In this document: piece by piece, positions 1 to 64,000 of the stretch
Numbering within the stretch: position 1 is the stretch's first letter
Layout of the letters: each line of letters opens with the position of its first letter
IMG/VR virus record: IMGVR_UViG_3300045747_000527
Span: 124,001-188,000 of that record
DNA from: a virus
Direction: 5' to 3' (one strand)
Length of the DNA: 64,000 bases
Translations under genes and position numbers: made by a program
Notes under the pieces: generated by a model
The model's database searches: none
Seen by the model: only the letters and a program-made list of their open reading frames with translations
Told to the model about the DNA's origin: nothing

Positions 1-370
1 AGATGTAGGTATCCCCGAAGGTCTCCATGAGCTGGAACTTTTCCTGCCTAGAGTCCTTGATCGACTGGATGATGAAGTTTGAGCTGATGGGGGTAGAGGC
101 CATCACCCGGCGGCCGGCGCGAGAAGGGATTGCCTCCCCCGTGGGGGTGCCGTCATCCTCGCCACCGAGCGGAGAAATCGGGCCTCCAGCGTCCACCAGG
201 GGGATGATGGTTCCGTCCGCCGCGATGATTCGAAGGGTGGCGTAGGTATCATCCTTAATCTCAAAGCCTCGGAAGGGTCGGCGGACCAAGCCGCGGGGGC
301 TATAGGTCTTATCCGAACTGCTGAGGTTCGTTGCGAAGGAATCCGTCCGTGTTTCAATCACTACGCCCAT
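1..370 (-). CDS. Probable baseplate/tail structural protein, N-terminal part (cut by window edge)
   Basis: An open frame reads from an ATG at 370 to the window edge without a stop, giving at least 123 residues beginning MGVVIETRTDSF. It lies just downstream of the large virion-like gene on the same strand. The segment with SNFIIQSIKDSRQEKFQ followed by ETFGDTYI is of a kind I associate with virion or baseplate proteins of large phages, but I cannot name the family. No membrane segment or signal peptide is seen. Function is inferred from position and general resemblance. Confidence 0.6.
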   Translation of the reverse strand, partial: MGVVIETRTDSFATNLSSSDKTYSPRGLVRRPFRGFEIKDDTYATLRIIAADGTIIPLVDAGGPISPLGGEDDGTPTGEAIPSRAGRRVMASTPISSNFIIQSIKDSRQEKFQLMETFGDTYI

Positions 371-378
371 TGTTACTC

Positions 379-594
379 CTACGTAGCTACGTTAGTCCGG
401 ATCATAAGGTCTTTGACATTCCGGCTGACTCGAACGATGTCCAGGGTCTCAGATGCGCGCAAAGCAAGTAGCTTCGCCCTGCTGCGGTTCACTATCACGT
501 CGTCCGGGGAGATCTTATCTCGCACGATGAACGTGACCTGCCGGTTGTTCTGTAATGTGTAGCTGAGCGCGACTTCTATTCTGTTCGTTGCCAT
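379..594 (-). CDS. Small hypothetical protein (71 aa)
   Basis: Starts at MATNRIEVALSY; AGGTG lies about 7 bases upstream of this ATG, which decides it over an upstream GTG. The predicted product is a small basic, beta-rich protein. Its start lies about 10 bases beyond the stop of the 1018-aa virion-like gene, so the two are probably cotranscribed. Possibly a small virion or head-tail joining component; no family recognised. Confidence 0.65.
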   Translation of the reverse strand: MATNRIEVALSYTLQNNRQVTFIVRDKISPDDVIVNRSRAKLLALRASETLDIVRVSRNVKDLMIRTNVAT

Positions 595-603
595 TGGCCG
601 CAC

Positions 604-3600
604 CTATGCATGTGAGGAGTTCTCTGGAGGCTTTTCCGCGGGCGCGTACTGGAACTTGCCGCCTTGCTCGGACGAGTAATACGCCTCCTGCATACTGAGC
701 ATTCTTGTGAGGGTATCGTGGATGCCCTCCATAGACCCTCGCCCACCCAGTTGCTTGCCCAACTCGCTGTCCTTTAAGCCTTTCATCTTCGGAAGTCCAG
801 TGTCGCTGTTCATGCCCACGAGGGCTGCAAGCTTTTCAAGGGCCCTGGATACCCCTGCTGCAGCATCCTTATCCTTACCTCCCAAAGAACCCATCAACCC
901 CCGCACCGCGGAAGCTCTGTCCGAGTCTAAGCCAGACACGGTACGGTCAATCAGATCATCTCGGGCCTTGCCGCCCTTCCGCAGAATACCCATCTCCTCT
1001 TTACCGAACCCCCCAGCACCGAAGGCACCTAACACACGACCAATTTCTCCGATACCTTTCGCGCCACCCCAATTCTTAATTCCGCTAACTTGCGCAGCTT
1101 CGCCGGCCATGTCTATAGCTCCGCGAATACCCGCAAATTCCGCAGAGTCCGTAGGCAGCAGGCTCTTCAGTTTTTCCGCGGCACCCGCACCCCCTGCCTT
1201 AACCTGTTGGATCAGTTTCTCCATCGTCTCTTTACGGGCACCGGGGTCAAAGTCAGAGTGCAACAGTCTCTTCAGCAATCCTCCTAGTCCTAGACTACTT
1301 CCGCCTTTGCCGGGGGCCTTAATGGCGTCCGCCGTACCTAGAACGTAGTCCTCTCTGCCGCCAAGCTGCCCTGCCGCGCTCCCCATTCTCTTCTGCATAG
1401 TTTCGGCGAAAGCTACATCCCCTTGTTTGTCAATGTTCTGAGCGACGCCGCCCATGACAGATCGCAGTGTCTTTGCCGTTTCACCGCCCGCCTGGGACAT
1501 AGAAAGAAGCTCCTCAACAGCACCCTTTTGGCTGCGAGATAGCTTTCCTTTTCTGAGCAAGTCCATCATGCCATACGGACTCCCCGCGGCCAAAGTACGT
1601 GCTGCTTCCGCAAACCCCTCAACGCCCTGAAGCTCTTGCAAGTCTACGTTCTTGCCAGCTGATCTGGCGGTACTGAACGCACCCGTGCCCATCGCCCCTG
1701 ACAGAGGACTAACACCACCTCCAGCGCCGGACAACTTACTCGCAAAGCCGCGCATCTCTGCATCTAACTCAGCTCGACTTCGTGGCCCGCCCTCTGACAC
1801 GCGTCCACCCGACAAGATGCTCTTACGTAGAGCGCCGGCAGTACTAGACGTGATGCCCTCAACCTTTGACCCAGGAGTGGCACGTCCCCAAATGCGATCC
1901 ATCCCAGACGACCACGCGTCACTGATCGAACTCGCAGCCGCAGCACCGAACTCCACCAGCGCGGAGTTCTCCACATGATGGCCTATCTTGCGCATCAATC
2001 CACCAAAGGAGTGGTTGAGCATAGTATCTGCTTGACGGTTCTCGGCCTCCCGCTGGTTGAGTTCTCGCTCTGCGTTCTCTCGAATAATCCTGGGCTGGTT
2101 GCGGGCCAGATCTGCGAAGATATCCGCGGTCTTGGCATTCACTCCCATAAACCTTTGGATCATTCTGCGGGTGACGTACTTATCCATGTCACCAGTGCTG
2201 TTCAGCTTATCCCCCAACGCTCCACGTATGAAAGCCACCTGACCCATAGGGCCCTGTGCCAACATTTCACCACGCAAACTTTCCTCCCCCATTAGAAACT
2301 TCGCAGCGTTTCCATGCCCAGACACGTTCTTCTCCGCAGTACTCTGTATGCTGCCTACGCCCATACCTCCCGACATGAACGATGAGAGCTTCTCCTTATC
2401 GAAGCCCGTGAACCCTTTATTGGCCAGGGAAGCCAACATCCAACGTCCAGTACGGGAAGACGCAAAACGAGTAGCCCCAGCCTGAAGAGTTTGCGAGAAC
2501 GCTTGGATCGCTTCAGGACCCTGAAGACCCGTAGCTTCTTGCAGCGTTTGCTCGCTAATGGCACCGCTGCGCATTCCTCCGCCGACCAAGCTGAGCGTCC
2601 TCTGCATGCCAAGTGCTCCCGCGGCTCCAGACGCCCCCACGCTTCTAGCCATCGCCGCACCCTGGCCCATAGCCTCCTGAGTGGCCGCCACCGACATACC
2701 AGTCTGTGTGGCCGCCCCGCGGGTAAGCGTACTAGCGGCCATGACGTCAGACGGTGACCAGAACCCCATCTTCCGTGCTTCCGCCAAAAAAGGCATCGCG
2801 CCAGCCAAGGTGGTGTTCATGGTCTTGGCAACCACCTTCAGTGTCTTGGTGAGCTCTGCGAACTTTTTCTTGAACGTCTCTGCGTCCTGCACAGCTTTGA
2901 AAAGCCCGCCCTGAACCCCCTGCTCCATTATCGCAGTCAGCTCAGATGTGTTTGTGAGCACGCTGTCACCACTGCGCGCCACGTCCCGAATACCCTTAGC
3001 AATGTCCGCGCCCTCGCTACGGTTGAATCCGAACCCCGTGCGGGACATGGGGTTGGTGAACCGCATGTTCTTCTGCAAGAAGTCCTGTACATGACTCGTA
3101 TGCTGGGCCCCCTCCATCATTTGCCCCGCACCCCACCCAATCGCCTGGGTAGCCATGAACGCTGGAGCAGCAGCCATCAGCCCCGCCCCCAGCCCTCCGA
3201 GACCCGCGCGAGCCATGTTCCCGAAGCCGCCCGAGGCAATCCTCCCAGCGTTGCCCAGTATGCCCTCAGCCGTGCCCATGAGCCCGCTCCCAGACGCCAC
3301 GCCACTCATCAGCCCGGACCCACGGAAGAACCCGGACATCGCCGCGTACGTCGGGTCCATCATGCTGAACGCCTTGCCCGCCACCCCAGGTAAGAAGCTG
3401 CCAGCCAATGCCGCAACGGGCAGCGCAGACTGTGCGATAGACACCCCTGCCCCCAAAACCCGCGGCCCCAGATGCTGACCGTACACGTCATACATGGGCG
3501 GGGGCATGGTAAACGCCGCCGGGTCGTACATTGCGGGAGCACTGGCATAGGCTCCTCCACGTCCTTCAGGCCCTATAGAGCCTGCGAAATTGGTCACATT

Positions 3601-3660
3601 GCCGAACATCGCAGACTGCCCGGTCATCAGGCTGTTGACTTGGTGGCTGGAGAACGGCAT
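604..3660 (-). CDS. Large Gly/Ala/Met-rich virion protein, possible tape measure or internal protein
   Basis: A 1018-residue product, by far the largest in the window, rich in Gly, Ala, Ser and Met. The first ~180 residues carry Gly/Ala-rich stretches of hydrophobic character (for example SALPVAALAGSFLPGVAGKA), as in tape-measure or internal virion proteins; the middle is helical and rich in Gln, Lys and Glu. I chose the ATG at 3660 (MPFSSHQVNS); a TTG 48 bases upstream is also open and neither has a strong ribosome site. Neighbouring small structural-type genes support a virion role. No enzymatic motif seen. Alternative: a decoration or ejected protein. Confidence 0.6.
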   Translation of the reverse strand: MPFSSHQVNSLMTGQSAMFGNVTNFAGSIGPEGRGGAYASAPAMYDPAAFTMPPPMYDVYGQHLGPRVLGAGVSIAQSALPVAALAGSFLPGVAGKAFSMMDPTYAAMSGFFRGSGLMSGVASGSGLMGTAEGILGNAGRIASGGFGNMARAGLGGLGAGLMAAAPAFMATQAIGWGAGQMMEGAQHTSHVQDFLQKNMRFTNPMSRTGFGFNRSEGADIAKGIRDVARSGDSVLTNTSELTAIMEQGVQGGLFKAVQDAETFKKKFAELTKTLKVVAKTMNTTLAGAMPFLAEARKMGFWSPSDVMAASTLTRGAATQTGMSVAATQEAMGQGAAMARSVGASGAAGALGMQRTLSLVGGGMRSGAISEQTLQEATGLQGPEAIQAFSQTLQAGATRFASSRTGRWMLASLANKGFTGFDKEKLSSFMSGGMGVGSIQSTAEKNVSGHGNAAKFLMGEESLRGEMLAQGPMGQVAFIRGALGDKLNSTGDMDKYVTRRMIQRFMGVNAKTADIFADLARNQPRIIRENAERELNQREAENRQADTMLNHSFGGLMRKIGHHVENSALVEFGAAAASSISDAWSSGMDRIWGRATPGSKVEGITSSTAGALRKSILSGGRVSEGGPRSRAELDAEMRGFASKLSGAGGGVSPLSGAMGTGAFSTARSAGKNVDLQELQGVEGFAEAARTLAAGSPYGMMDLLRKGKLSRSQKGAVEELLSMSQAGGETAKTLRSVMGGVAQNIDKQGDVAFAETMQKRMGSAAGQLGGREDYVLGTADAIKAPGKGGSSLGLGGLLKRLLHSDFDPGARKETMEKLIQQVKAGGAGAAEKLKSLLPTDSAEFAGIRGAIDMAGEAAQVSGIKNWGGAKGIGEIGRVLGAFGAGGFGKEEMGILRKGGKARDDLIDRTVSGLDSDRASAVRGLMGSLGGKDKDAAAGVSRALEKLAALVGMNSDTGLPKMKGLKDSELGKQLGGRGSMEGIHDTLTRMLSMQEAYYSSEQGGKFQYAPAEKPPENSSHA

Positions 3661-3708
3661 CGCTGTACAGGTTATCACCGAACGGGTCAGTACCTCAATC
3701 AATGTCAA

Positions 3709-3743
3709 GGGCTAAAGAAAGAGTCCCCGAAGGGACTCTCTCA
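3709..3743 (-). terminator. Intrinsic terminator after the PhaR-like gene
   Basis: On the minus strand a hairpin AGAGTCCC-TTCG-GGGACTCT is followed by TTTCTTTAGCCC, the same conserved tail found at the plus-strand terminators. It sits directly after the stop of the gene at 3746-4009 and separates it from the virion genes. Confidence 0.85.
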
Positions 3744-3745
3744 AA

Positions 3746-4009
3746 CTAGTGCTGTGGTGGCATAGCCGGTTCAGTGGCCCCGCAGATGAGCCTCAGTAGA
3801 TCTTCTTGAGGAAAGACGACGCCTCGTTTCGCCTCCTCAAACATGATCTGAGCGAGCGTCTGCGTTGTGATGTCAGCCCCGCCGTCGTGGCCCACGACCT
3901 TGAAGCCCTGGCCGCTGCGAAGCACAGCGGCTAGTTCACGCAAGGTCACGTACCTCTTCGTGAAGGTATCGTAGAGCTTTCGATTCGAATAGCGTTTGAT
4001 GGTTCGCAT
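3746..4009 (-). CDS. PhaR-like PHB/PHA accumulation regulator DNA-binding domain protein
   Basis: The 87-residue product has the hallmark N-terminal pattern of PHB_acc_N (PhaR) domains: IKRYSNRKLYDT, then RYVTLRELA, FKVVGHDGGADIT and LAQIMFEEAKRG. In bacteria PhaR binds DNA and PHA granules to control polyhydroxyalkanoate storage. Here only the DNA-binding domain is present (residues ~3-65) plus a short tail, so a phage or host transcription regulator is the likely role. It is the last gene of a minus-strand unit with the 132-aa and 670-aa genes, closed by its own terminator. The domain call is confident; the target is unknown. Confidence 0.85.
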   Translation of the reverse strand: MRTIKRYSNRKLYDTFTKRYVTLRELAAVLRSGQGFKVVGHDGGADITTQTLAQIMFEEAKRGVVFPQEDLLRLICGATEPAMPPQH

Positions 4010-4018
4010 GTGATTCTC

Positions 4019-4417
4019 CTAGAGGGCGTCCATCTGCGCCTGGAGCTCCTCGATTGTGGCGCTCTTCAGTTTCTCGTCCTGCTTCTCGCTGATGAGGGCC
4101 ATGATCTTCTGCTTCTTCTCCCTGGTCTCCTTGGCCTTCCGTCTTGCCTCACTCTCAGCAAGTCTGATCTGGATGATGTGCTTGACGATTTCGAACATGG
4201 CGGGGGTAGTGGTGTCTGCGGATTCTTCCTTCGGCTTGACGAAAGATTCCTCGTCAACAGCTGCCTTCAACTGCTTGTTGAGACCCTTGGCAATGTCATC
4301 GAGACAAGCACGGTTACTTCTCTCGGTTGTCAACGGCAGGTCCCAAAGGTCCTCCACTGACAGCGTACCCTGGGCTGACTCGTACCGGAACCTCTCGCGT
4401 GTCGCTCTTTCGAACAT
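4019..4417 (-). CDS. Conserved coiled-coil phage protein (132 aa)
   Basis: Begins MFERATRERFRYE, with AAGGA before the ATG; a long upstream extension of the frame is discarded because it overlaps the preceding gene. The N-terminus has a LSVEDLWDLPL segment; the second half (about residues 75-132) is a charged helix rich in Glu, Lys and Arg ending in EELQAQMDAL. This architecture recurs in large phages but has no function known to me. It lies 9 bases upstream of the PhaR-like gene. Confidence 0.75.
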   Translation of the reverse strand: MFERATRERFRYESAQGTLSVEDLWDLPLTTERSNRACLDDIAKGLNKQLKAAVDEESFVKPKEESADTTTPAMFEIVKHIIQIRLAESEARRKAKETREKKQKIMALISEKQDEKLKSATIEELQAQMDAL

Positions 4418-4446
4418 GGTTTCCTTCTTTCTTTTGATTGGGCTGA

Positions 4447-6459
4447 CTAGAACATTACCTTGACCGTTCTGGTGAACGATCCCTTTACCTTGCAGAGTAG
4501 GTGACCCCTCTGCGTAGATGAGAAGCCGATGCCACTCAACTGACTCGCTGACTCCTTCGTCTTTGACTTCGATGCAACGATCTCCAGAACCTTGCGGTGC
4601 TGGTTCAGCTCGGGCAGGAGGAACTCGTTGTAGAACCCCCTGGCCGACCCTGCGTTCAAGCACTCCCTCAACATGAAGAAGTAGTGTTTGTTACCCGTGC
4701 CGTCCGTCTCTCCCCAATAGTTCGGGGACAGCATCACTGCCTCAACAGGAGTGAACTCCTGTGTCTTGATACCCCAGGCTTCTTTGGCTACCTGAGATGA
4801 TGAAAGCGCCGGGACGATCTTGAAGCCAGTCTCGTGTGAATACTGGATATCCGCGACGGCAACATTCTCCCCGCCCCTAACTGCCTTGGGGTATGAGAGA
4901 GTGTGCACCACTCCGTCAAATTCGATCTCTACCTCGAAGCCCACGTCCACTGTCTCTCGCTGACAGAACTGATGGACGCTAAGGCGGTAGACCCCCGGCT
5001 TCATTCGTTTTCGATCTAGATAGCAGATATTCTCCACCGGAGTTTTGCTTTGCCCGCCCCCGGCGTTCATGTCTACGTCCAAGGCCCCGGTGCCGGAGTT
5101 CTTAGCTCCAAAGTAAATCTCAAACCCTCCAGGTTCCTTCATGTGAAAATCGAGGTCATCGTAATTAGACCACGACAGAGAACACCTGAGGTCCCCGTCC
5201 ACCTTGCCACCCGCGGACTTGACCCGCTCCTTGATTGAATCCGCAAAGTCCCCCTGGTAAGACCAGCTGAAGTTGTTCTTCCACTTGAACAGCCGCTTAG
5301 CAGTAAGGTCGCAGGGCGCGATCAAACTGACGAAGCGATTGAGGTGTTCGTTCTCCACCATCACCTCTAGCGAGGTCGCCTTCGGCAAGACACTGGAGAT
5401 GAAGTCCTCAATACCGATCTCCTCGACCTTGTCGAGCTTCTTTGCCGACGCCGCCTTGGGCGTGATTGTGTCGAACACGTCAGCATCCAGCTGCTTCCTG
5501 GTCTCGCGGTCTGCGAAGAGGACGTCGTTGATGGTGATGTCGTCAAGAGTCGCAAACCGTCGTTCAAGCGCAGAGGTCAGGCCAAGCTCCTCTACCTTTG
5601 CCCGAGCGTTCTGAATCATGGCCTTGGTGACCAGGGCAGTCGGCCGTCTATAATTGATCGGTGCGACCTTGGTTTCGAATGCCTTGACCGCCTCGTCCAT
5701 CTCCTTCCCCTCAGACAAATCCACCAGTAGCGTTCCTATGACGGTGTTGCGGATACGGGACACGGATAGATGCGTACTGGCGGCGAGTGACCAGCAAAAG
5801 AGAGACTGCTTCTTGGCCGAGGTCAGCTTGTCAAAGTCCACCTTGAGCTTCCGGAACTTATCGAGCACAGGCTTGTGCTCCTCCCCGCGGTAGAGGCTGT
5901 TCTGGCCGATGAGTTCGAGAACAGTATCGACGGACTCCAGGCTGAGCTCCTGAAGAGAGCGGAGCATGACATCATAGGTTGCTCGCGCTTCACCGAGCCG
6001 GGTTCCGATGTCCCTCTTGGAAGCAACGATACCGTCAGGAAGTCTGAAGTAGAAGTGTTCCCACTCTTTGATCCCAGCGTCTCCCTCTTCGTAATTCCTA
6101 TCCGTGCCGACCACGGATTCCGCATGAAGGTAGACGTTGTCCACGTCACAGGACTTGACGAACTCTGACATCGCGTCCGCTACTGGCTGGTAGTTGCCCG
6201 CCACCTTCACGTCCCACACGCTAACCAACTTGTGATCTTTGACGTACACGAGTCCGCCGATGTTCCGGATGAAGTGCCGGCAGCAAGAACAGTCGTGCTC
6301 TGTGCGTTCACGGAACTTGGGATTGGCACCTTCGGGAAAAGAAGACAGGTACGTCTCCCACAGCTTGTCTCCTTCAACCCTAACCCGAAGAAGCGTACCT
6401 CCTGCCACCATCTTGGCGAACTGCCGTTGTACCGCGGTCTTGATAAGTGTGAAATCCAT
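4447..6459 (-). CDS. Large conserved hypothetical with C-terminal DUF2135/YfaP-like beta domain
   Basis: A 670-residue protein. Near residue 58 there is a CSCCRHF cluster with conserved surroundings, suggesting metal binding. The middle is helical. Around residues 430-560 the sequence LRCSLSWSNYDDLDFHMKEP, then GALDVDMNAGGG and MKPGVYRLSVHQF, resembles the YfaP/DUF2135 beta-sandwich found in surface-associated bacterial proteins. This is the first gene after a minus-strand GGTATAAG promoter (6542-6550) and starts a three-gene unit. Function unknown; the domain resemblance is by eye. Confidence 0.75.
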   Translation of the reverse strand: MDFTLIKTAVQRQFAKMVAGGTLLRVRVEGDKLWETYLSSFPEGANPKFRERTEHDCSCCRHFIRNIGGLVYVKDHKLVSVWDVKVAGNYQPVADAMSEFVKSCDVDNVYLHAESVVGTDRNYEEGDAGIKEWEHFYFRLPDGIVASKRDIGTRLGEARATYDVMLRSLQELSLESVDTVLELIGQNSLYRGEEHKPVLDKFRKLKVDFDKLTSAKKQSLFCWSLAASTHLSVSRIRNTVIGTLLVDLSEGKEMDEAVKAFETKVAPINYRRPTALVTKAMIQNARAKVEELGLTSALERRFATLDDITINDVLFADRETRKQLDADVFDTITPKAASAKKLDKVEEIGIEDFISSVLPKATSLEVMVENEHLNRFVSLIAPCDLTAKRLFKWKNNFSWSYQGDFADSIKERVKSAGGKVDGDLRCSLSWSNYDDLDFHMKEPGGFEIYFGAKNSGTGALDVDMNAGGGQSKTPVENICYLDRKRMKPGVYRLSVHQFCQRETVDVGFEVEIEFDGVVHTLSYPKAVRGGENVAVADIQYSHETGFKIVPALSSSQVAKEAWGIKTQEFTPVEAVMLSPNYWGETDGTGNKHYFFMLRECLNAGSARGFYNEFLLPELNQHRKVLEIVASKSKTKESASQLSGIGFSSTQRGHLLCKVKGSFTRTVKVMF

Positions 6460-6541
6460 CGTGACTCCTTTGTGGACTGATCATTGGGCATGGCTACGCC
6501 CCACCAGGGTCAATAGCCTACGGCTAAGCCCAGTCACAGTT

Positions 6542-6550
6542 CTTATACCG
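6542..6550 (-). promoter_or_regulatory. GGTATAAG-type promoter for the 670-aa gene
   Basis: Reads ACGGTATAAGAAC on the minus strand, 83 bases upstream of the ATG at 6459. It matches the recurrent phage promoter element of this window. Confidence 0.7.
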
Positions 6551-6600
6551 TGATCTGCGTGGGAATTACGCCAGAGGCCACACGACGATCTCATAGCTGA

Positions 6601-6635
6601 CGCACTTCGGCTACAGTGGTTGCAGCCGAAGTGCG
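6601..6635 (-). terminator. Perfect 12-bp hairpin downstream of the Cys-rich gene, possible terminator or RNA-processing site
   Basis: CGCACTTCGGCT pairs perfectly with AGCCGAAGTGCG around an 11-base loop. It lies between the stop at 6754 and the next promoter. There is no U-run, so it is not a standard terminator. Its core (GGCT, loop ...CAGTGGTTG..., AGCC) recurs at 31047-31067. Confidence 0.5.
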
Positions 6636-6753
6636 TTATGCTCTGAAAAACTTAGATCATACGTGGCATAAGTATAGTGACGTCCCCAGGACGCTGAGGA
6701 ACGAGGAAGCGCAGCCAGCAGAACGAAGGCCGCCAGCCGAAAGGCAAGGTGAG

Positions 6754-7128
6754 TCAGGTTCGCTGGGAGGAGCCGTGCGAATCCGTTTTTTTCTCGCCCA
6801 ATCCTGGAACAGCCGCTTTGGGGGCCGCGGGTACTGGTGGTGGTGGTGGTGCAACTGGGGGCTTTGTGAAGGCAGCCATGGCCGCATCCCGAGTTGCATT
6901 ACTCCTTCTCGGCGTCACCTTCTTCATATCCCTGGTGACGTCTTCCCAGTGCGTGGCCACCACTTCTCTGCACCCGGTACACAGGTCAGAGAAGGTCACG
7001 GTCTTACCCATGAACGTGCAAGAGAACACAGCCACGTCCTTGAGGTTCTCTTCCCCCGGCGTGGTACCTACGTGTTCGACTTTCTTACAGCGGTCACATC
7101 TCAACTCTACGACAACTTTGCGTCCCAT
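6754..7128 (-). CDS. Zinc-ribbon protein with Pro-rich tail
   Basis: Starts MGRKVVVELRCDRCKK (GAGG upstream). CDRC and a later LCTGCREV make a four-Cys zinc ribbon over residues ~10-60. The C-terminal third is disordered, with a PPVAPPPPPVP run. It overlaps no neighbour; the gene upstream ends 10 bases before its start. Such ribbons often bind nucleic acid or RNA polymerase, but no specific role can be assigned. Confidence 0.7.
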   Translation of the reverse strand: MGRKVVVELRCDRCKKVEHVGTTPGEENLKDVAVFSCTFMGKTVTFSDLCTGCREVVATHWEDVTRDMKKVTPRRSNATRDAAMAAFTKPPVAPPPPPVPAAPKAAVPGLGEKKTDSHGSSQRT

Positions 7129-7138
7129 TTTTCCGTCC

Positions 7139-7375
7139 TCAATCCTTGGTACTTGCAGCCGTCTGCGCATGTAGGATCTTCCATGCCAGGTATGTCTTCA
7201 GCAGGGTTCTCTCTACCGGCACCAGCCGATCCTGCTCCATGCCGACCATGTGCCTGCTGAACGCATCCACTTCAGCGTTCATTGCGGCCGCCAGCTCTGC
7301 GTTGTTGCATTCCTTGGCCGTCTGCCTGCCATCCGGCAAGGCCAGGTTGATTTCAATAGCTTGCTTGATTTGCAT
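7139..7375 (-). CDS. Small hypothetical protein (78 aa)
   Basis: A strong GGAGG precedes the ATG. The product is mostly helical and acidic, without Cys motifs or membrane segments. It is the first gene of a minus-strand pair with the Cys-rich gene downstream and is divergent from the ligase gene. No family recognised. Confidence 0.7.
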   Translation of the reverse strand: MQIKQAIEINLALPDGRQTAKECNNAELAAAMNAEVDAFSRHMVGMEQDRLVPVERTLLKTYLAWKILHAQTAASTKD

Positions 7376-7404
7376 GTGCCTCCGAGAAAGATTCTACATT
7401 ACGG

Positions 7405-7413
7405 GGGTATAAG
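7405..7413 (+). promoter_or_regulatory. GGGTATAAG promoter for the ligase gene
   Basis: GGGTATAAG lies 37 bases upstream of the ligase ATG. The 17 bases GGGTATAAGATCTGCAG are identical to the promoter at 58274, showing conservation beyond the core. Confidence 0.8.
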
Positions 7414-7449
7414 ATCTGCAGATATCTGCTAGCCAACAAGGAGATCTGC

Positions 7450-8784
7450 ATGAACGCAAGACACGAGCTACACCAAAAACGAGGCCTCAGCACAGAAAGA
7501 TTCTGGATCATAGAATGCCGTGATGACATCCTCACCACTGAGTGGGGGGCGGTAGAAGGCGGCGTCCGCAAGAGGCACGGCAGAACAGAAGACACCATCA
7601 AAGCGAAAGGCAAGCTGGGTACCGCAGCATTCGTGTCAGCCAATGAGAATGCTGTTTTCAACATGGAGCGGGAAATCCGCAAGAAGATGGAGGAGGGATA
7701 CGAAGACATCCTCAGCACCAGGAAGCAAGTCACCAATGGCGACCAGATCTCCCATGACGTCGCACTCTTCAAGAACCTGGCCTTCTGCAAGCCGGCCAAG
7801 AAGCCCAGCAAGACCGTGATGGGGAGACACGACATCATCGGAACCGTGAAGTTCAATGGCGAGACTGTGATCGCCCACAGGATGAGCAACGGCAAGGCCA
7901 AGATATACAGCCGCCGAATCATCGACATCACAGATTGGTTCCCCCAGCTGATCTCCTTCATGGAATCCCCAGCCGTGCCAACCAAGAGCATCCTGATGTT
8001 CGAAGGACACATGGGCCGCGGTGCCACCAGAAAAGACGCGCTCAAGGCCGCCTCCATCTTCCGCTCGAAAGCCCCACTAGCTCTGGAGAAACAGGAACAG
8101 AACGGCTGGATGTCGTTCTACTTGTTCCGCGCTCCATTCTGGGATGGTGAGCCCTACGAGCAGCGCTACACAAATCGAGACCAGATACTCTGGATGGAAG
8201 ACATACTGTCTCCGCTCCTACGGAAATTCTCCTGGAGAGACCAAAAGCTGCTGAAGCCCATACAGGTAGTGCGGAACCTAACCGTGGATTCCGCACTCGC
8301 TCACGCCCGCGCGAACAAGCTGGAAGGCTTGGTCGGCTATCTGCCCGAAGCGTGTATGGGAGATCAAGCATGGTCGTTCAACGGCAAACCCACCAGGCCA
8401 AACCACTTCTTCAAACTGAAGATCGACGAAGAAGATGACTTCGTCATCAAGTTCAACCCAGAGAAGGGCCACGGTACCTGGGGTACCGGGAAGAACCAGA
8501 AGCGTGTTGGTACGTTTGCCATGTATCAGTACGGGGCTGGAGGAACCTTGGTGTACTGCGGTGACGTAGGAACGGGATTCTCTGATGAAGATCGCGAGGA
8601 TGTCATAGCCTGGATGAAGTCAGCTGGGCAGACGTGGGAAGGCGTTGCTGAAGTCCGCTATGAGACGAGATTCCTCATCTCAGCTGGGGACAAGAGCAAC
8701 GCTATCCAACTTCCTCGAATCGTTCGGTTCCGCGAGGATAAGGGCGCCACAGAGTGTATCTGTGAGGCCCTCATCGAAGAGTAG
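7450..8784 (+). CDS. WGR-domain ATP-dependent polynucleotide ligase
   Basis: 444 residues. The N-terminus (about 17-85) is a WGR domain: FWIIECRDD, EWGAVEGG and a closing KKMEEGYE. The rest follows the nucleotidyltransferase ligase order: motif I KFNG with the presumed adenylated Lys at 134, motif IIIa FEGHM (Glu185), motif IV EGLVGY (Glu292) and motif V FFKLK (Lys322/324). It would seal nicks via a ligase-AMP intermediate. KFNG instead of KxDG is compatible with either DNA or RNA ligases. Single-gene plus-strand unit with its own promoter inside a minus-strand region; AGGAG precedes the ATG. DNA versus RNA substrate cannot be decided from sequence. Confidence 0.85.
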   Translation: MNARHELHQKRGLSTERFWIIECRDDILTTEWGAVEGGVRKRHGRTEDTIKAKGKLGTAAFVSANENAVFNMEREIRKKMEEGYEDILSTRKQVTNGDQISHDVALFKNLAFCKPAKKPSKTVMGRHDIIGTVKFNGETVIAHRMSNGKAKIYSRRIIDITDWFPQLISFMESPAVPTKSILMFEGHMGRGATRKDALKAASIFRSKAPLALEKQEQNGWMSFYLFRAPFWDGEPYEQRYTNRDQILWMEDILSPLLRKFSWRDQKLLKPIQVVRNLTVDSALAHARANKLEGLVGYLPEACMGDQAWSFNGKPTRPNHFFKLKIDEEDDFVIKFNPEKGHGTWGTGKNQKRVGTFAMYQYGAGGTLVYCGDVGTGFSDEDREDVIAWMKSAGQTWEGVAEVRYETRFLISAGDKSNAIQLPRIVRFREDKGATECICEALIEE

Positions 8785-8932
8785 TCTGAGTGAACTTCCG
8801 CCCGCACTGGCCACAGGTAAAACCAGTGCGGGCATCACCCACAGCGTACCCCGTCTTGCAGTGGGGACACCGAATCTTGCGGTAAGCGGCACCGTGCCCA
8901 GAACTTTTCACCACTACTTTTTCTTTCGCCAC
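8771..8932 (-). CDS. Small zinc-ribbon protein (53 aa)
   Basis: GTG start at 8932 preceded by GGAGG. The product contains RCPHCKTGYAVG and FTCGQCGRKF, a complete CxxC...CxxC ribbon. Its 3' end overlaps the convergent ligase gene by 14 bases, and its start overlaps the stop of the coiled-coil gene upstream. Unknown role. Confidence 0.75.
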   Translation of the reverse strand: MAKEKVVVKSSGHGAAYRKIRCPHCKTGYAVGDARTGFTCGQCGRKFTQTTLR

Positions 8933-8933
8933 A

Positions 8934-9707
8934 TCAGCCTCCAAATTCCGTAACCGTTTCAGCGTTTGCAGTCTCGATCACTGAAGGGTTCGGGTTCGGG
9001 CCCTTCGCCGCCTCTGCCTCTTTTTTCGCCTTTATGCGGGCGACCATGAACACCGCGTCCATGATGAGCTTGGCGTTGATCTGCTCCATCTTCTCTTTGC
9101 GCAGGTCTGTCTTCTCATCCGCCAGGAACTTCGCAGTGCTCCTCACCTTAGCGATTTCCCGTGTCAGATCAGAGAGGAAGCGGTTCACCGCCTGAGTTCT
9201 GGCGTCCGTGACTGGACCGAGCTCCGCGCGAAGCTCCAGCTCAAAAGCCGGCAGGTCAGGCTCCAAGGCGTCAACACGCTCAGACAGGGCGCTGACCTCA
9301 TCCTTGTACGCCTGCAGCTTCTCAGCCTCGACGTCATCTTCCGCGGCTCTGTAGTAGAAGCCCCAATCGATACCTTCGTTCAGTATCTGAACAGGAAATG
9401 CTGACTTCTGGAAATCAGTCTCGACCTCGTCAGTCTGAGGCTTTGGCCACAACTGGAGAGCGCCACAGAATAGAGCCTGGGCGACCTTGGAGATAGCGCG
9501 CTGATTGATCTCAGATGCATCGAGTCCGCGCTTCATCTCTTGGTGATTACGGAACAATGTTCCGACGCTATCCTGAACCGACGCCTCCAGCTTACTTAGG
9601 CGGTCGTTCAGTTCCGCCAGCGGGTTTGCTGACTTTCCTACCTTTTTTCCCAGGCGCTCCTGCCGTCTTTGATTCGCCTTCTCGCTTCTCTTCTGGTGTC
9701 GATTCAT
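8934..9707 (-). CDS. Coiled-coil hypothetical protein (257 aa)
   Basis: Basic N-terminus (MNRHQKRSEKANQRRQERLG), then long charged helices, with a strongly helical segment at about residues 120-230. No enzymatic motif. The first ~115 bases overlap the end of the upstream gene in another frame; if the true start is later the N-terminus is overcalled. Confidence 0.65.
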   Translation of the reverse strand: MNRHQKRSEKANQRRQERLGKKVGKSANPLAELNDRLSKLEASVQDSVGTLFRNHQEMKRGLDASEINQRAISKVAQALFCGALQLWPKPQTDEVETDFQKSAFPVQILNEGIDWGFYYRAAEDDVEAEKLQAYKDEVSALSERVDALEPDLPAFELELRAELGPVTDARTQAVNRFLSDLTREIAKVRSTAKFLADEKTDLRKEKMEQINAKLIMDAVFMVARIKAKKEAEAAKGPNPNPSVIETANAETVTEFGG

Positions 9708-9966
9708 TCTTGGCCACCTCTGTCGTTTCTAGGGTTGAGATCTCTTGTTGAAGTTGTTCGACGGTAGCTTCCATCTGAAACTGCGCGTCCATGATGATAT
9801 CTTGTGGCACCACTCCGATACCGCCCTTCGAAGAAATACCCAGCTTCGCTGGAGTGCTATCTCCGTCCAGAAACTTCGCCAGGTGCTCCTTGAGCTCTGT
9901 CCAAAGGGCAATCTCATGCAGCATGCGGTCGCGATCTGAAATCATATCCTGAAGAGTAGTGCCCAT
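9592..9966 (-). CDS. Hypothetical protein with helical core and Lys/Pro tail (124 aa)
   Basis: ATG preceded by GGAG. Residues 1-30 and 60-85 are predicted helices (EATVEQLQQEISTLE), followed by a disordered basic tail. It overlaps the next gene by 116 bases. Unknown family. Confidence 0.6.
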   Translation of the reverse strand: MGTTLQDMISDRDRMLHEIALWTELKEHLAKFLDGDSTPAKLGISSKGGIGVVPQDIIMDAQFQMEATVEQLQQEISTLETTEVAKNESTPEEKREGESKTAGAPGKKGRKVSKPAGGTERPPK

Positions 9967-10153
9967 GAAAAAACTCCGGTGTTGTCGGTATAAGGGTTTT
10001 GTTCTCGCTCGTGGATGAAAGAGAAGTCGCTGGTGGTGACAGGTGCCCGCCGCCGGAGATGAGGGTACAGAAGACCTTCAGAGAGAGGATAGCAGTCGGG
10101 GTCGAAAGTTGTGAATCAGCTGGACTGGACTGTTCTTTGGTCCTTCTACTCAT
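9914..10153 (-). CDS. Doubtful Ser/Thr-rich ORF (79 aa)
   Basis: Its ATG overlaps the TGA of the upstream gene (ATGA), the coupling pattern common in this window, and it fills an otherwise empty 180-base gap. The product is low-complexity, Ser/Thr/Pro-rich and runs 53 bases into the next gene. It may be spurious; the gap also holds a plus-strand promoter-like element at 9986. Confidence 0.3.
   Translation of the reverse strand: MSRRTKEQSSPADSQLSTPTAILSLKVFCTLISGGGHLSPPATSLSSTSENKTLIPTTPEFFHGHYSSGYDFRSRPHAA
9986..9994 (+). promoter_or_regulatory. Plus-strand CGGTATAAG element antisense to minus-strand genes
   Basis: CGGTATAAGGG matches the phage promoter core but points into a block of minus-strand genes with no plus-strand gene for many kilobases. 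It could drive an antisense RNA or be a chance match. Confidence 0.4.
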
Positions 10154-10833
10154 GAGTTGATAAATGCTTGGAATCTAGAGACGAGGTCCGCCCCAGCAGA
10201 AACGTCTTTGATCACGTTTTTTAGCGGGTACACGACCTTGTGCCGGACCCGGCGGGCCACGTCCACCAGCTCACTACCCGCATTTTTTTCGATCTCCAGA
10301 GCCGTCTGCTTCTGCAGGTTAGCATGATGGGAAAGCAGCACGATGTCCGCGTTAGCCTCCAGGTACATGTAGTTGTTGAAGATGCTCCGGGCCCAGTCCT
10401 TCGCTGTCAGCCTCAGGCCGCGCTCGCCCCACAGGTCTCTGGCAAGGTACACCCTCTCGCACTTAGGGCACAAGACCTTCGCTGGCGCTGTGGGGTCCGC
10501 GTTCTCGCTGATGTCCACGATGGTGTGCTCCGGCGGGTAGATGACTCCGTGGCAGCCACTATCCGCGCACAGGTACACCTTTGTGTCACCGCCACCGTGT
10601 AGCTTATCCCCACTGAGAAGGAAGTACATGATACCGAAGAATGGCTTCCAGGTGGACCGCTCCTCGTGGATGTGAATCTCCAGCTTGTACTTGGCCCGCG
10701 CATCCCTCTTGAAGAGCTCATCCAGAGCCTTCATGCGCTTCTCTACAGCATCACGTTCCTGGGCATTGAGCTCTGCCAGGTTCGTGCCGCCCAATTGATC
10801 TCTCAGAAAACTGACTTCCTTTACGTCAGACAT
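10150..10833 (-). CDS. Hypothetical protein with four-Cys metal site (227 aa)
   Basis: Residues ~88-130 hold CADSGCHG and a later LCPKCERV, a split zinc-binding pair. Flanking regions are helical. Start and stop overlap both neighbours by 1-4 bases, so it is translationally coupled. No family recognised. Confidence 0.7.
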   Translation of the reverse strand: MSDVKEVSFLRDQLGGTNLAELNAQERDAVEKRMKALDELFKRDARAKYKLEIHIHEERSTWKPFFGIMYFLLSGDKLHGGGDTKVYLCADSGCHGVIYPPEHTIVDISENADPTAPAKVLCPKCERVYLARDLWGERGLRLTAKDWARSIFNNYMYLEANADIVLLSHHANLQKQTALEIEKNAGSELVDVARRVRHKVVYPLKNVIKDVSAGADLVSRFQAFINS

Positions 10834-11270
10834 CAGCCTTTACCTCCTACTGGGTGAGCACCCTTCTGTGAAGGTCCTCCCCGTGCCAACCCTGGGGACT
10901 TGACGTTGAACGAACCCGTTGTCGGTCTCCACGCCCCGCGGAGAGGGAAACTATCAACTTCTACGTGTGCCGGGGCACGCAGCAGCTTACTGATCTCAGT
11001 TGCCGCGGCTGCGATGTCAGTGGCGTTGATGATGACGTTCCAGCCGTAGACCATCGCCCCGTCCTTGAGGAAGTACTGCTGGCAAATATGTTCGGTCCAC
11101 TCCTTCCGCCCTTGCAGAAGCCTCTCCACCACCTCGCACCACTCTTTCTTGTGCGTGACTCGGCAAAGAAGTCTGATCTGAGTCTTTCCCACCTCAGTCT
11201 TGACCACGTGTACGTAGCCCAGGCCCTCAAGGCTCTCGGTCAGCGTTTCCATGTACTTCTCAGGACTCAT
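10833..11270 (-). CDS. Hypothetical protein (145 aa)
   Basis: I chose MSPEKYMETL as start, with AGGA six bases upstream, over an ATG 12 bases earlier without a ribosome site. An alpha/beta core over residues 1-105 is followed by a Gly/Pro-rich tail. Its end overlaps the next start by one base. Unknown function. Confidence 0.65.
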   Translation of the reverse strand: MSPEKYMETLTESLEGLGYVHVVKTEVGKTQIRLLCRVTHKKEWCEVVERLLQGRKEWTEHICQQYFLKDGAMVYGWNVIINATDIAAAATEISKLLRAPAHVEVDSFPLRGAWRPTTGSFNVKSPGLARGGPSQKGAHPVGGKG

Positions 11271-11271
11271 G

Positions 11272-12030
11272 TCATTCCTCATCTATGTTGGGGACGATGC
11301 CCGTGTCCACCTTTTGTATGATCTCCCTTAGCTCCGCCATCACACGCTCAATATTGTGGATGACAAGCTCCAAGAGACCCAGTGAGGCGGTGGTACCTGA
11401 CCAAGTAACCAGCTTCATCAACCGGCCCTCATCCTCTACAGTGCGGACTCGGGCCCTAATGCCATTGTACGCCTTCTGGAAGACGCGGAGATCTTCTGTG
11501 TGCTCCGCCAGCTCCAGAACTACGAGCCTCCTTGAGACTCCTTCTTCACCGACAGAATGTGCTGTTCCCGCAGGTGGTTCAAGAGCTGCAACTCCCGCTC
11601 CACTCCCTTGGCTGCCTCCTCCCTCAATGAGGCGCAGAGTTTGGGGTCGGACAGAGCCGTCATGTTCTCCCTCAGCCACGTCAATGTACTCTGAAACGCG
11701 ATCAGGTTGATCCTGGTTTCTTCGATCTCCTGTTGAATGCTCCGTACCGACATCGTCTAGCCTCCGTATGACTGTGTGGGTCTTCCCGATCAAATATAAG
11801 TTGACCAGATGGATCGTTGAATCTCTGCCGTATCTCCGAAACCAAGTCGTCACCAGAGAGACTACCTTCTCTACAGCACCCTCCCGCGGGAAATTGGGGT
11901 TCGACAGGTGCAAGTACTCACCTATGGTTTCCCTGAGGCTATCCTCTGAGGGCATGAGGTTATCCGGCAGACGCCGTAGGCGCTCTACGAGCCCTGGGAT
12001 ACCCTCGACGCTGGTCTCTTGCTCACTCAT
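11272..12030 (-). CDS. Hypothetical ORF (252 aa) with implausible middle section
   Basis: Residues 1-90 (from MSEQETSVEGIPGLVERL) and 170-252 look like ordinary helical protein. The middle (about 93-170) is low-complexity and coincides with a well-formed 77-aa reading frame in another frame that has its own ribosome site. Either a long overlap is real, or the ORF fuses two genes whose boundary stop was lost. No family recognised for either end. Confidence 0.45.
   Translation of the reverse strand: MSEQETSVEGIPGLVERLRRLPDNLMPSEDSLRETIGEYLHLSNPNFPREGAVEKVVSLVTTWFRRYGRDSTIHLVNLYLIGKTHTVIRRLDDVGTEHSTGDRRNQDQPDRVSEYIDVAEGEHDGSVRPQTLRLIEGGGSQGSGAGVAALEPPAGTAHSVGEEGVSRRLVVLELAEHTEDLRVFQKAYNGIRARVRTVEDEGRLMKLVTWSGTTASLGLLELVIHNIERVMAELREIIQKVDTGIVPNIDEE
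11520..11753 (-). CDS. Nested coiled-coil ORF (77 aa)
   Basis: ATG at 11753 preceded by GGAGG at 7-base spacing. The product (MSVRSIQQEIEETRINLIAF onward) is a regular charged helix that looks much more protein-like than the overlapping frame. It ends TAG next to a second AAGGAGG. Likely a genuine gene. Confidence 0.6.
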   Translation of the reverse strand: MSVRSIQQEIEETRINLIAFQSTLTWLRENMTALSDPKLCASLREEAAKGVERELQLLNHLREQHILSVKKESQGGS

Positions 12031-12374
12031 GCCGCTGGCTTTCTCTTTTCCGCGGCAACTCGACGACGCTCAGTGAAGAACTTCCGGATGGTATCAACCG
12101 TGGTCTCGTAGCAGAACAGCACGCCGCCTGCCTTGACCGATGCGATCACTTGGTGGTCAACCCCGCCGTCGCTGGTGGGCACCTCAAACAACTGCAGCTC
12201 CACCAACTTCTTCAGCGGTGCCTTCTGTGCATTTCCGATCTTGTCTTCACTCATCTTGGCCTCCGTATCCGGGACCAGCTTGAGCTTCCTACACTCGTAG
12301 CAAGCCAGCTCGTCCCCAATCTTCTGTAGCCCTTTCGGGCACACGTGCTCTGAGCACCCTGGGCACCTAGGCAT
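12027..12374 (-). CDS. Zinc-finger protein (115 aa)
   Basis: Starts MPRCPGCSEHVCPKG with GGAG upstream; a second pair LACYECRK completes a CxxC...CxxC ribbon in the first 35 residues. The rest is alpha/beta and ends in a basic tail. Overlaps the upstream gene by 8 and the downstream gene by 4 bases. Unknown role. Confidence 0.7.
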   Translation of the reverse strand: MPRCPGCSEHVCPKGLQKIGDELACYECRKLKLVPDTEAKMSEDKIGNAQKAPLKKLVELQLFEVPTSDGGVDHQVIASVKAGGVLFCYETTVDTIRKFFTERRRVAAEKRKPAA

Positions 12375-12873
12375 TGTAGGACTCCACGTCGCACACGATG
12401 AAGCTGAGATCGTCTCCCTGATACCTAGGCTCAGCATGCAGAATCTTCAAAACGCGGCCGTCCTTCACGTACACGACACGGTCTGGGGTAGAGAACTGTG
12501 CTGCAGCCCCCCGGCCGTGCGGTCCAATGACTTTCACGATCATCTTTCCCAGTGAGGTAAAGCCCACGTAAGCCGAGGTCTCTACCTCCTGCTCTCCTCT
12601 AGTTCGCCACCGCTGGGTGGCCTTTATCCTGGTCTTGCTGAAGCAAGACTCCAGGTCGGGTTCCGTTTCTTTGATCTCTGGTAGCGCGTCCCTTTCCAGG
12701 AGCTCCGCTACTTTCTGCACCACAGCCACGAGCTCCTCCTGAGTCTGCGACCTGTTCATCGCGGCGTCTATCTCAGACAAGTCAGTGCTCTCGCCGCCCC
12801 AGATGCGGCAAAGGGCTACAACGGACTCCGGGATGATCCCACTCTCGATCAATAATCGTGTTGACTCTTTCAT
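12367..12873 (-). CDS. Hypothetical protein (168 aa)
   Basis: Helical N-terminal half (residues 1-75) and a beta-rich C-terminal half with SAYVGFTSLGKMIVKVIGPH. No catalytic motif seen. Translationally overlaps the zinc-finger gene. Unknown family. Confidence 0.7.
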   Translation of the reverse strand: MKESTRLLIESGIIPESVVALCRIWGGESTDLSEIDAAMNRSQTQEELVAVVQKVAELLERDALPEIKETEPDLESCFSKTRIKATQRWRTRGEQEVETSAYVGFTSLGKMIVKVIGPHGRGAAAQFSTPDRVVYVKDGRVLKILHAEPRYQGDDLSFIVCDVESYNA

Positions 12874-12882
12874 GACACTCTC

Positions 12883-13428
12883 CTAGCACGAGCCCTTCAG
12901 TAAGAGCTTCACTTCGTGAAACGCTGCCCACCTGTCCTCAGTGCCGCAGACTAGAAAAGCCCGTGCAGGCATCTGGATATCTCGAACTACGCGCATCCCG
13001 AGAAAAGACTCAGTGTTGCCCCCTTGACGTGGCCAGCCCAGCCATTTCCAGAAATCGGACGCGTCGCCCAGCAGTAAGTAAGCGGGCACCCTCTGCCGAC
13101 GCTCCAGGTACACCATCATCCAGGCCACGACAGCTATGGGCTCCACCCCGTCTAAGCCCTGTGACCTCGGATCGAACTCGCGCATGTCACTGCGGCGGAC
13201 AATCTCGTACGGGGACAGATCGCTAATGTCGGGGTCAGACCCTGGCTCGGTCTCCTCCTGAACGTCCAGCCGCTGGTAGACGATAGGCTTGTCCTTTTCC
13301 ACGTGAATGCTGTGGATTGACTTCTGGGCTAGAATGTCTCGGATAGCTCCCAGAATCTCATCCATGGAGACGGGCAGGGGCACCTGCTTGGTGACCAGTT
13401 TTTTACTGTCTTGTCCCAGGCCATCCAT
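12883..13428 (-). CDS. Hypothetical protein (181 aa)
   Basis: Mixed alpha/beta protein with an acidic linker at about 55-75 (EETEPGSDPDISDL). Aromatic-rich C-terminal domain containing DFWKWLGWPRQGG. It overlaps the ribbon-helix-helix gene by one base. No function assigned. Confidence 0.7.
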   Translation of the reverse strand: MDGLGQDSKKLVTKQVPLPVSMDEILGAIRDILAQKSIHSIHVEKDKPIVYQRLDVQEETEPGSDPDISDLSPYEIVRRSDMREFDPRSQGLDGVEPIAVVAWMMVYLERRQRVPAYLLLGDASDFWKWLGWPRQGGNTESFLGMRVVRDIQMPARAFLVCGTEDRWAAFHEVKLLLKGSC

Positions 13429-13613
13429 CAGAACTGCCCCACCAAATCTCCAGGCTGTTTCTTCTGCTCCGCCAAACGCAACTTCTGCAGCAACTCACAC
13501 ACGACATCCGTGAGGGTAGTCTCCTTACTCTGCGCATACCTCATGGCCCACTCCTTTAGATCTGCATCTATCTTGAGTTCAAGCCTGGCGCGTACAGTAA
13601 TCCCCGAGGACAT
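13428..13613 (-). CDS. Ribbon-helix-helix DNA-binding protein
   Basis: 61 residues: a beta strand ITVRARLELKID followed by two helices (DLKEWAMRYAQSKE and LTDVVCELLQKLR). This is the Arc/CopG/ParD-type RHH fold, which dimerises and binds DNA through the strands. It has no toxin partner next door, so an autonomous phage regulator is more likely than an antitoxin. Cotranscribed with the GroES-like unit. Confidence 0.75.
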   Translation of the reverse strand: MSSGITVRARLELKIDADLKEWAMRYAQSKETTLTDVVCELLQKLRLAEQKKQPGDLVGQF

Positions 13614-13615
13614 CG

Positions 13616-13870
13616 CTACTCCTGAACGTGCACTACGCCACTGAGGTACTGCCGTAGCCCCGGAAGACGGAATTTCTGGTCAAGCCACTCAAGGACGTAC
13701 ACGTGCATGGCATTCAGCGTTTCATCATCCGCGACAGCTTTACTGTACTTATTCGTCAGATCAAGCTCCAGCTGCTTCATCATTGGGATGTTCTGAGCGA
13801 TGAACATGGGCAGCCACATCCAACGGACTTCAGCCGTAGCCGTAGCACGGTCAAAAGACACGAGTCTCAC
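13616..13870 (-). CDS. Hypothetical protein (84 aa)
   Basis: Begins MRLVSFDRATATAEVRW; one hydrophobic helix near residues 18-30 (WLPMFIAQNIPMM) that is too polar for a clear membrane anchor. ATGA-type overlap with the GroES-like gene. Unknown function. Confidence 0.65.
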   Translation of the reverse strand: MRLVSFDRATATAEVRWMWLPMFIAQNIPMMKQLELDLTNKYSKAVADDETLNAMHVYVLEWLDQKFRLPGLRQYLSGVVHVQE

Positions 13871-14208
13871 TGACTGAACTCCGGCGGGTCTGACCGGTCG
13901 TACGCCAGCATGATGTCGGACAACTGAAGGATGGCATGTCCTTCGGGAATGAACTTCTGGATACCTTGGGCCGTGCCTGTCTTGTCCGCTAGGAACTTGA
14001 CGAACACCACACCCTCGCCGACTTTGATGTCGAACGGCATGCGGGTACGCTGATCTTCTTGCAGGTACTTTCCCAGCCCAACGTCCACTACCTCACCCGT
14101 TCGAAGCACGTGCTCGTGTGCGCCGTCGGGCTTAAAGAGCGTGCCCGACAGAGTCTTGTTGGACTCGGAGTCTAGGCGCACGAGTACAGTGTTGCCAAGC
14201 AGCTGCAT
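13867..14208 (-). CDS. GroES-like co-chaperonin (Cpn10)
   Basis: 113 residues following the Cpn10 order: GNTVLVRLDSES, a mobile-loop position (LSGTLFKPDGAHEH), TGEVVDVGLGKYL, MPFDIKVGEGVVF and a closing HAILQLSDIMLAYD. Cpn10 caps the GroEL chamber during folding; phage versions (T4 gp31 type) replace host GroES for capsid protein. The mobile-loop Ile-Val-Leu tripeptide is altered, so GroEL contact may differ. Overlaps both neighbours by 1-4 bases. The fold call is good; no phage GroEL is seen in the window. Confidence 0.8.
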   Translation of the reverse strand: MQLLGNTVLVRLDSESNKTLSGTLFKPDGAHEHVLRTGEVVDVGLGKYLQEDQRTRMPFDIKVGEGVVFVKFLADKTGTAQGIQKFIPEGHAILQLSDIMLAYDRSDPPEFSQ

Positions 14209-14531
14209 TAGATGCTTCCAGTAGGAACAGCTTCGCCCATGTCCGACGGGCCCGCCTCAACACCGCTGTTCTGGGACACAGGACTAGTTTTGTCGATCTC
14301 AGTGTCGATCAACTTGTTCAACCAACCCGCCAGTGGGCGCATCTGCATCTCGGCGCCATCTGGCAGCAACCTGTAGAACTGCTTGGTGCCCTTGGCCCGG
14401 AAAACAACGTGGTTTGCCTTTATGCCGGCCGCGTCTACGACGTCTACGGCGACGTAGAGTTCTGCGGGCAGCAACATACCCAGGGTCTTCGATTTGGTCT
14501 CTTCTCTCTTCGGCGACTGCGATACTGGCAT
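14208..14531 (-). CDS. Hypothetical protein (107 aa)
   Basis: Beta-rich central part (AELYVAVDVVDAAG, VVFRAKGTKQFYRL) between disordered ends. Start overlaps the stop region of the gene upstream by a few bases and its stop overlaps the GroES-like start by one. Unknown family. Confidence 0.65.
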   Translation of the reverse strand: MPVSQSPKREETKSKTLGMLLPAELYVAVDVVDAAGIKANHVVFRAKGTKQFYRLLPDGAEMQMRPLAGWLNKLIDTEIDKTSPVSQNSGVEAGPSDMGEAVPTGSI

Positions 14532-14534
14532 TGA

Positions 14535-14861
14535 TCATCCCTCTCTTCCAATCACTACTTCTGTTGGTGCGAACTGCTTCTTCAGCTCGCTCAAATCCTG
14601 GCGATACTTCTGCGTTGTCTCTTGATCTAACAGATACGCGGAGTTCACACTCTCCAGCAAGTCTGCTTCAGCCCTTTGTTTCTTGAACCCCGCCAGGCAC
14701 GCTGGGTGCCCCTGCAACAGCTGATGCAGATTCTCCAGCGCCGCCTCCAGGGGCACAGCTGACGTCTCCAGAAGGATTACCCGCTCTGGGTACGTCACCA
14801 CTGCTGAGTCGTAGAGAGTCGTCTTTGGTATTCGTTTGAAACTCAAGATGAGGCAGTCCAT
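14535..14861 (-). CDS. Hypothetical protein (108 aa)
   Basis: AAGGAGA precedes the ATG. Begins MDCLILSFKRIPKTTLYDS; helical throughout the second half. Its first 194 bases lie inside the tail of the upstream frame. No family recognised. Confidence 0.65.
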   Translation of the reverse strand: MDCLILSFKRIPKTTLYDSAVVTYPERVILLETSAVPLEAALENLHQLLQGHPACLAGFKKQRAEADLLESVNSAYLLDQETTQKYRQDLSELKKQFAPTEVVIGREG

Positions 14862-15279
14862 CCGTTCTCCTTGTGACCTTGTAGACGATTGGGCCTTCAG
14901 CTCCGCCGGCCAAGTGCAGTGTCATCCTGTTACTGAAGGTCAACTCTTTCAGAATTGATCGTCTAGGGTGAGCCGACTCCGTCACCACGTAATCCACTAT
15001 TGGAAAGGTGGCCAGCAGACCAGCTACCACTCCTGGGGACGCGTCTGTCTCCTCCGGCAGGCCGAGACCCGCTAACGCTGCGATGAATTCTTGCACCCGC
15101 AAAGTGCCCTGTACCCGCATTGGTGCCTCGATCAGAGACATACGACCACCACACCCGTCTGCAACGCACTTACGAACCAACTGCGGAAGTATGGTCAAGA
15201 GCTGCTGAAGCTCCGAGGGCGAACCGAGTACCTTGTACGTGCGGTCACACACCAAGCAGTTGTAATGTACGAAGTCCAT
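14668..15279 (-). CDS. Cys-containing hypothetical protein with low-complexity tail (203 aa)
   Basis: Residues 1-50 contain YNCLVCDRTY and KCVADGCGGRM, a plausible zinc site. From about residue 140 the sequence is Gly/Ser/Pro-rich and overlaps the next gene, which has its own ribosome site, so the natural end may be earlier and the tail a fortuitous extension. Unknown role. Confidence 0.6.
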   Translation of the reverse strand: MDFVHYNCLVCDRTYKVLGSPSELQQLLTILPQLVRKCVADGCGGRMSLIEAPMRVQGTLRVQEFIAALAGLGLPEETDASPGVVAGLLATFPIVDYVVTESAHPRRSILKELTFSNRMTLHLAGGAEGPIVYKVTRRTDGLPHLEFQTNTKDDSLRLSSGDVPRAGNPSGDVSCAPGGGAGESASAVAGAPSVPGGVQETKG

Positions 15280-15614
15280 CAGATCTGCTTTCCGTCCTCG
15301 TCGTCATCAGTCACGAAGCGAGGCACACGCGGCCCCGATGCAACGGAGCTGCCCCCGAAAGAAACCTCACCCGGATCGGACTCTGGCTCTACCTCTGGTT
15401 GCGGCATCGCACGTAATTCTGGCTTCATCTTAGGCGTGGGCATGGGCACGGCCCCATCCGAGAGTGCCATGATGGACAGTAACCTTTCGATCACTGATTC
15501 GGGCACCTCCACGCCGTACTCCCGCCCGGCATCGTCACGTACGCGCAATTCCTTGCGACTGGCGAGACCTTTCTCCAGCAGCACAAGCTCGCTGACTCCA
15601 ATGATCTGAATCAC
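15279..15614 (-). CDS. Hypothetical protein (111 aa)
   Basis: GTG start chosen because GTGA overlaps the stop of the upstream gene and a GGGGGAAAG lies just before it. The N-terminal half (VIQIIGVSELVLLEKGLASR) is alpha/beta; the C-terminal half is acidic and Pro-rich. Unknown function. Confidence 0.6.
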   Translation of the reverse strand: MIQIIGVSELVLLEKGLASRKELRVRDDAGREYGVEVPESVIERLLSIMALSDGAVPMPTPKMKPELRAMPQPEVEPESDPGEVSFGGSSVASGPRVPRFVTDDDEDGKQI

Positions 15615-15892
15615 AGCTTTCCCCCCATAGTAACAACCGGGGGTGCTGGTGCGGGGGCAGAAGTCATTGAGTTCGCTAGGCGCCCCACGGAGATACCAAT
15701 TGCCCGCATGGTGTTGAGCACAGTACACGGATTGATCGTGGATTCTGGCGTCAGACTTCTAGGGTCAAACGCTGGACAAGCCGCGTTGCACTCACGGGTC
15801 TCGTTGATCCAGCAGTACAGCTCACCTGCAGCGCCTGCCTCATGACCGTCTGGGCGCTCTATACTAGGACTGCCTGGAACCTGTGGTGCCAT
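15611..15892 (-). CDS. Cys-bearing hypothetical protein (93 aa)
   Basis: AAGGAG precedes the ATG. Central ELYCWINETRECNAACPAFD has three closely spaced Cys, possibly a metal or disulfide site. Pro/Ala-rich C-terminus. Coupled to its neighbours by overlaps. Confidence 0.6.
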   Translation of the reverse strand: MAPQVPGSPSIERPDGHEAGAAGELYCWINETRECNAACPAFDPRSLTPESTINPCTVLNTMRAIGISVGRLANSMTSAPAPAPPVVTMGGKL

Positions 15893-16241
15893 CTGAGATC
15901 TCCTTTTGAATCGCGTCTACCTCGCTCAGTACTGCGGTACTGGCCGCTGTAACCGCCGCGCGCACAAGGCGTCCGACAATCGCGCTGTCAGTGTCCCGCT
16001 GAATGAGCCCGGCTCTGAACATGGCCCGGCCGATTGGCAGAGATGCCTCTTGGGTCAGCTGAACCAGGAACTGCTGTGCTACCGCAACAGCTACATCCAT
16101 AGCCCCCTGGGCGATCTGAGTCACCATCAGTTCCCGCTCTTTGCCGGCCCAGCCACAGCCGTCACACTTACAGGTGTCGCCCAGAGGGTTGACCCTGCTG
16201 ACTTTTCCTGACCCGCACTGCGGGCATAGCTCAACCCTCAT
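15864..16241 (-). CDS. Zinc-ribbon protein (125 aa)
   Basis: Starts MRVELCPQCGSGK; a second pair CKCDGCGWAGKE completes a typical CxxC...CxxC ribbon at residues 6-36. The remainder is Ala-rich helix. GGAG upstream at a long 10-base spacing. Likely nucleic-acid-related, not provable. Confidence 0.7.
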   Translation of the reverse strand: MRVELCPQCGSGKVSRVNPLGDTCKCDGCGWAGKERELMVTQIAQGAMDVAVAVAQQFLVQLTQEASLPIGRAMFRAGLIQRDTDSAIVGRLVRAAVTAASTAVLSEVDAIQKEISDGTTGSRQS

Positions 16242-16620
16242 TGTGTCGTGCTCTCCTTCGTTTGCTACGCATTCCCTGCGCGGAAGTGAGTGGTGCCATG
16301 GGCCGAACCGTGACCGGACCTCGCGCAACCTCTTTACGGAGGTAATCCAACGCGGCTTGATCTTGGGACTGCATCTGCTCTCTCTGGTATGGGAACATGG
16401 CGTATCGGTATTCTGTCCAACTTGCTGTGAGTGCCTTGTCTGCGTCGGTGCGGTCTGGCTGTGCGGTGATGATAAGCGTATTCGCCAGAACCCGTGTTTC
16501 TTGAAACTTGATCTCCTGCTTCATTCGCCAGACCAGCAACATCAGCGACTCCATCGGAGTTCCTGGAGACGGTGGGCCGACCATTTTGTCGTAGGCGAGA
16601 TTCGCCCTAGCCCACCCCAA
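16231..16620 (-). CDS. Hypothetical helical protein (129 aa)
   Basis: Mostly helical with an Arg-rich C-terminus (SKRRRARHNEG) suggesting nucleic-acid contact. 10-base overlap with the zinc-ribbon gene. No family recognised. Confidence 0.65.
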   Translation of the reverse strand: MGWARANLAYDKMVGPPSPGTPMESLMLLVWRMKQEIKFQETRVLANTLIITAQPDRTDADKALTASWTEYRYAMFPYQREQMQSQDQAALDYLRKEVARGPVTVRPMAPLTSAQGMRSKRRRARHNEG

Positions 16621-16628
16621 CGGAGTCG

Positions 16629-17555
16629 CTAGAAGTTTTTTAGTGCTGCAGTCTGATCACTGAAAAGAGCCTGCACCCGCTTGTCAAACCAGAAGAACTG
16701 AAGCCCAATATCCGCGAGCAGTGACATCGGGTACCGCAGAAGAATCTTGAACTTCCGCAGGAACAATTCTTTGTCGAACTCCTTGTCCTTGTTCAGGTGC
16801 GTGGGCAGCTCCACGTCATTGATCGATACGAGCCCAAGAGTCACGCCCATGAGGCTGAACTTGTCCATCAGGTAGCGATCTGTGCCAGACTCGTCGCCCA
16901 TCAAGTGCTTCACGGCCAGGTCTTCCTCGCCGTTGACGGACCTCACTACGAGGGTCAGCTTGTCCGGGATAACCGGGATAGTCTGCCGAACCTCTCCATG
17001 CACCAGGATATCCGCGATATCCAACGGCACAAGTCGGGACTCGATTGCTTTCCGCCGGGTAGGATTGTTCAACACTGACCACTGGGTGTCGTCACCGAAC
17101 AAGGTCCGCAGTTCGTCGATATTTGAGTCCGACGATTTGGCTGGGTCTGGGGCACCGGCAGACGCCTCCATTGCCGCACGAGCTTGATTCTCTTCGGCCT
17201 CAGCCCGGAACTTCGTGATGGCACTCAGGCCTTCGACGGTCTCCTGTGATAGCTGAGGACGGTACGTACCTGGCTCCGCTGGAGCAACCGGAGGGGCGTG
17301 AGGGCGCACCGGGCGTGGTGCTGGCTGCATAGGTGCCAAGCTAGGGTCGTAGCTGGGGCTCAGTGGGGAAGTGGGGTCCCCCAGAATGCGTGCCTGCTGG
17401 GACATGCTGCCTCCGCCCTCCAAAGGTTCGGCGTCCAATGGGGGCACGCGCACAGGAGGGGCGCCTCCTACTGGCCTACCCTTCGCCTTGACTGACGCCA
17501 GAACCGCACTCGGAGGGGGAGTGAATTGTGTGGTTGATCGTTTATCCATTGTCAA
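16629..17555 (-). CDS. Hypothetical phage protein, possible virion or tail-assembly factor (308 aa)
   Basis: The first ~110 residues are Pro-rich and disordered. The folded part starts near residue 140 (IDELRTLFGDDTQW) and includes PVIPDKLTLVVRSVNGEED and LPTHLNKDKEFD, ending in a helical segment. The shape resembles tail-assembly-chaperone-like proteins of large phages, but this is only an impression. Coupled to the 93-aa gene upstream by a 4-base overlap. Confidence 0.55.
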   Translation of the reverse strand: MTMDKRSTTQFTPPPSAVLASVKAKGRPVGGAPPVRVPPLDAEPLEGGGSMSQQARILGDPTSPLSPSYDPSLAPMQPAPRPVRPHAPPVAPAEPGTYRPQLSQETVEGLSAITKFRAEAEENQARAAMEASAGAPDPAKSSDSNIDELRTLFGDDTQWSVLNNPTRRKAIESRLVPLDIADILVHGEVRQTIPVIPDKLTLVVRSVNGEEDLAVKHLMGDESGTDRYLMDKFSLMGVTLGLVSINDVELPTHLNKDKEFDKELFLRKFKILLRYPMSLLADIGLQFFWFDKRVQALFSDQTAALKNF

Positions 17556-17833
17556 AATACCTTTGGGAAGCGTGGAATTGGAGCCTTCGCGGAAGGCAAT
17601 CGGGCGTCGCCACGAACAAGAAAAGCGTCCAGAATCTCGTACATAGTGGTTCTGAACACGGCACGATCAATGGACACGTTCAACCCGCGGCTCAGCAGTT
17701 GGATGTGCAAGTCATCCAGTCGGTACTTGAGCCCACGTAGATTCCACAGCTCCTCTAGCTGCTCCTCTCCTAGGAACTGCTTAGGTTCCGGGAGGACTTG
17801 ATCTGCTTCTACTGGCTGTACTGGTTCTCGCAT
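17552..17833 (-). CDS. Hypothetical protein (93 aa)
   Basis: Helical protein (GEEQLEELWNLRGLKYRLDD) with Pro-rich ends. First gene after an intergenic stretch holding a perfect CGTACGTA / TACGTACG hairpin (17880-17900), which could be a regulatory site or weak terminator. Confidence 0.6.
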   Translation of the reverse strand: MREPVQPVEADQVLPEPKQFLGEEQLEELWNLRGLKYRLDDLHIQLLSRGLNVSIDRAVFRTTMYEILDAFLVRGDARLPSAKAPIPRFPKVF

Positions 17834-17879
17834 CTGTGTATGCCCTAGAGAAAAAGATCAAATCCCTTTCTCTAAATCG

Positions 17880-17900
17880 TACGTACAGCATACGTACGCT
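17880..17900. promoter_or_regulatory. Inverted repeat CGTACGTA-CAGCA-TACGTACG
   Basis: A perfect 8-bp inverted repeat in the 77-base gap between two minus-strand genes. Just downstream on the minus strand, AGAGAAA...TTTCTCTAG can form another hairpin resembling the terminator tail. Operator or terminator; undecided. Confidence 0.45.
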
Positions 17901-17910
17901 CAGACGCGAG

Positions 17911-18321
17911 TCAAGCAATTTTCTTTTCGCGGGTGTCCAGCTGCTGGGTAAACCGCTTGTAAATACCTGGAATCGCTGCCGTCCAAGTTGCCTCGGGGAC
18001 GGGCTGATTCAGCCGCGCCAGCAGTACGGCGCTGGTGGACGTCTTGCCTTTCAGTGCTTCGCTGCGGCCGTGTATATACCGAAGGGGTCCAATCAAGGTA
18101 CCGCCGCTTCCCTCGGGCAAAAGGAGGTCTGCTTCGTCAAGCCACGTTTTGAGGGGCACACCAGTTAGGTGCCTAAACACGATCTTAGGGGCTAGCCTGA
18201 TCTGACTGAAATAGTACAGCGTCAGCACTACATCAGGCAGCCCCACCACATCGCTCATCGTCATTTCCGCGGTTAAGTCACCTGCGGCAACTGCCTCATC
18301 GTTGCAGACGATGGTAATCAT
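17911..18321 (-). CDS. Hypothetical protein (136 aa)
   Basis: ATG at 18321 overlaps the upstream stop as TAATG, so I reject the longer upstream frame. Begins MITIVCNDEAVAAGDL; mixed alpha/beta with a basic C-terminus. Unknown. Confidence 0.65.
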   Translation of the reverse strand: MITIVCNDEAVAAGDLTAEMTMSDVVGLPDVVLTLYYFSQIRLAPKIVFRHLTGVPLKTWLDEADLLLPEGSGGTLIGPLRYIHGRSEALKGKTSTSAVLLARLNQPVPEATWTAAIPGIYKRFTQQLDTREKKIA

Positions 18322-18554
18322 TACGACGGTACCTGCGTCCAGCCGGTCGGAGGAGTCGGAGCGATCTGTGGCATCTCGATGACCACCATGGTGTTCGTCC
18401 GGCGGCACCTACCACAGAACCCGTAATCTCCGCCTCCTGGGAACTGTTGCAGAATATCGCCCACCTCGTACGCCCGCCATTCCGCGCAGTCCTGAAAGCC
18501 GCAGTGGTTACACTTAATCTTTACGGGTTTGTTGTTCTTTGGCACCGTTCGCAT
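18321..18554 (-). CDS. Zinc-ribbon protein (77 aa)
   Basis: IKCNHCGFQDC and YGFCGRCRRTN form a CxxC...CxxC ribbon. Overlaps both neighbours. Small, probably a nucleic-acid-binding or regulatory protein; not assignable. Confidence 0.7.
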   Translation of the reverse strand: MRTVPKNNKPVKIKCNHCGFQDCAEWRAYEVGDILQQFPGGGDYGFCGRCRRTNTMVVIEMPQIAPTPPTGWTQVPS

Positions 18555-18825
18555 GAAGTACTCCTACCATATTCATCGCAGCCTGCAGCTCACCCATGGG
18601 CATGCCGTCTTTAGGTAACGTAGGAAGGTGCGCCTGCTTCTTAACGAGCGAGACTCGCAGAGACTCCCGGTACAGGTCCAGCACAGCGCTGACCAATCGG
18701 GCTGCCTTGTCGTACGCGTTCGTTACGATCTTGTGGCAATCCGCGCAGCAAATCACCTTTTGAAAGGCAAAGATGTCTCCCTGGGACATCAGAGCCTTAC
18801 CGCAGTTCGTACAGGTCAGCTTCAT
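18514..18825 (-). CDS. Zinc-ribbon protein (103 aa)
   Basis: Start MKLTCTNCGKAL chosen because GGAGG lies five bases upstream. Second Cys pair ICCADCHK. The remaining ~65 residues are helical. Coupled to rnhB upstream by a 4-base overlap. Confidence 0.7.
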   Translation of the reverse strand: MKLTCTNCGKALMSQGDIFAFQKVICCADCHKIVTNAYDKAARLVSAVLDLYRESLRVSLVKKQAHLPTLPKDGMPMGELQAAMNMVGVLHANGAKEQQTRKD

Positions 18826-19472
18826 AGGTTCCTCCATCTTAGCTCAAAACCGCGGTGTGCTGCCAAGGTCTCTACGTATTTCCGTCGGTGTACTCCTGGA
18901 ACCGCACCATGCTCCTCGATAGCCACTGAGTGAGCCTCTGTCCCATACCCGTGGTGCCCCTTGGGTCCGCCGAACCCGTACTCTGGGTACTTGCTATGCA
19001 GAAGTTCCATGTGCTCAAGCTGCTCGCACTTCGCCATCACCGATGCTGCAGACACAGCTGGCACCTTGCTGTCAGCCTTTACGATATACTCAGCGGTGAA
19101 CGGACGTCCTAGCCACTCACGCATATCTGCCAGTGCTGAGATTTTTCTGTTCCCGTCCACCACTACCCTGTCCACCATCTGTCTCCGCAATCCCAGGCAC
19201 GCTACGCGCATCATGCCCTCCTGCCACACCTGACCCACTCCATATTGATCTATCTCCTCTACGGAGAAATATGCGGTAGCCCAAAAAGTAGCAGACGCCA
19301 TTACCGAGACGGCTGCAGCGTACTTCTGTTCATCAGTCAACTTCTTAGAGTCTCGGACGCCATCGAGCCGAACACCTTCGGGCAAAATCGCGATACCAAA
19401 CAGAGCAGGCCCAGCCAGTGGACCCATCCCTGCTTCGTCTAGACCAGCCACCAATTTGATCTTTTCAGTCAT
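18822..19472 (-). CDS. rnhB: Ribonuclease HII
   Basis: 216 residues. Motifs of RNase HII in order: GLDEAGMGPLAG (catalytic Asp12, Glu13), RDSKKLT, VVDGNRK with the third acid, KADSKVPAVSAASVMAK, and PKGHHGYGTEAH...PGVHRR. It cleaves RNA in RNA/DNA hybrids and misincorporated ribonucleotides, here probably removing replication primers. Start MTEKIKLVAGLDE has AGAGG upstream; an upstream extension lacks support. First gene of a long minus-strand unit, divergent from the 160-aa gene. Confidence 0.92.
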   Translation of the reverse strand: MTEKIKLVAGLDEAGMGPLAGPALFGIAILPEGVRLDGVRDSKKLTDEQKYAAAVSVMASATFWATAYFSVEEIDQYGVGQVWQEGMMRVACLGLRRQMVDRVVVDGNRKISALADMREWLGRPFTAEYIVKADSKVPAVSAASVMAKCEQLEHMELLHSKYPEYGFGGPKGHHGYGTEAHSVAIEEHGAVPGVHRRKYVETLAAHRGFELRWRNL

Positions 19473-19492
19473 GCAAAATCCTCTCAATTGCA

Positions 19493-19501
19493 GGGTATAA
19501 G
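19493..19501 (+). promoter_or_regulatory. GGGTATAAG promoter
   Basis: GGGTATAAG 57 bases upstream of the 160-aa gene; TCAATT sits a few bases upstream of the core. Confidence 0.75.
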
Positions 19502-19557
19502 TCTTTTGATCAGGTCCACTACATTTCACTCAGGGACCAAAACAAACAAGGAGCACC

Positions 19558-20040
19558 ATGCCGCCCAAAATCAGCGCACACACAGGAATCGTCGTAGGGT
19601 ACACCACACGCATTTTCTCGGCAGAGAACATGGCAGTGAACCCTCTTGAAACGCGCGTACTGAAGGCACACGTAGGAGGCTACGTCCAGGTTTGGCTGAA
19701 CGGAAGCCTTGCGTTCGCCAAGTGCCACCCAAAGATCGCTCACGTGGCCCTGCCAGATCAGCGCAGGCCTACGCTGGACGAGGTGATGCACGTCATGCGC
19801 GCGATACAGAATGAGTACCCAGAGGGCTCCCGAGTCGAGCTGTCCAGGCAAAGCAGCAGGGCAAGAGACGGCCGCTACGAAGTCAGGGGTGTGATGGAGG
19901 TTAACCACACGCCCCAGGCAACTGAGGCTCAGACGCAGACACAGCAAACCGCCGTATCTACGTCTGAGCTATCGGACGGAAGTCCCTGGGCTGGGGAAGA
20001 CCACGAAGCCGTTGCTTCAGCAGAGCAGCACATCGACTAG
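19558..20040 (+). CDS. Hypothetical protein (160 aa), single-gene unit
   Basis: AAGGAG before the ATG. A beta-rich domain (HTGIVVGYTTRIFS, VGGYVQVWLNGSLAFAK) over residues 8-110 followed by a Thr/Gln-rich disordered tail. Bounded by its own promoter and terminator between two minus-strand units. No family recognised. Confidence 0.7.
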   Translation: MPPKISAHTGIVVGYTTRIFSAENMAVNPLETRVLKAHVGGYVQVWLNGSLAFAKCHPKIAHVALPDQRRPTLDEVMHVMRAIQNEYPEGSRVELSRQSSRARDGRYEVRGVMEVNHTPQATEAQTQTQQTAVSTSELSDGSPWAGEDHEAVASAEQHID

Positions 20041-20046
20041 GTTAAG

Positions 20047-20079
20047 AAAGGGCGGCGCACACCGCCCTTTCTTTCGCCT
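20047..20079 (+). terminator. Intrinsic terminator
   Basis: AAGGGCGG-CGCACA-CCGCCCTT followed by TCTTTCGCC, a variant of the conserved tail. Confidence 0.85.
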
Positions 20080-20848
20080 ATCTAGCCGCTAGGGTTACCG
20101 GAGGTCCGGTGAATACCACGCTGCTGCCTCGGCAGGCCATGCTCTTACATGCCCAGATCTTAGACACCAGGTCTCTGTGCCGAGGTCCCACTGGCGTACT
20201 GATAGTCACTCGCTTCTGCCCGGCGAGTTGAATGAAACGCAGGTTCTCCAGTTCAGTGGACTGCACACCCTGGGCATCTGCCAGCGCCTTCCACAACACC
20301 GCCACCCTTTGCGGGTAAGACCGGGGGATACCTGTGCGGAGCACCTTACCTCCCCAATTATAGTGAGCAAACCACGGGTGGTCTCTGTGCTGACAAGGGT
20401 AGCTCCGCACAGTACTGAGCTTCCGCACGGCTAGCTGAACGTTGGTCTCCGGCTTCAGCAGATCTTGGTATGTGAGCCTACCTCGGTAATTCACACACGA
20501 CCTACCATCCTTGTCCACGATACAGCGCAGCCCCATAAGACCCCCGTCCCAGGCAGCCAGTGTTCCGTTCTTGTACGTGAGTCGCTGTGCGGACTCGTTC
20601 ATGTCGGACTCGTTGATCATCAAAGACAAGATCAAGTTCCTGGAGATTCCAGTTTCTCGTTCCGCAGAGATGATGGCATTTCCTACGCGCGCGCACATCG
20701 CCTCATTCCATTTTGGGGTCTTCCACCGGATGGACTCTTTTAGCTCACACAGACTTTGAACAAAGCACTGATCTACCTTGTTCTCGGGCAGTGTGGCATT
20801 GGGCCTCGGCACTAAAGACAGTACCAAAGCGAGTAGTAAGCTGCTCAT
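20078..20848 (-). CDS. Secreted lytic transglycosylase-like muramidase
   Basis: 256 residues, start MSSLLLALVLSLVPRPNA with AAGGAG upstream; the first ~18 residues form a signal peptide or anchor. Residues ~60-190 resemble the SLT/goose-lysozyme fold: AERETGISRNLILSLMINES with a likely catalytic Glu in NES, and repeated Tyr/Gly-rich segments including WFAHYNWGG. It would cleave peptidoglycan for lysis or entry. Located next to the thymidylate kinase gene; no holin is evident beside it. Confidence 0.75.
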   Translation of the reverse strand: MSSLLLALVLSLVPRPNATLPENKVDQCFVQSLCELKESIRWKTPKWNEAMCARVGNAIISAERETGISRNLILSLMINESDMNESAQRLTYKNGTLAAWDGGLMGLRCIVDKDGRSCVNYRGRLTYQDLLKPETNVQLAVRKLSTVRSYPCQHRDHPWFAHYNWGGKVLRTGIPRSYPQRVAVLWKALADAQGVQSTELENLRFIQLAGQKRVTISTPVGPRHRDLVSKIWACKSMACRGSSVVFTGPPVTLAAR

Positions 20849-20861
20849 CTTGCGCTCCTTG

Positions 20862-21668
20862 TTAGCGTTTCTGTTTGACTCTTTCCTCGATCTGATTCCG
20901 CAGGTTCTCTGCGACATGGGGGTCCAGCTCGTCCAAGGAGCGTTCAAAGATTGGCGCTTCTCGGCGGACCGGCACGTGCTGAAGTAGTCGTACCCAGCAC
21001 AGCATCTGTTCTGTGATCTTCGTTGCCTCTTGTTCTCCGTTAATGACAATCCACAATGGCTTCGTGTAGAAAATACCACGACCATCCGCTGGAAAGCTGT
21101 GATTTTGTTCCAGCCACCAGAGATCTAAGTACCGCTGCCGAACTCGGGCCAGCTTTGGCTTATCCCGCTCATACCGATCTCTCGCCTCCGGACGCCGGCG
21201 CGTTGCCTCCTCTACAGAGACATCAATGAAGAAGTAGACGTCAGCCGCGGGCAAAGAAGAGCTGACGTTCTTCAATATGTCCTCATTGAAGCCGTCCTCC
21301 GCCCCGTAGCAAACATTAGACGGCCAGTACCTGTCCAGAATCACGATCATCTCCAGCTCATGAAGACGTCGAATTTCGGCAGCTCCTTCGTATTGGTCGA
21401 GAGTAAACAGGCCGCGCAGGGCAGTCGTGTCGTCCCGCAGGCAGTACGCATACTCGGATACCGAGCCACCATCCACGTCTGGGACCCGGCTGTACATGAC
21501 CGACTCCTTCTTCAAACAGCGCAGAATGATGTCTCCAAAAGGACCGTCGTACCTTGGGAAAGACATAACCACCGACTCCCCGGTCTCCGGAGTATTCAGT
21601 GCCTCGGCTAGTTTCAAACTCTGGGTCTTCTTGCCCGCGGCATCGGGGCCCTCGATTACAATGATCAT
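20862..21668 (-). CDS. tmk: Thymidylate kinase
   Basis: P-loop EGPDAAGKKTQ (residues 6-16), substrate motif SFPRYDGPFG, the DRYWPSNVCYG segment of TMP kinases, and a RRRPEARDRYERD lid. It phosphorylates dTMP to dTDP, supplying dTTP for phage DNA synthesis. At 268 residues it is longer than the usual ~210; the extra length is a C-terminal extension of unknown role. Adjacent to the coiled-coil gene by two bases. Confidence 0.88.
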   Translation of the reverse strand: MIIVIEGPDAAGKKTQSLKLAEALNTPETGESVVMSFPRYDGPFGDIILRCLKKESVMYSRVPDVDGGSVSEYAYCLRDDTTALRGLFTLDQYEGAAEIRRLHELEMIVILDRYWPSNVCYGAEDGFNEDILKNVSSSLPAADVYFFIDVSVEEATRRRPEARDRYERDKPKLARVRQRYLDLWWLEQNHSFPADGRGIFYTKPLWIVINGEQEATKITEQMLCWVRLLQHVPVRREAPIFERSLDELDPHVAENLRNQIEERVKQKR

Positions 21669-21670
21669 AT

Positions 21671-22147
21671 CTATCCCTCCGGTAATATCCAGCTGCTCAC
21701 GTCGGTGTTGAACATTTTGACGGCCCTCTGCAGTTCCGCCAATTCCGCTTTCTCCAGGTAAGACACGTACCGTTGGTGGTTTGCAGTTACCCTTTCTACG
21801 AAAATGGCGTGTTCCTTCTCTAGCGCAGCCATTCTAGCGGCATTATCGTTTTCGATCCGCTCAAGCTCCTTATCTGTCACCTCCCCCACGGCAATGATGT
21901 CGAAGTCTAGCCGCGTTCGTAACTCACGGATACGCGCCTCGATACTCCGGCTCATGGTTTCGATATTGCCTGTTTTGGCCGTTACTGCCGCGTCTCTGCG
22001 TTCGTTCATAACCGCTGCTGCTTTGCGAGACTGCGCGTCTCTGCGGAGCAGCGCCAAATCTAGCGACGCCCTGGTTAGGGCGTCCACTTTGCCAACCAGT
22101 GTGGTAAGGAGATCTTCACGTTGTTGCATCGGGCTCTTCTCCGTCAT
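21671..22147 (-). CDS. Coiled-coil hypothetical protein (158 aa)
   Basis: Start MTEKSPMQQREDLL, with AGGAGG nine bases upstream. Long charged helix over most of its length (ARIRELRTRLDFDII, NAARMAALEKEHAIF). No enzymatic motif. Overlaps the end of the TSCPD gene by 32 bases. Confidence 0.65.
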   Translation of the reverse strand: MTEKSPMQQREDLLTTLVGKVDALTRASLDLALLRRDAQSRKAAAVMNERRDAAVTAKTGNIETMSRSIEARIRELRTRLDFDIIAVGEVTDKELERIENDNAARMAALEKEHAIFVERVTANHQRYVSYLEKAELAELQRAVKMFNTDVSSWILPEG

Positions 22148-22691
22148 GTGCTTCTTCCTCCTGCTTTGGCAGGTAGTGTGCCCTAATCCACTTGGCAACG
22201 TAATCGATTACGCTGGTAGGCCGACGAATAGTAGATGGTCCCACCACTCCGATCTTACCGAATCTGGTGTTCTCCAGTTTGTTCACTATATGCTCTAGCG
22301 GAACGCCGTACTGCAGCGCCAACGAGAGCACGATAGAGAAAGCGTCGATCATTCCAGACGTGAAAGATCCCTGTTTCTCCACACTGAGAAAGACCTCTCC
22401 CAGTCTGCCGTCGTCGAAGTTCCCCGGCCGGATATGCAACTGAAGCTGCTCGTCCTCGCACAGCAGCGCCACCTCAGTAGAGATTCCTTTGCGGTTAATG
22501 GGCAACCTGAACCGAAGGGCATCCACGGGACCTGGATGAAAACCTTGGTTCTGGCAAGCCCTCAGCGCACTCTCCAATTCCGCCCGCGTATCGGCATACT
22601 GCTTAGCCAGCTCGGCGAACTTGCGCACGCTGGGGTTATCCAGCGCGGCAACAATACCCGGAAACATCTTTTTGATCTGCTCATTGATCAT
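22116..22691 (-). CDS. TSCPD-domain protein (ribonucleotide reductase C-terminal-like)
   Basis: 191 residues, start MINEQIKKMF with GAGGAG upstream. The segment LGEVFLSVEKQGSFTSGM, then DAFSIVLSLALQYGVPLEHI and TSVIDYVAKWI, matches the TSCPD domain at the end of B12-dependent ribonucleotide reductases. It stands alone here, without the catalytic subunit. It may bind or regulate a reductase; the window shows no other RNR gene. Confidence 0.75.
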   Translation of the reverse strand: MINEQIKKMFPGIVAALDNPSVRKFAELAKQYADTRAELESALRACQNQGFHPGPVDALRFRLPINRKGISTEVALLCEDEQLQLHIRPGNFDDGRLGEVFLSVEKQGSFTSGMIDAFSIVLSLALQYGVPLEHIVNKLENTRFGKIGVVGPSTIRRPTSVIDYVAKWIRAHYLPKQEEEAHDGEEPDATT

Positions 22692-22702
22692 TTCTATCTC
22701 CT

Positions 22703-22746
22703 CACAAAACAAAAGGGTCCCCAGCTGGTTAGGCTAGGGACCCTCT
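22703..22746 (-). terminator. Bidirectional-looking terminator after the winged-helix gene
   Basis: AGGGTCCC and GGGACCCT pair around a 15-base loop, with T-rich flanks on both sides (TTTTGTTTTG on the minus strand). It lies between the stop at 22761 and the start at 22691. Confidence 0.75.
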
Positions 22747-22760
22747 TTTAGTTACTACGA

Positions 22761-23375
22761 CTAAGCGTCCGCGACAGCGGCGTCTTCCTCGGCGGTGTCC
22801 ACCGGCATCGAATCGGAGACGCTCTTCTCCTCAGGATCATCCGGGAAATCCGGGTCGGTCTTCCTGACCTTCTTTGCCGAGTTCACCGGCTTCGCGGTCT
22901 TGGCCGGCTTCGCAGCCTTGCCTGCGCCCTTCTTGGCCGCCTTCTTGGGTGCTGCGGTCTTGGCCGCCTTCTCAGGCTTGGCCGCCTTCTTAGCCGCTGC
23001 CTTGCTGGGCGCCTTTGCCTCGCGCTGCATATCAGGGGCGGTCTCGTACTTGTCGAGACCCTTGGCGAACGCAGCACCAGTGGGGGTCAGCCGGTACTCA
23101 CCGCGCTCGCAGATCTCCACGAGACCCATCTGCCGTGGCTTACGCACGGAGTTACGAGCAATGCGGTCTGCTGTGATCTTGGAGCCGTCCTTGAACTTCG
23201 CTTTGGCGATGTCCTTCATGCTGAGCGCCGTGCGCTTGGGCAGGTCAGCTGCCAACGCCGCGATCACCTTGAGGTGATCTCTCCGCAGGGCAGACGGCTT
23301 TCGCTCACGTGCCTCCCTCTTCTTTGCGGTCTTCTCGGGGGCGCTGGTCTTCTTCGCTTTTGTCTTCTCGGCCAT
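22761..23375 (-). CDS. Winged-helix protein with histone H1-like Lys/Ala/Pro tail
   Basis: 204 residues. A basic N-terminus is followed by a winged-helix-like segment (about 28-105: LKVIAALAADLPKRTALSMK ... GEYRLTPTGAAFAKGL). Residues ~115-170 are repeated Ala/Lys motifs (KKAAKPEKAAKTAAPKKAAK) like bacterial H1-type proteins, then an acidic end. It probably binds DNA. It is divergent from the 153-aa gene across a region with a 17-bp perfect palindrome, so autoregulation is plausible. Confidence 0.75.
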   Translation of the reverse strand: MAEKTKAKKTSAPEKTAKKREARERKPSALRRDHLKVIAALAADLPKRTALSMKDIAKAKFKDGSKITADRIARNSVRKPRQMGLVEICERGEYRLTPTGAAFAKGLDKYETAPDMQREAKAPSKAAAKKAAKPEKAAKTAAPKKAAKKGAGKAAKPAKTAKPVNSAKKVRKTDPDFPDDPEEKSVSDSMPVDTAEEDAAVADA

Positions 23376-23426
23376 TGGTATCCTCCAGGGTTCTTTGATC
23401 TAACCGATCTGCCGTAGATTGCGCGA

Positions 23427-23443
23427 TGACAGATTATCTGTCA
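23427..23443. promoter_or_regulatory. 17-bp palindromic operator TGACAGAT-T-ATCTGTCA
   Basis: Perfect inverted repeat between divergent genes. On the minus strand it overlaps a TTGACA hexamer with CAATCT 17 bases later, so a bound dimer would block that sigma-70-like promoter. Confidence 0.65.
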
Positions 23444-23493
23444 AGGGCTTTCTGGATAATTGTATCCGCTAGGTATCGGCTAGAGACATTTCT

Positions 23494-23502
23494 CTCATAC
23501 CC
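23494..23502 (-). promoter_or_regulatory. Variant promoter GGGTATGAG (minus)
   Basis: GGGGTATGAGAGA on the minus strand, facing the winged-helix gene. The same A-to-G variant is found on the plus strand 28 bases away. Confidence 0.45.
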
Positions 23503-23529
23503 CGGAGATCGTAAATTTTTCACTTTACT

Positions 23530-23538
23530 GGGTATGAG
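23530..23538 (+). promoter_or_regulatory. Variant promoter GGGTATGAG (plus)
   Basis: GGGTATGAGAAG 28 bases upstream of the 153-aa gene, preceded by AAATTTTTCA, which also precedes the promoter at 45238. Confidence 0.5.
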
Positions 23539-23566
23539 AAGCCTGACCATTATCTAAGGAGTCCCA

Positions 23567-24028
23567 ATGATCCAGTGCGCTATCACCCTCTTAGATCTGC
23601 CACCACCAGGAGCCTGGCGATACGACCAATTCGCTGACTGGCTTCACCCGCTGAACGGTCCCCTACCAGACCTGTACTGCGCCGCAGATAGCCCGACAGA
23701 TCACTACGTAGTGGCCCTGTGGCTCTGCTACGACAGAAAGAGTAAAGTCAGCCACTGCATCACAGTACTGGAGTGTCCAGAAAAGCCCACAGGCCGTGGA
23801 TCAATTCTCTGGTCCGCCAGATGGGCGTGCACGTCCAACAAATCTCTCCTCAACCCCAAAACCCAACAACTGGTCTCCCGCTCCCTGTACTCTTACGAGT
23901 CCCCAGAACGATTCTTGGCTGACTTCATTCCAGCCGTGATATTGGATGCCGAGACTTACCCACTGGGTAGCCCGGTGTCGGGCAGAAGTTTGATCATTCG
24001 GAATGGCCAATTCACCAAAAGTACGTAG
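23567..24028 (+). CDS. Hypothetical protein (153 aa)
   Basis: TAAGGAG upstream of the ATG. Mixed alpha/beta, Trp-rich N-terminus (PPPGAWRYDQFADWLHP). No motif recognised. First gene of a unit with the ParB-like gene, 8 bases apart. Confidence 0.65.
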   Translation: MIQCAITLLDLPPPGAWRYDQFADWLHPLNGPLPDLYCAADSPTDHYVVALWLCYDRKSKVSHCITVLECPEKPTGRGSILWSARWACTSNKSLLNPKTQQLVSRSLYSYESPERFLADFIPAVILDAETYPLGSPVSGRSLIIRNGQFTKST

Positions 24029-24036
24029 GAGGTTCC

Positions 24037-25002
24037 ATGGTAATCAAGCGCGAAACAAAAGAAATCCCCCTCAGCAAGATCACTATCTCTCCGCTGCACT
24101 TCGAACGAGAGCACACGGCGGAACAGGTAGCAAAGATGGTCGAGAGTATCCAAGACGCGGGCGGTGTCATCAACATGCCCACCGTGCGGAAGAGCGGCAA
24201 GGTGTATGAGCTACTCGCAGGTAAACGCCGCCTCACCGCCATGAAGATTCTCCACTTCAGGCAGGCGCGCTTCGACGTGGTCACCTGTGACGACAACACT
24301 GCCGAGATGCTGTCCATCAAGGAGAACCTGGACGGAACTGACCCTCTGTCTCCCACGGATAAGATACGAGCAGTAGAGAGGGCCATGGTCATCGCACGAG
24401 ATCGCATTACCGCCCGCCCTGACCGACCTGACCCCGCCCGCCTCAAGAACAAGAAAACAAAGGTCAGGTCTGACCCAGACCCCGAAGATCATGATGACGA
24501 GGAAACGGACAGCGGCGTAACTGAGATGCAGGTACGAGAGGCGGCTGCCAAAGACCTGGGCGTCAGCCCCACCACCGTGAACCAAACCCTCAAATTGAAA
24601 AACCTGGTCCCCGCGGCCCTACGTGCCTACGAGAAGAAGAGGATCTCTAAGCAACAAGCAGTCATGCTCTCCGGCCTGTCCCCGTCAGAGCAGCACAAGA
24701 AGCTTCCCAAAATACTACGGGAATCTCAGAGAGAAACCTCTAACCGAGAATCACTGGAGAAGCTGAGCAAAGATCCTGACTACAAAGTCTCCATGCGGGA
24801 GGTGGGCAAGCTCGGCAACCACTGTGACGCTGCTCGGTTGATAGCAGAGGCACTGGACAAGACAATGTCTGCTGAAGTGGCGGCAGACATTGAGGAAGAG
24901 TTCATGTCGTCGCTGGATCAAACTATCGTGGTACTGGAGCGCCTACGACAGAACATCAAGACCATGGCGGACTGGGCAGGGAGTGCGAAGGACGACAAGT
25001 AA
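24037..25002 (+). CDS. ParB-like protein
   Basis: 321 residues. N-terminal ParB/Srx-type domain: KEIPLSKITISPLHFER, an ELLAGKRRLTAMKIL motif (residues ~59-73) and IKENLDG. A central acidic linker is followed by an HTH (LGVSPTTVNQTLKLKNL, about 186-202) and KRISKQQAVMLSGL. ParB proteins bind centromere sites and hydrolyse CTP. No ParA is adjacent, so it may be a transcription or DNA-organisation factor rather than a partition system. Confidence 0.82.
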   Translation: MVIKRETKEIPLSKITISPLHFEREHTAEQVAKMVESIQDAGGVINMPTVRKSGKVYELLAGKRRLTAMKILHFRQARFDVVTCDDNTAEMLSIKENLDGTDPLSPTDKIRAVERAMVIARDRITARPDRPDPARLKNKKTKVRSDPDPEDHDDEETDSGVTEMQVREAAAKDLGVSPTTVNQTLKLKNLVPAALRAYEKKRISKQQAVMLSGLSPSEQHKKLPKILRESQRETSNRESLEKLSKDPDYKVSMREVGKLGNHCDAARLIAEALDKTMSAEVAADIEEEFMSSLDQTIVVLERLRQNIKTMADWAGSAKDDK

Positions 25003-25239
25003 CTGCTGAGGAACAACCGGCGGGGGACCATCTAACGGGGTCCCCCGCAGCACCCCTTCCCGGAACAGTATGCCTGTTTTGTCCAGACTCTTTAGATAGA
25101 ACCACACCACATTCTCGGTGTACTCCACTCCATAGATCTGAACCAGCCCGCTCATCATCTGCACCATCTGCAGAGAGTCGAGCTGGAAACCAACACACCA
25201 GTATTTCTTTCGCCCTTTGCGAACTACCGGCGATGCCAT
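24943..25239 (-). CDS. Hypothetical protein (98 aa)
   Basis: GGAG before the ATG. Residues 1-60 (GRKKYWCVGFQLDSLQMVQM, YTENVVWFYLKSL) look folded; the end overlaps the convergent ParB-like gene by 60 bases. Its start overlaps the HAD gene by 16 bases. Unknown function. Confidence 0.6.
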   Translation of the reverse strand: MASPVVRKGRKKYWCVGFQLDSLQMVQMMSGLVQIYGVEYTENVVWFYLKSLDKTGILFREGVLRGTPLDGPPPVVPQQLLVVLRTPCPVRHGLDVLS

Positions 25240-25580
25240 GGCTTGAACTCCAATACCTTTTTGGCAATGCCACGAGCGGTGCCTTCGAACGTGAGTGCCC
25301 GGTCGTCCAGGTACACGTCAGCGTAGATTTTCCGGCTTTGCTTCGGCGGCCCCCAAGGATTCTCGTTGATGTGGTCGAATGGAATACCGTACTCCTTCAA
25401 CTTGCTGGAAACTTCAGCGTCATTGTCCCGGACGGTCCAGATGACAATCTTCCAGCCGCACTGACGGAGAGCTTCGAGCTCTTCCCGCATGCCGTCGATC
25501 GGCTTGCCGATGTTAGGGTACTCGTCGTTGAGGACTGTGCCGTCTAGGTCCACAGCCACAACCTGGGGTCTGGTGCTCAT
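25224..25580 (-). CDS. HAD-family phosphatase
   Basis: 118 residues: motif I VAVDLDGTVL (Asp11 nucleophile, Asp13), motif II region WKIVIWTVRDN, and motif IV YADVYLDDRALTF. A minimal cap suggests small-molecule or nucleotide substrates. Single-domain HADs of this size occur in phages. Substrate unknown. Confidence 0.8.
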   Translation of the reverse strand: MSTRPQVVAVDLDGTVLNDEYPNIGKPIDGMREELEALRQCGWKIVIWTVRDNDAEVSSKLKEYGIPFDHINENPWGPPKQSRKIYADVYLDDRALTFEGTARGIAKKVLEFKPWHRR

Positions 25581-25601
25581 GCCTGCAGCGTACCGCAGAT
25601 A

Positions 25602-25632
25602 CGGGCAAAAGAAAAGTCGGGTTGCCCCTGAC
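25602..25632 (-). terminator. Intrinsic terminator of the structured ncRNA
   Basis: On the minus strand GTCAGGG-GCAA-CCCGAC followed by TTTTCTTTTGCCC, the conserved tail. No protein gene ends just upstream of it, which points to the ncRNA. Confidence 0.8.
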
Positions 25633-25775
25633 TCATAGCAACGATCTCAGAGCCGAGGCCGCCTTGGTAAAGCGAAGTGACAGTTCGCGCGGCAAGGTTG
25701 ACGAGACCTCAGGGCATGACAGACCCAATTGCGCAGCATCGCGTACCAAGGCAGCCTCGGCTCTGAGATCTAAAT
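25605..25775 (-). ncRNA. Structured ncRNA closed by a 27-bp stem
   Basis: Arms 25643-25669 and 25744-25770 pair over 27 positions; the only non-Watson-Crick position is U-G on the minus strand but C-A on the plus strand, so the RNA is minus-sense. A 74-nt internal domain contains further complementary runs. A terminator with the phage tail follows. No reading frame fits. Not recognised as 6S, tmRNA or RNase P RNA. Confidence 0.7.
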
Positions 25776-25824
25776 GGAAGCGGGAACAGGTGTTGCACCC
25801 TGCATCAGCATGTGGTTATGCCGC

Positions 25825-26121
25825 CTACACTATCAAGTGCCACGCATTCGCGTAGTCAATGGCCTTCCCGACTGCACGACCTCTACTCCCAACCCCCTCT
25901 GGGTAGACCGTGATCCCGCCACTAAACGAATCCGCAAAAACAGAAGGCATGATGTAGAAAGCGCTGGTATTAGGTATCCAAGCTACAAGAAAATCGTACG
26001 TATTGGGGTCGTGCTTTGAGTGCAGAGAAACAGTTCTATTTGTCTGCGATCTGCGAATGTCCACCAGATACCCTATTCCTTGGCCACTCTTCCACGCCCG
26101 CCTAACTTGAAGCCGCACCAA
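25825..26121 (-). CDS. PD-(D/E)XK-like homing endonuclease (98 aa)
   Basis: The pattern LVDIRRSQTNRTVSLHS followed by YDFLVAWIPNTSAFYIMPS resembles group-I-intron-associated PD-(D/E)XK endonucleases. Start lies 30 bases downstream of the tRNA-Arg 3' end. The N-terminal part of the usual domain is short, so the gene may be truncated. Homing endonucleases of this family typically sit near tRNA genes. Confidence 0.6.
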   Translation of the reverse strand: MVRLQVRRAWKSGQGIGYLVDIRRSQTNRTVSLHSKHDPNTYDFLVAWIPNTSAFYIMPSVFADSFSGGITVYPEGVGSRGRAVGKAIDYANAWHLIV

Positions 26122-26150
26122 CCGGCCCTTAATGCCTACCCTTCCCGCAG

Positions 26151-26224
26151 CGCGCTTGGAGGGAATTGAACCCCCGACATCTAGCTTAGAAGGCTAGCGC
26201 TCTTTCCAACTGAGCTACAAGCGC
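26151..26224 (-). tRNA. tRNA-Arg(UCU)
   Basis: Acceptor GCGCTTG/CAAGCGC, D-arm GCTCAGTTGG, anticodon arm CTAGC-CTTCTAA-GCTAG, T-loop TTCAATT. CCA is not encoded. First tRNA of the array as read from the left. Confidence 0.95.
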
Positions 26225-26464
26225 ATTCCCTGCATTCGGACTAAAAGCCCAGGCTGCAGGTCGGCCCTCAGGTGTCTCTTCCCTGGAGTCAGCATCTATC
26301 TCAAGGTAGGCCGCTTTCGGAAGCTTTCGGAAACTCTCGGCTCCCCTGCGCTGTATCGATGAGATTCGCACTACCCTGATGCTCAGGTAGCCGGCGTTGT
26401 CTGGCCAGATAGACTCAGCCGGATATTCAAGAACTGATTTGTACCATACCTCGGGGATGGAGTT
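26225..26464 (-). pseudogene. In-frame continuation of the 488-aa gene beyond its TAG
   Basis: After the TAG at 26465-26467 the same frame stays open for about 80 codons of protein-like sequence (for example SVLEYPAESIWPDNAGYLSI and LPKAAYLEIDADSREETPEG) and then runs into tRNA-Arg. Either the gene was once longer and was cut by a nonsense mutation and tRNA insertion, or the stop is read through. Confidence 0.5.
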
Positions 26465-27931
26465 CTACTCGTAAGTTTTGGCCAAGTTATCCAGCTGCTC
26501 CTCCGTCCCACCAAGGAAGTGAAACGCCCTATACACGGTACCTGCCTCGATGAGCCTTCGGTGTATTGGATCGAGGGATTCTTCTCCGGCTCTCCGACAA
26601 ACCGTTGCCAGCACATTCCCCGTTCTTTCGTGTATTTGGAGTGCACTGGCTGTCCAGCTCGGGTACCACCCCTCCAGGTACGCCAGGTGTTCTAGAGCCG
26701 CATAGCGCTTGGCTAGGCGTACACGCTCAAGCGTACGGTCTATCTCCCCAACAGGTTTGGCTACGGACTCTCCCTGCCACACACTTGTGAATCTCTGAGT
26801 TGGCGGAGGCAGAGGTTTCGCTATTGTAGGCTGGAGCATGTAGTCACACTGCCAGTAGCAGGCGTACTTCCCCATGGCAGAAACAAGGAGGTCTGAGGCG
26901 ATGCGGAATCTCTGTTGCTCTTTGCTCAGCAGAGATTCTCGTCCCGCGAAGGTAATCTTTACCAGGCGCCCCTTGCGGTCTGTCTTACTTGGTACGTACT
27001 GGGGCGTACTAGCCTCTGTTGTGACGTCAACCTGGTCATGTGGGTGTGGCTGTGGTTTCAGCCACCAGTTTGGGAAGAGGCCGCTGTCAGGAATCCCTGT
27101 TCCCGCGATCATAGCTTGCGCCTCCGTCTGTATCTTCGCCGGGAAAAGTACCTTGGCCGGAACCCCCAGAGCCCCAGTGGCTCGCTTCTGCGCTTCAAGC
27201 ACATCCAGCATAAACTCTTTCCCTAGCGACACGTCAAGCTTTACCTGGTCCTCTTCTACCGCAGAGCGCGCCCACACAGGGTAGGGGCGTGGGACGTTTG
27301 AAATGGTGGGCGCCAGAGCAGAGAATCGACCCGACTGCGCCCCAATGCCGTACAGTACGGCGAGTTCTAGAGTCTTCGATGGCCGCGGCATTCTCTGAAT
27401 AGCAGGGGTACTGGAGACGAGTCTTCCTGTGGCGCTCTTCATTACCCGCCCAGCATTCCACTCTTCTATCACTCGTATCGCCGCCTCGACGCGACTTGTG
27501 GTTTTGATGCCTTCGACTACGCGAATGTCCCCCGTTTCATTCCTCTGCAGGCAGTAAAGGGGGCACAAGTACGCAGCTGCCCTGAGGTACTTTACCTGTC
27601 TCGGCTTTAGGGAAATGTCGCACGCAAAGTCATACGATCTTACGCCATCCTGGCGGTCTCGCTGAACAGCTAAAAAGGCTCTGCCCATTCCTTCGCTGAA
27701 GCAAGGCACTGCGAGTACGGCTCTACACGTTTCGCAAAACCGTGTAGTCATGTCTAAGACCTTTTGGAGACTGTCTGCCCCGATACTGCCCAGGACGTAA
27801 TCGTAATCAGCCGTCGCCGTGAACGAGCGGTCTATCAAGGCGATCAAGAACCCCCGAGTAAATGGGTCCAACTCTCTCATCCGCCGCGGGGCATACTTCG
27901 GCACTCTGGACGTAGATTCCGTTGTTGTCAT
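26465..27931 (-). CDS. Large hypothetical protein (488 aa)
   Basis: Start MTTTESTSRVPKY, with GGAG six bases upstream. Mostly helical; an early CETCRAVLAVPCF has three Cys. No catalytic motif recognised. The C-terminus ends at a TAG followed by a long open, protein-like extension, so the family's natural length may be about 570. Position between regulatory genes and the tRNA array gives no clue. Confidence 0.65.
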   Translation of the reverse strand: MTTTESTSRVPKYAPRRMRELDPFTRGFLIALIDRSFTATADYDYVLGSIGADSLQKVLDMTTRFCETCRAVLAVPCFSEGMGRAFLAVQRDRQDGVRSYDFACDISLKPRQVKYLRAAAYLCPLYCLQRNETGDIRVVEGIKTTSRVEAAIRVIEEWNAGRVMKSATGRLVSSTPAIQRMPRPSKTLELAVLYGIGAQSGRFSALAPTISNVPRPYPVWARSAVEEDQVKLDVSLGKEFMLDVLEAQKRATGALGVPAKVLFPAKIQTEAQAMIAGTGIPDSGLFPNWWLKPQPHPHDQVDVTTEASTPQYVPSKTDRKGRLVKITFAGRESLLSKEQQRFRIASDLLVSAMGKYACYWQCDYMLQPTIAKPLPPPTQRFTSVWQGESVAKPVGEIDRTLERVRLAKRYAALEHLAYLEGWYPSWTASALQIHERTGNVLATVCRRAGEESLDPIHRRLIEAGTVYRAFHFLGGTEEQLDNLAKTYE

Positions 27932-27943
27932 GCACATCTCCTT

Positions 27944-28126
27944 CTATGAATCTTGTTCTCTCCCGCCGATCAATTCGACGAGAACCTCTCCGCACTGAGT
28001 ACACTCGACAGTCACGCTGCCGGGCTCGCCGTTCAGACCCTCGTAGGCCGCTATCTCCAGCCGGTCGAGGTGTCCGTGTTTCCGTAACGCTTCTTGTTCT
28101 TCTAGTGACAGGGTCGCTATGGCCAC
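27944..28126 (-). CDS. Small Cys-pair protein (60 aa)
   Basis: GTG start with AAGGAGG five bases upstream. Helical N-terminus (SLEEQEALRKHGHLDRLE) and a single CTQCGEVLVEL pair. It is the first gene after a promoter (28189) and a leader hairpin. Confidence 0.7.
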   Translation of the reverse strand: MAIATLSLEEQEALRKHGHLDRLEIAAYEGLNGEPGSVTVECTQCGEVLVELIGGREQDS

Positions 28127-28142
28127 GAGGACCTCCTTGAAA

Positions 28143-28172
28143 ATGAAGAAGGCCGCCCGCTAAGATTAGCAG
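28143..28172 (-). terminator. Leader hairpin (possible attenuator)
   Basis: GGCCGTCTGCTAA pairs with TTAGCGGGCGGCC (two G-U) and is followed by TTCTTCATTTTC on the minus strand. It lies between the promoter at 28189 and the start at 28126, so it could attenuate that transcript. Confidence 0.6.
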
Positions 28173-28188
28173 ACGGCCCGTTACCTTT

Positions 28189-28198
28189 CTTATACCTC
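28189..28198 (-). promoter_or_regulatory. GAGGTATAAG promoter
   Basis: Minus-strand match to the phage promoter core, just beyond the HNH gene stop, driving the 60-aa and 488-aa genes. Confidence 0.7.
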
Positions 28199-28219
28199 TT
28201 TCAGCAGCTGTATTGCTGA

Positions 28220-28738
28220 TCAAGTATCCAGTGGCCTACGCCAGTAGTTCTGCCACTCCTTGGGAGCGTGCCGGTCTAGTGGCACACAAATTTGAGGAAG
28301 CCAGTACGGCCTCTTTGGAACCGAGAGCAACTTCATGCCTGCCTGAGCAGGCGTTCGGTTTGCCTTGGCTCTGTTGCAGTCCACACATGCGGTCACGATG
28401 TTCTCCCACGTAGTCTTCCCACCCTGGGCACGAGGGAGTACGTGGTCGTATGAAAGCAGTTCTGTTGGGCCCCGCTGGCCGCAGTACTGGCACTGAAAGC
28501 CGTCCCTGGCGTACACGCCAATACGGGAGAACTTGATCTTATATTTGCTGCGGCTGAAACCACGAACTAGCTTCACTACTGACGGCATTGGCCATTCCCG
28601 GTCAACACCACGGATGGTCTTGTCCTGACTGTGCTCGATCACAATCGTCTTGCCGAGGAACAAATCGGTGATGGCCTTCTGCCAGCTCTCCACTCGGAGT
28701 GGCTGCATACCTACGTCTAGAACAAGTACCGCGGACAT
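28220..28738 (-). CDS. HNH endonuclease
   Basis: 172 residues. The HNH core FQCQYCGQRG ... SYDHVLPRAQGGKTTWENIV ... CVDCNRAK gives two CxxC zinc pairs and the DHV..N..N catalytic signature (about residues 82-130). The N-terminal ~70 residues follow the bacterial HNH type that begins with VLVLDVGMQPL. Could be a homing nuclease or a free-standing phage nuclease. Confidence 0.88.
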   Translation of the reverse strand: MSAVLVLDVGMQPLRVESWQKAITDLFLGKTIVIEHSQDKTIRGVDREWPMPSVVKLVRGFSRSKYKIKFSRIGVYARDGFQCQYCGQRGPTELLSYDHVLPRAQGGKTTWENIVTACVDCNRAKANRTPAQAGMKLLSVPKRPYWLPQICVPLDRHAPKEWQNYWRRPLDT

Positions 28739-28764
28739 CGAAGACTCCTTTCTTTGGTTTCAGG

Positions 28765-29010
28765 TCACTTACCCAGGACCCACTGGTATCTCTTCAGATT
28801 CTCCCTAGCTTTGTCAACGTCTTCTATGGTCACCGAGGTCCCCATAGATTCGATCACAAAGCCCTCGACCCATTTGCCGCCGAGTTCTACATCCACCGCC
28901 TTACCCACCTTCGCCTTCTCGCTCGGCAAATACGCAACGTGCTTCAGCACGGAGCCGTCCTCTTGCTTGGAGGACATCGAGCACTGTCTGTACTGCTTGC
29001 TTTTATCCAT
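28765..29010 (-). CDS. Small hypothetical protein (81 aa), start abuts a tRNA
   Basis: The ATG at 29010 is the base after the 3' end of tRNA-Leu(CAA), and no Shine-Dalgarno is present, so tRNA processing would leave a leaderless message. The product has a beta-rich middle (VGKAVDVELGGKWVEGFVIE). A later Met (28977) is an alternative start. Confidence 0.6.
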   Translation of the reverse strand: MDKSKQYRQCSMSSKQEDGSVLKHVAYLPSEKAKVGKAVDVELGGKWVEGFVIESMGTSVTIEDVDKARENLKRYQWVLGK

Positions 29011-29093
29011 GTGCCGCCAGAGGGAATCGGACCCCCACGCACTAGGCGCCTGATCTTGAGTCAGGTGTGTCTACCAGTTTCACCATGGCGGCA
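29011..29093 (-). tRNA. tRNA-Leu(CAA)
   Basis: Class II tRNA: acceptor TGCCGCC/GGCGGCA, anticodon arm CCTGA-CTCAAGA-TCAGG, long variable arm, T-loop TCCGATT. Confidence 0.92.
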
Positions 29094-29098
29094 TGTTG

Positions 29099-29173
29099 CG
29101 CGCGAGAAGAGATTCGAACTCTTATCCTCCAGGATCATTACTCCATGGCGCTCAACCGTTGAGCTACTCGCAC
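29099..29173 (-). tRNA. Atypical tRNA with enlarged anticodon arm, possible Ile(AAU)
   Basis: Acceptor GTGCGAG/CTCGCGC, D-arm and T-arm (AAGAG-TTCGAAT-CTCTT) are normal. The anticodon region is three bases too long: CCA-T-GGA GTAATGA TCC-TGG, a six-pair stem with one bulged T. With loop GTAATGA the anticodon would be AAU, rare in bacteria and phages. Confidence 0.65.
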
Positions 29174-29177
29174 ATTG

Positions 29178-29243
29178 TGGGGTAGGAAGGAATTGAACCT
29201 CCATTCACCTTGCGGCGCGTCCTAGACGTTAGACGACCACCCC
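29178..29243 (-). tRNA. 66-nt tRNA lacking a normal anticodon arm
   Basis: Acceptor GGGGTGG/CTACCCC, a Glu/Trp-like D-arm (TCGTCTAACG...AGGAC) and T-arm GGAGG-TTCAATT-CCTTC are intact. Between D- and T-arms only 16 bases remain; they form CGCC-GCAA-GGTG, a four-pair stem with a GCAA tetraloop, leaving no seven-base loop. Confidence 0.6.
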
Positions 29244-29257
29244 ATATTTCGTTCCTC

Positions 29258-29617
29258 TTACCTGAGCAGTGGCAGCTCTGACACCGCCTTTCTGACCGGC
29301 GTCCGGTCGGTAACAAGGGAACAGCCTACAGCCATCATCTGGCCTCCCCAGGGCTCGTCTGGCTCGTGTATAGGCGTGTGGCCTACTCCGGCCGCCTGGA
29401 GCCTCTCTGCGGCTCTCCTGAGCGCTGGCTCACCATCCACAGCCAGGACCACAACATGGGCCTCTGGAGGATGCTTTCCGTAGCTTCCCGCGGCATGGGC
29501 TACCTGGGCGGCCAACACGCCTATGGGCAGGTCTCGCCGCACAACGATGTATTGGGTCACCGGCCGGGTGCTAATGGGATGAGCGCATAGCCACACAGTA
29601 AACAAGACCCGGAGCAT
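29258..29617 (-). CDS. Peptidyl-tRNA hydrolase, PTH2 family
   Basis: Pattern of PTH2: TQYIVVRRDLPIGVLAAQVAHAA (active-site region, around residues 21-43), VVVLAVDGEPALRRAAERL, then MMAVGCSLVTDRTPVRK. It releases tRNA from stalled peptidyl-tRNA. Sitting inside a tRNA array, it likely protects the phage tRNA pool. The annotated ATG has no strong ribosome site; the conserved region starts near residue 19, so the first residues may not belong. Confidence 0.78.
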   Translation of the reverse strand: MLRVLFTVWLCAHPISTRPVTQYIVVRRDLPIGVLAAQVAHAAGSYGKHPPEAHVVVLAVDGEPALRRAAERLQAAGVGHTPIHEPDEPWGGQMMAVGCSLVTDRTPVRKAVSELPLLR

Positions 29618-29630
29618 GTCAAGGCCGAAA

Positions 29631-29728
29631 TGTCTCGTTCAACTTTGTCTCCCGATTTGAACGAAGCCCTATCCCTTTACGGGGGCCTCGAACTTCGTTC
29701 AAATCAGGGGGCAAAGTTGAACGAGACA
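29631..29728. repeat. Near-perfect long inverted repeat (about 36 bp stem, 26-nt loop)
   Basis: 29631-29666 pairs with 29693-29728: a perfect 17-bp block, a five-pair GC block with G-U, one mismatch, and a perfect 13-bp block. It sits in the gap between the PTH2 gene and the metalloprotease-like gene. No U-run follows on either strand, so it is not a plain terminator. Confidence 0.9.
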
Positions 29729-29752
29729 ACTCCCCTATTTTAGTTCACTTGA

Positions 29753-30382
29753 CTAGCAGTACCCCGTAGCAACCATGATCGTGTGGTGGTTCGCTCCGCC
29801 TGGGCCGGGGTCTATCCCGAGGACGGTCAGGCAGAGGTGGGACACCTCGTGCCTAACGAGAGCCAGGAATTCGTAGGCCGTCTTCACTCGATCTCTGTCA
29901 AGCACCACGCTGATACCCTGCTTGAACTGGGTCCCCATGACCTTGCCGAGAAATGGAACTTCAAACGGTTTGGACGAGACGTAGATAGTGGCTCCACTGA
30001 AGGCCGCCGTCAGACGCAGGTACTGGGCATCGCTCGTGTTCTGGTACTTGTTCCAGTAGTCACACGCCGCTGAGATCGTCCGCTCTATGTCGATATTGTT
30101 AGCGACTGGCTCTAGGCCAGCCTCGTAGATAACTGCCGTTCCCTGCGCCGTCTGGTATGCCGAGTTCCAGGCCGCCGTGTACCGATACCGCAGGATGTAC
30201 TGGTAGACGGCAATGGCAAGAATCACGAAGCTGACGAAGATGGTGATCCCAATCTTAGCCGTAAAGCCAGCACCGCGTTCGCCAAAGAACCCAGCAAGTA
30301 ACGAGAGTACCCCCGCCAAAGCCACCATAAGGACCCAGGGCCACGAGTCCTGAAACGTGAACAACTTTTTCTGAATCTTCAT
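29753..30382 (-). CDS. Membrane-anchored HExxH metalloprotease-like protein
   Basis: 209 residues. Two predicted membrane helices at about 16-33 (LMVALAGVLSLLAGFF) and 43-62 (IGITIFVSFVILAIAVYQYI), then a soluble domain ending with VRHEVSHLCLTVLG, a HEVSH zinc-protease signature near residue 178. It could act on the inner membrane or periplasmic side. GGAGG upstream of the ATG. Confidence 0.65.
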   Translation of the reverse strand: MKIQKKLFTFQDSWPWVLMVALAGVLSLLAGFFGERGAGFTAKIGITIFVSFVILAIAVYQYILRYRYTAAWNSAYQTAQGTAVIYEAGLEPVANNIDIERTISAACDYWNKYQNTSDAQYLRLTAAFSGATIYVSSKPFEVPFLGKVMGTQFKQGISVVLDRDRVKTAYEFLALVRHEVSHLCLTVLGIDPGPGGANHHTIMVATGYC

Positions 30383-30393
30383 GATCTAGCCTC

Positions 30394-30498
30394 CTAGTTG
30401 CAGAGCCGCAGTAATCGGCGTACCCAGCGGATGATACCACCGGAAGCGTGCCTGCGGTTCCTGGCCTTCTCCCGCTTCTTCCAGCGGTTGCCATTCAT
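30394..30498 (-). CDS. Tiny basic ORF (34 aa)
   Basis: Its ATG overlaps the TGA of the Cys-rich gene (ATGA) and it ends 12 bases before the next start. Product MNGNRWKKREKARNRRHASG onward is strongly basic. Plausible by coupling, unknown function. Confidence 0.45.
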   Translation of the reverse strand: MNGNRWKKREKARNRRHASGGIIRWVRRLLRLCN

Positions 30499-30662
30499 TG
30501 CCTCTCTTTGTGCCTGTAGTAGCAGTGGAGGCAAGGACCGGCATCTGCCGGCCAGTCCCTGCACTCACACCCGCATCCGTACGGGCACTCGATGTCGAAC
30601 ACATCTGGTATTGGATCTCGCGCAATAATTAGATCATCCACGTCGAAGTCTTGTGCTGCCAT
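30495..30662 (-). CDS. Cys-rich small protein (55 aa)
   Basis: Start MAAQDFDVDDLIIARD with GGAGGA upstream. CPYGCGCECRD and GPCLHCYYRH give at least six Cys, probably a zinc or disulfide site. Lies just after the tRNA-Leu(UAG) 3' end. Confidence 0.65.
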   Translation of the reverse strand: MAAQDFDVDDLIIARDPIPDVFDIECPYGCGCECRDWPADAGPCLHCYYRHKERQ

Positions 30663-30691
30663 CTGTTCCTCCTCTAGAAAGACTCGAATAG

Positions 30692-30770
30692 TACGCCCGG
30701 AGAGACTCGAACTCCCACGCCGAAGCACCTGTTCCTAAGACAGGCGTGTCTGCCATTCCACCACGGACGC
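30692..30770 (-). tRNA. tRNA-Leu(UAG)
   Basis: Class II; anticodon arm CCTGT-CTTAGGA-ACAGG, variable arm TGCTTCGGCGTG, T-loop TTCGAGT. Confidence 0.92.
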
Positions 30771-30774
30771 GTAG

Positions 30775-30848
30775 TACCTGAGATCGGATTCGGACCGACA
30801 CTGTCTACCTCCTCGGGGTAGTGCCTCTTCCAGTTGGGCTACTCAGGC
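30775..30848 (-). tRNA. Atypical class I tRNA, anticodon GAG (Leu-like)
   Basis: Cloverleaf complete: acceptor GCCTGAG/CTCAGGT, anticodon arm CTACC-CCGAGGA-GGTAG. The anticodon reads Leu CUC/CUU, but the variable loop is only five bases (ACAGT) and position 33 is C, not U. True charging identity is uncertain. Confidence 0.65.
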
Positions 30849-30852
30849 ATGG

Positions 30853-30933
30853 TGGGAGTGCCGGGATTCGAACCCGGACGTCTTGCGACGACTGATTTTA
30901 AGTCAGCCCGGTCTACCATTCCACCACACTCCC
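30853..30933 (-). tRNA. tRNA-Leu(UAA)
   Basis: Class II; acceptor GGGAGTG/CACTCCC, anticodon arm CTGA-CTTAAAA-TCAG, variable arm CGTCGCAAGACG, T-loop TTCGAAT. Confidence 0.93.
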
Positions 30934-30937
30934 ATTG

Positions 30938-31028
30938 TCCCGGCGAGAGGACTCGAACCCCCAACCTCGCGCTTATCTGGCGCTAAACGGTTCATAAGGC
31001 CGCCGCTCTACCATTGAGCTACACCGGG
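30938..31028 (-). tRNA. 91-nt tRNA with two anticodon-like hairpins (Ile-like)
   Basis: Acceptor CCCGGTG/CGCCGGG, normal D- and T-arms. Two hairpins stand between them: GCGG around CCTTATGAA, and GCGC-CAGATAA-GCGC. The second closely matches the anticodon arm of tRNA-Ile(GAU) at 39501. Removing 19 bases gives exactly 72 nt. Either Ile(UAU) with a giant variable arm or Ile(GAU) with an insertion. Confidence 0.65.
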
Positions 31029-31046
31029 ATAGATCTTGACGCGTAT

Positions 31047-31067
31047 CGGCTGCAGTGGTTGTAGCCG
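31047..31067 (-). repeat. Recurrence of the CAGTGGTTG hairpin
   Basis: CGGCT-GCAGTGGTTGT-AGCCG between two tRNAs shares stem and loop with the hairpin at 6601-6635. Confidence 0.6.
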
Positions 31068-31086
31068 TAACGTGCCATGATCTCTG

Positions 31087-31157
31087 CGGCTCCAAGGAGA
31101 ATTGAACTCCTGTATATTGATCGACAATCAATTGTCCTACCATTGAACGACGGAGCC
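31087..31157 (-). tRNA. tRNA-Asp(GUC)
   Basis: Acceptor GGCTCCG/TGGAGCC, anticodon arm ATTGA-TTGTCGA-TCAAT, T-loop TTCAATT. Confidence 0.93.
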
Positions 31158-31162
31158 AGTGG

Positions 31163-31233
31163 TTGGGGGTAAGGGACTTGGACCCCTCTCTTCGGCGTGT
31201 AAGGCCGAGGCACAACCTCTATACCAACCCCCA
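31163..31233 (-). tRNA. tRNA-Val(UAC)
   Basis: Acceptor TGGGGGT/ACCCCCA, anticodon arm TCGGC-CTTACAC-GCCGA, T-loop TCCAAGT. Confidence 0.92.
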
Positions 31234-31240
31234 GTTTGAT

Positions 31241-31501
31241 CTAAACCTGAACCTCATTCTGCAACACATACTCTGGCTCGAACACAGTCTTACAACAGTC
31301 ACCGGAGTCGTAGCAATCCGCCTCTACCACCTTCACCTCCTGGATACCCAGTTTCTCTTTAAGCCCAGGCCTGAGTGTTTCCGCGGCTTCCAGAGCTTCG
31401 TGTACCAAGTCGTAGTGGTACCTCCCTTGATTCGCCGGACCGACAAGAAACCACGATGTCTGGCGGGGCGCTCGCATAACAAGAACAAGTCGTTTCTTCA
31501 T
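31241..31501 (-). CDS. Small hypothetical protein (86 aa)
   Basis: GGAG before the ATG. Begins MKKRLVLVMRAPRQTSWFL; C-terminal DCYDSGDCC has three Cys. Directly precedes the tRNA-Val gene on the minus strand, so they may be cotranscribed. Unknown. Confidence 0.65.
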   Translation of the reverse strand: MKKRLVLVMRAPRQTSWFLVGPANQGRYHYDLVHEALEAAETLRPGLKEKLGIQEVKVVEADCYDSGDCCKTVFEPEYVLQNEVQV

Positions 31502-31533
31502 GAGGACTCCTTCGGGGAAATAACTGACTGATC

Positions 31534-31543
31534 GCGGTATAAG
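31534..31543 (+). promoter_or_regulatory. GCGGTATAAG promoter
   Basis: Core match 18 bases upstream of the 173-aa gene start; GAAATAA lies about 16 bases upstream of it. Confidence 0.75.
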
Positions 31544-31560
31544 TATGTAGAGGTGAACCC

Positions 31561-32082
31561 ATGCCCACGTCCGAAAAACCTATCCAGGATGGCCAAGGAG
31601 TCTGGTACCGCTCCAGAAAAGCCATGTACGTCACGCTGATCTATAGAGTGATGATCGCACTCGATATGGCGGCCAAGGATGTACAAGAGACCGACATGTA
31701 CCAGTACATCAAGAACGCTCCATGGTTCGTCCAGTCAAAAGTACACGGAACCTTCGGCAGGATCAAATTCTACTGCAAAGGATGGAGCAAGGCCGAATTC
31801 AAGAACTACCTAAAAGAGGCACTGGTGGCTGCCCCTGCGCCTGACCAGGCCAGCACGCCCAAGCCCGGTAAACCAGCCAGCCCTGCACACAAAATGGTGG
31901 AGAAACGGGTACCTGAACTGCCTACAGGAAGAGAGGAGAAGCTAGTAGCTTTCAAGAAACTCGGCACGGCCATCATGGAAGAATTTGATCTCACTCAACT
32001 TGCCATCATGACACTAGCCGACGGCAGGCGGATGATGCATTGGATAGTACAAGACCCAGCAAAGTCCAAGAAAAGGCGGTAA
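31561..32082 (+). CDS. Hypothetical protein (173 aa)
   Basis: Single-gene plus-strand unit within the tRNA array, with promoter and terminator. Two helical domains (residues 1-85 and 115-165) joined by a Pro/Lys-rich linker. The N-terminal part, with SKVHGTFGRIKFYCKGWSK, is basic and may bind nucleic acid. No family recognised. Confidence 0.65.
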   Translation: MPTSEKPIQDGQGVWYRSRKAMYVTLIYRVMIALDMAAKDVQETDMYQYIKNAPWFVQSKVHGTFGRIKFYCKGWSKAEFKNYLKEALVAAPAPDQASTPKPGKPASPAHKMVEKRVPELPTGREEKLVAFKKLGTAIMEEFDLTQLAIMTLADGRRMMHWIVQDPAKSKKRR

Positions 32083-32098
32083 CGCTGGTAACCCGAGA

Positions 32099-32128
32099 GA
32101 AGTCCCACTGGGGGCTTTTCTTTAGCGC
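32099..32128 (+). terminator. Intrinsic terminator
   Basis: AGTCCC-ACT-GGGGGCT followed by TTTCTTTAGCGC, again the conserved tail. Confidence 0.75.
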
Positions 32129-32131
32129 TAG

Positions 32132-32202
32132 TACCGGCGGTGGGGATTGAACCCACTCCATCCGCTTATGAGGCGAACGTCCCAACCACTCAGGTCGCCG
32201 GC
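32132..32202 (-). tRNA. tRNA-Met(CAU) or tRNA-Ile2
   Basis: Acceptor GCCGGCG/CGCCGGT, anticodon arm TTCGC-CTCATAA-GCGGA. CAU may be elongator Met, or Ile2 if C34 is lysidinylated; sequence alone does not decide. Confidence 0.85.
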
Positions 32203-32360
32203 GTTTCCTTCTTGGCACAAACTGGACAGAGATCTCTTTTGTCCACATATCTCCAGCCCCGCAGACGGAGTTCTCTACGAAACCGCCGCGCCTTCTGTGA
32301 TGACTGTTCCCAGTTCCCGCAGTCATCGCACCAGACGGTCGTCTCTTTCGTTATGCTCAT
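32190..32360 (-). CDS. Small zinc-finger protein (56 aa)
   Basis: ATG at 32360 with GGAG upstream. WCDDCGNWEQ and DLCPVCAKKE form a CxxC...CxxC pair. The 3' end, including the stop, lies inside the tRNA-Met gene, so message and tRNA compete for the same transcript. Confidence 0.7.
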   Translation of the reverse strand: MSITKETTVWCDDCGNWEQSSQKARRFRRELRLRGWRYVDKRDLCPVCAKKETPAT

Positions 32361-32374
32361 GTGATCTCCTTTGG

Positions 32375-32447
32375 TGCCCGCTGAGAGAATCGAACTCCCA
32401 CACTCCTGATCCGTAGTCAGGCGCTCTATCCGTTAAGCCAAGCGGGC
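32375..32447 (-). tRNA. tRNA-Arg(ACG)
   Basis: Acceptor GCCCGCT/AGCGGGC, anticodon arm CCTGA-CTACGGA-TCAGG, T-loop TTCGATT. A34 would need TadA deamination to inosine. Confidence 0.93.
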
Positions 32448-32448
32448 A

Positions 32449-32520
32449 TACCCTCGAACGGTTACGATCCGTCTTCTCCGAGTTGAAAGCCCGGCGAACT
32501 AACCAGTGTTCTACGAGGGC
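32449..32520 (-). tRNA. tRNA-Glu(UUC) with aberrant T-loop
   Basis: Acceptor GCCCTCG/CGAGGGT, D-stem GAAC/GTTC, anticodon arm CCGGG-CTTTCAA-CTCGG. T-loop reads ATCGTAA instead of TTCRANY. Confidence 0.8.
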
Positions 32521-32524
32521 GTGG

Positions 32525-32596
32525 TGACGGTACGGAGAATCGAACTCCGATTATCTGATCGAGAGTCAGGAGGCCTAGCCATTAGCCGATACCGCC
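32525..32596 (-). tRNA. tRNA-Glu(CUC)
   Basis: Acceptor GGCGGTA/TACCGTC, anticodon loop CTCTCGA, T-loop TTCGATT. Confidence 0.9.
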
Positions 32597-32600
32597 ATAG

Positions 32601-32673
32601 CGCCTTCATCCAGATTCGAACTGGAATCCCAGGTTCCGGAGACCTGTGCTCTGTCCACTTAAGCTATGAGGGC
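32601..32673 (-). tRNA. tRNA-Arg(CCG)
   Basis: Acceptor GCCCTCA/TGAAGGC (one mismatch), anticodon arm CAGGT-CTCCGGA-ACCTG, T-loop TTCGAAT. Confidence 0.9.
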
Positions 32674-32689
32674 GTGATACAACTTCTAC

Positions 32690-33238
32690 ATGACCGACGA
32701 ACTCTACCTGACACACCGGAGCCGACTCCGGGACCTGTTACGGCGCAATGCACTCATCCACAGAGAGGTGACGCTACCCTCTGGGAAGAAAAGCCTCTAT
32801 CTCAACTGCAAGCGTACGGTGCTAAGCGCTGAGGGGCATTTCCTGGTGGGGTGGACGTTTCTGCACCTGCTGGACCTCGAAGCCCCAGACGTGAGCGCAG
32901 TAGGCGGTATGGCTCTGGGTGCGTGTCCTCTCGTTTCCGCGGTTGCCACGACAAGCTATTTCAGTGGGAGCCGGCTGAACGCCTTCATCATCAGGAAGGA
33001 GGCGAAAGAGCCGCGGCAGTACATCGAGGGCCCAGAGAACATGTCTGGGGGCGTGGCCATCTTGGAGGACGTAGTGAACTCTGGCAGCACCACTCTCATC
33101 GCCATCAAGCGGGCTCGGGACTTCGGTTTAGCCGTGCGGTTTGTGCTGGCTCTTGTGGACCGCGAACATGGGGGCATGGAGACCATCCAGAAAGAGGTGC
33201 CGGCCGTGGCCATGTTCAAGTTTTCCGATCTGATGTAA
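32690..33238 (+). CDS. pyrE: Orotate phosphoribosyltransferase
   Basis: 182 residues. SGKKSLYLNCKR, a later IIRKEAKEPRQYIEG loop, and the PRPP-binding GVAILEDVVNSGSTTL (residues 121-136) fit OPRT. It joins orotate to PRPP to give OMP in pyrimidine synthesis. It is alone on the plus strand inside minus-strand tRNA genes, with neither a GGTATAAG promoter nor a clear ribosome site upstream of the ATG, suggesting recent insertion or an unusual start. Confidence 0.85.
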   Translation: MTDELYLTHRSRLRDLLRRNALIHREVTLPSGKKSLYLNCKRTVLSAEGHFLVGWTFLHLLDLEAPDVSAVGGMALGACPLVSAVATTSYFSGSRLNAFIIRKEAKEPRQYIEGPENMSGGVAILEDVVNSGSTTLIAIKRARDFGLAVRFVLALVDREHGGMETIQKEVPAVAMFKFSDLM

Positions 33239-33240
33239 GA

Positions 33241-33331
33241 CTGGTAAGCGGCAGACTTTCACTGCCTCGGAAGGTAGTCTAGCGGGGGTCGAATCCGCCT
33301 GAGTTTTTGGCGACCAACGTCCTGTACTCAG
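33241..33331 (+). other. Plus-strand tRNA-like structure
   Basis: GGCAG-ACTTTCA-CTGCC resembles an anticodon arm and GCGG...GTCGAAT...CCGC a T-arm, in plus orientation. No matching 5' acceptor precedes it, but CTGAGT after the T-arm can pair with ACTCAG at 33326. It may be a degenerate or permuted tRNA. Confidence 0.35.
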
Positions 33332-33376
33332 TTTGCGTCTCTACTCTTCTAGGGTCTCTTCCCTACTTACCATAAG

Positions 33377-33448
33377 CTCCGGGAGCAGGGATCAAACCTG
33401 CGACTTCCGATTTAACAGATCGGCCGCTTGTCACTCGCGTATCCCGGA
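33377..33448 (-). tRNA. tRNA-Asn(GUU)
   Basis: Acceptor TCCGGGA/TCCCGGA, anticodon arm CCGAT-CTGTTAA-ATCGG, T-loop TTTGATC. Confidence 0.93.
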
Positions 33449-33451
33449 ATA

Positions 33452-33850
33452 CTAACTATTACGTCGCCTATCGGCCTGCTGATCAATAACCTGGCAAGAA
33501 CGTGAGCAGAATACTTTGCCAGATTCTGAATTTCTAACCCTGTGCCTGTACCTACTGCCCAATACCCTAAACTCCTTGCGGCACCGGGAACACGGCACAG
33601 AGATCAAAGCTGCTTCATGTCGCTTATCTGAGTGATGCTTATCGTGCTCCTTCCTGGTGAGCTTCTCTAAATTCCGGTATCTATTGTTTCTTTTGTGTTC
33701 ATCCTTATGATGGATCAATTCTCCAGGACCTGGAACCTCTTCAGTATGTCGCCACCACACTAGATGGTGCTCGTAGCAGTACCTACCTCTGTACCGCTTC
33801 CCCGGATAATCAGGAGGAGCGATCACTAATTCGTATGGACCGTTCTTCAT
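33452..33850 (-). CDS. HNH homing endonuclease
   Basis: 132 residues; start MKNGPYELVI with AAAGG upstream. The core RYCYEHHLVWW ... LIHHKDEHKRNNRYRNLEKL ... RKEHDKHH is the HNH_3-type motif. C-terminal CSRCRKEF and FCSRSCQ form a zinc finger for DNA binding. Located four bases after the tRNA-Asn gene boundary, as expected for tRNA-associated homing elements. Confidence 0.85.
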   Translation of the reverse strand: MKNGPYELVIAPPDYPGKRYRGRYCYEHHLVWWRHTEEVPGPGELIHHKDEHKRNNRYRNLEKLTRKEHDKHHSDKRHEAALISVPCSRCRKEFRVLGSRYRHRVRNSESGKVFCSRSCQVIDQQADRRRNS

Positions 33851-33896
33851 GACTACCTTTCGAATGTACGACCGAATTGTACTACCCTGGAATGAT

Positions 33897-34475
33897 CTAA
33901 CTATGCTTCTCAACCAGCGCCCGCATGAGCGCCAAAGCTCTCTTCCTGAGCTGACTGACTCTCCCCTCAGAAATCTTCAGCCGTTTCCCTATCGCCGCCA
34001 GAGTCATCTCCTCCACGAAATACATGTGAATCACCTGGCGGTGTCTGTCTGAAAGGCCAGCTACCAATGCCCGCGCGAGTTCACAATCGCACTTGTCCAA
34101 CAAATCTCTCTGGGGATCTGACGGAGAGGGCAGGTGGGCAGCTTCAGTAAGAGAAACAGCCTGAGTTGCTGCCCACGGCACCTTCTCTAGTTTGCCGCCG
34201 AGAGCCAGCTTCCTCCCACTACGGCCTATGCTGTCTTGCTTCCGCAGAGTATCCAGCATTGCCCCGCACACCCGTCTCTGTGCAAACATCCAGAAGTCAT
34301 CCTCCTGAAGGCGGCGGGTATCGAACCTACGGTAGCAGTACCACAGGGCCAGATTCCCTGCAGCTGCCAGCTCATCGACCTGCTGTATACCGCCGCGGCC
34401 ACCAGATAGGCGCGCAGCCAGACACCTGATCTTATGGGTGTTCTTCTTGAGAATTTCTTCGAACGGGAGAGTCAT
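33897..34475 (-). CDS. Sigma-70 family RNA polymerase sigma factor (FliA/sigma-28-like)
   Basis: 192 residues. Region 2: VDELAAAGNLALWYCYRRFD (about 33-52), which contacts the core enzyme and -10 DNA. Region 4: LSDRHRQVIHMYFVEEMTLA followed by IGKRLKISEGRVSQLRKRA (about 143-183), the -35-reading HTH. Short length and lack of region 1 fit FliA-like or phage sigma factors. It is a good candidate for recognising the GGTATAAG promoters found throughout the window. Lies between an HNH gene and the Thr tRNAs. Confidence 0.85.
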   Translation of the reverse strand: MTLPFEEILKKNTHKIRCLAARLSGGRGGIQQVDELAAAGNLALWYCYRRFDTRRLQEDDFWMFAQRRVCGAMLDTLRKQDSIGRSGRKLALGGKLEKVPWAATQAVSLTEAAHLPSPSDPQRDLLDKCDCELARALVAGLSDRHRQVIHMYFVEEMTLAAIGKRLKISEGRVSQLRKRALALMRALVEKHS

Positions 34476-34520
34476 GTACTCCCGTCAGACTATCCTACTT
34501 CCCCTCCCACACACGAATGG

Positions 34521-34592
34521 AGCCGGCGAAAGGAATCGGACCTTCAACCTTCGGTTTACAAAACCGCTGCGCTACCGTTGCGCCACGCCGGC
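34521..34592 (-). tRNA. tRNA-Thr(UGU)
   Basis: Acceptor GCCGGCG/CGCCGGC, anticodon loop TTTGTAA, T-loop TCCGATT. Confidence 0.92.
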
Positions 34593-34605
34593 AAATAGCC
34601 GGAGT

Positions 34606-34683
34606 CCTGTGTGCCAGCCTTGAACCTGGCATCCTCGGCTTTCGGCCGCCGACTTACCCAGCGGGTACTCTTCTTTGCCCAGG
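34606..34683 (-). other. Degenerate tRNA-like structure
   Basis: Hairpins TACCC-GCT-GGGTA, TCGGC...GCCGA and TGCCAG-GTTCAAGG-CTGGCA follow one another like D-, anticodon- and T-arms, closed by an imperfect CCTGGGC/ACACAGG stem. Loops are abnormal. Confidence 0.4.
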
Positions 34684-34735
34684 TTCCTATAGCTCTGGGT
34701 TGTCCAAGTACCTTTAGTCGAACACAGAACTCCTG

Positions 34736-34807
34736 AGCCCCCGTCCGCACTCGAAGCGGATTCTCGGATTTACGAAACCCGCGCATCACCATAGATGCTT
34801 CGGGGGC
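34736..34807 (-). tRNA. tRNA-Thr(CGU)
   Basis: Acceptor GCCCCCG/CGGGGGC, anticodon arm CGGGT-TTCGTAA-ATCCG, T-arm TCCGC-TTCGAGT-GCGGA. Confidence 0.92.
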
Positions 34808-34812
34808 AAGAG

Positions 34813-34885
34813 AGCCGATGACCAGAATCGAACTAGCTGCCTCGTCCTTACCAAGGACGCACACATCCTTATGTGCTTCATCGGC
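34813..34885 (-). tRNA. tRNA-Thr(GGU)
   Basis: Acceptor GCCGATG/CATCGGC, anticodon arm CGTCC-TTGGTAA-GGACG, T-loop TTCGATT. Confidence 0.92.
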
Positions 34886-34892
34886 ACGTGGT

Positions 34893-34958
34893 GATCTCTT
34901 GCTGTGACCAGAACGGCTGGGTAGCCGGAGACTTCCGTCACGTAGTACACAAGAGACC
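34893..34958 (-). other. tRNA-sized structured RNA without tRNA motifs
   Basis: A nine-pair closing stem GGTCTCTTG/CAAGAGATC encloses GTGAC...GTCAC and CGGCT-ACCC-AGCCG. It lies between tRNA-Gly and tRNA-Thr but has no T-loop or anticodon loop. Confidence 0.45.
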
Positions 34959-34967
34959 GTCCATTGG

Positions 34968-35039
34968 AGCATCATGCGGGTACCGCCCCCGCCTAAAGCT
35001 GCTTGGAAGGCAGCTGCCTGGCTTCTAGGCTAATGATGC
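34968..35039 (-). tRNA. tRNA-Gly(UCC) with aberrant T-loop
   Basis: Acceptor GCATCAT/ATGATGC, anticodon arm GCTGC-CTTCCAA-GCAGC. T-arm GCGGG-GGCGGTA-CCCGC lacks the TTCRA loop sequence. The 5' end overlaps the HNH gene stop by 10 bases. Confidence 0.8.
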
Positions 35040-35446
35040 CTACGCAATCTCCAGTGCAATTTTCTGTGGCAATTTGCACACAGTACTCTGCACTTCTTGA
35101 TCTCGTCTTTTAGCTTCTTCATAGACCACCCGTTGGTGATCATGATGGAGACAGCCAACTCCTTTTGTTTTGGATCTTTATGATGAAATTCTAAAGCGGC
35201 TACGTGACGCTCGCTACACGAACGAACAGAACACTTCAGCTTCTTAGTGTCCACAAACGCCCGCACTTGATCCTTATACTCCCTAGCGTTCTGTATATAT
35301 CTAGCCTTGTGCGCCTCATAGTGCGCCTTGTGGTACACCGCCTGACATTTTCTACACTGCCAGTTCAGCCCGTCAGGCTTGGACCTATTCACGGCAAACT
35401 CTTTCAGCGGCTTCTTTTTACCACAACGGGCACACACCTTAGTCAT
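35030..35446 (-). CDS. HNH endonuclease
   Basis: 138 residues; start MTKVCARCGKKK. N-terminal zinc finger (CARC...CRKC, residues 4-28), then KCSVRSCSERHVAALEFHHK with the HNH His pair and VLCANCHRKLHW. This free-standing HNH layout is frequent beside phage tRNAs. An upstream extension of the frame lacks a ribosome site. Confidence 0.85.
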   Translation of the reverse strand: MTKVCARCGKKKPLKEFAVNRSKPDGLNWQCRKCQAVYHKAHYEAHKARYIQNAREYKDQVRAFVDTKKLKCSVRSCSERHVAALEFHHKDPKQKELAVSIMITNGWSMKKLKDEIKKCRVLCANCHRKLHWRLRRHH

Positions 35447-35498
35447 ACGCACAGTGTACAGCCTTCCAACCAAAAAGACGACTTGAAAGGCTGATAAG

Positions 35499-35569
35499 AG
35501 CGAGTGATGGGAATCGGACCCACGTATCCAGCTTGGGAAGCTAGCGTTCTGCCGTTGAACTACACCCGC
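35499..35569 (-). tRNA. tRNA-Gly(CCC)
   Basis: Acceptor GCGGGTG/CACTCGC, anticodon arm CTAGC-TTCCCAA-GCTGG, T-loop TCCGATT. Confidence 0.92.
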
Positions 35570-35694
35570 AAACCTGGGACCTGTGGCTGCAGCGCACTAT
35601 CCCAGGAAAACCCTAACTATAGTCAGGAGCCGAGTTTCAATGAGGGTGCCCCCTCATCTCAGGCCAGCTCCCGGACATCAATAGAGTTTTTGAT
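35570..35694 (-). other. Structured spacer with three hairpins
   Basis: CCTGGGA/TCCCAGG encloses a GCTGCAGC palindrome, followed by an ACTATAGT palindrome and ATGAGGG-GGCA-CCCTCAT. No coding frame fits. Possibly RNA-processing signals or a degenerate tRNA. Confidence 0.4.
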
Positions 35695-35835
35695 CTATCC
35701 GAAGAACAGCCACCACGCCAACAGCGTGATCACTGCCCAAGTAACTACTCCTCTGACCGACCCAGCTCTGGTTGGTGCAGGGAACAGCTCGTACAGGAAA
35801 GACTGTTCGTGTTCCGGAACTTCTATCCATCTCAT
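35695..35835 (-). CDS. Small membrane protein (46 aa)
   Basis: AAAGGAG five bases before the ATG. A soluble N-terminus (MRWIEVPEHEQSFLYELF) is followed by one clear C-terminal membrane helix VVTWAVITLLAWWLFFG. Could be a lysis-related or host-membrane protein; no homologue recognised. Confidence 0.65.
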   Translation of the reverse strand: MRWIEVPEHEQSFLYELFPAPTRAGSVRGVVTWAVITLLAWWLFFG

Positions 35836-35849
35836 GAGGACTCCTTTCG

Positions 35850-35923
35850 TGCACCCGGCCCGATTCGAACGGGCGGCCTGATCTTTAGGAAAGATCTGCT
35901 CTATCCACCTGAGCTACGAGCGC
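35850..35923 (-). tRNA. tRNA-Arg(CCU)
   Basis: Acceptor GCGCTCG/CGGGTGC, anticodon arm GATCT-TTCCTAA-AGATC, T-arm GCCCG-TTCGAAT-CGGGC. Confidence 0.93.
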
Positions 35924-35930
35924 TCTATCC

Positions 35931-36329
35931 TCAATCCACAGAGCGGAGTTGAATACCCAGATGTCGCACATTTACCAGCCACTCCAGGTACTCTATGTGG
36001 CTATCCAGTCGGAAAATTGATTCTGGGTACTCCTCAAAGCACTCCTTGTAGTCCTCAAGATCACGTATGATGTCTTCGATCTTAGCCTCATGGCTCGGCG
36101 GCCTCAACTTACCCTTTAGCCACAATTTCTGGTACAGCACTTCAGCAGGCTCATCAGAAAACTCGTTGTTCATGCCCTCAATGTGATCCGCTAGTGTGGC
36201 CAGTAGGGCGTTTACCTCATCGAAACTGATTTTGCCCGCCACCAAAGCTTTGTACACAGGAGTAATGACCTCGCCCTTGTAGTACGCCACTGTCTTCGCT
36301 GCTTGCTTTTTGATCTTCTTTTTTCTCAT
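35931..36329 (-). CDS. Hypothetical protein (132 aa)
   Basis: Lys-rich N-terminus (MRKKKIKKQAAK), then an acidic helical body with EPAEVLYQKLWLKGKLRPP and LEDYKECFEEYPES. No metal or catalytic motif. Upstream of tRNA-Arg(CCU) in the same transcript. Confidence 0.65.
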   Translation of the reverse strand: MRKKKIKKQAAKTVAYYKGEVITPVYKALVAGKISFDEVNALLATLADHIEGMNNEFSDEPAEVLYQKLWLKGKLRPPSHEAKIEDIIRDLEDYKECFEEYPESIFRLDSHIEYLEWLVNVRHLGIQLRSVD

Positions 36330-36348
36330 CTTGGCCTTTCTATGGAGA

Positions 36349-36549
36349 TCACGCGACCTCCTTTGGGTATTCTCCTGTGGTGTACCAGATGAACTCTCGC
36401 TCTATGAGGTACCACCATTTTCCGCCGAGCTTGAAAGAGGCACAGGTAGAGCACTCTGTGTTATCCCGATTTCGTAGCCGGTGCGGACACCCAGCCTGTG
36501 CTGGATGGGCCGGCGTCTGCTGGTACTTGGTCATGTCGTATTTTCCCAT
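36349..36549 (-). CDS. Small His/Cys protein (66 aa)
   Basis: AAAGGAG before the ATG at 36549 (MGKYDMTKYQQTPAHP). GCPHRLR and TECSTCASFKLGG supply three Cys and a His for a zinc site, then an aromatic C-terminus. The longer upstream frame is rejected because it runs through two tRNA genes. Confidence 0.65.
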   Translation of the reverse strand: MGKYDMTKYQQTPAHPAQAGCPHRLRNRDNTECSTCASFKLGGKWWYLIEREFIWYTTGEYPKEVA

Positions 36550-36561
36550 GAGACTCCTTTG

Positions 36562-36634
36562 AGCGCCTAGCGGAGATCGAATCCGCTGCCTGAACCTTGG
36601 CAAGGTCCCGTGCAACCACTTACACCTTAGGCGC
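36562..36634 (-). tRNA. tRNA-Gly(GCC)
   Basis: Acceptor GCGCCTA/TAGGCGC, anticodon arm GGACC-TTGCCAA-GGTTC, T-loop TTCGATC. Confidence 0.92.
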
Positions 36635-36639
36635 ATTTG

Positions 36640-36711
36640 AGGTTCCGATCCGATTTGAACGGATGATGTAGAGGTTGCAGCTCTATGCCTTACCGACTTG
36701 GCTACGGAACC
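36640..36711 (-). tRNA. tRNA-Cys(GCA)
   Basis: Acceptor GGTTCCG/CGGAACC, anticodon arm TAGAG-CTGCAAC-CTCTA, T-loop TTCAAAT. Confidence 0.92.
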
Positions 36712-36794
36712 AGATCCGGTGACCACACTATTTGCCGCCGTGTACTTTGGCGTCCTCTTTGAGCCTAAACCCAAAGGGGAGCTGGTCATCGGTG

Positions 36795-36882
36795 AGGAAA
36801 GGGGGAGAGTCGAACTCCCAGCAGTTGTTAGCTGCGTCTGTTTAGCAAACAGGTGCGAAAAACCGATATTCGCGTCCTTTCC
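36795..36882 (-). tRNA. tRNA-Ser(GCU)
   Basis: Class II; acceptor GGAAAGG/CCTTTCC, anticodon loop TTGCTAA, long variable arm, T-loop TTCGACT. Confidence 0.92.
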
Positions 36883-36885
36883 AGA

Positions 36886-36963
36886 TCCCCGTCTTTAATC
36901 TCCGATGGTTCTGACAAGGCATAGACCACCACAGAGAACCTGGTTAGTTGCCAGGCGAGGGGA
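36886..36963 (-). other. Degenerate tRNA-like structure
   Basis: TCCCC/GGGGA closes a segment with CCTGG-CAACTAA-CCAGG (an anticodon-arm-like hairpin with loop CAACTAA but no U33) and GTTCT...AGAAC. No T-loop. It lies between two Ser tRNAs. Confidence 0.35.
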
Positions 36964-36968
36964 ATTTG

Positions 36969-37052
36969 CGGAAGACGGAAGTCTCGATCTCCAGACCCGA
37001 AGGTCCCATCTACTTTCGAAGTAGCGCCGGGTTCCCACCCAGTTCATCTTCC
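36969..37052 (-). tRNA. tRNA-Ser(CGA) with aberrant T-loop
   Basis: Class II; acceptor GGAAGAT/GTCTTCC, anticodon arm CTAC-TTCGAAA-GTAG, variable arm GGACC-TTCG-GGTCT. T-loop reads ATCGAGA, with A in place of T54. Confidence 0.8.
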
Positions 37053-37070
37053 AGAAAAATTTGTAGATTA

Positions 37071-37080
37071 GAGGTATAAG
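37071..37080 (+). promoter_or_regulatory. GAGGTATAAG promoter
   Basis: 35 bases upstream of the DGQHR-domain gene; AAAAATTT lies about 14 bases further upstream. Confidence 0.75.
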
Positions 37081-37115
37081 ATCATCGGTTCTCGAAGTAA
37101 GCCCAAGGAGGAACA

Positions 37116-38087
37116 ATGATCACACTGGAAAACGTATTCGACAATTTCGGCATGCAACTAGCCCCAAATTTCCGCAGAGGCAACATTACAACGGCCACCA
37201 TACTGGTGAGCGCGGACGCGCTAAGGAACACCTGGGAGACGCCAGAGTTCCAGCGTGCACTGAAGATCAATAAGTACGCCAAAGCAGTAGTCAAAGACAT
37301 AGCCACGTCTGGAGTCATACCGGGTGTGATCTTGCTCGGCCTAGTGGACGGACACCTCTTTCTCTATGACGGACAACACAGAATATGGGCCGCGTTACAG
37401 ACCGAGTACAGCGAATTCGTGTCTACCGTTATAGTCAGAAAATTCGAGGACATGGCTGCGATGGGCATAGCCGCCATGCAGGCAAATCTCCACATCTCTA
37501 TCCGCAAGCCGGACGATAACCTCAAGACCATGGAAGGCACGTACCCGGTACTACGAAGACTCCGAGAGCAGTGTCCTTTCATAGGATACGCAGGCAGGTC
37601 AGGCAACATTGTCCTCTCTATCGCGACTGCCGTCCACTGTTGGATCACCAGTAAGTCGGACTGCCCGAGCTCCAGTGGTGGAAACGTCCGAGGTACGATA
37701 GCGGCCATGACGCTAGAAGAGGCAGACGAACTTGGCCACTTTCTCAAAATTCTCTACGATGCCTGGGGGACTGACCGCCAGTACAGCAGCATCTGGTCTC
37801 GTCTAAATGTAACAATAGTCATGTGGCTGTGGCGTGAAGCAGTACTGGGGACCCCGGCCAGTAGAGTCACACGACTCTCGGAAACTCAGTTTGCAGCAGG
37901 AATCGCGGCTCTCACAGCAGATGAAAAATACATGAACTGGCTGCCTGGACGACTCCTGCGAGAACATGATCGCGGCCCATGCTACAACAGGATCAAGAAA
38001 ACGGTAACAGAACGCATTCGTTCAATCTCGGAAGAGAGAATAACGCTGCCATCACCGAACTTCGCCACCAAGCAAACAATTGCCTGA
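37116..38087 (+). CDS. DGQHR/ParB-like domain protein
   Basis: 323 residues. FLYDGQHRIWAALQ (about 88-101) is the DGQHR signature of ParB-superfamily proteins such as DndB-like regulators; preceding GVIPGVILLGLVDGH forms the matching strand. The C-terminal ~180 residues are helical. ParB-type folds bind nucleotides or DNA; the role here is unknown. Own promoter and terminator; AAGGAGG before the ATG. Confidence 0.75.
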   Translation: MITLENVFDNFGMQLAPNFRRGNITTATILVSADALRNTWETPEFQRALKINKYAKAVVKDIATSGVIPGVILLGLVDGHLFLYDGQHRIWAALQTEYSEFVSTVIVRKFEDMAAMGIAAMQANLHISIRKPDDNLKTMEGTYPVLRRLREQCPFIGYAGRSGNIVLSIATAVHCWITSKSDCPSSSGGNVRGTIAAMTLEEADELGHFLKILYDAWGTDRQYSSIWSRLNVTIVMWLWREAVLGTPASRVTRLSETQFAAGIAALTADEKYMNWLPGRLLREHDRGPCYNRIKKTVTERIRSISEERITLPSPNFATKQTIA

Positions 38088-38089
38088 TC

Positions 38090-38124
38090 TAAGAGCCGCC
38101 GTAGGGCGGCTCTTTCTTTAGCCC
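38090..38124 (+). terminator. Intrinsic terminator
   Basis: AGAGCCGCC-GTA-GGGCGGCTCT followed by TTCTTTAGCCC. Confidence 0.88.
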
Positions 38125-38129
38125 TACAG

Positions 38130-38216
38130 CGGAGTCGGCAGGACTCGAACCTGCACAGCCGTTGCCGGCTGGCCAGCTTTCCAAGCTGGTGGGCTAGCCA
38201 ATTACCCCACGACTCC
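38130..38216 (-). tRNA. tRNA-Ser(GGA)
   Basis: Class II; acceptor GGAGTCG/CGACTCC, anticodon arm CCAGC-TTGGAAA-GCTGG, variable arm around GCCGGCAACGGC, T-loop TTCGAGT. Confidence 0.93.
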
Positions 38217-38239
38217 AAGGTGGCCGAGCCACCGACGTA

Positions 38240-38770
38240 CTACTCCAACACAATACCGAGGCCCATCTCCTTCTTCATGTGGACCAGCGCCTCTGCGTTC
38301 CCCATCGCATCATCCACTGGATTATGGGTGTGCTTGGTCTGCCGCAGGAACTTGAAATTCTTGAAGGTATCTTTGATCATCCCCTTGTACAGCGACCCGA
38401 GGTTCGTGGAGCTGTGCCCGAAAGGACTGTGCCCCAGGAAGTGGTAGCAGTACCAGGTGACGAACATGTAGTCGTAGCCGTTGTTGTCCGAGATGAACAT
38501 CGGCCGCTTGCCCACGTTGTGCTTCATGACCCACGCGTCGAATTCCCGCATTACCGTCGCGGCATCGTCGAAGGTCTCCGTTTGGCCGCGGGTCAGACCA
38601 GTGACCTTTAGGGCCGCCGGTTGCCAGTTCGCGGAGATAGGAGCCAGGCATCCGTAGAAGGTAATCGGCGTAGACAGAGGCTCTCGTACAAGGACAGCGC
38701 CAAGCTGAATCATGGAGTAGTCCCCTGGGCTGGGACCATCAGTCTCCACATCAATCATGAAGTAGCTCAT
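38240..38770 (-). CDS. DEDD-type 3'-5' exonuclease (RNase T/DnaQ-like)
   Basis: 176 residues. Exo I motif MIDVETDG (Asp7, Glu9), Exo II region MFISDNNGYDYMFVTWY with the second Asp, and Exo III HNPVDDAMGNAEAL with His and Asp. These acids bind two metals for 3' trimming of DNA or RNA. In a tRNA array, an RNase T-like tRNA 3'-end or turnover function is attractive, but a DNA proofreading role cannot be excluded. Confidence 0.8.
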   Translation of the reverse strand: MSYFMIDVETDGPSPGDYSMIQLGAVLVREPLSTPITFYGCLAPISANWQPAALKVTGLTRGQTETFDDAATVMREFDAWVMKHNVGKRPMFISDNNGYDYMFVTWYCYHFLGHSPFGHSSTNLGSLYKGMIKDTFKNFKFLRQTKHTHNPVDDAMGNAEALVHMKKEMGLGIVLE

Positions 38771-38982
38771 GTCTGGCTACGCTCCCAAAGGCTTTTCTCC
38801 AGCTCCGCCAGAACTCGCTTGTCTTCCTCCGTGCGAACCTCATCGGCTAACTTGCCAACTAGCTTCTTCTCCGCGGTGGTCTGGAACTTCTCATAGCTGC
38901 GATCTAGCCGTTCCCAGAAACTCTTACACTTTCTGCGACTCGGCTTCTTCCAACTCGGACGAACTCGTGCTTTACGTGACAT
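38767..38982 (-). CDS. Small basic hypothetical protein (71 aa)
   Basis: Strongly basic N-terminus (MSRKARVRPSWKKPSRRKCK) followed by a charged helix. Four-base overlap with the exonuclease gene implies coupled translation and perhaps a partner role. Confidence 0.65.
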   Translation of the reverse strand: MSRKARVRPSWKKPSRRKCKSFWERLDRSYEKFQTTAEKKLVGKLADEVRTEEDKRVLAELEKSLWERSQT

Positions 38983-39082
38983 TTGATCTCCTTATGAGGA
39001 CAAGGTTCAAAAAGAGGGACCGGCAGACTGGACACGTGCGATTGTGGCCTCACCGGCAATTTGGTGTTCTGCGGGCCCCTAG

Positions 39083-39155
39083 TGGACTGCGCGGGAATCG
39101 AACCCGCGACCTCCTGATTGCGAACCAGGCGCTCTCCCTACTGAGCTAGCAGCCC
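39083..39155 (-). tRNA. tRNA-Ala(CGC)
   Basis: Acceptor GGGCTGC/GCAGTCC, anticodon arm CCTGG-TTCGCAA-TCAGG, T-loop TTCGATT. Confidence 0.93.
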
Positions 39156-39161
39156 GGTACC

Positions 39162-39332
39162 CTAAGACAACGGATTCTTGGTGCTCGGGGAGATCTTATC
39201 TCCGATGTTGCCGTGGGCCTTGCACCAGTCCTTCAGTTCCTGCACTTTGACCCCAAGAGCCCGCGCGGCCCCTGTCCACGTCCACATACCGGCGAGGACT
39301 TCCTTCACTTCTTTCTCTTTCAGTTCGATCAT
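39162..39332 (-). CDS. Small HTH-like protein (56 aa)
   Basis: GGAGG 7 bases before the ATG. LAGMWTWTGAARALGVKVQE followed by LKDWCKAHG has a Fis-like helix-turn-helix pattern. Lies between two tRNA-Ala genes. Probably a DNA-binding protein. Confidence 0.6.
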   Translation of the reverse strand: MIELKEKEVKEVLAGMWTWTGAARALGVKVQELKDWCKAHGNIGDKISPSTKNPLS

Positions 39333-39345
39333 TGGTAACCTCCAG

Positions 39346-39417
39346 TGGAGCTACGGGGAGTCGAACCCCGATCTCTAGCTTGCAAAGCTAGCGTCTTCCC
39401 GTTGGACAGATAGCCCC
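39346..39417 (-). tRNA. tRNA-Ala(UGC)
   Basis: Acceptor GGGGCTA/TAGCTCC, anticodon arm CTAGC-TTTGCAA-GCTAG, T-loop TTCGACT. Confidence 0.93.
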
Positions 39418-39424
39418 AAAATTG

Positions 39425-39498
39425 GGTGGCCGGTGCGATTTGAACGCACGATAACTGATTCACAATCAGCCGCCTTAACCAGACTTGGCTACGGCCAC
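39425..39498 (-). tRNA. tRNA-His(GUG)
   Basis: Acceptor GTGGCCG/CGGCCAC, anticodon loop TTGTGAA, T-loop TTCAAAT. Confidence 0.92.
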
Positions 39499-39500
39499 AG

Positions 39501-39574
39501 TTGCGGCAGTGAGAGTCGAACTCACGATCTCGCGCTTATCGAGCGCTTGCTCTGACCAACTGAGCTATGCCGCA
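39501..39574 (-). tRNA. tRNA-Ile(GAU)
   Basis: Acceptor TGCGGCA/TGCCGCA, anticodon arm GCGC-TCGATAA-GCGC (C33 rather than U33), T-loop TTCGACT. Confidence 0.88.
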
Positions 39575-39580
39575 AGAATC

Positions 39581-39736
39581 GGAACAGAGGCAGCTGACAT
39601 TGATCAAGTGCCAGACGCCACACCTTTGATTCTCCGCCACCTAGCTCCACCACAGAGCCGTTGTCCCCCGGAAGTTACTCGGGGCTGCACAGGTGTCGTA
39701 GTTCTACGGGACTCTCGTCCTTGCTGCCTCTGTTCC
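39581..39736 (-). ncRNA. Structured ncRNA in the tRNA array, about 156 nt
   Basis: Closed by a perfect 14-bp stem GGAACAGAGGCAGC / GCTGCCTCTGTTCC. Inside on the minus strand, GTCCC...GGGAC encloses CCCCG-AGTAACTTC-CGGGG. It follows the larger structured element and precedes tRNA-Ile in the same transcript. Not recognised as a known RNA. Confidence 0.65.
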
Positions 39737-39743
39737 AAAAATT

Positions 39744-40034
39744 AGATCGTACGGTGTGCTACTACGCCAAATGGGACCCCAGCCATGGCCAAGGTACTTA
39801 CCCAAGTCTCACTCGTTCGCGCATCTCAGTGTGCCCGTCGTCGCCACCGCTGGATTCTGTGTGAGCTTCTCACCAACAGCAGTTCATCCGGCGACTCTAA
39901 GTCCAGCCGATCTAGCTGGCCACACACTTCCGGATTACTTTACAGGTCTGGCACTCCGGCCCCAGATACCCGACACGTGACGCCTTTGCCCAACTCTTAG
40001 GATGGCTGCCTCTAAGCCAACTACCGTACGATCT
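39744..40034 (-). ncRNA. Structured ncRNA in the tRNA array, about 290 nt
   Basis: Closed by a perfect 12-bp stem AGATCGTACGGT / ACCGTACGATCT, starting two bases after the tRNA-Trp 3' end. Internal hairpins include CTTAG...CTAAG, CCAGC-TAGATC-GGCTGG and GTGAG-AAG-CTCAC. No credible reading frame. Large ornate RNAs such as GOLLD and ROOL also sit beside phage tRNAs, but this one is smaller and not obviously related. Confidence 0.65.
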
Positions 40035-40035
40035 G

Positions 40036-40106
40036 CGGGGCGTGGAGGAATCGAACCCCCATAGCGAGTGTTGGAATCTCGCGTCCTACCATTAGACGAA
40101 CACCCC
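40036..40106 (-). tRNA. tRNA-Trp(CCA)
   Basis: Acceptor GGGGTGT/ACGCCCC, anticodon loop TTCCAAC, D-arm GTCTAATGGTAGGAC, T-loop TTCGATT. Confidence 0.9.
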
Positions 40107-40156
40107 AGAGGGTAGGCCAAAACGGTGATCAACCCGCTTCAGCATGAACCTAGATA

Positions 40157-40330
40157 TCATTGCCCATGCCAATCAAGACCTACCTTTGAGGAAGACGGAG
40201 TACTCGAAACCCAAGCCCGAAGGCTCCTACCGAGTTCAAACCGGTGGCGGTTCCCTGACCGCTTCATCTTCCATTCTCCCAGCTTTTTGGCACCGCACTG
40301 GGAGGGAGGTATCACCCTCGCGGCCCTCAT
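40157..40330 (-). CDS. Doubtful small basic ORF (57 aa)
   Basis: Follows the 72-aa gene by 24 bases. The same DNA holds a T-arm-like hairpin with an acceptor-like GGCTCCT (40222-40245) and a CTCCCAG/CTGGGAG stem, so it may be a structured or degenerate tRNA region instead of a gene. Confidence 0.3.
   Translation of the reverse strand: MRAARVIPPSQCGAKKLGEWKMKRSGNRHRFELGRSLRAWVSSTPSSSKVGLDWHGQ
40222..40263 (-). other. T-arm and anticodon-like hairpin of a degenerate tRNA
   Basis: ACCGG-TTTGAAC-TCGGT followed by AGGAGCC looks exactly like a T-arm plus 3' acceptor; upstream GCGGT...ACCGC could be the anticodon stem. No matching 5' acceptor was found. Confidence 0.4.
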
Positions 40331-40353
40331 GCCTTCGTTTCCGAAGGGTGCCC

Positions 40354-40572
40354 TTAACTTATTGAAGAGGGGCCCTTGTGCTTGAGCTCAGCCGACGCCC
40401 GCTCAATCTGTTCCCTCTCTTCCGCGGACAAAGAGTTCAGGTCCACCGGTTCGCCTTTAAGCTCACCAGAAACAATCTTCTCCAGGGCCCCCAATATCTC
40501 TGCTTGCTCCGCAGGACTCATGGCCTGGAGGGTAAGCTTCACCTGCGCTGACAGTTCGATCTTTTTTCTCAT
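40354..40572 (-). CDS. Small helical protein (72 aa)
   Basis: Start MRKKIELSAQVKLTL with AAGGAG upstream; the long upstream frame runs through four tRNAs and is rejected. Acidic/basic amphipathic helix (SPAEQAEILGALEKIVSGEL). Unknown. Confidence 0.65.
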   Translation of the reverse strand: MRKKIELSAQVKLTLQAMSPAEQAEILGALEKIVSGELKGEPVDLNSLSAEEREQIERASAELKHKGPSSIS

Positions 40573-40586
40573 GAGGACTCCTTCTG

Positions 40587-40660
40587 TCGGAGTGGAGGGA
40601 TTTGAACCCCCGACCTTATGCTCCCAAAGCATTTGCGCTACCAGGCTGCGCCACACTCCG
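40587..40660 (-). tRNA. tRNA-Pro(UGG)
   Basis: Acceptor CGGAGTG/CACTCCG, anticodon loop TTTGGGA, T-loop TTCAAAT. Confidence 0.93.
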
Positions 40661-40666
40661 ATGTTG

Positions 40667-40740
40667 ATCCGGTGGGAGGAATCGAACCTCCAACATTCTG
40701 ATCCAAAGTCAGACGCAGCTACCAATTGTGCTACACCGGA
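40667..40740 (-). tRNA. tRNA-Gln(UUG)
   Basis: Acceptor TCCGGTG/CACCGGA, anticodon arm TCTGA-CTTTGGA-TCAGA, T-loop TTCGATT. Confidence 0.93.
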
Positions 40741-40744
40741 GCAG

Positions 40745-40817
40745 TTCGGGAAGCAGGACTTGAACCTACAGCATCCAGCTCCAGAGGCTAGCGCTCTACC
40801 AGTTGAGCTATTCCCGA
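40745..40817 (-). tRNA. tRNA-Gln(CUG)
   Basis: Acceptor TCGGGAA/TTCCCGA, anticodon arm CTAGC-CTCTGGA-GCTGG, T-loop TTCAAGT. Confidence 0.93.
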
Positions 40818-40830
40818 GCAATCAAATTGG

Positions 40831-40904
40831 GGGACTCAGAGGGATTCGAACCCCCATCTCCGCGTTTTCACCGCGGCGTATTACCCCATTCATACGACTC
40901 GTCC
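40831..40904 (-). tRNA. tRNA-Phe(GAA) with mismatched acceptor
   Basis: D-stem GTAT/ATAC, anticodon arm CCGCG-GTGAAAA-CGCGG, T-loop TTCGAAT. Acceptor GGACGAG/TGAGTCC has two mismatches, so function is doubtful; a better tRNA-Phe lies at 41383. Confidence 0.7.
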
Positions 40905-40910
40905 AAAATT

Positions 40911-41006
40911 GGGGCTGTCTCTCCAGCCTGTCACGTCTTGAGCCACAGTCCCCTGACGTTGGGTCGCCTACAGGGGCTCATCCCGTCCCGGTTAACTAGC
41001 CAGCCC
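40911..41006 (-). other. Structured tRNA-like spacer
   Basis: GGGCTG/CAGCCC closes about 95 nt containing CCCCTG/CAGGGG and GAGC...GCTC pairs. No T-loop or anticodon loop identified. Confidence 0.35.
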
Positions 41007-41027
41007 ACTTTCCATTCCAGGAGTAGA

Positions 41028-41246
41028 TCATCGATGCGTGCCCCACAACCGATATTGTTGGAGTGGCCTACCACGCAACGGGCGGCGATCTATGAGTTTT
41101 TCGGATGCCGCTTTTGCGCATCCGCGACATATTGGAGGAATCATCGTCTTAGGGTCAAAGCTACCTATCGGACCCGGCCACACCACGATTCCCGAGCACT
41201 GCGGACAATTACCGGCAAGCTCAATGATCAGTTCCTTTTCGGCCAT
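41028..41246 (-). CDS. Zinc-ribbon protein (72 aa)
   Basis: AAGGAGG before the ATG (MAEKELIIELAG). CPQCSGIVVWPGP and ICRGCAK complete a zinc ribbon. Downstream of the permuted tRNA in the same transcript. Unknown role. Confidence 0.7.
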   Translation of the reverse strand: MAEKELIIELAGNCPQCSGIVVWPGPIGSFDPKTMIPPICRGCAKAASEKLIDRRPLRGRPLQQYRLWGTHR

Positions 41247-41289
41247 GAGGACCTCCTTCAAATTGTGCTGGCGTCCTAGCCCCTAAGTT

Positions 41290-41382
41290 CCGCGGTACCA
41301 CAGACCAGAGGAGCTTTTGCCATTAGACGAAAACGGCATAGATTGCGCCGTCTCCTAGAATCGAACTAGGTTCTCCAGCGTG
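41290..41382 (-). tRNA. Candidate circularly permuted tRNA
   Basis: On the minus strand the T-arm CCTAG-TTCGATT-CTAGG and 3' acceptor AGACGGC come first, a nine-base linker follows, then the 5' acceptor GCCGTTT, TC, and a D-arm beginning GTCTAATGG. The acceptors pair over all seven positions. CTCC after the D-arm can pair with GGAG before the T-arm as the anticodon stem, putting the ends in the anticodon loop. Isotype not determined. Confidence 0.55.
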
Positions 41383-41455
41383 CGCCCCAGAACGGGATCG
41401 AACCGTTGGCCTCTTGCTCTTCATACAAGCGCTCTACCAACTGAGCTACCGGGGC
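41383..41455 (-). tRNA. tRNA-Phe(GAA)
   Basis: Acceptor GCCCCGG/CTGGGGC, anticodon arm CTTGT-ATGAAGA-GCAAG, T-arm AACGG-TTCGATC-CCGTT. Its 3' end directly abuts the permuted tRNA. Confidence 0.9.
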
Positions 41456-41459
41456 ATAA

Positions 41460-41481
41460 ACGGAGGTATGGCTACCTCCGC
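41460..41481 (-). other. Perfect 8-bp hairpin between tRNA-Phe and tRNA-Lys
   Basis: CGGAGGTA and TACCTCCG pair around a four-base loop. No U-run follows; a processing signal or roadblock is possible. Confidence 0.5.
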
Positions 41482-41503
41482 AGCAAAATGAACTATGAAC
41501 TTT

Positions 41504-42013
41504 TCAGATACCCAGGGGTGCTACCCTCTGCTGTGGATTGCTGGAGAATCGAACTCCATTCTTCCGGGTAAGAGCCGGGAGCTTCACCGTTAAAGCTTGC
41601 AATCCTTGTGATCTTTTACGATTTCTTTTCCACGCCTTACAGTACGCGTTATGCGCCTTTTTGCAATCGGGACATTTCGGAGGACCGCAGTACCTGTACG
41701 CTGACAGTGTTCCGTGCGTACCAAAAGCTGATGTGTATCCAAGTTCCACTAGGGTTTTCTTCTGATGGCACCTCAAGCAAAGCAGCTGGCATTTATCTAT
41801 CTCCTCAAGCAACTTGTGCTCAGCTACGCCGGCCAACCGTCTTGTGATCACGAAGTCTTTGCCCTTCCCCCTTCTCTTCTTGTGGTCAAACTGTAGGCGC
41901 TTTTTTGAGCCGCACTCAACACACTTTCCTCCAAGCCTCTTGATCGCTAATGCTTTTCTGCGCTTGTACCGGGCAGCCATATACTTGCGCATGTACTCAT
42001 TGTCACCTGGCAT
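41504..42013 (-). CDS. HNH endonuclease whose 3' end runs through tRNA-Lys(CUU)
   Basis: Core VECGSKKRLQFDHKKRRGKG with CQLLCLRCHQKK is an HNH motif (residues ~36-90); a second CPDCKKAHNAYCKAWKRN finger follows. From about residue 135 the frame is the tRNA-Lys gene itself, so the C-terminus is either an artefact of lost stop or a genuine overlap. Located among tRNA genes like the other HNH elements. Confidence 0.8.
   Translation of the reverse strand: MPGDNEYMRKYMAARYKRRKALAIKRLGGKCVECGSKKRLQFDHKKRRGKGKDFVITRRLAGVAEHKLLEEIDKCQLLCLRCHQKKTLVELGYTSAFGTHGTLSAYRYCGPPKCPDCKKAHNAYCKAWKRNRKRSQGLQALTVKLPALTRKNGVRFSSNPQQRVAPLGI
41534..41605 (-). tRNA. tRNA-Lys(CUU)
   Basis: Acceptor GGATTGC/GCAATCC, anticodon loop CTCTTAC, T-arm TGGAG-TTCGATT-CTCCA. 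Lies inside the HNH reading frame. Confidence 0.9.
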
Positions 42014-42029
42014 CGTACAAGGTTAAGGT

Positions 42030-42086
42030 AACGCTGCTCTGTCGTCAACTACTTTGCTCTGAACCTGCTGAGCTACCAGACCATAT
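42030..42086 (-). other. 5' half of a tRNA (orphan)
   Basis: GGTCTGG-TA-GCTCAGCAGGTTCAGAGC is a perfect acceptor/D-arm start. What follows (AAGTAGTTGACGACAG) makes no good anticodon arm and no T-arm or CCAGACC follows; the HNH gene begins instead. Possibly split by the HNH element. Confidence 0.5.
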
Positions 42087-42101
42087 TCTGTTTTCAAGCT
42101 G

Positions 42102-42175
42102 TACACCCTGCCGGGATCGAACCGGCGACGTCTCGATTAAAAGTCGAGGGCTGCTACCAACTGAGCTAAGGGTGT
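42102..42175 (-). tRNA. tRNA-Lys(UUU)
   Basis: Acceptor ACACCCT/AGGGTGT, anticodon arm CTCGA-CTTTTAA-TCGAG, T-arm GCCGG-TTCGATC-CCGGC. Confidence 0.94.
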
Positions 42176-42179
42176 GTTG

Positions 42180-42260
42180 AGGATGAGGTGGGAATCGAAC
42201 CCACCGTGCCAGAGGCAAGGCGTTTACAGCGCCCATGTCCGACCTTGGAGCGTCTCATCC
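42180..42260 (-). tRNA. tRNA-Tyr(GUA)
   Basis: Class II; acceptor GGATGAG/CTCATCC, anticodon arm GGCG-CTGTAAA-CGCC, variable arm TGCCTCTGGCA, T-loop TTCGATT. Last tRNA of the array. Confidence 0.92.
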
Positions 42261-42312
42261 ATGATTCGGATGAGCGTTTATAGTGATCGTCTTGTCCCAT
42301 TCTCTTTCTCCT

Positions 42313-42353
42313 TGAAACAAGAAAAGCCGCACTCCTTTTCGGGGAGGCGGCCT
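42313..42353 (-). terminator. Hairpin terminator upstream of tRNA-Tyr
   Basis: GCCGCCTCC and GGAGTGCGGC pair (one bulge) and TTTTCTTG follows on the minus strand. It may partly isolate the tRNA transcript from the protein genes upstream. Confidence 0.6.
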
Positions 42354-42378
42354 TCTTGTAGCTCTCTTTGGACCTGGG

Positions 42379-42501
42379 CTACAAAGCCGCCTCCGCATAC
42401 TTGTCTGGGTTGGTCCCGCGGAGGCACGCAAACACACCTGTAGGCCACAATGCCGATTTCTCGGCTTGTGAACTAGACGTATGCTGCTTCCTATTGATCA
42501 T
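42379..42501 (-). CDS. Small ORF (40 aa)
   Basis: MINRKQHTSSSQAEKSALWP onward, ending TAG just before the terminator. No clear ribosome site; possible coupling to the gene ending at 42520. Unknown. Confidence 0.4.
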   Translation of the reverse strand: MINRKQHTSSSQAEKSALWPTGVFACLRGTNPDKYAEAAL

Positions 42502-42519
42502 GGCCAGTTCAAGATGCTC

Positions 42520-42936
42520 TCAGCCTTTCGGCTTGTCAACATCTTTTTCGGCCAGGGTGGCGGGCCCTAGCATAAAGGGGTGGCAGGACACTCGGGTTGA
42601 ACAGCGTGGACAGTACCCTCGAAGCTTTACCTGTCCTTTAGTGACCCCTGGCTGGCCATTCGCCAACCCCGAGAGGTAGCCTTCCTGCATGCACTCGAAC
42701 AGACTTCCGTACAGAACTCTCAGGTAGGCACGAACATCGTTTGGGTTTGAGAACTTCTCGGCCACGAATAGCGGGTCCAGGGTATCTGTGATCTCTACTG
42801 CGAGATTGTAGTCGTACACATCCCTCCCCATGATCTTGACTTTCAGATTGCCGCGCTCGTCTAGTCCCAAGACTATCCTTCCGGCCTGTAACCCTAAGCC
42901 ACGAATCTGCCTGAGCAGGTCTAGTTCCTCCTTCAT
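42520..42936 (-). CDS. Hypothetical protein with C-terminal Cys motif (138 aa)
   Basis: GGAGG before the ATG, whose ATGA overlaps the upstream stop. N-terminal alpha/beta part (IVLGLDERGNLKVKIMGRDV) and a CPRCSTRVSCH motif near the end. No family recognised. Confidence 0.65.
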   Translation of the reverse strand: MKEELDLLRQIRGLGLQAGRIVLGLDERGNLKVKIMGRDVYDYNLAVEITDTLDPLFVAEKFSNPNDVRAYLRVLYGSLFECMQEGYLSGLANGQPGVTKGQVKLRGYCPRCSTRVSCHPFMLGPATLAEKDVDKPKG

Positions 42937-43156
42937 GACAGCAACCTCCGTAACTCACCCTGCAGCTCACCTTGGTCAAGCTGAGGCACCCACACCTCTT
43001 TGTTCACCCCCCATTCTGTGCCCCCGACCAGGGCAACCCAGCCATTACTCTCGTGTCTCTTGTGCGGAAAAGGCATGCTACTCGGCATCCCGCAAACAGG
43101 GCAGATAACATTGGGGTTGGGTTGAAGTGATAATCTGTTCCGTCCGTTTTAAGCAT
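42933..43156 (-). CDS. Zinc-ribbon protein requiring a -1 frameshift
   Basis: ATG at 43156 follows the upstream TAG directly. The frame reads MLKTDGTDYHFNPTP, then after a C-run (AACCCAACCCC) a different frame continues NVICPVCGMPSSMPFPHKRH to a TGA overlapping the next ATG. The second frame has no start codon of its own. A -1 shift or an indel at the C-run joins them. Confidence 0.5.
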
Positions 43157-43402
43157 CTATCCCTCCCCGCCGTAGAGGAAAATTTCAGCAAGAGCCTCGG
43201 CCCTGGGCACCTTCCAGTTCACAATCTTCCCGGTGTCTACGTCGATGTCCAGCATAATGTAATCGCCGTAGTGCTCACCGGGGAAGAAGGCAGGAACGTA
43301 ACCTGAGTATTCTTTCCCAACTAGTTTGCCGTCCACGACCAAGACCAAATTCGCGCCAGACAAGTCGCTGCATTTCGCACAGATCTTTATGATTGTCGCC
43401 AT
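43157..43402 (-). CDS. Small Cys-pair protein (81 aa)
   Basis: Start MATIIKICAKCSDLSG with GGAGG upstream. Beta-rich body (NLVLVVDGKLVGKEYSGYVP). Coupled to the frameshifted zinc-ribbon gene. Unknown. Confidence 0.7.
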   Translation of the reverse strand: MATIIKICAKCSDLSGANLVLVVDGKLVGKEYSGYVPAFFPGEHYGDYIMLDIDVDTGKIVNWKVPRAEALAEIFLYGGEG

Positions 43403-43412
43403 GTTGTCCTCC

Positions 43413-43447
43413 AAAAAGAAAGGGCCACCCAGATGGGTGGCCCTTGA
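43413..43447 (-). terminator. Intrinsic terminator after the protease gene
   Basis: GGGCCACCC-ATCT-GGGTGGCCC followed by TTTCTTTTTGG on the minus strand. Confidence 0.88.
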
Positions 43448-43466
43448 GTAGGTAGTTCGTAGTAAG

Positions 43467-44240
43467 CTAGCTCTGGATCGTCCAGAAGTCGTCTGAAAGT
43501 GAGCGGTTCGAGACGTAGTCGTACGGCATAGTGAAGTACCCAGACATACCCCAATCGGAACCCCAGCTGTTCCGCACCAACAGACGCTGAGTAGCGTCGC
43601 TGTACCCGACTGCACACACAGCATGTCCGCCGAGATAGCCTTCTCCCGCGGAGGGCATCGGAACCACGCCGGTCTTGGCCACGGCACTTGATTCAAAGCT
43701 ATCATAGACTGCGAAGCCAAAGACAAATGGAAAGCCGCTGGCAAGACAGGTCTTCATGTCCGTGAGAGTATCTAGGCGGTGGTATGATTTGATCTTATGG
43801 TCCAGGCCGTCTCGATACGCCGCGGCGGACGGCTTGACCGCGAAGCGAGCGATATTGTACGGCCACATGCTCTCAACACACACGCCTTGTTTAGCCAGTG
43901 TCTTGATGCCATCGCGAAGCACAGCCCCCGAATCCGTCCGAACGGTGCCTTCCAAGAGGCGCTCGTTGTAGTAAATGAACAGGCGGCTGACGTCCACCGT
44001 CACGCGCCTCTTGACGTTCTCTAGGTACTCCAGATTACCCGCCAAGGCATTGGCGGTACAAGAGCCCAGACTGCCCTGGTTCTCTACCTTGGACATTTTG
44101 ATCCGCAGGTCTGTTGACTTCGGTAGAGTCCTCAACAAAACCCGCGCTGCGGGCTTGAAGGTCGAGGCAAACGAAAAATCCCGGAAATCCGGAACGTCAG
44201 GAATCCAGCGATAGGAGCGTTTACGAATTGAACTGGCCAT
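43467..44240 (-). CDS. Papain-like (C1A) cysteine protease
   Basis: 257 residues. Active site VENQGSLGSCTANALAG with the oxyanion Gln and catalytic Cys61, GGHAVCAVGYSD with the catalytic His, and VRNSWGSDWGMSGYF with the Asn. No signal peptide; a short N-terminal stretch precedes the mature-like domain. Phage C1A proteases may process virion proteins or attack host proteins. Own terminator; first position of transcription is upstream with the zinc-ribbon genes. Confidence 0.88.
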   Translation of the reverse strand: MASSIRKRSYRWIPDVPDFRDFSFASTFKPAARVLLRTLPKSTDLRIKMSKVENQGSLGSCTANALAGNLEYLENVKRRVTVDVSRLFIYYNERLLEGTVRTDSGAVLRDGIKTLAKQGVCVESMWPYNIARFAVKPSAAAYRDGLDHKIKSYHRLDTLTDMKTCLASGFPFVFGFAVYDSFESSAVAKTGVVPMPSAGEGYLGGHAVCAVGYSDATQRLLVRNSWGSDWGMSGYFTMPYDYVSNRSLSDDFWTIQS

Positions 44241-44268
44241 TGGTCACCTCTCCACAGAGTGTACCGTG

Positions 44269-44652
44269 CTACTCATCCCTCCGGCAAGTACAGGGGCCTC
44301 TCCCTTCCCGGTCCTCGCCACACTGGAGGCAGATACCTGTGCCGTCCAGTATGATCATCCGTTCTTCTGCGGTGTAGGTTAGCAGGGCTATCCTAGTGGT
44401 TTGGGCGTTACTCTGCAGGATATCTTTGATCGCCAGCGCCTTGTCCAGCTTCCCACAAATCTCCTCCAGTGTGGGTGTCGGAGAGCCGCCACAAGTTTCG
44501 CACAAAGGCAGTCCTCCCAGTGCTGCATTGATCGGAAAGTCCTCCGGGATACAATACTCTGCCTCTCCCGGAAAGGTCTTCTCGCAGTAGCGGCAGGTAA
44601 ACTCGGGCAGCTTATACATACAGGTCTCTTCCTTTGCTTTCTTCTTAGCCAT
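44269..44652 (-). CDS. Multi-zinc-ribbon protein (127 aa)
   Basis: Three Cys clusters: FTCRYCEKTF, LPLCETCGGS and GICLQCGEDRE followed by PCTCRRDE. The middle is helical. Likely structural zinc sites; role unknown. 28 bases before the protease gene. Confidence 0.7.
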   Translation of the reverse strand: MAKKKAKEETCMYKLPEFTCRYCEKTFPGEAEYCIPEDFPINAALGGLPLCETCGGSPTPTLEEICGKLDKALAIKDILQSNAQTTRIALLTYTAEERMIILDGTGICLQCGEDREGRGPCTCRRDE

Positions 44653-44663
44653 CGTGTCCTCCG

Positions 44664-44867
44664 TTATCCGTGATCGTCGATATCTCCAAACCTCTCATCC
44701 TCTTGCGCGTACCCATCCGTCCACGCGTGCCAGCAATCAGAACAAACAGTCTCACGCGTCTTTGGGGCGTAGCCTATGCCATCCCCCTTCTTAACCTTGT
44801 GTGAGCAGGTTGCCACGTGATCTCTGTGAGCAACTGCTCGGACGAACATGTGAAATTCAGCCCTCAT
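44664..44867 (-). CDS. Small Cys/His protein (67 aa)
   Basis: ATCSHKVKKGDGIGY and VCSDCWHAWTDGY supply three Cys and His, probably one zinc. Four-base overlap with the gene upstream. Confidence 0.65.
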   Translation of the reverse strand: MRAEFHMFVRAVAHRDHVATCSHKVKKGDGIGYAPKTRETVCSDCWHAWTDGYAQEDERFGDIDDHG

Positions 44868-45139
44868 AGCTTCTCCCTTGATGTCGTAGCCTCAGCACAA
44901 AAGCTGTGCATCCACCTGCGGCCCCTGAGTCTGAAATACCTGAAAAGAGCGCGAGCACAAGGCTCGCAGCAACGAACAATCTTACGTCTACTCTGGATGG
45001 ACATATAGATCATCCTGGGACGGTAGAACCCGAAAAAGAACTCTCGGGCACAGGGGCCACAGTAAACCACGTCTTTTCGGAACACGTGACCCGTGGCCTC
45101 GTGATACGGACCGCCACATTGAAAGCATCTAGGTTCCAC
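44864..45139 (-). CDS. Double zinc-ribbon protein (91 aa)
   Basis: CFQCGGPYHE with YCGPCAREF, and RCCEPCARAL, give two zinc pairs; Arg-rich C-terminus suggests nucleic-acid binding. First gene after the minus-strand promoter at 45186. Confidence 0.7.
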   Translation of the reverse strand: MEPRCFQCGGPYHEATGHVFRKDVVYCGPCAREFFFGFYRPRMIYMSIQSRRKIVRCCEPCARALFRYFRLRGRRWMHSFCAEATTSREKL

Positions 45140-45185
45140 AGATCACCTCTTCTTTATTCCTAGGGCGTACAACCCAGGCGAAGCC

Positions 45186-45194
45186 CTTATACCA
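45186..45194 (-). promoter_or_regulatory. TGGTATAAG promoter
   Basis: Minus-strand core match 47 bases upstream of the 91-aa gene; probably drives the zinc-ribbon/protease unit. Confidence 0.65.
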
Positions 45195-45209
45195 GCAGAA
45201 GATCAAATT

Positions 45210-45223
45210 TTTCAGTACTGAAA
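45210..45223. promoter_or_regulatory. Palindrome TTTCAGTACTGAAA between divergent promoters
   Basis: A perfect 14-bp inverted repeat located between the minus promoter (45186) and the plus promoter (45238). Confidence 0.55.
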
Positions 45224-45237
45224 GTACTCTCCGGATA

Positions 45238-45247
45238 GCGGTATAAG
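45238..45247 (+). promoter_or_regulatory. GCGGTATAAG promoter
   Basis: 37 bases upstream of the MazG-like gene. Confidence 0.78.
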
Positions 45248-45283
45248 AGCCCAGAAGAGCTCACTACCTCAAGGAGAACCAAC

Positions 45284-45961
45284 ATGATTGATTTTGCGCA
45301 GCTAGCCAAGGAATCCCATGCAACCGCCGTCAGCAAGGGCTGGTACGAGAAAGATGCCCAAGGGCAGATCATCCCCCGCGACGTAGCGGAAGTCTGCTCT
45401 CTCTTTCACTCCGAAATCTCTGAAGCAGTGGAAGAGCTGCGAAAACCCAACCCCGCTAGCAGGAAAGGTATCTACTTCAGCAACAACTCCGTCTTTTCCT
45501 CCGACAATTCCTTCATCCCAGATGACCCCGACGTGCACACGGATATGATGCGCCTGACTTCCGGCGGCCTGGCGAAGCCTGAAGGCGTGGCAGTAGAACT
45601 TGCTGACCTGATCATCCGACTGGCTGATAGTGCCGAGTCCTGGGGTGTGGCCACCATGGTACGAAATGAGAACTGGCACTCACACGCCGTGCTCCTAGAA
45701 CTCGCACGGCTAAAGAGAGGCCAGCACAGCGCAATAGGTGAGCTAGTCCGCGTTCACCAGGCGGTCTCGTTACTCTGGTCGTTCATCGAGAACAAAGCAC
45801 ACACGACGTACGGCGTAATCATCGGAGACGCGATCAGGTCTATCCTTTTGGGGGTACAGGCGCTCTGCGTCCACTACGATTGGAATCTGGAGAGAGCCAT
45901 CAAGATCAAAATGACGTACAACGATACGCGGCCCTTTAGGCACGGCGGAAAATTAGCGTAA
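45284..45961 (+). CDS. MazG-like NTP pyrophosphohydrolase
   Basis: 225 residues. Two acidic helices of the all-alpha NTP-PPase fold: FHSEISEAVEELRK (residues ~41-54) and GVAVELADLIIRLAD (~99-113), matching the E-x2-E...E-x2-D metal motif. MazG-type enzymes hydrolyse (d)NTPs to monophosphates and are common in phages, where they may alter nucleotide or alarmone pools. AAGGAG before the ATG. Confidence 0.8.
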   Translation: MIDFAQLAKESHATAVSKGWYEKDAQGQIIPRDVAEVCSLFHSEISEAVEELRKPNPASRKGIYFSNNSVFSSDNSFIPDDPDVHTDMMRLTSGGLAKPEGVAVELADLIIRLADSAESWGVATMVRNENWHSHAVLLELARLKRGQHSAIGELVRVHQAVSLLWSFIENKAHTTYGVIIGDAIRSILLGVQALCVHYDWNLERAIKIKMTYNDTRPFRHGGKLA

Positions 45962-45983
45962 CAACTGGCCCTGGAGTCATGAG

Positions 45984-46904
45984 ATGCCGACACCAAATAG
46001 ACGAACAGCAAAAAGCGAAGCACAGGTAGCCGATCTCGTTGCGGTACTGGCCGACATCCTCGAAGCATGGGGTGACGAGAACGAGTACACCGAAGACAGG
46101 AAAACGCTGGCCAAGCAGCTAGCATCCAAGGTACAAGAGCTGCTGTGCCCCGCCCCCAGCGCGGACCCGGCCAGCGTTAGCGTTCCCGATTTGAACGCCC
46201 TTGTTGGAACGTGGCGAGTCGAGTGGTCACGATGCGGACTCGACGACAAGCCCCAATGTGTTGACCTTGCAGAGCGGGCTTACCGCGCCGCCATCGCCCA
46301 CTGTGGGCAGCGAGAAGCAGAGCTGAAAGCCAGAATCGTGGCATGTGACGCCCACAGCGGGGAGTTGATTGCAGAGCAGCGCCAGAGGGCGGAACGCGCG
46401 GAGGCTGATAATCTGGAGCGTCAAGACTGCGCAGCCAGAGAGTTGGGCCGCGTGCAAGCGCACCTGTCTAATCGATCAGATGTCATAGAATCCCAAGCGG
46501 CCGAGATTGCGCGGCTCAAGGCGATAGCCACAGAGCACGCCCGCATCACCACCGAAGTATACGGGAAGGAATTCAAGGTACTGTGCGTGGCTGTGGAACT
46601 TGCGGGTGGGCGAACGAGTAACAGCGAACACGTACTTGAAGCTGCTGCGCGAATGCTGCAAGCCAAGGTAGCCAGCCAACCCGCGCCCGAGGGACTGCCG
46701 AAGGTGGGCGAGACAGTAGAGGCGAAACGAGGGCGCGCGTCGGCGTTCGAGCGACGCACGGTCGAGACGCTTTCCAAGCCGTCTCTAAGTGACGCTAAGT
46801 TTTGGACATCGGACGGGTGTGGTCCGTACGATTTGAGCGAAGAGGGCGAATGGTGGCGCCGAGTCGCGCAGCCACAGGGCGTTAGCAAGGAGACGACGAC
46901 ATGA
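45984..46904 (+). CDS. Coiled-coil hypothetical protein (306 aa)
   Basis: Glu/Ala/Arg-rich helices (AEQRQRAERAEADNLERQ region, residues ~130-180), then a C-terminal segment FWTSDGCGPYDLSEEGEWW. Amino-acid use differs from neighbours (more Ala, Glu, Arg) and resembles proteins of proteobacterial temperate phages, so lateral transfer is possible. No function. Confidence 0.65.
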   Translation: MPTPNRRTAKSEAQVADLVAVLADILEAWGDENEYTEDRKTLAKQLASKVQELLCPAPSADPASVSVPDLNALVGTWRVEWSRCGLDDKPQCVDLAERAYRAAIAHCGQREAELKARIVACDAHSGELIAEQRQRAERAEADNLERQDCAARELGRVQAHLSNRSDVIESQAAEIARLKAIATEHARITTEVYGKEFKVLCVAVELAGGRTSNSEHVLEAAARMLQAKVASQPAPEGLPKVGETVEAKRGRASAFERRTVETLSKPSLSDAKFWTSDGCGPYDLSEEGEWWRRVAQPQGVSKETTT

Positions 46905-47182
46905 ACATGAACATGAACATGGACGATGCTTACATGCGTGGTGTGGCCTTTGAAAAGGCAAATTCGGACAGCGTGAGGGAGGAAAATCGAAAGTTGAACG
47001 TTGAGAGGGAAGAAGCGGATCGCGTGATCGCATCGCAGGAGGAGCAGATTGATAGGCTGAAAGAGCAAGTGGCAGCACACAGCAAGCAATTACAAAAAAT
47101 GATAGCCGCAGACCTGGACGATTCTGGGCGCTTTGGGCCACGTGATCCTGCCGATCCGAAATGTGGGACGTGGTCCCCATGA
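46901..47182 (+). CDS. Coiled-coil protein with repeated start (93 aa)
   Basis: Starts within ATGAACATGAACATGAAC, a 6-base repeat giving four in-frame ATGs. One continuous charged helix follows (REEADRVIASQEEQIDRLKE). Four-base overlap with the gene before. The repeat may be a slippage site that varies start strength. Confidence 0.65.
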   Translation: MNMNMNMDDAYMRGVAFEKANSDSVREENRKLNVEREEADRVIASQEEQIDRLKEQVAAHSKQLQKMIAADLDDSGRFGPRDPADPKCGTWSP

Positions 47183-47367
47183 GAATGCTGCAAATCACGC
47201 CCGATATGCTGGCCACCGCGAAGGATGCCAAGGACGGCGCGTTCTTCTCCACGTTCGTTCGACAGTTGGCCAAGGCCATCGTCGCCCAGTCAGAACCAGG
47301 CGAGCGGCCAGCCCGTCCCCAAGATAGGCAGCCGCATCCAGATGGAGTGCGCCAACCCCATCATTAA
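47179..47367 (+). CDS. Hypothetical protein, probably frameshifted (62 aa)
   Basis: ATGA-coupled start; MRMLQITPDMLATAKDAKDG onward is protein-like to about residue 38, then becomes Pro/Arg-rich, while another frame becomes protein-like from about 47295. The join suggests an old indel. Confidence 0.5.
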   Translation: MRMLQITPDMLATAKDAKDGAFFSTFVRQLAKAIVAQSEPGERPARPQDRQPHPDGVRQPHH

Positions 47368-47950
47368 AGAGAAGTACCGTCAGCCAATGACCGGGACGGT
47401 CCTGCACATCTTCCCGGCCCGCGAGGAAATACCAGAGCCCCTGATGCGAGAATACTACAAGCCCAAGCCTGGGTCCAAGTACGATCTGAACCCCGATATT
47501 CTCTGCCGGGCTGGGCGGCACGCACGAATCGTGCTCGAATTAGATCAAGACAAGCGGCGTATCATCTACCCCCCACATGGTGTACTACTGGTACACAGAA
47601 ATCTGAGAGGCTCCATGGAAACAGACCCAGAAATACGTGCGCTGGAGACAGTAGCCGACGCACTCAAAGAACTGCCTCTGCCCGCTCGAAGAAGAATTCT
47701 AGGATGGGCGTGGGCCAGGCAAGTATCAGATGAGGAGGCTGAGATCGTAAAAGCGCGTCAGCCAGCTCCACAGACACAGTGTGGAGCCTGGCAAAATCAC
47801 TACGACTACTGCCTCAAACAAACAGGCCACAAAGATGATCACCATGACGGCGACACACGCTGGGCCCGCGGCATTGGTCTAGACAGCTCGGTTCGTCCGC
47901 CCTTACCGGACCCGCTACACATACCAATGGCACAGGGAACGCCAAAATGA
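47342..47950 (+). CDS. Hypothetical protein, possibly two fused ORFs (202 aa)
   Basis: Residues 1-85 (MECANPIIKEKYRQPMTGTV...) continue the upstream gene in a new frame. At 47612 a METDPEIRALETVADALKEL start with GAGAGG upstream looks like the true start of a separate 112-residue gene; there is no stop between them. Its C-terminus has CGAWQNHYDYCLKQTGHKDD. Unknown function. Confidence 0.5.
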   Translation: MECANPIIKEKYRQPMTGTVLHIFPAREEIPEPLMREYYKPKPGSKYDLNPDILCRAGRHARIVLELDQDKRRIIYPPHGVLLVHRNLRGSMETDPEIRALETVADALKELPLPARRRILGWAWARQVSDEEAEIVKARQPAPQTQCGAWQNHYDYCLKQTGHKDDHHDGDTRWARGIGLDSSVRPPLPDPLHIPMAQGTPK

Positions 47951-48417
47951 GATACGCTGACAACACAACAGTCCCAGTAGCCAAGAGCCGAGCTGAGATA
48001 GAACAGTTAGTGCTCAAGTACGCCGGCCGTGACACCAACTTCTCCTTCGGACAGATGAAAGGACAAGCTGCCATCCTGTTCGACGCCTTCAATCGAAGAG
48101 TGAAATTCACCCTCCCTCTCCCCACCGCGGAAGAGGGACTAGAGAAAGCAGGACGTAAAAGGTCCCGCCAAACCCCGAGCCTCAGTCAAGTAGAAGCCTG
48201 GCGGGACAAAGAAGAACGGCGGCGCTGGAGAGCCCTACTCCTCAGCATCAAAGCCAAACTCGAATCCGTGAACTCCGGCATCTGTACCTTCGAAGAAGAG
48301 TTTCTTTCTCACATCTGCCCCGGAGGTGGAGATCAAACTATCTACGAAAGAATGATGGCAGGCCCCGAGCACAAACTGTTGGCGCCTCTACCCGAAGAGA
48401 AAACCAGACCGAAGTAG
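47947..48417 (+). CDS. Conserved hypothetical phage protein (156 aa)
   Basis: MRYADNTTVPVAKSRAEIEQ and the DAFNRRVKFTLPLPT strand followed by a helical KEERRRWRALLLSIKAKLES segment are typical of a phage hypothetical family I have seen in many genomes but cannot name. Four-base overlap with the gene before. Confidence 0.72.
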   Translation: MRYADNTTVPVAKSRAEIEQLVLKYAGRDTNFSFGQMKGQAAILFDAFNRRVKFTLPLPTAEEGLEKAGRKRSRQTPSLSQVEAWRDKEERRRWRALLLSIKAKLESVNSGICTFEEEFLSHICPGGGDQTIYERMMAGPEHKLLAPLPEEKTRPK

Positions 48418-48425
48418 GGTATAAG
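48417..48425 (+). promoter_or_regulatory. GGGTATAAG promoter for a non-coding transcript
   Basis: Overlaps the stop codon of the 156-aa gene and points into a gene-free stretch ending in a phage terminator tail. Confidence 0.7.
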
Positions 48426-48429
48426 ATCA

Positions 48430-48552
48430 ATGGTTAGGAAGTTAAGCCTTCCCGGTCCTCCTACTGGTGGGCAGACACTTTGGTGCTGGCGGTTCGGCAG
48501 CAGGGTGGGGAAAGACGAGTTGGAGAAATCCAATTCGATCTTTCTTTTGCCC
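48430..48552 (+). ncRNA. Candidate phage small RNA, about 120 nt
   Basis: Bounded by a GGGTATAAG promoter and a terminator (GTTGGA-GAAA-TCCAAT then TTTCTTTTGCCC). No reading frame with a start and ribosome site on the plus strand. GCTG...CAGC and other pairs suggest folding. Confidence 0.6.
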
Positions 48553-48581
48553 ATAGGCTAAAGAGGGGCCGAAGCCCCTTG
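48553..48581 (-). terminator. Minus-strand terminator with UUCG-type loop
   Basis: AGGGGC-TTCG-GCCCCT followed by CTTTAGCC on the minus strand, after the 174-aa gene. It meets the plus-strand ncRNA terminator head-on. Confidence 0.85.
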
Positions 48582-48605
48582 AACAGACAGCCGCGGTTAG
48601 CGGGT

Positions 48606-49130
48606 CTACTCTTCCTCTCCTTCTGGGTGAAATAGGCTCGTGGCCAGGTCTGTCTGCGAAAACACAGAGTGGTGCTTGCCCCCAGTGTCCGCACAATGGG
48701 CACATGCTGTAGTGGGACACAGCGACTCGTGCGGATACAGAAGGTACTGAGTAGAGCTGGCGTCACTGGAGAGAGCCTGCGTACTTGGCAGGTCTGAGGT
48801 GGGCCAGTCTATCTTTGCCCTGTGGAGTTCTCGTCCATCAAGGTCGATCTCTGTCGTCAGGCTTGCCACATTCGTTTCGTGGTTTAGCGACAACGTGATG
48901 CGAGTAAACGGCCTTCTGAAAAGTATCTCTACTGGGTCCGTCGCTGGCTCGTTCACAAGCAAGGCTAGGACGAGGGACTCGATACCCGGCGTCTCTACGA
49001 AGGGAGCAGGCAGCAGCGGGGTGATGTGAGCTGTGCACACAGCGAGCAGGCATATCTCTCTGTCTGACGGGTCACGCCCCAATTCCCTGCCGAGCTCTTC
49101 CACGGATTCTTCTACGGTTTGTTCGTGCAT
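48606..49130 (-). CDS. Hypothetical protein (174 aa)
   Basis: N-terminal helix with ELGRELGRDPSDREICLLAV, a beta-rich middle, and a C-terminal TTACAHCADTGGKHH with a Cys/His pair. Overlaps the upstream gene by 19 bases. Unknown. Confidence 0.65.
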   Translation of the reverse strand: MHEQTVEESVEELGRELGRDPSDREICLLAVCTAHITPLLPAPFVETPGIESLVLALLVNEPATDPVEILFRRPFTRITLSLNHETNVASLTTEIDLDGRELHRAKIDWPTSDLPSTQALSSDASSTQYLLYPHESLCPTTACAHCADTGGKHHSVFSQTDLATSLFHPEGEEE

Positions 49131-49525
49131 GTTGTTTCTCTCACTGGTTGATCTAATCGTAAAACGAAGAACTCCTTAACGGGCTCTTCTGGTTTGATGG
49201 GACCGTACATGCGCCACAGGTAGAACCTTCGGTCGTCCAGTGACCGCTTCATCATCTCCTCGACCATGGGGTATCTCCGGATACGGATAGAGGTGAAGTA
49301 CGCTTCGGACCCTCGCCACTGGACGACGAAAGAATCGGGGTCAACCGTGTGGTCTCTTGTGTGAAACTCAAAGAGCAGAACCCCGCTGTCCTCATCCGGG
49401 TAAACGGTGACAACGTGTGCTGTCTGGACACCCTTATACGCAGCGGTGAACCTAGTCAGAAAGGCAATCTGGCCGTTGCTACGGAACACTACATCGCAGG
49501 CCCCGTTGGTTGGTAGTCTCTTCAT
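49112..49525 (-). CDS. Hypothetical protein (137 aa)
   Basis: Start MKRLPTNGACDVVF, AAGGAG upstream. Beta-rich throughout (AHVVTVYPDEDSGVLLFEFH). First gene of a pair, driven by the promoter at 49562. Confidence 0.68.
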   Translation of the reverse strand: MKRLPTNGACDVVFRSNGQIAFLTRFTAAYKGVQTAHVVTVYPDEDSGVLLFEFHTRDHTVDPDSFVVQWRGSEAYFTSIRIRRYPMVEEMMKRSLDDRRFYLWRMYGPIKPEEPVKEFFVLRLDQPVRETTCTNKP

Positions 49526-49561
49526 CGGTTCTCCTTCTGGCAGTTGATTTAGATCAGGGTA

Positions 49562-49570
49562 CTTATACCC
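49562..49570 (-). promoter_or_regulatory. GGGTATAAG promoter (minus)
   Basis: 36 bases upstream of the 137-aa gene, divergent from the promoter at 49611. Confidence 0.78.
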
Positions 49571-49610
49571 TCTCTGAGTCTCTGTTTGCCTGAAAGGCAT
49601 GTCTTTGATC

Positions 49611-49619
49611 GGGTATAAG
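49611..49619 (+). promoter_or_regulatory. GGGTATAAG promoter (plus)
   Basis: 24 bases upstream of the 52-aa gene; divergent pair with 49562. Confidence 0.8.
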
Positions 49620-49642
49620 GAAACCAGAAAGGAAGTGATTTG

Positions 49643-49801
49643 ATGCCCAAGAAAGCTCCGAGGTACGAGTATCTGAAACCATCAGGCAAGCTGCTCTGCA
49701 GGAAAATACTGGACGAGGTAGTCTGTGCGATCACAGGCACCTATGCCACAGGCCAGGTTTTCCGAACATGGGTGAGGGAGTTGGGAGAACCTGGGCTATG
49801 A
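49643..49801 (+). CDS. Small hypothetical protein (52 aa)
   Basis: MPKKAPRYEYLKPSGKLLCR onward; AAGGAAG upstream. Basic N-terminus, helical end. ATGA coupling to the ParB-like gene. Confidence 0.65.
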   Translation: MPKKAPRYEYLKPSGKLLCRKILDEVVCAITGTYATGQVFRTWVRELGEPGL

Positions 49802-50253
49802 TCTTATCGGCACTGGCAGCAAGCAACCCAGAGTTTCCACACAGGACTCTGCTTGCGATGGCTAAAGCTATCGGTCCCGTTGACTGGAGTGAGGTCCGTC
49901 TCCTTGACCAGAATAGCCCCGGCTTTCGAAGGCACTACAAGTATCAGATGTACTGTAACGGCTTGTTTAGATCGGCACTGCACACCCAAGAGCTGGGGAG
50001 AGTCAGACTCGTACCCATAAGAAGGGCGCACCCCAGGGACATCCTGGTCGCGCCTTGGAACATACCGGCCATCATGCGCAGTATCGTACAGCGTAAGGTG
50101 TTCCGTCCAATCATCCTGAACAGAAGCTACCAAGTCGTAGACGGCCATCACAGACTGACTGCATGTAAGGCGCTGGGGCTGACTGAGATACCAGCGTTTG
50201 TCATGGTCAAGCAAGGTAGCCGACTTCGGCTCAAAGAAGTGAGGGACCTATGA
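49798..50253 (+). CDS. ParB/Srx-like domain protein (151 aa)
   Basis: Start MILSALAASNPEFPH chosen from the ATGA overlap. RVRLVPIRRAHPRDILVAPW and VVDGHHRLTACKALGLTEIP (about residues 108-127) are the conserved ParB/Srx nucleotide-binding motifs (G-H-H-R). Lacks the HTH and C-terminal dimer domain of chromosomal ParB, like many small phage ParB-fold enzymes or regulators. Confidence 0.78.
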   Translation: MILSALAASNPEFPHRTLLAMAKAIGPVDWSEVRLLDQNSPGFRRHYKYQMYCNGLFRSALHTQELGRVRLVPIRRAHPRDILVAPWNIPAIMRSIVQRKVFRPIILNRSYQVVDGHHRLTACKALGLTEIPAFVMVKQGSRLRLKEVRDL

Positions 50254-50495
50254 TCACCGCAATAGAAGCCACACAGATTAGCGAAGGAACACTCGGCTCA
50301 ACTCGCGCCATGGCCACCAGAGACCGCATTGACCTTGCCATCCGAGGTGCCGCCTACGCCAGACAGAACATGACGTCACTCAGTGTACCTGCTGAAGTTG
50401 CCGCGGAAATGGAGGAGTCCTTGAAGGTGGCAGGTTATGCCGTGCGCTGGGCGTCGAAAGGAACGCCGTACTGTATCCTCCACATCACGTGGTGA
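50250..50495 (+). CDS. Hypothetical protein (81 aa)
   Basis: ATGA overlap with the ParB-like gene. Helical (VPAEVAAEMEESLKVAGYAV) with a short beta end. Last gene before a terminator. Unknown. Confidence 0.65.
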   Translation: MITAIEATQISEGTLGSTRAMATRDRIDLAIRGAAYARQNMTSLSVPAEVAAEMEESLKVAGYAVRWASKGTPYCILHITW

Positions 50496-50496
50496 C

Positions 50497-50536
50497 TGAA
50501 AACGGAGGCGCCCACAGGCCTCCGTTTTCTTTTGCC
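50497..50536 (+). terminator. Intrinsic terminator
   Basis: GAAAACGGAGGC...GCCTCCGTTTTC followed by TTTTGCCC. Confidence 0.9.
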
Positions 50537-50571
50537 CTCATTTGATCTCTTGGCAATACGCCCTCAGATCT

Positions 50572-50580
50572 GGGTATAAG
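50572..50580 (+). promoter_or_regulatory. GGGTATAAG promoter
   Basis: 19 bases upstream of the 81-aa gene; CAATAC lies about 19 bases before the core. Confidence 0.8.
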
Positions 50581-50598
50581 ACACATGAGGAGGAAACC

Positions 50599-50844
50599 AT
50601 GCCAACACAGACAGAAGCTGCCTTACCGTGGGCAATACCCGGCAAGTTCTTGGAGATGGAAGGTCCGTCCAAAGAGCTGGATGTTCCAGCGGCTATCGCT
50701 CTAGCGAAACGGTATGATTGGAAAACCGTGCTGGTCCGACACCAGGGCGGCATGACCACCATCATCCTGGAGCACAAGGATGGAAAATGCGGAGGTCAGA
50801 TGCTGCAGGACGCCCACTTGATCGTCCACCAGGGCAATGCATGA
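50599..50844 (+). CDS. Hypothetical protein (81 aa)
   Basis: Start MPTQTEAALPWAIPGK with GAGGAGG upstream. Alpha/beta (ALAKRYDWKTVLVRHQGGMT). Single-gene unit with its own promoter and terminator. Unknown. Confidence 0.68.
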   Translation: MPTQTEAALPWAIPGKFLEMEGPSKELDVPAAIALAKRYDWKTVLVRHQGGMTTIILEHKDGKCGGQMLQDAHLIVHQGNA

Positions 50845-50847
50845 CGG

Positions 50848-50884
50848 AGAGGGCTGGCCGCAGGGCTGGCCTTTTCTTTTGCCC
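50848..50884 (+). terminator. Intrinsic terminator
   Basis: AGGGCTGGCC-GC-AGGGCTGGCCTT, best pairing GGCC..GGCC, followed by TTCTTTTGCCC. The stem is weaker than others but the tail is canonical. Confidence 0.7.
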
Positions 50885-50892
50885 ATGTAGCG

Positions 50893-50922
50893 CTAGAGAA
50901 GAAGGCACCATGCCCTCTTCCC
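50893..50922 (-). terminator. Minus-strand terminator
   Basis: AGGGCA-TGG-TGCCTT followed by CTTCTCTAGCG on the minus strand, after the 130-aa gene. Confidence 0.7.
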
Positions 50923-50934
50923 TTTATATCTTCC

Positions 50935-51327
50935 CTACAGTTCGATCAGAAGGACGCCGCCGTGAGCCGTCATATCGGCAACCATCTTCTCGCTCAGATT
51001 GTCGTGTGCGACTTCGGAGGGATACCCCAGTAGCTGGGTATAGGTCAGTACCCTCCTCTGCTTCTTGCTCTCAGACTCGCGTAGGGTTACGTGCCGTTCT
51101 ATTTGTTTGTTGCGAGCAGGATTGGTTTTGTACACAATCTTGATGCTCCCGTCAGGCAGGCGCAGCTCTCCGGTCAACAGGTGCTGACTCAGCCACCGTG
51201 CTGCTTTTCTGTGCTCCCCTATGGGCATGTCGCCGTAATCGACCAGGCGGAACACCTCCACTAGATCGGACAACACCGAAGCAATTCTGTCCTGCTCACC
51301 TACGAATAGGTCGCTGAATTTAGCCAT
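50935..51327 (-). CDS. Hypothetical protein (130 aa)
   Basis: MAKFSDLFVGEQDRIASVLS, mainly helical with a beta hairpin around LRLPDGSIKIVYKTNPARNK. Follows the 307-aa gene by 14 bases. Unknown. Confidence 0.66.
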   Translation of the reverse strand: MAKFSDLFVGEQDRIASVLSDLVEVFRLVDYGDMPIGEHRKAARWLSQHLLTGELRLPDGSIKIVYKTNPARNKQIERHVTLRESESKKQRRVLTYTQLLGYPSEVAHDNLSEKMVADMTAHGGVLLIEL

Positions 51328-51340
51328 GTGGTCTTCCTTT

Positions 51341-52264
51341 CTATTCGGTCTTGAGGATGTGGGCTCTAAGAGCCATTGGTGCGGTTTCTGGTCCGCGGAT
51401 GTAGGGTTCGATCCAGATGGGTTTTCTGAGGCTGCGTTTAGGTCCGTAGGGTTGATTCTTTCTGTGGCCGCAGACTACAAGCTGGAGTTCTAGTTTCTTG
51501 CCAGAACCAGAAGTTCCGAGCTGGTATTGGCGGACATGCTGGGTCAAATCGACAGTAACGGGCTCTAAGATCTGATAGACAGTGGGCGCTACCCCAGTCC
51601 GCTCGTTCTTGGTCTTGTTCTTCGAAACCCCCACCCGCTGGAGATTCTTGGGCGTCTGCATGGCACAAAGAGCGGAGGCTATAAGCCGGCCTGCTAGCTT
51701 GACCGCCAGTACGTTCGGCGGGTCCGGTTGGTTCTCTGCAAAGCCTGCAACGTCGTCTGGAATGCTCAGGGGAACTGCGGTGCTGCGGAGAACATTAGCT
51801 GTGCTTCTGTTGGCTACTACGATCATCCAGTCGCCTGTGCTCTCACCCTTCGTCCCTGCCTCCTCCGCTATCGTCGGGAAATACCCGACTTTGATGAAGC
51901 TTACCGGCTGGTACTCCTTCTCTGAATACATGAAGAGGAGGTCTCCACAGGTGCGCGGCAACTCAAGAATGAATGCCTCCCACGGCGCCTTCAGCTTGTC
52001 CGCTACATCCCGCGGAACACTGGTGGTCATCGCTGCTGCAGCCCACTTCGGAGATACCTTCAGAACTGGAAACCCACTCTCTAACCAGGCCTGCCCCCAG
52101 TACGCGTCGATTACCTTGCCGTCCTCAGTTATCTGTGACCCCAGAGCATCCAGTATCTCGTTCCTCGTCGCTCCTCTTCTCCTGGCCTTCTCTATCAGTA
52201 GGGCCCTTTGTTGCTCCCACTCTATCGTTGTGGGTAGCCACTCGTCCGTGACTAGATCTTCCAT
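51341..52264 (-). CDS. Hypothetical protein (307 aa)
   Basis: Start MEDLVTDEWLPTTIEW with GGAGG upstream. N-terminal helices, a beta-rich middle, and a C-terminal VVCGHRKNQPYGPKRSLRKP followed by IWIEPYI, a motif seen in a phage/mobile-element hypothetical family. First gene after the promoter at 52284. No known function. Confidence 0.68.
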   Translation of the reverse strand: MEDLVTDEWLPTTIEWEQQRALLIEKARRRGATRNEILDALGSQITEDGKVIDAYWGQAWLESGFPVLKVSPKWAAAAMTTSVPRDVADKLKAPWEAFILELPRTCGDLLFMYSEKEYQPVSFIKVGYFPTIAEEAGTKGESTGDWMIVVANRSTANVLRSTAVPLSIPDDVAGFAENQPDPPNVLAVKLAGRLIASALCAMQTPKNLQRVGVSKNKTKNERTGVAPTVYQILEPVTVDLTQHVRQYQLGTSGSGKKLELQLVVCGHRKNQPYGPKRSLRKPIWIEPYIRGPETAPMALRAHILKTE

Positions 52265-52283
52265 TAACTTGTCCTCCACCAGC

Positions 52284-52292
52284 CTTATACCC
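52284..52292 (-). promoter_or_regulatory. GGGTATAAG promoter (minus)
   Basis: 20 bases upstream of the 307-aa gene start; borders the gene-poor region. Confidence 0.8.
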
Positions 52293-52737
52293 GCTTCAGA
52301 CCCAGTATTTTTTCTGCCCGTCCGGCGGACCTTCGAGGCTCCCTTTGATCAGAGGAGCTACCGTTGGGTACCCTACCCCCACCCCTACCCCTAGTTCCTC
52401 TTTTCTAGCAAGATCTATGGTGGGGAAAGCTTGATACGCACGACCCTGGGTAGGTCACTTGATCAGAAAGGGACCCCCTACCCTACCCCCAATACGCAGC
52501 ACCCTGGGTCGCTCATTCGGCAGTTTCTGTAGGGATATAGCTTACTGAGCACACGAGACTGGAGATGGGCCTGCTACCTGTTCCGCAGATTAGCATTTGG
52601 CTGCTTAGAACCTGCTAGGGCCACATGGGCTCATTTGGTCTTAGAGAACGCTAGGTACACAAAAGCCCTCATCATCTCGTGGAAGCTAATGGTCCGCGGA
52701 AATGAGAGGGCTTAGGGTTGAGGGTCTATGGTCGCGG
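52293..52737. other. Gene-poor stretch with C-rich repeats
   Basis: Two blocks of CCCTACCCC-type repeats (52366-52393 and 52471-52490) and ACCCTGGGT occurrences. AAGCCCTC/GAGGGCTT (about 52661-52713) form a hairpin followed by TTGTG on the minus strand, a possible terminator of the 38-aa gene. No protein gene seen. Confidence 0.6.
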
Positions 52738-52854
52738 TCATGCGAGGAACGTCCAGTGGCTTCCAGTGAAGCGGTACCAGGCCTCGTATTCCGCAAAGTA
52801 GGCTACAGCGCCCTTACGGACGTTGCTACCAGGGTCGTGGATTGACGTGGGCAT
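52738..52854 (-). CDS. Small ORF (38 aa)
   Basis: AAAGGAG before the ATG; MPTSIHDPGSNVRKGAVAYF then an aromatic end (YRFTGSHWTFLA). An isolated gene inside the repeat region; role unknown. Confidence 0.55.
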   Translation of the reverse strand: MPTSIHDPGSNVRKGAVAYFAEYEAWYRFTGSHWTFLA

Positions 52855-53410
52855 GTGGTTCTCCTTTCTTGTCTATGTTTGATCAGGTTGTGTTGTGGTG
52901 GGGTGAATGGTGATGATGCGCTACCCAGGGTACCGGAATGCCGGGATATCGGGGTGCCGGGGTACCGGAATGCCGGGGTGTCGGGGTACTAAGAAGGGTG
53001 TCGGGGTACTAAGAAGGGTGCGGGGGTACTAAGAGGGGATACCTACTAGGTCATGAGAAAGCTAGGTCATGAAAGGGCTATCTCACTGGTTAAGCGCAAC
53101 GCATAAACAGATAATGACACAGGCTAGATCTTGCTGCAACACCAATCAGATAACGACCCTGCAACCTCTTGATATCACTAGGGAATAAACGATCTATATA
53201 TAATTCCAGATCATATCGTTCCCTCCTTAGGGTTTGCTAGGGCCTAAACTCGCGATCTGAAGGCAGGCAGCATACATGCTGCGCCTCTAGAGGGGTATAG
53301 CTGGAGGACAGAGGACTAAGCAGCGGTTCCCTCTGTTTTCCGCCGGACGTATTTTGGGGAGAGTACGGGTGGGCCACTAGGTGAGCTGCTTCGAAAGTAC
53401 CGTGGAGATG
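52855..53410. other. Candidate replication origin or control region
   Basis: Contains tandem 20-bp repeats TCGGGGTACTAAGAAGGGTG at 52981, 53001 and a variant at 53021, two copies of TACCGGAATGCCGGG, two TAGGTCATGA copies, an AT-rich patch (53192-53212, CTATATATAATT) flanked by GGGAA...TTCCC, and a GCAGCAT-AC-ATGCTGC-type hairpin. No genes. Iteron-like repeats beside AT-rich DNA fit an origin. Confidence 0.55.
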
Positions 53411-53411
53411 T

Positions 53412-53420
53412 GGGTATAAG
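53412..53420 (+). promoter_or_regulatory. GGGTATAAG promoter
   Basis: 55 bases upstream of the 122-aa gene; right edge of the repeat region. Confidence 0.8.
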
Positions 53421-53474
53421 GGTAGTACAGACCGAAAGCCTACTCTGCTACCAACCTCTATCCAAAGGACCGCT

Positions 53475-53843
53475 ATGAGCAAAAACACGATCTGGGTACG
53501 CCTCCAACTTGGCAATGACTGGGGCAGGTACTACCTCGCTTTGCAGCCGCTTGGGCGTCATGGAACCTGCAGCATTTCCCGAGGAATCAAAGTTGTCGAA
53601 GGGGAGCCTATTTCGATCCGTTTCCCTGATGGCACTATTGAAGACACCACCATCACCCTTGACCGCCACACCGAGATGGTCTCCGAGCAAGGACAGTCTT
53701 CTCACCCTGTCCACAGCAGTGTCCCTGCCGCCGTCTACGACAACCGAGGCATCAGGGCCGTCATCGAACTCGACCAAATAGACGTCCCCCTGGATTGGGT
53801 CAAGGCTCACGAGCCCTCCGACATTCCAGAGGCTAACCGCTAG
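53475..53843 (+). CDS. Hypothetical beta-rich protein (122 aa)
   Basis: MSKNTIWVRLQLGNDWGRYY, then repeated strands (GIKVVEGEPISIRFPDGTIE). AAAGGA upstream. First gene of a three-gene unit next to the presumed origin. Unknown. Confidence 0.68.
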   Translation: MSKNTIWVRLQLGNDWGRYYLALQPLGRHGTCSISRGIKVVEGEPISIRFPDGTIEDTTITLDRHTEMVSEQGQSSHPVHSSVPAAVYDNRGIRAVIELDQIDVPLDWVKAHEPSDIPEANR

Positions 53844-53879
53844 AGCTACGGTGCACATCTCATTGAAGGAGGAATTCTA

Positions 53880-54662
53880 ATGCCTGACAACCTAACGATG
53901 CTCAACGACCGGTACAACACTGGGAAGCTACTCCTTGCCATCAAGCCCCTGACGGGTCTTCCCATCACCCGCGGAATTCTTGATGCCTTCGTACGGCTAC
54001 GCAAGATAGAGATGAAGGCGGTTGATATTGAGAGGACCCTACTCAAGTACGAGTACATCCTTCAAATCCCAGCGCCAGGTGGGTGTAAAGCCAACACACG
54101 GTACTACCGCACCACGCGCAAGTACGCCCGCATGGTCGGGTGGATGGTCCGCTACGGCCGGGTCTTTCAGGTACTTGCCTATTCAGGGCCGCACCCAGGG
54201 TATGGCGAATCAGATCTGAGAAAGATGAGAACCTACAACTTCTTCAGCCCGCTGCCGGCAAAGCAGAAGTGGGATTCCCTGGAGGCCCCTAACAAGGAAA
54301 GGAAACTGCTGCTGAACGGCTTTCCCTACAACAGCCTGGCCCTGCGCGAACTCTGTCCTCCAGACCCGGTAGCTATGGCCCGCGACGCACGAGAGATACC
54401 AGTACAGGACAGGGATTGGGTCACGGTAGGCGAGGCTATCCACATGTCGTGGAGAGCTGGTGTCACACGTTCCGATGGGGTTTGGGCCGCGCGGGAGATA
54501 CGCTACTTGATCTGGGGACGTAAGATTCCGCGCACCAAAAGCCACGGCAAGCATGGGTACTGCATGATTCTGAAATCAGATCTGGAGGCCTTCATAGGCC
54601 AAGTAAGAGCAGCTCCTGGGACTATCTACGGCCTAGTGATCAAAGAGAGGACCAACACATGA
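53880..54662 (+). CDS. Hypothetical protein (260 aa), possible DNA-binding
   Basis: GGAGG before the ATG. Basic helical N-terminus; a C-terminal segment WVTVGEAIHMSWRAGVTRSD followed by YLIWGRKIPRTKSHGKHGYC resembles a MerR/excisionase-like DNA-binding layout. Position beside the repeats makes a replication or repeat-binding role possible but unproven. Confidence 0.6.
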   Translation: MPDNLTMLNDRYNTGKLLLAIKPLTGLPITRGILDAFVRLRKIEMKAVDIERTLLKYEYILQIPAPGGCKANTRYYRTTRKYARMVGWMVRYGRVFQVLAYSGPHPGYGESDLRKMRTYNFFSPLPAKQKWDSLEAPNKERKLLLNGFPYNSLALRELCPPDPVAMARDAREIPVQDRDWVTVGEAIHMSWRAGVTRSDGVWAAREIRYLIWGRKIPRTKSHGKHGYCMILKSDLEAFIGQVRAAPGTIYGLVIKERTNT

Positions 54663-55204
54663 CCAAGACACCCGAGCAATTCAAGCGATTCGTTCTGACC
54701 CTCAAAGAGCTAGGGGCCTGTCCTGAGGCACGCAGATGGGTACAGCGACAGAAGAACATGGAGAACGTACTGACGTGTGAGGCATACGACTGGGCCATCT
54801 GGCTTGTCGCTGCTCTCATGCCCGCGACGGCCAGTAGAATACTGCACAAGGTGCTGCTCATCTCTTTGAAGACTGTGGAGCGCCGTCGATTCGACAAGGA
54901 GGAGTGGCAGAAACTATCTTTCCGACGTTTAGTGGCCGTAGTTCACGGAAAACAGCCGGTCTGGGGGAAGTTGGGTGGACCTTACTTTGCCAGCCGCTTT
55001 TTGGACGGCCTAAGCACCGCCAGCTTCCGCGCCACCTACGCCCATCTCACGATCAAACACGTTCTGATAGACCTCAGCCACACCAGCCACACGAAAGTGC
55101 ACAACACGGTAACTTCCATGGTACTGACCTCAGGGAGGACTGCCCTCAAACGCTACCTAAAGAAGGCAGCCCTCCATTCCCGCGGCAAACAGAAAGAGGC
55201 CTGA
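54659..55204 (+). CDS. Hypothetical protein (181 aa)
   Basis: ATGA overlap with the gene before. Helical, basic, with WAIWLVAALMPATASRIL near residue 50 as a hydrophobic helix. C-terminus Lys-rich. No family recognised. Confidence 0.66.
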   Translation: MTKTPEQFKRFVLTLKELGACPEARRWVQRQKNMENVLTCEAYDWAIWLVAALMPATASRILHKVLLISLKTVERRRFDKEEWQKLSFRRLVAVVHGKQPVWGKLGGPYFASRFLDGLSTASFRATYAHLTIKHVLIDLSHTSHTKVHNTVTSMVLTSGRTALKRYLKKAALHSRGKQKEA

Positions 55205-55211
55205 CAGGCTC

Positions 55212-55385
55212 CTACCGGACTTGGCCGAGAGGGCACCCAGCGACTGAACCGCTTTCCACCGGGTCATCATCGGTCAAGTCCGCCGCATCCTCATCGTCAT
55301 CGTATTCGAAATCACCGAAGGTCTGTCTCACGGGCTGCGGTGTTTTGCATGCGCTGTAGTAACGCAATCGTTCATCATCAGTCAT
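55212..55385 (-). CDS. Small acidic protein (57 aa)
   Basis: GGAG from the upstream stop context serves the ATG. MTDDERLRYYSACKTPQPVR then a very acidic DFEYDDDEDAADLTDDD run. Such acidic proteins may mimic DNA, but nothing proves this here. Confidence 0.65.
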   Translation of the reverse strand: MTDDERLRYYSACKTPQPVRQTFGDFEYDDDEDAADLTDDDPVESGSVAGCPLGQVR

Positions 55386-55387
55386 GG

Positions 55388-55682
55388 CTACTCCGAGAAC
55401 AGCATTCGGTGAAGCCTGGGTGTGCCCTCAAACTGACGGTGCAGGATACTGGCAACGGTACGAGAAGTTGTGAGGGAGTTGGGTATCGTAAACCGGGCTA
55501 CGTGATCGTAGGTGTCAGCAACAAGGTCTCCTAGGGTCTGGTGTGCAACACTGGGTTCTCTAGCTATCTTGGCCTGCTTCATACCCACACCCACAGCATC
55601 AGCCATGCCATCAACCCGCGCGCAATGATTACAGAAACTTCTCGCAATTGATGGGGTGAACCAGCGGGGCAAAGTCAATCAC
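55388..55682 (-). CDS. Cys-rich protein apparently frameshifted near its start
   Basis: A GTG-started frame reads VIDFAPLVHPINCEKF and then hits a stop; a +1 shift at TTT-C continues CNHCARVDGMADAVGVGMKQ to the TAG at 55388. Joined, the product has a CEKFCNHC zinc motif. Unknown function; may be an inactivating indel or recoding. Confidence 0.5.
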
Positions 55683-55729
55683 TCTGAGTGAACGAACCCA
55701 CCAAAACGACGCTAACAAACAGAAGGGCA

Positions 55730-56116
55730 ATGACTCACATGCTTGATACCACACACTGTCAGGAGTACTTCGCGACCGTACTGGCGCACAGCAAGCAGTT
55801 AGGTACTGCAGCTGAGGCACAACTCCAGAAGATGCTTGGGTACCTAAACCTCTACGCCTGCAAAACGGGAACAGCTGAGGACGGCTCACCCATTCTCGAC
55901 CCCGAGACAACCAAGTGCATTCTGCACAAGGACTTCGCTGCGTACTCATTCGTGTTTACGATGGAGCGAAGAGTCAGCACAGAGACCTGCGGACCTGTGT
56001 ACAACTACTGGTTCGACGGTGGTTTGATCTTTCATTCACCAAATGTCCCTGACCCGTTATCAGTTGTTCTGACCACGGGTGACGAGCCCGAAGAGTACTG
56101 GATGATTCACACCTAG
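55730..56116 (+). CDS. Hypothetical protein (128 aa)
   Basis: Start placed at MTHMLDTTHCQEYF (AAGG just upstream); a GTG at 55688 would extend it by 14 residues. Alpha/beta with a VSTETCGPVYNYWFDGGLIF segment. Unknown. Confidence 0.6.
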   Translation: MTHMLDTTHCQEYFATVLAHSKQLGTAAEAQLQKMLGYLNLYACKTGTAEDGSPILDPETTKCILHKDFAAYSFVFTMERRVSTETCGPVYNYWFDGGLIFHSPNVPDPLSVVLTTGDEPEEYWMIHT

Positions 56117-56128
56117 CAAGGAGGACCA

Positions 56129-56731
56129 ATGATCACTGAATTCCCAATGAGTCAGGACTTACAAGCATGGTTCGTGGCCAACAAACCAGCAGAGAACCTC
56201 ATCTACGGCAAGGGCCTGGCGACACAGGTCATGTTCGTCCGCGACGAACTACAACAACTTGTGGGACAGGACCTAAAGTTCACAGCATTTCAGAAGATGT
56301 ACATTGCACGGGTTATCTCCACGCACACGAGCAAATCGGTGAAGCTGCCTGTGTACCTGCTCCAGCGGCCCGACCTGGGGCTGCATCTCATCCTGCGGGA
56401 CAACTATCACGACTGGAAACTCTCTGTGATCAGTGACAATCCCATCTCCGAAGACTTCTCTGGGCTGTTCCACACAACCCCACCCATAGAGCCCGAGTAC
56501 ACCGGCAACGAATTAGCTCCGTGCTACTTCGATGGGTTCCCAGAAGGAACGACCTTCGGGTACTACGAGTCAGGAGACAAGAGGCAGTGGTCAGCTATGC
56601 TCGGAAGCGACTACGCGGTGTACATGACGGTATTCTTGATCATGCGAGCCCTAGGAGTAGTCAAGCCCAAGGTCTGGCACACCCGTAAGAGCCATGCCGA
56701 GGAACTCGCAAGGGACAGAACAGAAAGGTAA
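56129..56731 (+). CDS. Hypothetical protein (200 aa)
   Basis: AAGGAGG before the ATG. Mixed alpha/beta with aromatic-rich C-terminal half (PCYFDGFPEGTTFGYYESGD) and a basic end. 12 bases after the previous gene. Unknown. Confidence 0.68.
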   Translation: MITEFPMSQDLQAWFVANKPAENLIYGKGLATQVMFVRDELQQLVGQDLKFTAFQKMYIARVISTHTSKSVKLPVYLLQRPDLGLHLILRDNYHDWKLSVISDNPISEDFSGLFHTTPPIEPEYTGNELAPCYFDGFPEGTTFGYYESGDKRQWSAMLGSDYAVYMTVFLIMRALGVVKPKVWHTRKSHAEELARDRTER

Positions 56732-56740
56732 CGACGCACG

Positions 56741-56896
56741 ATGACCCAGTTGGACTTCTCCGCGTATCTAGCTAGGAGGTATCAGGGGTACAGAGCCTAC
56801 TCAGTGTGGAACGCATGGACACACTGGGTTGCTTGGCTGTGTCCCTTCATACAGTACGGGCCTAAACGAAAGGTATCACGCAGGAGGAGCGAATGA
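56741..56896 (+). CDS. Small Trp/Arg-rich protein (51 aa)
   Basis: MTQLDFSAYLARRYQGYRAY, then WNAWTHWVAWLCPF, a possible membrane-associating helix, and a basic C-terminus. Ends ATGA into the next gene. Confidence 0.55.
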   Translation: MTQLDFSAYLARRYQGYRAYSVWNAWTHWVAWLCPFIQYGPKRKVSRRRSE

Positions 56897-57045
56897 CCGA
56901 ACAACTCACCTTCATCCACTTTGTCCGCCGGCAACTGCTGGACACCCCCGATAGTGCCTACGCCAAGTGGGTCAGCTTTCGCAGTGCCCTACGTTCCTGG
57001 CGGCGAGTGCTTGGAGAATACGAACCACCGATAGCGTACGGATGA
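56893..57045 (+). CDS. Small basic protein (50 aa)
   Basis: ATGA-coupled; GGAGGAG upstream. MTEQLTFIHFVRRQLLDTPD followed by a basic helix. Unknown. Confidence 0.6.
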   Translation: MTEQLTFIHFVRRQLLDTPDSAYAKWVSFRSALRSWRRVLGEYEPPIAYG

Positions 57046-57063
57046 TCAAACCACGGAGGACCA

Positions 57064-57327
57064 ATGAAACTCGATAAAGTGAGCACCGAAGAGCTTGAAC
57101 GAGAGCTGGCCAAGAGGAAAGAGGCTCAGGTAATGGAAGCGCCCACGCCGCTAGCCAACCCAGACTTCTCGGCCATGACTGCAATGATCGTAGAAGGCAC
57201 AAACGGAACAGCAAAGACTGGACGCGAAGATTCTGACTTTCAGATCTACGTGTACGAGGCGGCCATGACGGCTGTCTATGGTGAGGACTTCTTTGACTGG
57301 CTGAACGAGAGGCTGATGGGAGAGTGA
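57064..57327 (+). CDS. Hypothetical protein (87 aa)
   Basis: GGAGG before the ATG. Charged helix (STEELERELAKRKEAQVMEA) and an acidic C-terminus (YGEDFFDWLNERLMGE). Unknown. Confidence 0.66.
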   Translation: MKLDKVSTEELERELAKRKEAQVMEAPTPLANPDFSAMTAMIVEGTNGTAKTGREDSDFQIYVYEAAMTAVYGEDFFDWLNERLMGE

Positions 57328-57331
57328 TCTA

Positions 57332-57754
57332 ATGGGAGTAAGTAGCGATGCAATACTATTCTACGGCTTCTCAGCCGAGGATGAGGGAACCTGGGAAGAA
57401 CTGGAGGACACGGATTGGGAAGAAGAGTTTGCAAGGAGGAAAGGAATCAACCCACCAGCAGTGGCCTACAGTGACGCAACTCAAGCAGAGTGGCGAGAGT
57501 ACTGGGACAAGTCTCGTAAGGCGCGAGCTGATGAGCCTTGCGAGATAGACCGTCACTGCTCGGATGGACATCCCATTCCTTACGTGTGCATCAGGGGGAC
57601 ACACGTGACAGCCAACCGGGGGAGCCCTCAAGCGGTGACTCCAGAGTTCCTGACCGTAGACCCTCGGTGGAATGATCAACTGAAGTCTTTCTGTGACTTG
57701 ATGGGAATCCCTTGGGAAGAGCCCAAGTGGTACATCGCCTCATGGATGGGGTAA
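57332..57754 (+). CDS. Hypothetical acidic protein (140 aa)
   Basis: Very acidic N-terminus (EDEGTWEELEDTDWEEEF), then alpha/beta with CEIDRHCSDGHPIPYVCIRG, a Cys/His cluster that may bind metal. Unknown. Confidence 0.66.
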   Translation: MGVSSDAILFYGFSAEDEGTWEELEDTDWEEEFARRKGINPPAVAYSDATQAEWREYWDKSRKARADEPCEIDRHCSDGHPIPYVCIRGTHVTANRGSPQAVTPEFLTVDPRWNDQLKSFCDLMGIPWEEPKWYIASWMG

Positions 57755-57763
57755 GGAGAGTCA

Positions 57764-58219
57764 ATGGGTTACAAAGTAAGAGACTTGGTAGTCGCTGCCA
57801 AGCAGATCACAGAAGAGAACTTCAACCACAAGGCTATGTGGGTGCACGCAGAGAAGGGTGACCTGGGACAGATCATCCACATCCTTCGTCCGGATGAGGA
57901 TGCCGCCATTCCCACTGTTCGCTTTCGCAAGAGTGGCACAGCCGCCATCGTGGCCTCGGATGAGATAGAGGCGTTCACGGAGAGAAACCCGGTAGAGGTG
58001 ATAGACCAGATACTGGGGCAGGTGCCCAAAGCCCTGACTGCTCTACGAGGTAAACTAGAGAAGATCAAAGACAACTCCTGCTATCGCCCGCCGGAGTTTC
58101 AGACACCCACATGGGAAGAGCTGAAGCAGCTACTCAACTTGATGCTCCCTATCCCGCCACAGACAGAGTGGGAAAAGCAGATCTATCGAATCGTAGTGAT
58201 GAAAGAGCCCCCGGTTTGA
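57764..58219 (+). CDS. Hypothetical protein with SH3-like N-terminus (151 aa)
   Basis: Residues 1-60 (YKVRDLVVAAKQITEEN, KAMWVHAEKGDLGQIIHILR) look like a small beta barrel; the rest is helical. AAGGAG upstream. Last gene of the unit before a terminator. Confidence 0.66.
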   Translation: MGYKVRDLVVAAKQITEENFNHKAMWVHAEKGDLGQIIHILRPDEDAAIPTVRFRKSGTAAIVASDEIEAFTERNPVEVIDQILGQVPKALTALRGKLEKIKDNSCYRPPEFQTPTWEELKQLLNLMLPIPPQTEWEKQIYRIVVMKEPPV

Positions 58220-58220
58220 T

Positions 58221-58253
58221 CGGGAGGGAAAGCGGCCGCGCTTTCTCTAGCCC
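58221..58253 (+). terminator. Intrinsic terminator
   Basis: AAAGCG-GCCG-CGCTTT followed by CTCTAGCCC. Confidence 0.8.
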
Positions 58254-58273
58254 TGCAATTCTCAGCCAACCGC

Positions 58274-58282
58274 GGGTATAAG
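58274..58282 (+). promoter_or_regulatory. GGGTATAAG promoter
   Basis: 23 bases upstream of the 61-aa gene; CAATT about 17 bases before the core; extended identity with the promoter at 7405. Confidence 0.82.
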
Positions 58283-58304
58283 ATCTGCAGAAAGGATCTG
58301 TCTA

Positions 58305-58490
58305 ATGGTCATCCGAGGACTCAACTACCTAATACAAGCCGCCGAACACCCTACCTATGAACAACTGAAGGCACGCCTTATAGAAGACCTGCGCTTGATG
58401 GGCTACGGCTCGGTCAAGGTAGAACCCATCGACCTTAAGGACATCTCGGTCGGACTCACGTGGTCTGAGGCGAAAGGATCTAACCAATGA
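58305..58490 (+). CDS. Small hypothetical protein (61 aa)
   Basis: AAAGGA upstream. MVIRGLNYLIQAAEHPTYEQ, helical then beta. ATGA-type overlap with the next gene. Unknown. Confidence 0.65.
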   Translation: MVIRGLNYLIQAAEHPTYEQLKARLIEDLRLMGYGSVKVEPIDLKDISVGLTWSEAKGSNQ

Positions 58491-58498
58491 GGAGACCA

Positions 58499-58888
58499 AT
58501 GACCATCCGCAGTCCGTGTATCATCACCGCCAGGCTCTTACCAGGCGTCAAGACAACCGATGCCCTCATATCCATCGAGTACAACGGGTGGTCCTCTGAC
58601 GCCCGCCGTAAGTACACAGTGTACGTAGACACGTCCGGGTTCGAAGAAAAGGTGAGTGACCTTAGCTCAGGGGTAGGTGGTGGCACCCTCCAAGAAGGGC
58701 TGAGGTCGTTCCTATCATTTGCCGCGGCTTGTGGGGAGAGCATCAACCACCAGAGGCGGACTGGCCAACCAGGGGAGAACTGTGACCTCTTCGATCCACC
58801 GTTGGATGAGTGGTGCGCAGACAATGAAGAAGAGCTGAGCATGCTCGGCGTTGAGTTAGAAGAGACACCCAATTTGATCGAGGAGTAA
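58499..58888 (+). CDS. Hypothetical protein (129 aa)
   Basis: Start MTIRSPCIITARLLPG chosen because GAGGAG lies just upstream; an ATG 12 bases earlier is possible. Beta-rich with acidic C-terminus (DEWCADNEEELSMLGVELEE). Unknown. Confidence 0.65.
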   Translation: MTIRSPCIITARLLPGVKTTDALISIEYNGWSSDARRKYTVYVDTSGFEEKVSDLSSGVGGGTLQEGLRSFLSFAAACGESINHQRRTGQPGENCDLFDPPLDEWCADNEEELSMLGVELEETPNLIEE

Positions 58889-58890
58889 CT

Positions 58891-59391
58891 GTGGAAACTG
58901 TAAAATACAAGCTGTACTACGAATATGATCTACTTTGCTGGTCTATGAGTAGGCTCCGCTACCTGGCCACACTATACGGGATCTCAACAACACGTTACAG
59001 CGACCAGATGCGGCTGGTCGCACGTGTTCTGCGGGAGCAGGCGAAAACGGGCGGGAGGATACCTTATCGTGCGCGCCTCTCTGAGGATGACTGTGCCGAG
59101 CAACTCGTACCAGTGCCCACGTCGCCCCTCCCCACCCTACAAGCACTCAAGGGATTCTCCCTTGGGCACAATGGACTCATCAGCCCAGGTGCAGGACGAA
59201 TGGGCACGTGGCTACATAGAATAGTTGTGATGAGAGCTGCGACTAAAGATGTGGCAACACTCGTAGCAAAGATCGGCAAGCTTCAAGCCAAGCTTGACGC
59301 AAAGAAAGGACAACATGGGAAGAGCACCAAGCGCAGAGACACAACTGAAAACACAGCGCAGGCAGTACAACGAACTCAAAAGAGCCGCTAA
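58891..59391 (+). CDS. Hypothetical basic protein (166 aa)
   Basis: GTG start with GAGGAG upstream. Helical N-terminus with a RLRYLATLYGISTTRYSDQM segment that could be an HTH, and a Lys-rich end. Last 77 bases overlap the next gene. Unknown. Confidence 0.62.
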   Translation: METVKYKLYYEYDLLCWSMSRLRYLATLYGISTTRYSDQMRLVARVLREQAKTGGRIPYRARLSEDDCAEQLVPVPTSPLPTLQALKGFSLGHNGLISPGAGRMGTWLHRIVVMRAATKDVATLVAKIGKLQAKLDAKKGQHGKSTKRRDTTENTAQAVQRTQKSR

Positions 59392-59536
59392 CGATCTAGG
59401 CGCGCGGGCAACATCAGCAATCCGACAGGCAGCCCACTACGAGATGGTCATACGGGCAGGCCAGCCAGTACATGGCACTACGGCGGCAGGTGGTTCGATC
59501 CCACAACGCAGTCCAAAAGGAGATAAGTCAGGGTAG
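59315..59536 (+). CDS. Small helical protein (73 aa)
   Basis: Start MGRAPSAETQLKTQ with AAGGA upstream. Helix-rich (YNELKRAANDLGARATSAIR), then a Gly/Pro-rich tail. Unknown. Confidence 0.6.
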   Translation: MGRAPSAETQLKTQRRQYNELKRAANDLGARATSAIRQAAHYEMVIRAGQPVHGTTAAGGSIPQRSPKGDKSG

Positions 59537-59575
59537 AGCTGAGGGCGGTAACACCACTCCTCAGTTTCTCTAGCC
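59537..59575 (+). terminator. Intrinsic terminator
   Basis: GCTGAGG...CCTCAG-type stem followed by TTTCTCTAGCCC. Confidence 0.78.
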
Positions 59576-59600
59576 CTTGTGCAAATAGCGGTGCGGATAT

Positions 59601-59609
59601 GGGTATAAG
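59601..59609 (+). promoter_or_regulatory. GGGTATAAG promoter
   Basis: 20 bases upstream of the 65-aa gene; CAAAT about 18 bases before the core. Confidence 0.82.
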
Positions 59610-59628
59610 TATTGTAGGAGGAAGATCA

Positions 59629-59826
59629 ATGCCCAACACCGCCACTCGACTCGTGGATATCAAGAGCCTCAACCTTGATGCGCTGGATATCCGCCACCTC
59701 AAACCACAACCTGTGCAGCAACAGGTGTGCAATCGCTGCCGACAACCCTTGCCATATACCCACGCAGACCACATCATGCTCGCCCTCGGCTTTCGCCGGG
59801 TGTGCGAAGCCTGCACTAAAAGGTAG
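59629..59826 (+). CDS. Zinc-finger protein (65 aa)
   Basis: Start MPNTATRLVDIKSL, AGGAGG upstream. VCNRCRQPLPYTHADH and VCEACTKR form a zinc ribbon at the C-terminus. Unknown. Confidence 0.7.
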   Translation: MPNTATRLVDIKSLNLDALDIRHLKPQPVQQQVCNRCRQPLPYTHADHIMLALGFRRVCEACTKR

Positions 59827-59868
59827 ACTGCGGAACCCCACCACACCAAACTGAGAGGAGACTAGACC

Positions 59869-60093
59869 ATGTTCACACTTGTCGTTGCAATGCTACTGAA
59901 CCACCCGGCCACTGCCACGGTCGCCTTCAAGGCCACCGTCTCCTTGGAGACAGTGCGCGCCGAGAAAGTTGAGCGGCACAATAGGGCTGAAGAGCTAGGG
60001 CACTGGCTCAACAAGTTGGACGGGGAACGCCAAGCGGCACTAGCTCGCTACTCCCCATTCGCCGACGCTGACTCCGCAAATCCGTTCGAGTAG
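59869..60093 (+). CDS. Small protein with hydrophobic N-terminus (74 aa)
   Basis: MFTLVVAMLLNHPATATVAF could be a signal or anchor segment, then a charged helix (EKVERHNRAEELGHWLNKLD). GAGGAG upstream. Unknown. Confidence 0.62.
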   Translation: MFTLVVAMLLNHPATATVAFKATVSLETVRAEKVERHNRAEELGHWLNKLDGERQAALARYSPFADADSANPFE

Positions 60094-60098
60094 CCGCC

Positions 60099-60275
60099 AT
60101 GACTGGCTATTCAGAGAAGCCGCACACCCAAAGTGAGCACGTCAATGAGGCACACGTGCTCACAGAAGCGGGAGTCTACTGCGTGTGTCGGCTAGGCACG
60201 TGTACGAAAGCACAATATGAAAAGTGCCAAAAGCTACGTCTCCAACGGGACAAGGGAGCGAAGCATGAGATCTGA
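60099..60275 (+). CDS. Small Cys-containing protein (58 aa)
   Basis: MTGYSEKPHTQSEHVNEAHV, then YCVCRLGTCTKAQYEKCQK with four Cys. Follows the previous stop by five bases; its end overlaps the next start. Unknown. Confidence 0.6.
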   Translation: MTGYSEKPHTQSEHVNEAHVLTEAGVYCVCRLGTCTKAQYEKCQKLRLQRDKGAKHEI

Positions 60276-60459
60276 CAGAATATGGCGTATGTGGCGAGGG
60301 CACAAAGTCTGGATAGTCAGACAAGACTCAGGTGCCTTCGGCACAACGCCAGACTTCACCAGAGCCAGCGAGTTTGATCCCGAGGAGTCCGCCGCCCTAG
60401 TACGGCTCCTCAATGCCCAGAGCCACGAAGAGCGTGGCCCTTGGGCCGCAGAGTATTAG
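60265..60459 (+). CDS. Small hypothetical protein (64 aa)
   Basis: Start MRSDRIWRMWRGHKVW with GGGAG upstream. Beta then helix. Last gene of this unit. Unknown. Confidence 0.65.
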   Translation: MRSDRIWRMWRGHKVWIVRQDSGAFGTTPDFTRASEFDPEESAALVRLLNAQSHEERGPWAAEY

Positions 60460-60460
60460 A

Positions 60461-60495
60461 GACGAGCTGCCTGTAGGCAGCTTTTCTCTAGCCCT
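60461..60495 (+). terminator. Intrinsic terminator
   Basis: GAGCTGCCT-GT-AGGCAGCTTT followed by TCTCTAGCCC. Confidence 0.85.
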
Positions 60496-60520
60496 GCGTG
60501 CGTAATTCCAGGGGGCATGT

Positions 60521-60529
60521 GGGTATAAG
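60521..60529 (+). promoter_or_regulatory. GGGTATAAG promoter
   Basis: 17 bases upstream of the 139-aa gene; TAATT about 15 bases before the core. Confidence 0.82.
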
Positions 60530-60545
60530 AAGATTAGGAGGAACC

Positions 60546-60965
60546 ATGCTCACAGACGATCAAATAAAACACCTGTTTAACCCTGGCGCTTTAGCTATGA
60601 CAACTGACGCGCTCGAAGCAGTCTCGGTCGCACTAGGCGAGGAAGTGGTTGACGAGTTCTCCTGTTTCTTCAGAAAGCTTGGGTACCACGTGACCTGGGA
60701 CTATGACAGGAAGGGTAAGTACTATGAGATCTATACCCAGGATGAGCCCGACCATCCTGGGCGCTTGATCTGCCAGTGCCCTTTTGGCATTCCGCTCTCA
60801 GTGGTTCTCCAAGACCTGCCCTGGTGGGCCGAGGACAAAAAGGGGGACAGCGGGGTGGACTACGTTGTCAACGGCAAATTAGCTGACGTAGCTGCTATCT
60901 GGGAACAGGTCAAAATTCATCAGGCCAATGAGAAAGAAAATGATCAAGCTGCTGCTCTGCCTTAG
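60546..60965 (+). CDS. Hypothetical protein (139 aa)
   Basis: Start MLTDDQIKHLFNPGAL with GGAGG upstream. Alpha/beta, with GYHVTWDYDRKGKYYEIYTQ and an acidic C-terminus. Overlaps the lipoprotein gene by 38 bases. Unknown. Confidence 0.66.
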   Translation: MLTDDQIKHLFNPGALAMTTDALEAVSVALGEEVVDEFSCFFRKLGYHVTWDYDRKGKYYEIYTQDEPDHPGRLICQCPFGIPLSVVLQDLPWWAEDKKGDSGVDYVVNGKLADVAAIWEQVKIHQANEKENDQAAALP

Positions 60966-61323
60966 TCTGCTGACTGCCTGCAAAGACGAAGGCATCCGTC
61001 AGCTGATCTACCCTGGCTCTCAAGTAGACGCTGCAAGCTCGTCTGAGCTACAGACGGTGCTCGACAGACTCAACGTGTGTTCGAGGCTATACGCGGACAC
61101 GACTGCCGATTACCTAAGGCACATGAGAGCAGATCACCTGGAAAAGGAGAATCCGCCTGAAGATGGGCACACCTACCCAGCGTGGCCATTCGAGCGGCCG
61201 GATGGGTGGGTAAAGGTCGAGTACGTCTGCCCCACTGGAAAGTACACCTCAAAGTGCAGGACCACTGAGTGGTTCCACGAACATCCATCAGCCATTCTTC
61301 CGAATGGCAAACTAGCGAAGTGA
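60928..61323 (+). CDS. Putative phage lipoprotein (131 aa)
   Basis: MRKKMIKLLLCLSLLTACKD is a type II signal peptide with lipobox LTAC. The mature part is charged and has two more Cys (VCSRLY, CPTGKYTSKC). It would sit on the inner or outer membrane. Possible roles: outer-membrane spanin or superinfection exclusion; no partner i-spanin seen. A second Met at residue 5 is an alternative start. Confidence 0.7.
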   Translation: MRKKMIKLLLCLSLLTACKDEGIRQLIYPGSQVDAASSSELQTVLDRLNVCSRLYADTTADYLRHMRADHLEKENPPEDGHTYPAWPFERPDGWVKVEYVCPTGKYTSKCRTTEWFHEHPSAILPNGKLAK

Positions 61324-61331
61324 GGAACACC

Positions 61332-61778
61332 ATGCCTTTGATCATTGCAAGAACCCTACTCGCGGAGCGCCTAGTAGAGACTCCGATCTTTGAGTGTTCT
61401 GTGTGTCACAGACAAGACCAGTGCATGACCCTTATTGTTCAGCATTACGTTGACGTGCACATGGCAACGAAAGAAATCCCCGTGGATATCCACTGCTCGC
61501 TGAGGTCTAGGGACCTTTCTGTGCGGTGGTTCGCCACCAAGGAGGAGGCAGAGCTGTGGATGGCTAAAGCCGCAGAGAGCAAGTGGCGCGACTACCCGAT
61601 CAAAGTCAACTGGGAAGGGGAAGGGTGGTACTACATAGAGAAGTACGTAGATGGGAGGGGCGACAATGCTGTGCTCGTCGCCTCTATTCGCTACCGCGCA
61701 CATACGCTCGCCGAGGAGATCAAAGATAAATCAGGAGAGCTCAAGACCCTGAACGCCCTGGGGAGGTTCATCGGATGA
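61332..61778 (+). CDS. Hypothetical protein with Cys pair (148 aa)
   Basis: Start MPLIIARTLLAERLVET, GAGGA upstream. FECSVCHRQDQC and a later HYVDVHM give Cys/His. Then alpha/beta with aromatic WEGEGWYYIEKYV. Unknown. Confidence 0.66.
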   Translation: MPLIIARTLLAERLVETPIFECSVCHRQDQCMTLIVQHYVDVHMATKEIPVDIHCSLRSRDLSVRWFATKEEAELWMAKAAESKWRDYPIKVNWEGEGWYYIEKYVDGRGDNAVLVASIRYRAHTLAEEIKDKSGELKTLNALGRFIG

Positions 61779-62101
61779 GAGCGAAAGACATCAGGGCTAT
61801 GAACATGGCTCTCACGAAGGTAGACCTGCACTACCTCAACATAGAAGCGGCTGATCGGAATGAGGAGCCTATTCTAGTAGAGATAGCCAAGGCGATGACA
61901 CTGGCCCTGCTGCACAAGGAAATCGAAGCACGCGTAGTCTGCGACACCGTAGCAGATTACGCTAAGGCGGTGCTCCTATTCTCAACAGGCAGATTGGGCA
62001 AGGACCACGGGGGCAAATGGGCCAAGGACACACTTGAGCTGCCAAACGGCAGCGCCGTAGTAGTCATACTCAGGGTGAACAGCCAACGCACCCTGTGGTA
62101 G
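61775..62101 (+). CDS. Hypothetical protein (108 aa)
   Basis: ATGA overlap with the gene before. Helical (LVEIAKAMTLALLHKEIEAR). Last gene before a terminator. Unknown. Confidence 0.66.
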   Translation: MRAKDIRAMNMALTKVDLHYLNIEAADRNEEPILVEIAKAMTLALLHKEIEARVVCDTVADYAKAVLLFSTGRLGKDHGGKWAKDTLELPNGSAVVVILRVNSQRTLW

Positions 62102-62102
62102 G

Positions 62103-62141
62103 GGAGACCCCCAGCTCACAAGCTGGGGCCTTCTTTTGCCT
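62103..62141 (+). terminator. Intrinsic terminator
   Basis: CCCCAGCTCACAAGCTGGGG hairpin followed by CCTTCTTTTGCC. Confidence 0.85.
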
Positions 62142-62160
62142 GCAAATTAGATCACTCCCT

Positions 62161-62169
62161 GGGTATAAG
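62161..62169 (+). promoter_or_regulatory. GGGTATAAG promoter
   Basis: 19 bases upstream of the 83-aa gene; CAAATT about 17 bases before the core. Confidence 0.82.
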
Positions 62170-62187
62170 TACCCCAGGAGACTTCTA

Positions 62188-62439
62188 ATGCACATACGCA
62201 AACGGCCTAGCAAATGCGGCCACCGATTTGCCTGTTCCTACGGGCACGTAGACCACAAGCGGAAGCTATGCACGGTGTGGTGGTGCCCAGAGTGCGGCGC
62301 TCTCTGCGTCCGCCACAAGCACAAACCTGGACGACCATCACGCAAAGAGTACGAGTGGGTCCCTACAGGACCGTGGCCCCTAATCCCGAGAGGAATCAAA
62401 CACGATGATACAAGATCGACCCCCAACCAAGTGTCCTAA
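62188..62439 (+). CDS. Cys/His-rich protein (83 aa)
   Basis: Start MHIRKRPSKCGHRFAC with AGGAG upstream. CGHRFACSYGHVDHKRKLC and WWCPECGALCVRHKHK give a dense zinc-binding region in the first 55 residues. Unknown. Confidence 0.68.
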   Translation: MHIRKRPSKCGHRFACSYGHVDHKRKLCTVWWCPECGALCVRHKHKPGRPSRKEYEWVPTGPWPLIPRGIKHDDTRSTPNQVS

Positions 62440-62635
62440 ATGCGGATGCACCGCCTTCGTTAGTCCGGTGTATTGCAAGGGGCACACAGGGCCGACCCCC
62501 TGCCTCCACGATACCAGAGTCGTAACGGAGCACCTCACCTATACGTGCGCTACGTGTCTCTACGAAGTTGCGGTGAAATGCCTGGACGCACCCAAGGAGT
62601 CGCCGGCTGTTCAGCCAACCAAACGCAAGAAGTAG
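62405..62635 (+). CDS. Zinc-ribbon protein (76 aa)
   Basis: CPKCGCTAFVSPVYCKGH and YTCATCLYEV form a ribbon. 35-base overlap with the previous gene. Unknown. Confidence 0.68.
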   Translation: MIQDRPPTKCPKCGCTAFVSPVYCKGHTGPTPCLHDTRVVTEHLTYTCATCLYEVAVKCLDAPKESPAVQPTKRKK

Positions 62636-62649
62636 GTAATCCACGAGAA

Positions 62650-62682
62650 AGGAGGGCGTAACAGCCCTCCTTTCTTTTTCAG
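62650..62682 (+). terminator. Intrinsic terminator
   Basis: AAAGGAGGGC-GTAACA-GCCCTCCTTTC followed by TTTTTC. The next gene starts 11 bases later without a visible promoter, so some readthrough is likely. Confidence 0.82.
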
Positions 62683-62692
62683 GGAGGATTCA

Positions 62693-63052
62693 ATGCCAAG
62701 GCCTAAACCAAACACACCCTATGTAGCGCCGAAGTTCTACGGCATGTCCATCCCCAGAACGGAATACGAGGGAGGCACCTGGCTGGATAGAGAAGAGCTG
62801 GCCTACAACACCCACACAGGCTCGGTCACCAAATCCAACCGCCGCGCACGTGCAATATGCTTCGACGGCAAGCTACGCACGTTCAGGGTCGGCATCCCTG
62901 ACACGTTCTTCAGCATCCCAGCGGCGGGCGAGATCAACAGTCAGTACATGCGCGGGTGGGTAGAGATCAAAGATAACAAGGTAGTGTTCCACCGACAAAG
63001 CAAATACAAAGGAGTGGCTAATGAAAACGATTCGGGCACACCACATTCCTAG
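62693..63052 (+). CDS. Hypothetical protein (119 aa)
   Basis: GGGAGG upstream. Beta-rich (KLRTFRVGIPDTFFSIPAAG), basic. Overlaps the next gene by 32 bases. Unknown. Confidence 0.66.
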   Translation: MPRPKPNTPYVAPKFYGMSIPRTEYEGGTWLDREELAYNTHTGSVTKSNRRARAICFDGKLRTFRVGIPDTFFSIPAAGEINSQYMRGWVEIKDNKVVFHRQSKYKGVANENDSGTPHS

Positions 63053-63317
63053 AGACTCACTGTTCCTCATAAAGACGCACAAAGGGGCTCAGGTTCTTTC
63101 CGTGGGCGTTACTGAGATGCATCGAGAGCCCTGTGTTTGGTTGCTCGTAGATCTGGACGCACCACCAATCGCTCGGGCATTTGCGAGAAAAGAAACAGGC
63201 GACACCTGGGACGATGAAGAGGGGGTGGAGACAACGTTCGTTGGAACGTACCAAGATCGATTCTACATATTCCATGTGTTTGATCTTGGAGAAAGAGGAC
63301 TCGAATGGCTAAAGTAA
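63021..63317 (+). CDS. Hypothetical protein (98 aa)
   Basis: AAGGAG upstream. MKTIRAHHIPRDSLFLIKTH, beta-rich with an acidic patch (DTWDDEEGVETTF). Overlaps the next gene by 13 bases. Unknown. Confidence 0.66.
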   Translation: MKTIRAHHIPRDSLFLIKTHKGAQVLSVGVTEMHREPCVWLLVDLDAPPIARAFARKETGDTWDDEEGVETTFVGTYQDRFYIFHVFDLGERGLEWLK

Positions 63318-63577
63318 TGATCCAACTAGAGATAACCGCTCATGGGTATCACACGGTTGAGGTGGAAGAAGAACTGGTCAAGCATCTATTGGACGCAGAC
63401 GGCGAGGAGTTCGACCCCGACGCAGTAGATGACCTGCCCATGGCCATCAACCGTTTCAGTGCTACAGAAGCCTACGCCGCCATAGACGCCGCGGTGGACT
63501 TCGGAGCCGTCATCAGAGAGATGGACTATGAGGTGTCCGAGATGGACCTGATAACCAAGGAGCCTAGCGACGTATGA
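63305..63577 (+). CDS. Hypothetical acidic protein (90 aa)
   Basis: AAAGAGGA upstream. MAKVMIQLEITAHGYHTVEV, acidic alpha/beta (DADGEEFDPDAVDDLPMAIN). Unknown. Confidence 0.66.
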   Translation: MAKVMIQLEITAHGYHTVEVEEELVKHLLDADGEEFDPDAVDDLPMAINRFSATEAYAAIDAAVDFGAVIREMDYEVSEMDLITKEPSDV

Positions 63578-63620
63578 ACTGTGGAGAAGTAAGACGAACC
63601 ACTCGCCCAGAAGGGGACTC

Positions 63621-64000
63621 ATGAAAAAGAAATGGCCCAAAGCCAAGCAGTCAACGGTTGCTGAGATCAAAGCGGCAGAGGCAGCCAAGAAACCTGAAAA
63701 GCTGTTCACAGTAGGGTCCGGTAAAGCTGCCGACTGGGCTGAGCAAGTAAAGAACCAGTACCGGGACATGGTGGTGCTGGTACACCCGGACGCAAACCCG
63801 GATATAGCTGAGGCCGGAGACGTGATGGGGGCTTTGAACGTCCTGCATGACTTGGCCCAAAAGAAGATCGCGGAGAACATGTGGGGTAAGTCCTCCATCA
63901 CCATTACCTTCGACAAGGGCCGCACGATCACAGACGTGGAACCCTTCAGTAAGGGGGACATCGGTGACATATACAAGGGCATCCTTGATGGCAAGACTGT
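63621..64000 (+). CDS. J-domain-like HPD protein, N-terminal part (cut by window edge)
   Basis: At least 126 residues, AAGGGG upstream. VKNQYRDMVVLVHPDANPD (residues ~45-63) carries the HPD tripeptide in a J-domain-like helix-loop-helix, followed by ALNVLHDLAQKKI. Then a beta-rich segment ending GDIGDIYKGILDGKTV, which resembles the Gly-rich loop of protein-kinase-like folds. The rest lies beyond the window, so a J-domain/kinase-like fusion is only suggested. Confidence 0.6.
   Translation, partial: MKKKWPKAKQSTVAEIKAAEAAKKPEKLFTVGSGKAADWAEQVKNQYRDMVVLVHPDANPDIAEAGDVMGALNVLHDLAQKKIAENMWGKSSITITFDKGRTITDVEPFSKGDIGDIYKGILDGKT

What the first reader, a model, noticed from the sequence alone, without database searches (positions are those of the whole stretch)
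41281..41382. Circularly permuted tRNA gene in a phage tRNA array
Directly visible: on the minus strand a perfect T-arm (CCTAG-TTCGATT-CTAGG) plus 3' acceptor AGACGGC precedes a 5' acceptor GCCGTTT plus TC and a D-arm start GTCTAATGG, separated by nine bases. The two acceptors pair at all seven positions. tRNA-Phe ends only ~12 bases before the T-arm, so no 5' half can lie upstream. CTCC and GGAG could form the anticodon stem, putting the open ends at the anticodon loop, as in known permuted tRNAs of red algae and archaea. Alternative: a fragment plus a hairpin ending in TTTT (a terminator-like look). Maturation would need circularisation and cutting; the WGR-ligase is a speculative helper.
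Basis: partly seen in the sequence, partly recalled or inferred. Interest (0 to 1): 0.9.

Follow-up and report, generated by a model that had tools for sequence, protein, structure and literature searches.

The report
Permuted tRNA-mimic RNA in phage array
A phage tRNA cluster holds a short RNA gene whose two tRNA halves are in swapped order; it is more likely a tRNA look-alike of the bacterial Y RNA kind than a working tRNA, and it lacks the protein-binding stem that such RNAs normally carry.

Summary
On the minus strand (41382-41267) T-arm, acceptor hairpin and D-arm follow each other in circularly permuted tRNA order. The pairing is better than reported: the "anticodon" stem is CCAGC/GCTGG (5/5), not CTCC/GGAG, and a 38-nt hairpin is inserted in the D-loop. 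Chance is excluded. A decoding tRNA that is circularised and recut is unlikely: no way of joining the ends gives U33, the flanks do not pair, and no RtcB gene is found. The order T-arm / acceptor hairpin / D-arm is the architecture of the tRNA-mimic module of bacterial Y RNAs (YrlA), a known circular permutation of tRNA (PMC11472068). The same scan finds such modules beside phage rsr genes and in many other viral contigs. The window copy is atypical: no Ro stem, no rsr, no YrlA hit, and it is absent from a collinear relative. Best reading: an orphan, non-decoding, Y-RNA-type tRNA mimic; main rival: a relic of duplicated tRNA genes. By-product: a set of permuted modules beside DUF7873 genes (9/9 viral and 4/4 bacterial loci), for which I found no description.

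The parts
41375..41379 (-). outer ('anticodon-type') stem, 5' strand GCTGG
   Evidence: 5/5 Watson-Crick with 41267-41271; pairing probability 1.0 in free folding
41354..41370 (-). T-arm CCTAG-TTCGATT-CTAGG
   Evidence: the only perfect T-arm outside intact tRNAs in the array
41347..41353 (-). acceptor 3' strand AGACGGC
   Evidence: 7/7 pairs with 41331-41337
41338..41346 (-). 9-nt loop GCAATCTAT closing the acceptor hairpin; no CCA
   Evidence: such loops are mostly 3-25 nt in 62 other modules
41331..41337 (-). acceptor 5' strand GCCGTTT
41273..41328 (-). D-arm GTCT ... GGAC with a long D-loop (AATGGC kept)
41278..41315 (-). 38-nt hairpin inserted in the D-loop (7 bp + 6 bp, GTAC loop)
   Evidence: pair probabilities 0.6-1.0; no credible D-loop insert was seen in the other modules scanned
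41267..41271 (-). outer stem, 3' strand CCAGC
41382..41455 (-). intact tRNA-Phe(GAA) directly upstream; its 3' maturation would set the element's 5' end
   Evidence: role in maturation inferred
41028..41246 (-). 72-aa ORF (CxxC..CxxC, zinc-ribbon-like) starting about 20 nt downstream; an in-frame TTG start gives 77 aa to 41261
   Evidence: no relatives found in viral contigs

Best explanation
The element is a non-decoding tRNA-mimic RNA with the permuted architecture of the Y-RNA (YrlA) effector module: outer stem, T-arm, closed acceptor hairpin, D-arm, outer stem. It would be transcribed with the tRNA array, freed at its 5' end when tRNA-Phe is matured, and fold into a tRNA-like body with T-loop/D-loop contacts. 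Its acceptor stem is closed by a loop, so it has no CCA end and cannot be charged. It would act by being bound as a tRNA by tRNA-recognising proteins (modification enzymes, PNPase or other nucleases), as tether or decoy. The D-loop hairpin is the extra arm that could bind a partner, in place of the missing Ro stem. Shown: sequence, pairing, non-randomness, shared module architecture, lack of a possible U33 loop. Inferred: transcription, maturation, partners, function.
For: Complete tRNA-like pairing across both halves, with T- and D-loop consensus kept. No U33 in any joined loop. YrlA consensus has the same order of parts. The same scan finds such modules beside rsr genes in Caulobacter CcrColossus, Brevundimonas Domovoi, Rhizobium Y65 and Arthrobacter Atuin phages, beside the TROVE gene of G001, and in 34 contigs of a 120-locus pattern sample of viral contigs. 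62 distinct modules in 41 loci have 5-6 different pair types at every acceptor position, which suggests that this order is maintained by selection elsewhere. Published: YrlA structure 6CU1 superposes on tRNA with a circular permutation (PMC11472068); its tRNA-like domain is modified by DusA/TruB and binds PNPase (PMC8394870).
Against: No Ro-binding basal stem or motif: the 5' flank is tRNA-Phe and the 3' flank a ribosome-binding site. No TROVE, no DUF7873, no YrlA hit at the locus. Absent from the collinear relative G012. No near-identical copy in IMG/VR. The D-loop hairpin has no credible counterpart in the other modules scanned. Some orphan modules lie on incomplete contigs, so 'orphan' is a weak class.
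Confidence: 0.55

Rival explanations
1. Relic of rearrangement: two tandem copies of one Glu-like tRNA gene lost their outer halves, leaving 3' half + spacer + 5' half without function.
For: The array has at least one clear lone tRNA 5' fragment at 42083-42045 cut off by an HNH gene. D-arm and T-arm resemble the phage's own tRNA-Glu(CTC) and tRNA-Trp. Not conserved in the relative G012. No known partner gene.
Against: No decay: 21 of 21 pairs intact (acceptor 7, T 5, D 4, outer 5). Both breaks fall at the same place (anticodon loop), and an ordered hairpin sits in the D-loop without disturbing the fold. This is the only perfect T-arm outside tRNAs in the array, so the array is not full of relics.
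Confidence: 0.27
2. Functional circularly permuted tRNA gene matured by circularisation and recutting, as in red algae and archaea.
For: Permuted halves assemble a full cloverleaf with a dummy loop; break at the anticodon loop as in some known permuted tRNAs.
Against: No joined loop has U33. Flanks do not pair. No RtcB found. Intact Glu tRNAs are already in the array. The 38-nt D-loop insert would remain in the tRNA.
Confidence: 0.05
3. Cis-acting 5' leader: the tRNA-like fold is a processing or regulatory structure in the mRNA of the small zinc-ribbon ORF that starts about 20 nt downstream.
For: The ORF's ribosome-binding site follows the outer stem directly.
Against: Relatives of this fold elsewhere are stand-alone RNAs; the ORF has no known relatives, so linkage cannot be tested.
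Confidence: 0.13

Closest known systems
Bacterial Y RNA YrlA (Rfam RF02553), tRNA-mimic module, PDB 6CU1
   Same: Order T-arm, closed acceptor hairpin, D-arm inside an outer stem; circular permutation of tRNA (PMC11472068).
   Different: Window element lacks the basal Ro-binding stem and an rsr gene, gets no YrlA hit, and carries a D-loop hairpin.
Phage Y RNAs beside rsr/TROVE genes (e.g. G001 L011, CcrColossus, Domovoi, Rhizobium Y65)
   Same: Same module in tRNA-rich phages.
   Different: Those examined mostly have a GCAR...TACTTC or TTCATCGC-type 5' motif next to the module; window has none.
Circularly permuted tRNA genes of red/green algae and archaea
   Same: 3' half before 5' half, acceptor ends joined by a short spacer, break at the anticodon loop.
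   Different: No usable anticodon loop, no pairing leader/trailer, no splicing machinery known.
Permuted two-piece tmRNA (RF04321)
   Same: Permuted gene with acceptor ends joined by a loop; two pieces held by pairing.
   Different: No Rfam match at the locus and no room for a tag reading frame.

Membership tests
YrlA / bacterial Y RNA | tRNA-like module in permuted order (T-arm, acceptor hairpin, D-arm, closing stem) | tested here: met
YrlA / bacterial Y RNA | basal stem formed by both ends, with the Ro-binding motif | tested here: not met
   no motif, flanks not complementary beyond the 5-bp outer stem
YrlA / bacterial Y RNA | match to the Rfam model at its gathering score | tested here: not met
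   no hit at the locus
YrlA / bacterial Y RNA | rsr (TROVE) gene in the genome | tested here: not met
   none in the 191-kb record, which may be incomplete; divergent Rsr not excluded
YrlA / bacterial Y RNA | binding of the RNA by Ro60/Rsr | not testable with these tools
   needs experiment
Circularly permuted tRNA gene | joined product has a complete anticodon loop with U33 | tested here: not met
Circularly permuted tRNA gene | complementary leader/trailer (bulge-helix-bulge) at the break | tested here: not met
Circularly permuted tRNA gene | circular RNA intermediate | not testable with these tools
   needs RT-PCR or RNA-seq
DUF7873-linked permuted tRNA mimics (described here) | DUF7873 gene nearby, tandem modules, TTTAAACG-type 3' motif | tested here: not met

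The most novel reading that the evidence does not exclude
The window element belongs to a kind of phage tRNA mimic that is independent of Ro60: a stand-alone permuted tRNA-like RNA matured as part of a tRNA array, whose D-loop hairpin replaces the Ro stem as protein- or target-binding arm. It would be one of several permuted tRNA-mimic lineages in viruses, next to the Ro-linked Y RNAs and the DUF7873-linked RNAs found here.
Probability: 0.22. Interest if true: 0.65.

Novelty: new variant of a known kind. Interest (0 to 1): 0.5.

Why it matters
Annotation tools read such loci as broken or permuted tRNAs, or miss them; ARAGORN called no tRNA at all in L011, which holds several. Recognising the permuted module as a tRNA mimic shows that phages often carry tRNA look-alikes, some inside tRNA arrays, which bears on how they handle host anticodon nucleases, RNA repair and RNA turnover. 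Versions without the Ro partner, and versions tied to DUF7873, would show that the tRNA-mimic module is used with more than one protein.

Tried and rejected
Group I intron or permuted intron-exon: no Rfam hit near the window locus. Permuted tmRNA: no hit. Chance complementarity in a tandem array: rejected. Finding homologues by exact or degenerate patterns and by neighbouring proteins: none. The exonuclease neighbour led to G001, an otherwise unrelated phage, which by luck carries Rsr and Y RNAs. The conserved 670-aa protein at 4447-6459 (phrog_1735) as hidden Rsr: not supported; no Pfam match, and no module in the first 199 kb of phiCbK, which has this protein. Structure search of DUF7873: confident model, no significant match, only weak low-scoring resemblance to Cas7-like chains. 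Region 39598-39741 as structured RNA: z-score +0.6, rejected.

Full report
What is there. The window is bases 124001-188000 of a 191,220-base IMG/VR virus record with a dense tRNA array on the minus strand (36 tRNAs by ARAGORN). Directly after tRNA-Phe (41455-41382) the minus strand reads CAC-GCTGG-AGAA-CCTAG-TTCGATT-CTAGG-AGACGGC-GCAATCTAT-GCCGTTT-TC-GTCT-AATGGCAAA-[AGCTCCT..TCTGTG-GTAC-CGCGGA..AGGGGCT]-A-GGAC-G-CCAGC-AC, followed by the ribosome-binding site of a small ORF. The acceptor strands pair 7/7, the T-stem 5/5, the D-stem 4/4 (one G-U) and the outer stem GCTGG/CCAGC 5/5. With the 5/5 stem, the D-loop hairpin removed and a dummy loop added, ARAGORN calls a clean cloverleaf. Free folding gives outer stem and acceptor hairpin at probabilities near 1 and the D-loop hairpin at 0.6-1.0, while T- and D-stem compete with alternatives; z-score -2.5.

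Not chance. Among 39 parsed intact tRNAs of this phage and of G001, a 3' acceptor fits the 5' acceptor of another tRNA 7/7 (at most one G-U) in 1 of 1482 ordered pairs, and never together with the anticodon stem. A scanner for T-arm, 3' acceptor, short loop, complementary 5' acceptor and D-arm finds only this element in the window, against 2 hits in 2.07 Mb of reversed sequence on both strands.

Not a decoding tRNA. Joining the ends in any register with a 7-nt loop never puts U at position 33, with a 4-, 5- or 6-bp stem. The flanks beyond the outer stem do not pair. The D-loop insert would stay in the product. RtcB is not found in the record, and the WGR protein is of the ATP-dependent DNA ligase family. 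Intact tRNA-Glu(TTC) and tRNA-Glu(CTC) genes are already present.

What it resembles. A relative of a neighbouring exonuclease led to G001, an otherwise unrelated 211-kb phage. There several units of the same permuted order stand in tandem beside a TROVE (Rsr) gene, and Rfam's YrlA model matches three of them below its gathering score (28-36 bits). YrlA, the bacterial Y RNA, has exactly this order: T-arm, acceptor hairpin, D-arm inside a stem, extended by a basal stem bound by Ro60/Rsr (consensus). The literature describes its structure 6CU1 as a circular permutation of tRNA (PMC11472068) and its tRNA-like domain as a TruB/DusA substrate that binds PNPase (PMC8394870). Y RNAs have been reported in mycobacteriophages and suspected in a Listeria phage (PMC12282133), and TROVE proteins in jumbo phages (PMC7824862). 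111 phage records encode an Rsr relative. The scanner finds modules beside rsr in CcrColossus, Domovoi (three), Rhizobium Y65 (three) and Atuin.

How common. 34 contigs hold permuted modules not explained by tandem tRNAs (a few of the listed rows are false or mixed). 12 of the 34 contigs have a TROVE gene and 10 have DUF7873, one of them both. The remaining 13 have neither, many being short fragments. Over 62 distinct modules in 41 loci, each acceptor position shows 5-6 pair types with pairing kept, though the scanner requires pairing and so leans towards it.

Where the window copy differs. It has no basal stem and none of the Ro motifs seen in the other phages, no TROVE or DUF7873 gene, no YrlA match, and a D-loop hairpin with no credible counterpart in the other modules scanned. 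The record may be incomplete and a divergent Rsr cannot be excluded. A collinear relative with 41 tRNAs (G012; terminase 74% identical over the best segment) lacks the element at the syntenic place and elsewhere in the 137 kb held. So it is not an established YrlA member; it works like one only in its tRNA-like module.

Verdict. I favour a non-decoding permuted tRNA mimic (0.55) over a relic of duplicated tRNA genes (0.27), a leader structure of the downstream ORF (0.13) and a true permuted tRNA (0.05). Shown: sequence, pairing, improbability by chance, the U33 failure, the shared architecture. Inferred: transcription, release by tRNA-Phe maturation, tRNA-like fold in 3D, binding partners, decoy or tether role.

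Side result. Nine module-bearing loci of one group carry a DUF7873 (PF25283) gene within about 60-260 nt of permuted modules, mostly two in tandem 140-160 nt apart (distances worked out from these coordinates). None of these nine contigs has a TROVE gene. A search with one DUF7873 protein alone brought four bacterial contigs (Micromonosporaceae, two Myxococcota, Candidatus Uabimicrobium), and all four have a module directly downstream, often ending in a TTTAAACG-type motif. YrlA aligns to one such module at 43 bits, below its cut-off, so they may be divergent Y RNAs with another partner. No paper in the library mentions DUF7873. Its predicted structure (pLDDT 84) has no significant match, so it does not look like Ro60.

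Noticed in passing
L072 6838-8010, L082 5096-6230, L098 2470-3700, L134, L089, L136, L077, L156, L184 and bacterial L190-L193: DUF7873 (PF25283) genes sit beside permuted tRNA-mimic RNAs, often two tandem modules, with conserved CTCA-rich linkers and a TTTAAACG-type 3' motif; 9/9 viral and 4/4 bacterial loci. Possibly an undescribed RNA-protein pair.
   Followed up: partly
L011 18760-17850 (-) and L013 6300-6000 (-) of IMGVR 3300037245_001419: Phage Rsr (TROVE) gene followed by several tandem Y RNAs with a shared motif TGCAA..TTACTTCG; ARAGORN calls none of them.
   Followed up: partly
L059 13547-13110 (-) of IMGVR 3300009037_000004: Three tRNA-like genes in normal order share a ~57-nt insert in the variable region (ACCCGC...TCTCTTCGG...GGGCCTACAAGA); one has a ~15-bp acceptor stem and no U33.
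   Followed up: no
window 29178-29243 (-): tRNA-like gene whose anticodon loop appears to be replaced by a GCAA tetraloop (CGCC-GCAA-GGTG); Rfam tRNA 36 bits.
   Followed up: no
window 42083-42045 (-): Lone tRNA 5' fragment (GGTCTGG-TA-GCTC..GAGC) running into an HNH endonuclease gene; no matching 3' half found nearby.
   Followed up: partly
window about 36965-37055 (-): tRNA-Ser(CGA) not called by ARAGORN or by the Rfam scans.
   Followed up: no
L059 about 6080-5690 (-): tmRNA-like gene inside the tRNA array of the relative G012 (GGGGATG...CATCTCCACCA), by eye.
   Followed up: no
L002 432-566: tRNA-like gene in normal order (GCTATAT...ATATAGC) of about 135 nt with a long internal insert.
   Followed up: no
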